A DNA stretch of 7,331 nucleotides, taken from an uncultured Bacilli bacterium (GTDB lineage Bacteria > Bacillota_I > Bacilli_A > RF39 > UBA660). The notes under the pieces are model-generated. The model worked only from the letters and a program-made list of their open reading frames with translations. It was not told where the DNA came from and ran no database searches. The position numbers were made by a program, and so were the translations under genes. The stretch is taken from contig CALVKC010000056.1 in the NCBI GenBank assembly GCA_944332505.1, forward strand, positions 1 through 7,331, given 5' to 3'. Positions within the stretch are counted from its first letter, which is position 1; each line of letters opens with the position of its first letter. This document shows, one piece after another, positions 1 to 7,331 of this stretch.

Positions 1-9
1 TGATATAAT
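1..9 (+). promoter_or_regulatory. Possible extended -10 promoter element
   Basis: The window opens with TGATATAAT, a perfect match to the extended -10 pattern TG-N-TATAAT of vegetative sigma factors. Transcription would begin near position 16, leaving a leader of only about 12 bases before the first start codon and placing the ribosome site almost at the RNA 5' end. Any -35 box lies outside the window. In DNA this AT-rich such matches arise by chance, so this is a plausible but unproven operon promoter; it could also be the tail of an upstream gene. Confidence 0.35.
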
Positions 10-15
10 ATATTT

Positions 16-21
16 GGGTGA
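16..21 (+). promoter_or_regulatory. Ribosome binding site of gene 1
   Basis: GGGTGA lies six bases before the ATG at 28. Five of its bases (GGTGA) can pair with the 16S rRNA tail. It is weaker than the AGGAGG sites of genes 2 and 3. Confidence 0.6.
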
Positions 22-27
22 TTTTCT

Positions 28-1206
28 ATGGATAAAGATAAATATAAAGTAAAAATATCAACTGAGGCATCACACGAAACAAAAAAGGGTATATATAAAA
101 AATATATTATTGCTGGAATAATTATATTATCAATAATAATAGGAACAATAATTTATTTTTATAGGGATAATAAATATAAAGAAGCAATTAATTACATTAA
201 TAATCATGAATATGATAAAGCATATAAGATTTTAGAAGATTTAGGAGGTTCTAAGGCAACTAAAAAATTAAAAGAAAATAAATATGCAAGAGCAAAAGAA
301 TATTTAGAAAAAGATGACCAAGTATCTGCAATAATTTTATTCAATGAGATTAAAGGTTATGAAGATAGTAAAAAACTAATTGATGAAATAGTAAAAGAAA
401 AAGAATATTTAAAAGTATTTGTATCTGAAATAAATGATGAGGTTATAATTGGTGAATATGAGCAAGATAACAATTTAGAAAATGGAAAAGAACCAATAGA
501 ATGGATCATTATTGACAAAGATGATGATAAATATACATTAATTAGTAAATATGTATTAGATGTTAAAAAGTATGGCTATGAGGATAAATATGATCAACTT
601 GTTTATTGGATAAAATCAAATTTTGCTCAAAATAGTTTTAATGAAAAAGAATTAAAAATAATATATGATGTTAAATTATTATCAAGTTATGATGTTAATC
701 ATGCAGTAAGTAATGGATTTAATGCTAATTATTTAAAGACAAATTTAACTAACTATGCTTTATCAAAAGAAATATATAAAATATATACGAATGATGGTAT
801 TTATACATGGTGGCTAGAGGATAAAGATGCATATAGTGATGCAAAGCAGTATTACACAAATACAGATACTCCTTATTATGTTAATACTGGATTAAGTAAA
901 ATGAGTTGTGGTAGGGCAGTAATGAACGGTGTAAGACCTGTAATTATACTTTCTAAAGATGGCAATTATATAATTAAAGAATATAGTATTAATTCTGATA
1001 AATTAGAAGAAATTGAAACAAAATCTTCAACAAGTTCGCAATCTAGTTCATCATCATCTAGAACTAGAGATAATAGTTATAATGGTTATTCGTATGAGGA
1101 AAGAAAAAATCAATGTAGTAAAACATGGGGAAATAGTTGGAGATGCACAATCCAAAAAAGATATAATTGCACAGGAATTGGATATTCTGGATATTCTGGG
1201 TGTTAG
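28..1206 (+). CDS. Membrane-anchored TPR-like/DUF6273 protein with Cys-containing C-terminal tip (paralogue 1)
   Basis: This 392-residue protein has no known function. Residues 1-25 are lysine-rich, 26-45 form one membrane helix, and 50-127 hold TPR-like helical repeats including the G-Y-E-D-S repeat end (110-114). Residues about 139-308 resemble DUF6273: an opening GEYEQDNN (142-149), I-E-W, a WW pair (261-262) and a closing N-G-V-R-P-V-I. The positive-inside rule puts the bulk outside the cell. A linker at 331-347 is nearly all serine, and the tip carries C363, C373, C381 and the terminal C392. The start is supported by paralogy: gene 2 begins with the same M-D-K-x-K-Y-x-V pattern. Relative to gene 2 it has one repeat fewer and a degenerate domain core, with WWLED where WW-x-R-S is expected, so any ligand-binding role may be changed or lost. 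The DUF6273 call rests on recalled family motifs, not a search. Confidence 0.8.
   Translation: MDKDKYKVKISTEASHETKKGIYKKYIIAGIIILSIIIGTIIYFYRDNKYKEAINYINNHEYDKAYKILEDLGGSKATKKLKENKYARAKEYLEKDDQVSAIILFNEIKGYEDSKKLIDEIVKEKEYLKVFVSEINDEVIIGEYEQDNNLENGKEPIEWIIIDKDDDKYTLISKYVLDVKKYGYEDKYDQLVYWIKSNFAQNSFNEKELKIIYDVKLLSSYDVNHAVSNGFNANYLKTNLTNYALSKEIYKIYTNDGIYTWWLEDKDAYSDAKQYYTNTDTPYYVNTGLSKMSCGRAVMNGVRPVIILSKDGNYIIKEYSINSDKLEEIETKSSTSSQSSSSSSRTRDNSYNGYSYEERKNQCSKTWGNSWRCTIQKRYNCTGIGYSGYSGC
451..506 (+). repeat. 56-bp exact repeat, copy A (in gene 1)
   Basis: These 56 bases are identical to 1750-1805 in gene 2, including every silent position. They encode the opening of the DUF6273-like domain, from GEYEQDNN to IEW. 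The bases on both sides differ between the copies (T at 450 against A at 1749; C at 507 against T at 1806), and the surrounding coding sequence is strongly diverged. Confidence 0.95.
1018..1203 (+). other. Serine linker and four-cysteine tip of gene 1
   Basis: Residues 331-392 begin with a low-complexity serine stretch (331-347) and continue into a tail rich in Gly, Tyr, Asn and Trp. Its four cysteines have spacing C-x9-C-x7-C-x10-C, the last being the final residue of the protein. Only one other cysteine (C294) occurs in the preceding 362 residues. The even number and the predicted extracytoplasmic position fit disulfide bonding, but this is inferred. Confidence 0.7.
1180..1197 (+). repeat. 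Tandem 9-bp duplication in the gene 1 tip
   Basis: The unit GGATATTCT occurs twice in direct succession and encodes Gly-Tyr-Ser-Gly-Tyr-Ser just before the terminal Gly-Cys. It is in frame, so gain or loss of a unit would change the last cysteine spacing by three residues without a frameshift. Confidence 0.9.
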
Positions 1207-1210
1207 GAGG
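1205..1210 (+). promoter_or_regulatory. Ribosome binding site of gene 2, overlapping the gene 1 stop
   Basis: A perfect AGGAGG lies five bases before the ATG at 1216. Its first two bases are the last two of the TAG stop of gene 1, so ribosomes ending gene 1 sit on the gene 2 initiation site. Confidence 0.9.
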
Positions 1211-1215
1211 TTTTT

Positions 1216-2511
1216 ATGGATAAGAACAAATATCAGGTAGATGAAAACATATCTAAAAAACAATTATCAACTAAAAGAAAATCAAAATTTCTAAAATTAG
1301 GTGTTATTTTTGTAATATTTTTAGTAATTATTGGAACTATATTCTTAAATAACTTGAGTATTAATAACAAAATAAAACAAGCAGATGATTATATTGAAAA
1401 TAATGAATGCAATAAAGCTAGTGAGATATATAAAGAAATAAATAAAGAATCAAAATATCTAAGCAAAGTTCAAGAATGCAATTACAAAAATGCAAAAACA
1501 TTTTTAGAAAATAAAGATTATGAAAATGCATACAAATTATTCTTAGAGATTAAAGACTATAAAGATTCAGATAAGTATTATCTAGAGGCATATTATGATC
1601 AAGCAAAATTATTTATTGAAAATAAAGAATATTATAAAGCTATAAATATGTTATTTAATATTACGGATTATGAAGATAGTAGGACATTATTAAATGATTC
1701 AAAATATAATCTTCTAAAAAATGCTAATGTTGGAGATATTGTATATTTAGGTGAATATGAGCAAGATAACAATTTAGAAAATGGAAAAGAACCAATAGAA
1801 TGGATTGTTTTAGGAAAAGACAATGATGATTTATTATTAATTTCACGATATATATTGAAAAAGATGAGATTTGGTAGCACTTATTTATGGGAAAAGAGTG
1901 AAGTAAGAGAATGGCTTAATAATGAATTCTATAATGAATCTTTTAATGAAAAAGAACTTAAATATATTCAAAAAATGATTACATCGAATAATACTCAAGA
2001 TATGGTTTTTTGTTTAAGTTCCGAAGAAGCTAGATTGTTTTTTGAATCAGACAAAGATAGGATTGCAGAACCTACACAAAAATTGATTGATGATGGATTT
2101 AAATTATCTTCTAATAATGCTGGAAATTGGTGGACAAGATCTGTTAGTAGAGCAAGTAATGGTAAGGGTGTTGTTCCAGTAGAAAGTAATGGTAATGTTA
2201 GAAGTGCTGGAACAAATGAATTAGCACCAGCAGAATATACATATGTAGATATTGGTGTTAGGCCATCAATCTCAATTAATATAAATTCAACATCATCAGA
2301 AGCAAAAAATATGGTTATCTATGGTCATGATTCAAATACAGGACTTGATAATGAACCAAATGTAAGAAGTAGTAATAGTGGTTCTTCTAGTTCATCATCA
2401 GGAACAAATACAAGAAAATCATGTAATGGAGGAGTTGGATGTAGATCAGGTTGGCATCCATGTAATCCTAATTCAAGAACTGGATATTGTGCAAGTTGTT
2501 GTAAAAATTAA
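1216..2511 (+). CDS. Membrane-anchored TPR-like/DUF6273 protein with six-Cys C-terminal tip (paralogue 2)
   Basis: This 431-residue paralogue of gene 1 is nine bases downstream of it. Residues 1-25 are lysine-rich, about 26-46 form one membrane helix, and 53-168 contain TPR-like repeats ending in D-Y-K-D-S (114-118) and D-Y-E-D-S (151-155), one unit more than gene 1. Residues about 178-355 look like an intact DUF6273 domain: GEYEQDNN, I-E-W-I-V-L, W-L-N-N-E-F (233-238), N-W-W-T-R-S (304-309) and D-I-G-V-R-P. The WW-x-R-S plus G-V-R-P pattern recalls the ends of formylglycine-generating-enzyme/C-type-lectin-like folds, so a ligand-binding role outside the cell is possible; this is inference. 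A serine linker (384-396) leads to a tail with C403, C409, C416, C425, C428 and C429. No catalytic site is visible. It probably acts with its neighbours at the cell surface. Confidence 0.85.
   Translation: MDKNKYQVDENISKKQLSTKRKSKFLKLGVIFVIFLVIIGTIFLNNLSINNKIKQADDYIENNECNKASEIYKEINKESKYLSKVQECNYKNAKTFLENKDYENAYKLFLEIKDYKDSDKYYLEAYYDQAKLFIENKEYYKAINMLFNITDYEDSRTLLNDSKYNLLKNANVGDIVYLGEYEQDNNLENGKEPIEWIVLGKDNDDLLLISRYILKKMRFGSTYLWEKSEVREWLNNEFYNESFNEKELKYIQKMITSNNTQDMVFCLSSEEARLFFESDKDRIAEPTQKLIDDGFKLSSNNAGNWWTRSVSRASNGKGVVPVESNGNVRSAGTNELAPAEYTYVDIGVRPSISININSTSSEAKNMVIYGHDSNTGLDNEPNVRSSNSGSSSSSSGTNTRKSCNGGVGCRSGWHPCNPNSRTGYCASCCKN
1750..1805 (+). repeat. 56-bp exact repeat, copy B (in gene 2)
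   Basis: Identical partner of 451-506, in the same domain position and reading frame. The copies lie 1,299 bases apart in direct orientation, so recombination between them would produce a gene 1/gene 2 chimera in frame. Confidence 0.95.
2365..2508 (+). other. Serine linker and six-cysteine tip of gene 2
   Basis: Residues 384-431 run from a Ser/Gly/Asn linker into a tail with six cysteines in 27 residues, spaced C-x5-C-x6-C-x8-C-x2-C-C. The linker shares the 15-base string TCTAGTTCATCATCA with gene 1 (2386-2400 and 1042-1056), but the tips beyond it show no clear alignment. The compact six-cysteine pattern resembles small disulfide-rich peptides in general; I cannot assign it to a known peptide family. 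Confidence 0.7.
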
Positions 2512-2521
2512 ATAAAGTAAT

Positions 2522-2528
2522 AGGAGGT
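2522..2528 (+). promoter_or_regulatory. Ribosome binding site of gene 3
   Basis: AGGAGGT is five bases before the ATG at 2534, in the 22-base gap after gene 2. This is the strongest ribosome site in the window and fixes the start of gene 3. Confidence 0.9.
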
Positions 2529-2533
2529 ATAAT

Positions 2534-3001
2534 ATGACTATAATTGCAATGTTATTAATGATATTTGGTATTGGCTTGTTTGTATATGAATTTGGTGCCA
2601 AAAAAGGCAAAAGTAAAAATTTTATAAATCTTTTGGTTGGCGGATTGTTACTTATTGGTTCAATGTTAATTGGAATAGGAGGAAATCCTGCTTCTGATAT
2701 GCCAAATGGAAGCAAAGAAATGGTTATATTTGGTTTTGCTTTATCAATAATTGGAATAATAATACTATCCTTGAAAACTAACTTTAAAAATAAAATATAC
2801 TATATGATTCCATTATCTATAATAATTGTATTGGTTATAATATGCTTTCTTGTAATTAGAAATTGGAATGTTCATCCGACTTCAAGCAGTTCTACAGGTA
2901 ATGGCTGTTACCCAAATAGACCATATTATGTTTGTAAAGACGTAAAAAGAAGAGATGGCACTACTTACCAACAATGTAGATGCCAAGCGTGGAGGGATTA
3001 A
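2534..3001 (+). CDS. Small four-helix membrane protein with serine linker and Cys-rich tip
   Basis: I do not recognise this 155-residue protein. Hydrophobic segments at about 2-20, 30-50, 63-80 and 89-108 should cross the membrane. The loops at 21-29 and 81-87 are lysine-rich and the loop at 51-62 is not, which predicts both ends outside the cell. After helix 4 comes a short linker T-S-S-S-S-T-G (116-122) and a tail with C125, C134, C148 and C150. Apart from that tail it is unrelated in sequence to genes 1 and 2, so the shared ending looks like a common functional element rather than simple paralogy. It sits 22 bases after gene 2, and its last codons carry the ribosome site of gene 4. It could be a membrane partner of the two DUF6273 proteins or an assembly factor; nothing in the sequence decides this. 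Confidence 0.8.
   Translation: MTIIAMLLMIFGIGLFVYEFGAKKGKSKNFINLLVGGLLLIGSMLIGIGGNPASDMPNGSKEMVIFGFALSIIGIIILSLKTNFKNKIYYMIPLSIIIVLVIICFLVIRNWNVHPTSSSSTGNGCYPNRPYYVCKDVKRRDGTTYQQCRCQAWRD
2879..2998 (+). other. Serine linker and four-cysteine tip of gene 3
   Basis: Residues 116-155 form a short serine linker and a basic, aromatic tail with spacing C-x8-C-x13-C-x-C. The only other cysteine in the protein (C104) lies in the fourth membrane helix. Topology from charged loops places the tail outside the membrane, the same side as the tips of genes 1 and 2. Confidence 0.65.
2991..2995 (+). promoter_or_regulatory. Ribosome binding site of gene 4, inside gene 3
   Basis: GGAGG lies six bases before the ATG at 3002, within the final codons of gene 3. 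The gene 3 stop TAA (2999-3001) is followed immediately by the gene 4 ATG, which suggests translational coupling between the membrane protein and the large cytoplasmic protein. Confidence 0.85.
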
Positions 3002-5950
3002 ATGAAAGATTTAGATGAAAGAATATATGAATTATTAGAGAGTAAAAAAGGAAGTCTATCAATTAATGAAATATCAGAATCTATTTCTGATTCAACAAAA
3101 CAAGATATTACTAGAAAATTATTAGAAATGAACAGACAAGGAATTGTTTACAAAAAAATTAAAGAAGGAAAAGCATATTATTCCATAAATTCAAAAGATG
3201 GTGAAGGTAGAAATGCTTCTCAAGAAAATATAAATAATATTAATAAAGTATTTGCTGCATTTGGAAATAAACAAGCTTTGAATGATATGGGAGTATTTAA
3301 TAAAATAGAAAATGAATTAGGAATAGATGAAAATTCTAACATACTGGAAGATGTTGAAGTTTTTAATAAATTAAAAATTGATTTTATAGATTTTGATTTA
3401 TCAAAATTAGAATATAAAAAAAATATATTTTTTGAAAATGAAACATATAAAATGAGTATTCCAGATTCATTCAAATATTTACCTAATGAGGAAGATAGAG
3501 ATTTTATTGCTTATTTACCTAAAACTGGATTGTTTGAAAAAATGCCATACAATGAAGGTGGAGCAAATATTATTATTTATTCATCGACTTTAATTCCTTT
3601 TTCTGATAATAAGGCAAGAATTGAAGAAACAAAAAGAATGTTGTATGATATAGTTTTTTGGAATGGCGGTTACATCATGTTTGAAAGATATGGTGGTAAA
3701 CCAGAATATAAAGCAGTAGATTTAAAAAGTGGTCGAACAGGTGTTATCTACATGAAATTTGATACAGCTCACAATTTTTATTTTACTTGTTGTTTAAAAA
3801 ATGGATTTAAACAAATGAGAATTGTAATTGATGGAATAAATGGATCAAAGGAAGACCTTGAACAAATAGCAATATCTTTAATGAATAAATTTGAAGTAAA
3901 AGAAGATTTGAGTGATTTTAAAGAATTAAATGATGAAATGTATTTATCAAATAGTATTGATAATAAATTAATAGAAAAATGGGTAACAAACATTAAAGGA
4001 ATACACTCTAGTTTAAATGAATACTTCAAAATATTTACTAAATTAGAATCATTAAAAATTAATGTTATGAATTCAAAAGGAACTTTTAATATTGTTAAAT
4101 TTAAAAGTGAAATAAGAGAAGAATTAAAAAAATATTCATTAATGATAGATAAACATATTAAAAATGGAGAGGAATTTATTAATCATATTGAAAATTTAGA
4201 TGTTGATAAAAAAATATTAATTCCGGCTTATTATAGTTATTATAAATTCTTAGATCAAAAAGAATTTACTATTAATCTTGATGATGGATCTGCTATTACT
4301 CAAAAAGTAGATTTAGCTGAGAAAACACAAAATAAAATATTTAATAAAGAAATCTTAAAGATGATATCAAATTATAGTGATAAAGATTATAAAGAATCAG
4401 ATGAAAATGATGATAACATTGATGAAGTAAACAATGAATTAAAGGAATATTGTGATGATTTTATAAAACAAGCAAGAAAGAATTTAAAAAGATTAAGAAG
4501 TGATTGGGAATTTACTGAAGATGAATATCAAAAAGGATTAAATAGTAAAGTAATAGAATCAGAATATGAATTAAAATGGGAAATAAAAAATATAAAGCAA
4601 GCCGCTCGTGCTTTTGGACATAAATATGATGATTTTTTAACTGAACTAGATGTAGAAGGTAAGAAATTGTTGAAACAAGGTGCTGATTATTTATTTATTG
4701 ATGAAATTAATAAAATAATAAAAGATGTTTTTGATGCTTTTTCTGATCTTCATCTATCTTTTAATACACATGGCTCTGCATATTGGGATTTAGGAACATT
4801 TGATTATGATATTCCAGATGAATTAAATGATATTAAATATTGGTGGAAAAGAGAGTATGAGAAAAACCCAACAGTAATTAAAATGAAAGAAAAAGAACTA
4901 AAAGCTAGGGAAGAAAAAGAATTACGAAAAAAAGAAAAAAATGATGAATTATTATCAATTTTATCAAGTGATTTGCAAAAAGAAAAAAATAAATATAAAA
5001 AAGAAATCACAGAAATACAAGATGAATTGAATTCTGCCAAACAAGAAATAAAACTAGAAATAGAGGAACAACAAAAGAAAGAAATTAAACAATTAACTGA
5101 TGATAAAAATGATATAATTAGTGATTTAAAAAAGAATCTTGAATTATTAAAGAAAGAAAATAAACAAAAAGAAGAAGAATTATCAACTTTAGGTTTTATG
5201 AAGTTTATGCAAAAAGATAAATTAAAAACTGAAATTGATATAAATAATCAAAATATTGAAAAATATAATGAACAAATAAAAAATGTTGACAAAGATTTTA
5301 ATAAAGAATATGAAAATATAGTTAATAAATTTGAAAAAGATAGTTCAAATAGAATAGAATTACTAGAAAAAACTTTTAAAATGCCACTTGAACCAGAAAA
5401 AGTTATTGAAAAGGTATCAAATATATTATCATCATCTTCTAAATTACCAACTGATAATAGTCCATATATTACTTCTATTCAAAAAGAAAATAATAGAATT
5501 ATGGAAATTATTTATGAACAAATTGTTGATTTTGCTAGACCAGTAACAATTCCTGAATTAATGAATAGTAATGATGATTTAGGAAATTGTTCTAATCAAA
5601 AAATTAGTGCATTATTAAAAAGAATGACAGATTCTAAATGCCTTATTAAAGTAATTGACAAAGGAAAGAGTTATTTTAGTGTAGGTGAAGAAGATTTTAA
5701 TAATTCTTTTATAGATAATAAAACTTCAAGTGATGGATTGATAGATAAAAATAATAAAAATTCATATTCGAAGGATAGATATAAAATTTATAAATTATTA
5801 GAATCTGAAGAAAATATTGATCCATTGAAATTTGAAAAAAATAAAGAATTGAGTAAATTGCGATTATATCAACTATTATTTTCTTTGGAGTCTGATGGAT
5901 TAGCATTAAAAAGAATAACTGATAGTGGAATTATTTTTTATAAAAGGTAG
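3002..5950 (+). CDS. Large coiled-coil protein with three winged-helix-like modules
   Basis: This 982-residue protein has no signal peptide or membrane helix and should be cytoplasmic. Residues 4-63 read as a winged helix ending in a wing strand G-K-A-Y-Y-S-I. Residues about 138-298 look beta-rich, with Y-K-M-S-I-P-D-x-F (149-157) weakly recalling PsbP/Mog1-like domains. Residues 306-560 are mostly helical, followed by an aromatic patch (591-617). About 620-790 is a Lys/Glu coiled coil broken by L-G-F-M-K-F (730-735), then a short serine run (810-813). Two more winged-helix-like modules follow at about 828-893 (ending G-K-S-Y-F-S-V) and 923-981 (ending I-I-F-Y-K-R). A DNA- or protein-binding scaffold is plausible. 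No Walker motif, nuclease or protease signature is visible, so it is not an SMC-type ATPase. Its start abuts the gene 3 stop. I recall similar coiled-coil plus winged-helix proteins in gut Firmicutes but know no function. Confidence 0.8.
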   Translation: MKDLDERIYELLESKKGSLSINEISESISDSTKQDITRKLLEMNRQGIVYKKIKEGKAYYSINSKDGEGRNASQENINNINKVFAAFGNKQALNDMGVFNKIENELGIDENSNILEDVEVFNKLKIDFIDFDLSKLEYKKNIFFENETYKMSIPDSFKYLPNEEDRDFIAYLPKTGLFEKMPYNEGGANIIIYSSTLIPFSDNKARIEETKRMLYDIVFWNGGYIMFERYGGKPEYKAVDLKSGRTGVIYMKFDTAHNFYFTCCLKNGFKQMRIVIDGINGSKEDLEQIAISLMNKFEVKEDLSDFKELNDEMYLSNSIDNKLIEKWVTNIKGIHSSLNEYFKIFTKLESLKINVMNSKGTFNIVKFKSEIREELKKYSLMIDKHIKNGEEFINHIENLDVDKKILIPAYYSYYKFLDQKEFTINLDDGSAITQKVDLAEKTQNKIFNKEILKMISNYSDKDYKESDENDDNIDEVNNELKEYCDDFIKQARKNLKRLRSDWEFTEDEYQKGLNSKVIESEYELKWEIKNIKQAARAFGHKYDDFLTELDVEGKKLLKQGADYLFIDEINKIIKDVFDAFSDLHLSFNTHGSAYWDLGTFDYDIPDELNDIKYWWKREYEKNPTVIKMKEKELKAREEKELRKKEKNDELLSILSSDLQKEKNKYKKEITEIQDELNSAKQEIKLEIEEQQKKEIKQLTDDKNDIISDLKKNLELLKKENKQKEEELSTLGFMKFMQKDKLKTEIDINNQNIEKYNEQIKNVDKDFNKEYENIVNKFEKDSSNRIELLEKTFKMPLEPEKVIEKVSNILSSSSKLPTDNSPYITSIQKENNRIMEIIYEQIVDFARPVTIPELMNSNDDLGNCSNQKISALLKRMTDSKCLIKVIDKGKSYFSVGEEDFNNSFIDNKTSSDGLIDKNNKNSYSKDRYKIYKLLESEENIDPLKFEKNKELSKLRLYQLLFSLESDGLALKRITDSGIIFYKR

Positions 5951-5954
5951 GTGA
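5949..5954 (+). promoter_or_regulatory. Ribosome binding site that decides the gene 5 start
   Basis: AGGTGA ends five bases before the ATG at 5960. A GTG at 5951, in frame and directly after the gene 4 stop, would make the protein three residues longer, but that GTG is itself part of this ribosome site. The ATG at 5960 is therefore the better start. Confidence 0.85.
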
Positions 5955-5959
5955 AATAT

Positions 5960-7045
5960 ATGAAATCGGTTGTTGAATTAAAAAATGACTTGTTTCGCCT
6001 TGGAAACGACTTAAATTCCGATTGGTATTATTTAGAAACTAAAGATAAAATTGGTAAAAAATTTTATTCATATGATTCTTCAACTAATACTATGATATTA
6101 CTAGTTGAAGTTCAAGGAACTCAGTATGAAGGAAGAAATACAAGAATAGAAGATTTATTAATTAATGATAAAGTGACAATAAAAAGAGAACCAAATAATG
6201 AATATAACAGTTTAAATTTAGCAGTAGAAAATAAAGACAATAAATCATTAGGAAATTTATCTGCTGATATTTGCGATGTATTAAGTCCATTGATTGATAA
6301 AGATATTATTATAATTGATGATGCAAGTGTTGAATTTGTTGAACCATTATCAAAACGAAGTGCAAAATGTAAAAAATCTTTATTGACTATAAAACTAATA
6401 CTTCATTTTAAAGAACAAATTATAAATTCAGAGCATAGTTCATTAATATGTTTATTGGGTGGAGATCAAACAAGAACTTGGGCTCAAGAATTGTCTATAA
6501 TTAAATGTTCAATTCCATTAAATGAAGCTAAACTTTTATTTGAAATATATAATAGATATTGTGATGAATATAATAACGATAGTTTGAACTATTTTGGATT
6601 AGATAATTTAGCTGATGAAGTTATTTATGCTCGACAAAAAATGAAAAATGAAAAAATTACTGGATTATCATATGACAGATTATATGATGCTGATAATTTA
6701 ATTGATTATATGAAAATAATTATTGATAAAGAAGCTGAAAGATATGGCCAATTAAAAAACTATATTCCTTGTGATGAGGAAGTATATGATGATTATTATT
6801 CTCTAAAAGATTTAATATATGCAAACGCTATAGATGAAAATAAATATTATTGGTTTGATCAATGTAGAGTTGATAAAGATGAATATGAATATCATACTGG
6901 TTGTGAATTTAATCATTGGTATGAAATTGTTGAATTATATGATCCTAGTCAAGAATTACCATTTGATTTATCAGATGAGGATATAGTATCTATATTTGGA
7001 TTTAAAAAATTTGAATCATTTGGAGATTTGTCATATGGATGTTAA
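5960..7045 (+). CDS. HIRAN domain protein with acidic C-terminal region
   Basis: This 361-residue soluble protein has a HIRAN domain at about 46-150. Visible hallmarks are V-x-G-T-x-Y-E-G-R (51-59), the basic strand K-V-T-I-K-R-E-P, the N-x-Y-x-x-x-N-L-A-V block (80-89), and L-G-N-L followed by a helix and 'LSPLID'. In characterised relatives such as HLTF, HIRAN binds 3' ends of single-stranded DNA. Bacterial stand-alone members are little studied, so DNA-end recognition is a family-based inference. The usual Asp after the Tyr of the N-x-Y-D block is Asn (N83) here. Residues about 160-361 match nothing I know; they are rich in Tyr, Asp and Glu and contain no visible catalytic motif or membrane segment. 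The protein ends in Gly-Cys. The gene follows gene 4 after nine bases and overlaps gene 6 by 11 bases, so it probably works with both. Confidence 0.85.
   Translation: MKSVVELKNDLFRLGNDLNSDWYYLETKDKIGKKFYSYDSSTNTMILLVEVQGTQYEGRNTRIEDLLINDKVTIKREPNNEYNSLNLAVENKDNKSLGNLSADICDVLSPLIDKDIIIIDDASVEFVEPLSKRSAKCKKSLLTIKLILHFKEQIINSEHSSLICLLGGDQTRTWAQELSIIKCSIPLNEAKLLFEIYNRYCDEYNNDSLNYFGLDNLADEVIYARQKMKNEKITGLSYDRLYDADNLIDYMKIIIDKEAERYGQLKNYIPCDEEVYDDYYSLKDLIYANAIDENKYYWFDQCRVDKDEYEYHTGCEFNHWYEIVELYDPSQELPFDLSDEDIVSIFGFKKFESFGDLSYGC
7022..7025 (+). promoter_or_regulatory. Ribosome binding site of gene 6, inside gene 5
   Basis: GGAG lies nine bases before the ATG at 7035. It favours that ATG over the in-frame TTG at 6996, which would add 13 residues and has no good ribosome site just upstream. 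Confidence 0.6.
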
Positions 7046-7292
7046 TAGTCTTGATTTAAAAAAACTAAGAAAAGACTTGGATGATTATTTTACATCGGCA
7101 TATTTTATGGTTTCAAAATTTGCTCTAATGGATATGGTTGATGTTCAAACAGCATCTAATGAAAAACTTATTGAAATAGCTAAAAAAAACAAATTTGATT
7201 TAAATAAGTATAAATTAAAAGAAGAAAAAAAATTGATATCTAAATCAAATAATTCTAAAAAAGATGATTGGTTTAATAATCCACTTATATAA
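7035..7292 (+). CDS. Small helical protein of unknown function
   Basis: This 85-residue soluble protein is not one I recognise. It appears mostly alpha-helical: a charged first helix (about 6-17), a hydrophobic aromatic stretch D-Y-F-T-S-A-Y-F (17-24) leading into 'KFALMDMVDV', and then a helix with the pattern S-N-E-K-L-I-E-I-A-K (41-50) followed by F-D-L-N-K-Y. The C-terminus (60-79) is lysine/serine-rich and probably flexible. It overlaps the end of gene 5 by 11 bases in a different frame, an arrangement typical of coupled expression, so it may be a partner or regulator of the HIRAN protein. A TTG start at 6996 is possible but less likely. The reading frame is intact with coding-like composition, so I regard it as a real gene. 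Confidence 0.7.
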   Translation: MDVNSLDLKKLRKDLDDYFTSAYFMVSKFALMDMVDVQTASNEKLIEIAKKNKFDLNKYKLKEEKKLISKSNNSKKDDWFNNPLI

Positions 7293-7322
7293 AATAAATA
7301 TTATTGATTTTATTTTAAAGAT

Positions 7323-7328
7323 AGAGGT
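7323..7328 (+). promoter_or_regulatory. Probable ribosome binding site of a gene beyond the window
   Basis: AGAGGT lies 30 bases after the gene 6 stop and three bases before the window ends. A start codon at normal spacing would fall just outside. It suggests the same-strand gene series continues, but no coding sequence of that gene is visible. Confidence 0.4.
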
Positions 7329-7331
7329 AAG

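What the first reader, a model, noticed from the sequence alone, without database searches (positions are those of the whole stretch)
1018..2998. Three adjacent membrane proteins share a serine-linker plus cysteine-rich tip design
Genes 1, 2 and 3 each end in a serine-rich linker and a short tail with 4, 6 and 4 cysteines, although gene 3 has an unrelated four-helix body. Cysteine is rare elsewhere in these proteins (1, 3 and 1). Charge patterns around the membrane helices place all three tails outside the cell. The tips do not align with each other, which suggests interchangeable disulfide-stabilised heads on common anchors: possibly surface binding modules, displayed peptides, or tails that cross-link into one complex. 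I know of no described system of this kind.
Basis: partly seen in the sequence, partly recalled or inferred. Interest (0 to 1): 0.7.

Follow-up and report, generated by a model that had tools for sequence, protein, structure and literature searches.

The report
Swappable cysteine heads on surface proteins
Three neighbouring membrane proteins of an AT-rich bacterium each end in a flexible linker and a small conserved cysteine-rich head, and in relatives of two of them different heads sit on the same kind of protein body, so these look like exchangeable surface modules whose targets are unknown.

Summary
Genes 1, 2 and 3 end in a Ser-containing linker plus a tip with 4, 6 and 4 cysteines, against 1, 3 and 1 elsewhere. 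The tips are real units: their cysteines are invariant in the relatives that share the same tip.

Of 42 close gene-1/gene-2 homologues, 38 carry one of four tip types. Tip type does not follow the body: gene 2's tip occurs in two separate body clades (AU p 1.5e-7). The commonest tip is a DnaJ-like CxxCxGxG motif, often on predicted lipoproteins. So "disulfide" is not established; DsbA-type and DsbB proteins were found in 0 of 18 genomes of the genus.

Best reading: exchangeable extracellular binding heads on lectin-fold anchors. The anatomy is well supported; ligand and function are inferred.

The parts
28..1206 (+). gene 1: type II membrane protein, helical repeats + DUF6273-like domain + Ser linker + tip type A (392 aa)
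   Evidence: ORF; paralogue of gene 2, 37% identity over 267 columns; no Pfam DUF6273 hit of its own but homologues P0014 and P0015 hit PF19789 above cut-off
103..159 (+). gene 1 membrane anchor (residues 26-44)
   Evidence: hydropathy
964..1113 (+). gene 1 Ser-rich linker (residues 313-362)
   Evidence: composition; 52% identity to P0009 against 80% for the domain before it
1114..1203 (+). gene 1 tip type A, 4 Cys (residues 363-392)
   Evidence: 90% identity to P0009; 4 of 4 Cys kept there
1216..2511 (+). gene 2: type II membrane protein, TPR-like stalk + DUF6273 + Ser linker + tip type B (431 aa)
   Evidence: ORF; PF19789 E 1.3e-13; model pLDDT 86, pTM 0.76
1291..1347 (+). gene 2 membrane anchor (residues 26-44)
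   Evidence: hydropathy; helix 10-61 in model
1366..1731 (+). gene 2 TPR-like helical stalk (residues 51-172)
   Evidence: helices in model; TPR chains in the PDB by sequence profile and by fold
1720..2301 (+). gene 2 DUF6273 domain (residues 169-362)
2302..2421 (+). gene 2 Ser-rich linker (residues 363-402)
   Evidence: composition; pLDDT under 50 at 384-408
2422..2508 (+). gene 2 tip type B, 6 Cys and an invariant His (residues 403-431)
   Evidence: 6 of 6 Cys and the His invariant in 6 proteins; 66-76% identity to four relatives
2534..3001 (+). gene 3: four-helix membrane protein with Cys tip (155 aa)
   Evidence: ORF; 7 database matches, one of them 99% identical; model pLDDT 77
2861..2905 (+). 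gene 3 linker (residues 110-124)
   Evidence: pLDDT under 50 at 114-124
2906..2998 (+). gene 3 tip, 4 Cys, predicted two-strand hairpin (residues 125-155)
   Evidence: 4 of 4 Cys invariant in 8 sequences, two of which are the window's gene and a 99% copy; strands 131-138 and 144-151
451..506 (+). 56-nt stretch identical to 1750-1805 in gene 2
   Evidence: longest exact match of genes 1 and 2; lies where the gene 1/gene 2 fusion proteins P0011-P0013 change over
1750..1805 (+). second copy of the identical 56-nt stretch

Best explanation
Genes 1 and 2 are paralogous surface proteins. Each has an N-terminal membrane anchor, a helical TPR-like stalk and a DUF6273 (C-type-lectin-fold) domain, followed by a flexible Ser-rich linker and a small cysteine-built head. 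Gene 3 puts a head of the same general design on an unrelated four-helix anchor. In the gene 1/gene 2 family the head is an exchangeable module: across relatives the same body carries different heads and the same head rides on different bodies, with the joint at or near the linker. Most likely the heads work outside the cell as compact docking or binding knobs, each for a different partner (a surface ligand, or another protein of the envelope), and the linker lets them reach it. Shown here by computation: anatomy, conservation, exchange. Inferred: extracellular display in this organism, binding function. Open: whether the cysteines hold a metal or form disulfides.
For: Cys clusters beyond chance. 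Tip Cys invariant within tip types A (2 sequences apart from a near-copy), B (6 proteins) and gene 3. In gene 1 against P0009 the tip is 90% identical, the linker 52%, the domain before it 80%; in gene 2 against P0130 and P0215 the tip is 76% and 66% against 55% and 33% for the domain. 38 of 42 close homologues carry one of four tip types, against 3 of 180 further listed hits (2 type D, 1 type B) (the lists were capped at 120 of 140 and 120 of 394; the 42 include near-copies P0008 and P0023 of the window's genes and the fusions P0011-P0013). Body tree of 30 rows: type B on two body clades, 3 changes forced by starred branches, AU p 1.5e-7; type D likewise on both, 2 changes forced, AU p 8.8e-46. 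Lipobox-like N-termini in 18 of 28 type D relatives. Fold match of DUF6273, DUF6273 phage proteins among the best matches in the viral library (rank 1, E 1.2e-6), and the published C-type-lectin assignment (passages of PMC10743442).
Against: No ligand, no experiment. AlphaFold2 gives most of the gene 2 tip a pLDDT under 50, so no fold is predicted for it; the gene 1 tip was not modelled. Gene 3 shows no exchange: all 8 sequences have the same tip. For genes 2 and 3 the tip is not consistently more conserved than the body (P0128 tip 72%, domain 79%; P0129 69%, 70%; P0002 tip 68%, body 70%; P0004 61%, 61%). Tip type is still clustered on the body tree (6 changes against a shuffled mean of 11.4), so exchange is occasional. 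No relative of the whole three-gene set could be found, so the co-occurrence of genes 1-3 rests on one locus.
Confidence: 0.6

Rival explanations
1. The tips are extracellular metal (zinc or iron) knuckles, used for metal sensing, scavenging or metal-dependent docking, not disulfide knobs.
For: Type D tips, the commonest (26 of 42 close homologues), carry two CxxCxGxG motifs. The 8 type D tips that I scanned, of 28, all hit Pfam's DnaJ zinc domain weakly (best E 3.7e-5; first member 15.3 bits, cut-off 32.7), and their profile hits a DnaJ chain in the PDB (E 0.0029, below repeat-driven WD40 matches). Type D occurs on gene-1-like bodies too (P0014-P0016). Thioredoxin_4 (DsbA-type) and DsbB found in 0 of 18 genomes of the genus, while 9 and 6 of 14 controls ring. 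Obligate anaerobes tend to exclude cysteines from exported proteins (passage of PMC12453122).
Against: Tips of genes 1, 2 and 3 contain no CxxCxGxG motif; profile comparisons of tips B, A and gene 3 with type D are empty (1.7%, 1.4%, 0.1%). Gene 3's modelled hairpin puts C134 opposite C148 (my reading). Type B resembles part of a peptide called Toxin CgNa in the PDB (2h9x, E 0.0036), a disulfide-rich peptide as I recall. Only 5 of the 18 genomes are at least 90% complete and at most 5% contaminated, and other oxidant families were not searched.
Confidence: 0.4
2. The three proteins form one envelope complex, and the tips are its docking or cross-linking contacts.
For: Consecutive genes on one strand with gaps of 9 and 22 nt, and gene 4 directly after gene 3; no terminator-like site (though shuffles give only 0.8 on average); similar tail design in unrelated bodies.
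Confidence: 0.25
3. The DUF6273 domains are hypervariable receptors diversified by a diversity-generating retroelement, and the tips are secondary.
For: DUF6273 is a known target domain of such elements in phages (passages of PMC10743442 and PMC11792537); this genome has such an element.
Against: The element's template does not match genes 1 or 2 above shuffled controls (scores 18 and 18; shuffled means 18.3 and 18.6). The end of DUF6273 in gene 2 is the best conserved part of the alignment of 37 sequences (mean 0.64).
Confidence: 0.05
4. The exchange pattern is an artefact of metagenome assembly or of fragmentary proteins.
For: P0011-P0013 are gene 1/gene 2 fusions that change over at the identical 56-nt stretch and are known from one contig each, which short-read assembly could produce. 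P0010 and P0215 are each known from one short contig of 3.2 and 2.1 kb.
Against: P0011-P0013 were not used in the tree. P0010's tip is 78% identical to gene 2's and P0215's 66%, so neither is a stray copy of it. A gene-1-like body with a type D tip (P0015) is known from 14 contigs, the longest 384 kb.
Confidence: 0.1

Closest known systems
[quoted passage not shown]
   Different: Here it sits on a TPR-like stalk with a membrane anchor and carries a C-terminal Cys tip; it is not a target of the one retroelement template found in the genome.
TPR-DUF6273 proteins with CxxCxGxG tails, such as P0141 (named from a Lachnospiraceae genome)
   Same: Same order: N-terminal anchor, helical repeats, DUF6273, Ser/Gly linker, Cys tip.
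   Different: Anchor is often a lipobox-like signal; the tip is DnaJ-like instead of type A or B.
DnaJ CXXCXGXG zinc domain (PF00684)
   Same: Motif of the type D tips in relatives, by weak profile hits.
   Different: No hit for any of the window's three tips; DnaJ itself is cytoplasmic (recalled).
Toxin CgNa (2h9x), a sea-anemone peptide (organism recalled)
   Same: 23 residues of the type B tip profile align, with 4 Cys in common (E 0.0036). Two of three shuffled-column profiles were searched as controls and gave no match and one at E 1.9.
   Different: Only the end of the peptide aligns, and no Pfam toxin family matches any of 6 type B tips. Taken as chance or convergence, not kinship.

Membership tests
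DUF6273 (PF19789) | profile score above Pfam's cut-off, gene 2 | tested here: met
   51.7 bits, cut-off 23.5
DUF6273 (PF19789) | profile score above Pfam's cut-off, gene 1 | tested here: not met
   no hit at E 0.1; kinship rests on homology to gene 2 and to P0015, which scores 33.0 bits
C-type-lectin fold | fold of the domain | tested here: inconclusive
   model matches 9qa6; Foldseek alone gave no PDB match at E 0.001 or better; the naming as C-type lectin comes from PMC10743442, not from a match here
Target of a diversity-generating retroelement | a variable region matching a template repeat with changes at adenines | tested here: not met
   genes 1 and 2 against the one template found in the genome: no better than shuffles; other templates not searched
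DnaJ CXXCXGXG zinc domain (PF00684) | two or more CxxCxGxG motifs in the window's tips | tested here: not met
   none in tips 1-3 by sequence; no PF00684 hit
Sea-anemone-type toxin peptides | family profile match | tested here: not met
   no toxin family among Pfam hits of 6 type B tips at E 10
Sea-anemone-type toxin peptides | disulfide pairing of the six cysteines | not testable with these tools
   tip modelled mostly at pLDDT under 50
7TMR-DISM_7TM (gene 3) | profile score above cut-off | tested here: not met
   22.6 bits, cut-off 29

The most novel reading that the evidence does not exclude
A modular surface-display system, in bacteria whose named relatives are Clostridia: small Cys-built heads, some zinc-knuckle-like and some not, are plugged by recombination at Ser-rich linkers onto lectin-fold anchors and even onto an unrelated four-helix anchor, so that one operon presents several different heads.
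Probability: 0.35. Interest if true: 0.65.

Novelty: new variant of a known kind. Interest (0 to 1): 0.5.

Why it matters
DUF6273 proteins are common in this genus (18 of 18 genomes have matches) and occur in phages, but what they do in bacteria is not known to me. A subfamily that carries an exchangeable, conserved head gives a concrete, testable handle on their function, and extracellular Cys heads in organisms without recognisable DsbA/DsbB are unexpected. In the held library 5 papers mention DUF6273; I saw passages of three of them and only the listing of the other two, and saw no such tails described. Searches by phrase for extracellular zinc ribbons, Ser-linker Cys tails and TPR-DUF6273 proteins gave nothing relevant; they were narrow.

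Tried and rejected
Gene 3 relatives: no locus in viral contigs, species genomes, plasmids or phages. In 291 family genomes 6 matched at E 0.001, the window's own and 5 partial matches at E 1.6e-4 to 8.8e-4, of which I opened only L006, an unrelated protein. In 288 order genomes only the window's own matched at E 1e-4. The genus match L005 (E 0.008) is a helix-turn-helix membrane protein, which I judged unrelated. So the neighbourhood of gene 3 relatives could not be compared.

Type B tip outside DUF6273 proteins: the only locus found, L011, is a 10-residue match that I judged to be chance; none in viral contigs.

Misbinning of the contig: composition resembles 8 other stretches of the genome (GC 0.241 against 0.219-0.268; tetranucleotide distance to them 0.021-0.038 against 0.006-0.035 among themselves, so at the upper end). 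Not excluded. Close relatives of gene 2 are nearly absent from the family: 2 of 291 genomes, the other a fragment on a contig stretch of GC 0.52. A gene-1-like query (P0015) gave the same two of 288 order genomes.

Other profile hits of the tips, all weak: FLYWCH zinc finger for tip 1 (E 0.39) and for 1 of 7 gene 3 tips (E 0.011); several zinc families and, for one tip, Toxin_16 (E 0.021) among the 8 type D tips. Gene 3 and gene 1 tip profiles had no PDB match and one at E 2.2.

One search used a wrong pattern for tip type A; corrected. The tree used 30 rows: genes 1 and 2, P0215, and 27 of the 42 close homologues. Left out of the 42: P0008, P0011-P0013, P0016, P0023 (near-copies, fusions, a fragment) and P0136, P0137, P0140, P0145, P0149, P0151, P0153, P0156, P0158 (other architecture, partial or without a clear tip). 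The type D proteins P0019 and P0163 among the further hits were also left out.

Full report
What is there. The window is nearly the whole of a 7,351-base contig in a 1.28-Mb draft genome. With the starts that I chose, six genes run on the + strand with gaps of 9 nt or less, 22 nt between genes 2 and 3, and an overlap of 14 nt between genes 5 and 6.

Cysteine counts and places are exactly as reported, and the clustering is beyond chance in each gene, least so in gene 3. Hydropathy and charge put the tails outside, weakly for gene 1 taken alone.

The tips are conserved units. Gene 3: all four Cys invariant in 8 sequences, counting the window's gene and its near-copy. Type B (gene 2): six Cys and one His invariant in 6 proteins. 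Type A (gene 1): 90% identity to P0009, more than any other part. The linkers of genes 1 and 2 vary more than the domain before them in all 7 pairs compared. The tip is not always better conserved than the body in genes 2 and 3.

The tips are exchanged. Of 42 close homologues, 26 have type D (two CxxCxGxG motifs), 7 type B, 3 type E, 2 type A, and 4 none of these: one fragment, one extended CxxC tail, two without a tip. These counts include near-copies of the window's genes (P0008, P0023) and the fusions P0011 and P0012. On a tree of 30 bodies, gene-1-like proteins carry types A, B and D, and gene-2-like ones B, D and E (one has none); six changes of tip are needed (least possible 4, shuffled mean 11.4), and one clade for B or for D is rejected. 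The tip types do not align with one another in the pairs compared: B-D, B-gene 3, A-B, A-D, A-gene 3, D-gene 3 (type E was not compared).

A possible route. Genes 1 and 2 share an identical 56-nt stretch (451-506 and 1750-1805). Three database proteins (P0011-P0013) are gene 1/gene 2 fusions that change over there. They may be real deletions or assembly errors; I did not use them as evidence of exchange. P0010, a gene-1-like body with a type B tip, changes over further downstream, at the linker.

Disulfide or metal. For metal: type D motifs, weak DnaJ-domain hits in the 8 type D tips scanned, Thioredoxin_4 and DsbB in 0 of 18 genomes of the genus (draft genomes, and other oxidants were not searched), and the tendency of obligate anaerobes to exclude exported cysteines (PMC12453122, passage). 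That this organism is an anaerobe is inferred from its relatives. For disulfides: no CxxC in tip A or gene 3's tip, and a vicinal CC in tip B; paired strands with C134 facing C148 in gene 3 (my reading); the weak resemblance of type B to part of a peptide that I recall as disulfide-rich (controls). I leave this open.

Distribution. Close relatives of genes 2 and 3 are nearly confined, in the sampled family genomes, to this one, although every one of the 18 genomes of the genus has DUF6273 matches. The set is therefore accessory or mobile, or the contig is misbinned; composition does not decide.

Judgement. The structural claim (real, conserved, exchangeable, most likely extracellular Cys tips on DUF6273 anchors) is well supported. 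That they bind different partners is the most economical reading and is inferred.

Noticed in passing
L027 (window's genome, contig C2:29000-41000): A diversity-generating retroelement: reverse transcriptase (RVT_1, E 9.1e-18), bAvd-like ORF (E 6.1e-7, below cut-off), MutS domain I ORF (E 8e-5, above cut-off), a template at about 4836-4921 and two variable copies at about 561-646 and 1215-1300 in a DUF6273 ORF; 14 of 21 and 15 of 20 mismatches lie at template adenines.
   Followed up: partly
L030 (C36) 874-2571 and L031 (C2) 904-2553: Other DUF6273 proteins of the genome begin like type IV pilins: L030 has PF07963 N_methyl (E 2.4e-6) and two DUF6273 stretches; L031 looks alike by eye but has no N_methyl hit. 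L030 matches the retroelement template above shuffles (36 against a maximum of 26), but only 4 of 9 mismatches are at adenines; L031 does not match (22 against 24). Possibly pilin-type proteins that such an element diversifies; not shown.
   Followed up: partly
window 3002-5950: Gene 4, 982 aa, regulator-like start and a Lys/Glu-rich, probably coiled-coil middle (by eye), no Pfam family; residues 823-895 have a 38% relative elsewhere in the genome.
   Followed up: no
window 5960-7045: Gene 5 with a HIRAN domain and weak similarity to a PADLOC candidate defence family (PDC-M03B, E 1.6e-6, over the HIRAN part).
   Followed up: no
L044 (Aristaeella lactis plasmid): A DUF6273 gene lies between a serine/threonine phosphatase and a protein kinase gene, near FHA and AAA genes; L012 shows an ORF that looks kinase-like by eye beside a DUF6273 fragment.
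   Followed up: no
window 2678-2716 (gene 3 residues 49-61): Gene 3's outer loop is well conserved, with DMPNG invariant in the 8 aligned sequences, so the four-helix part has its own conserved surface feature.
   Followed up: no
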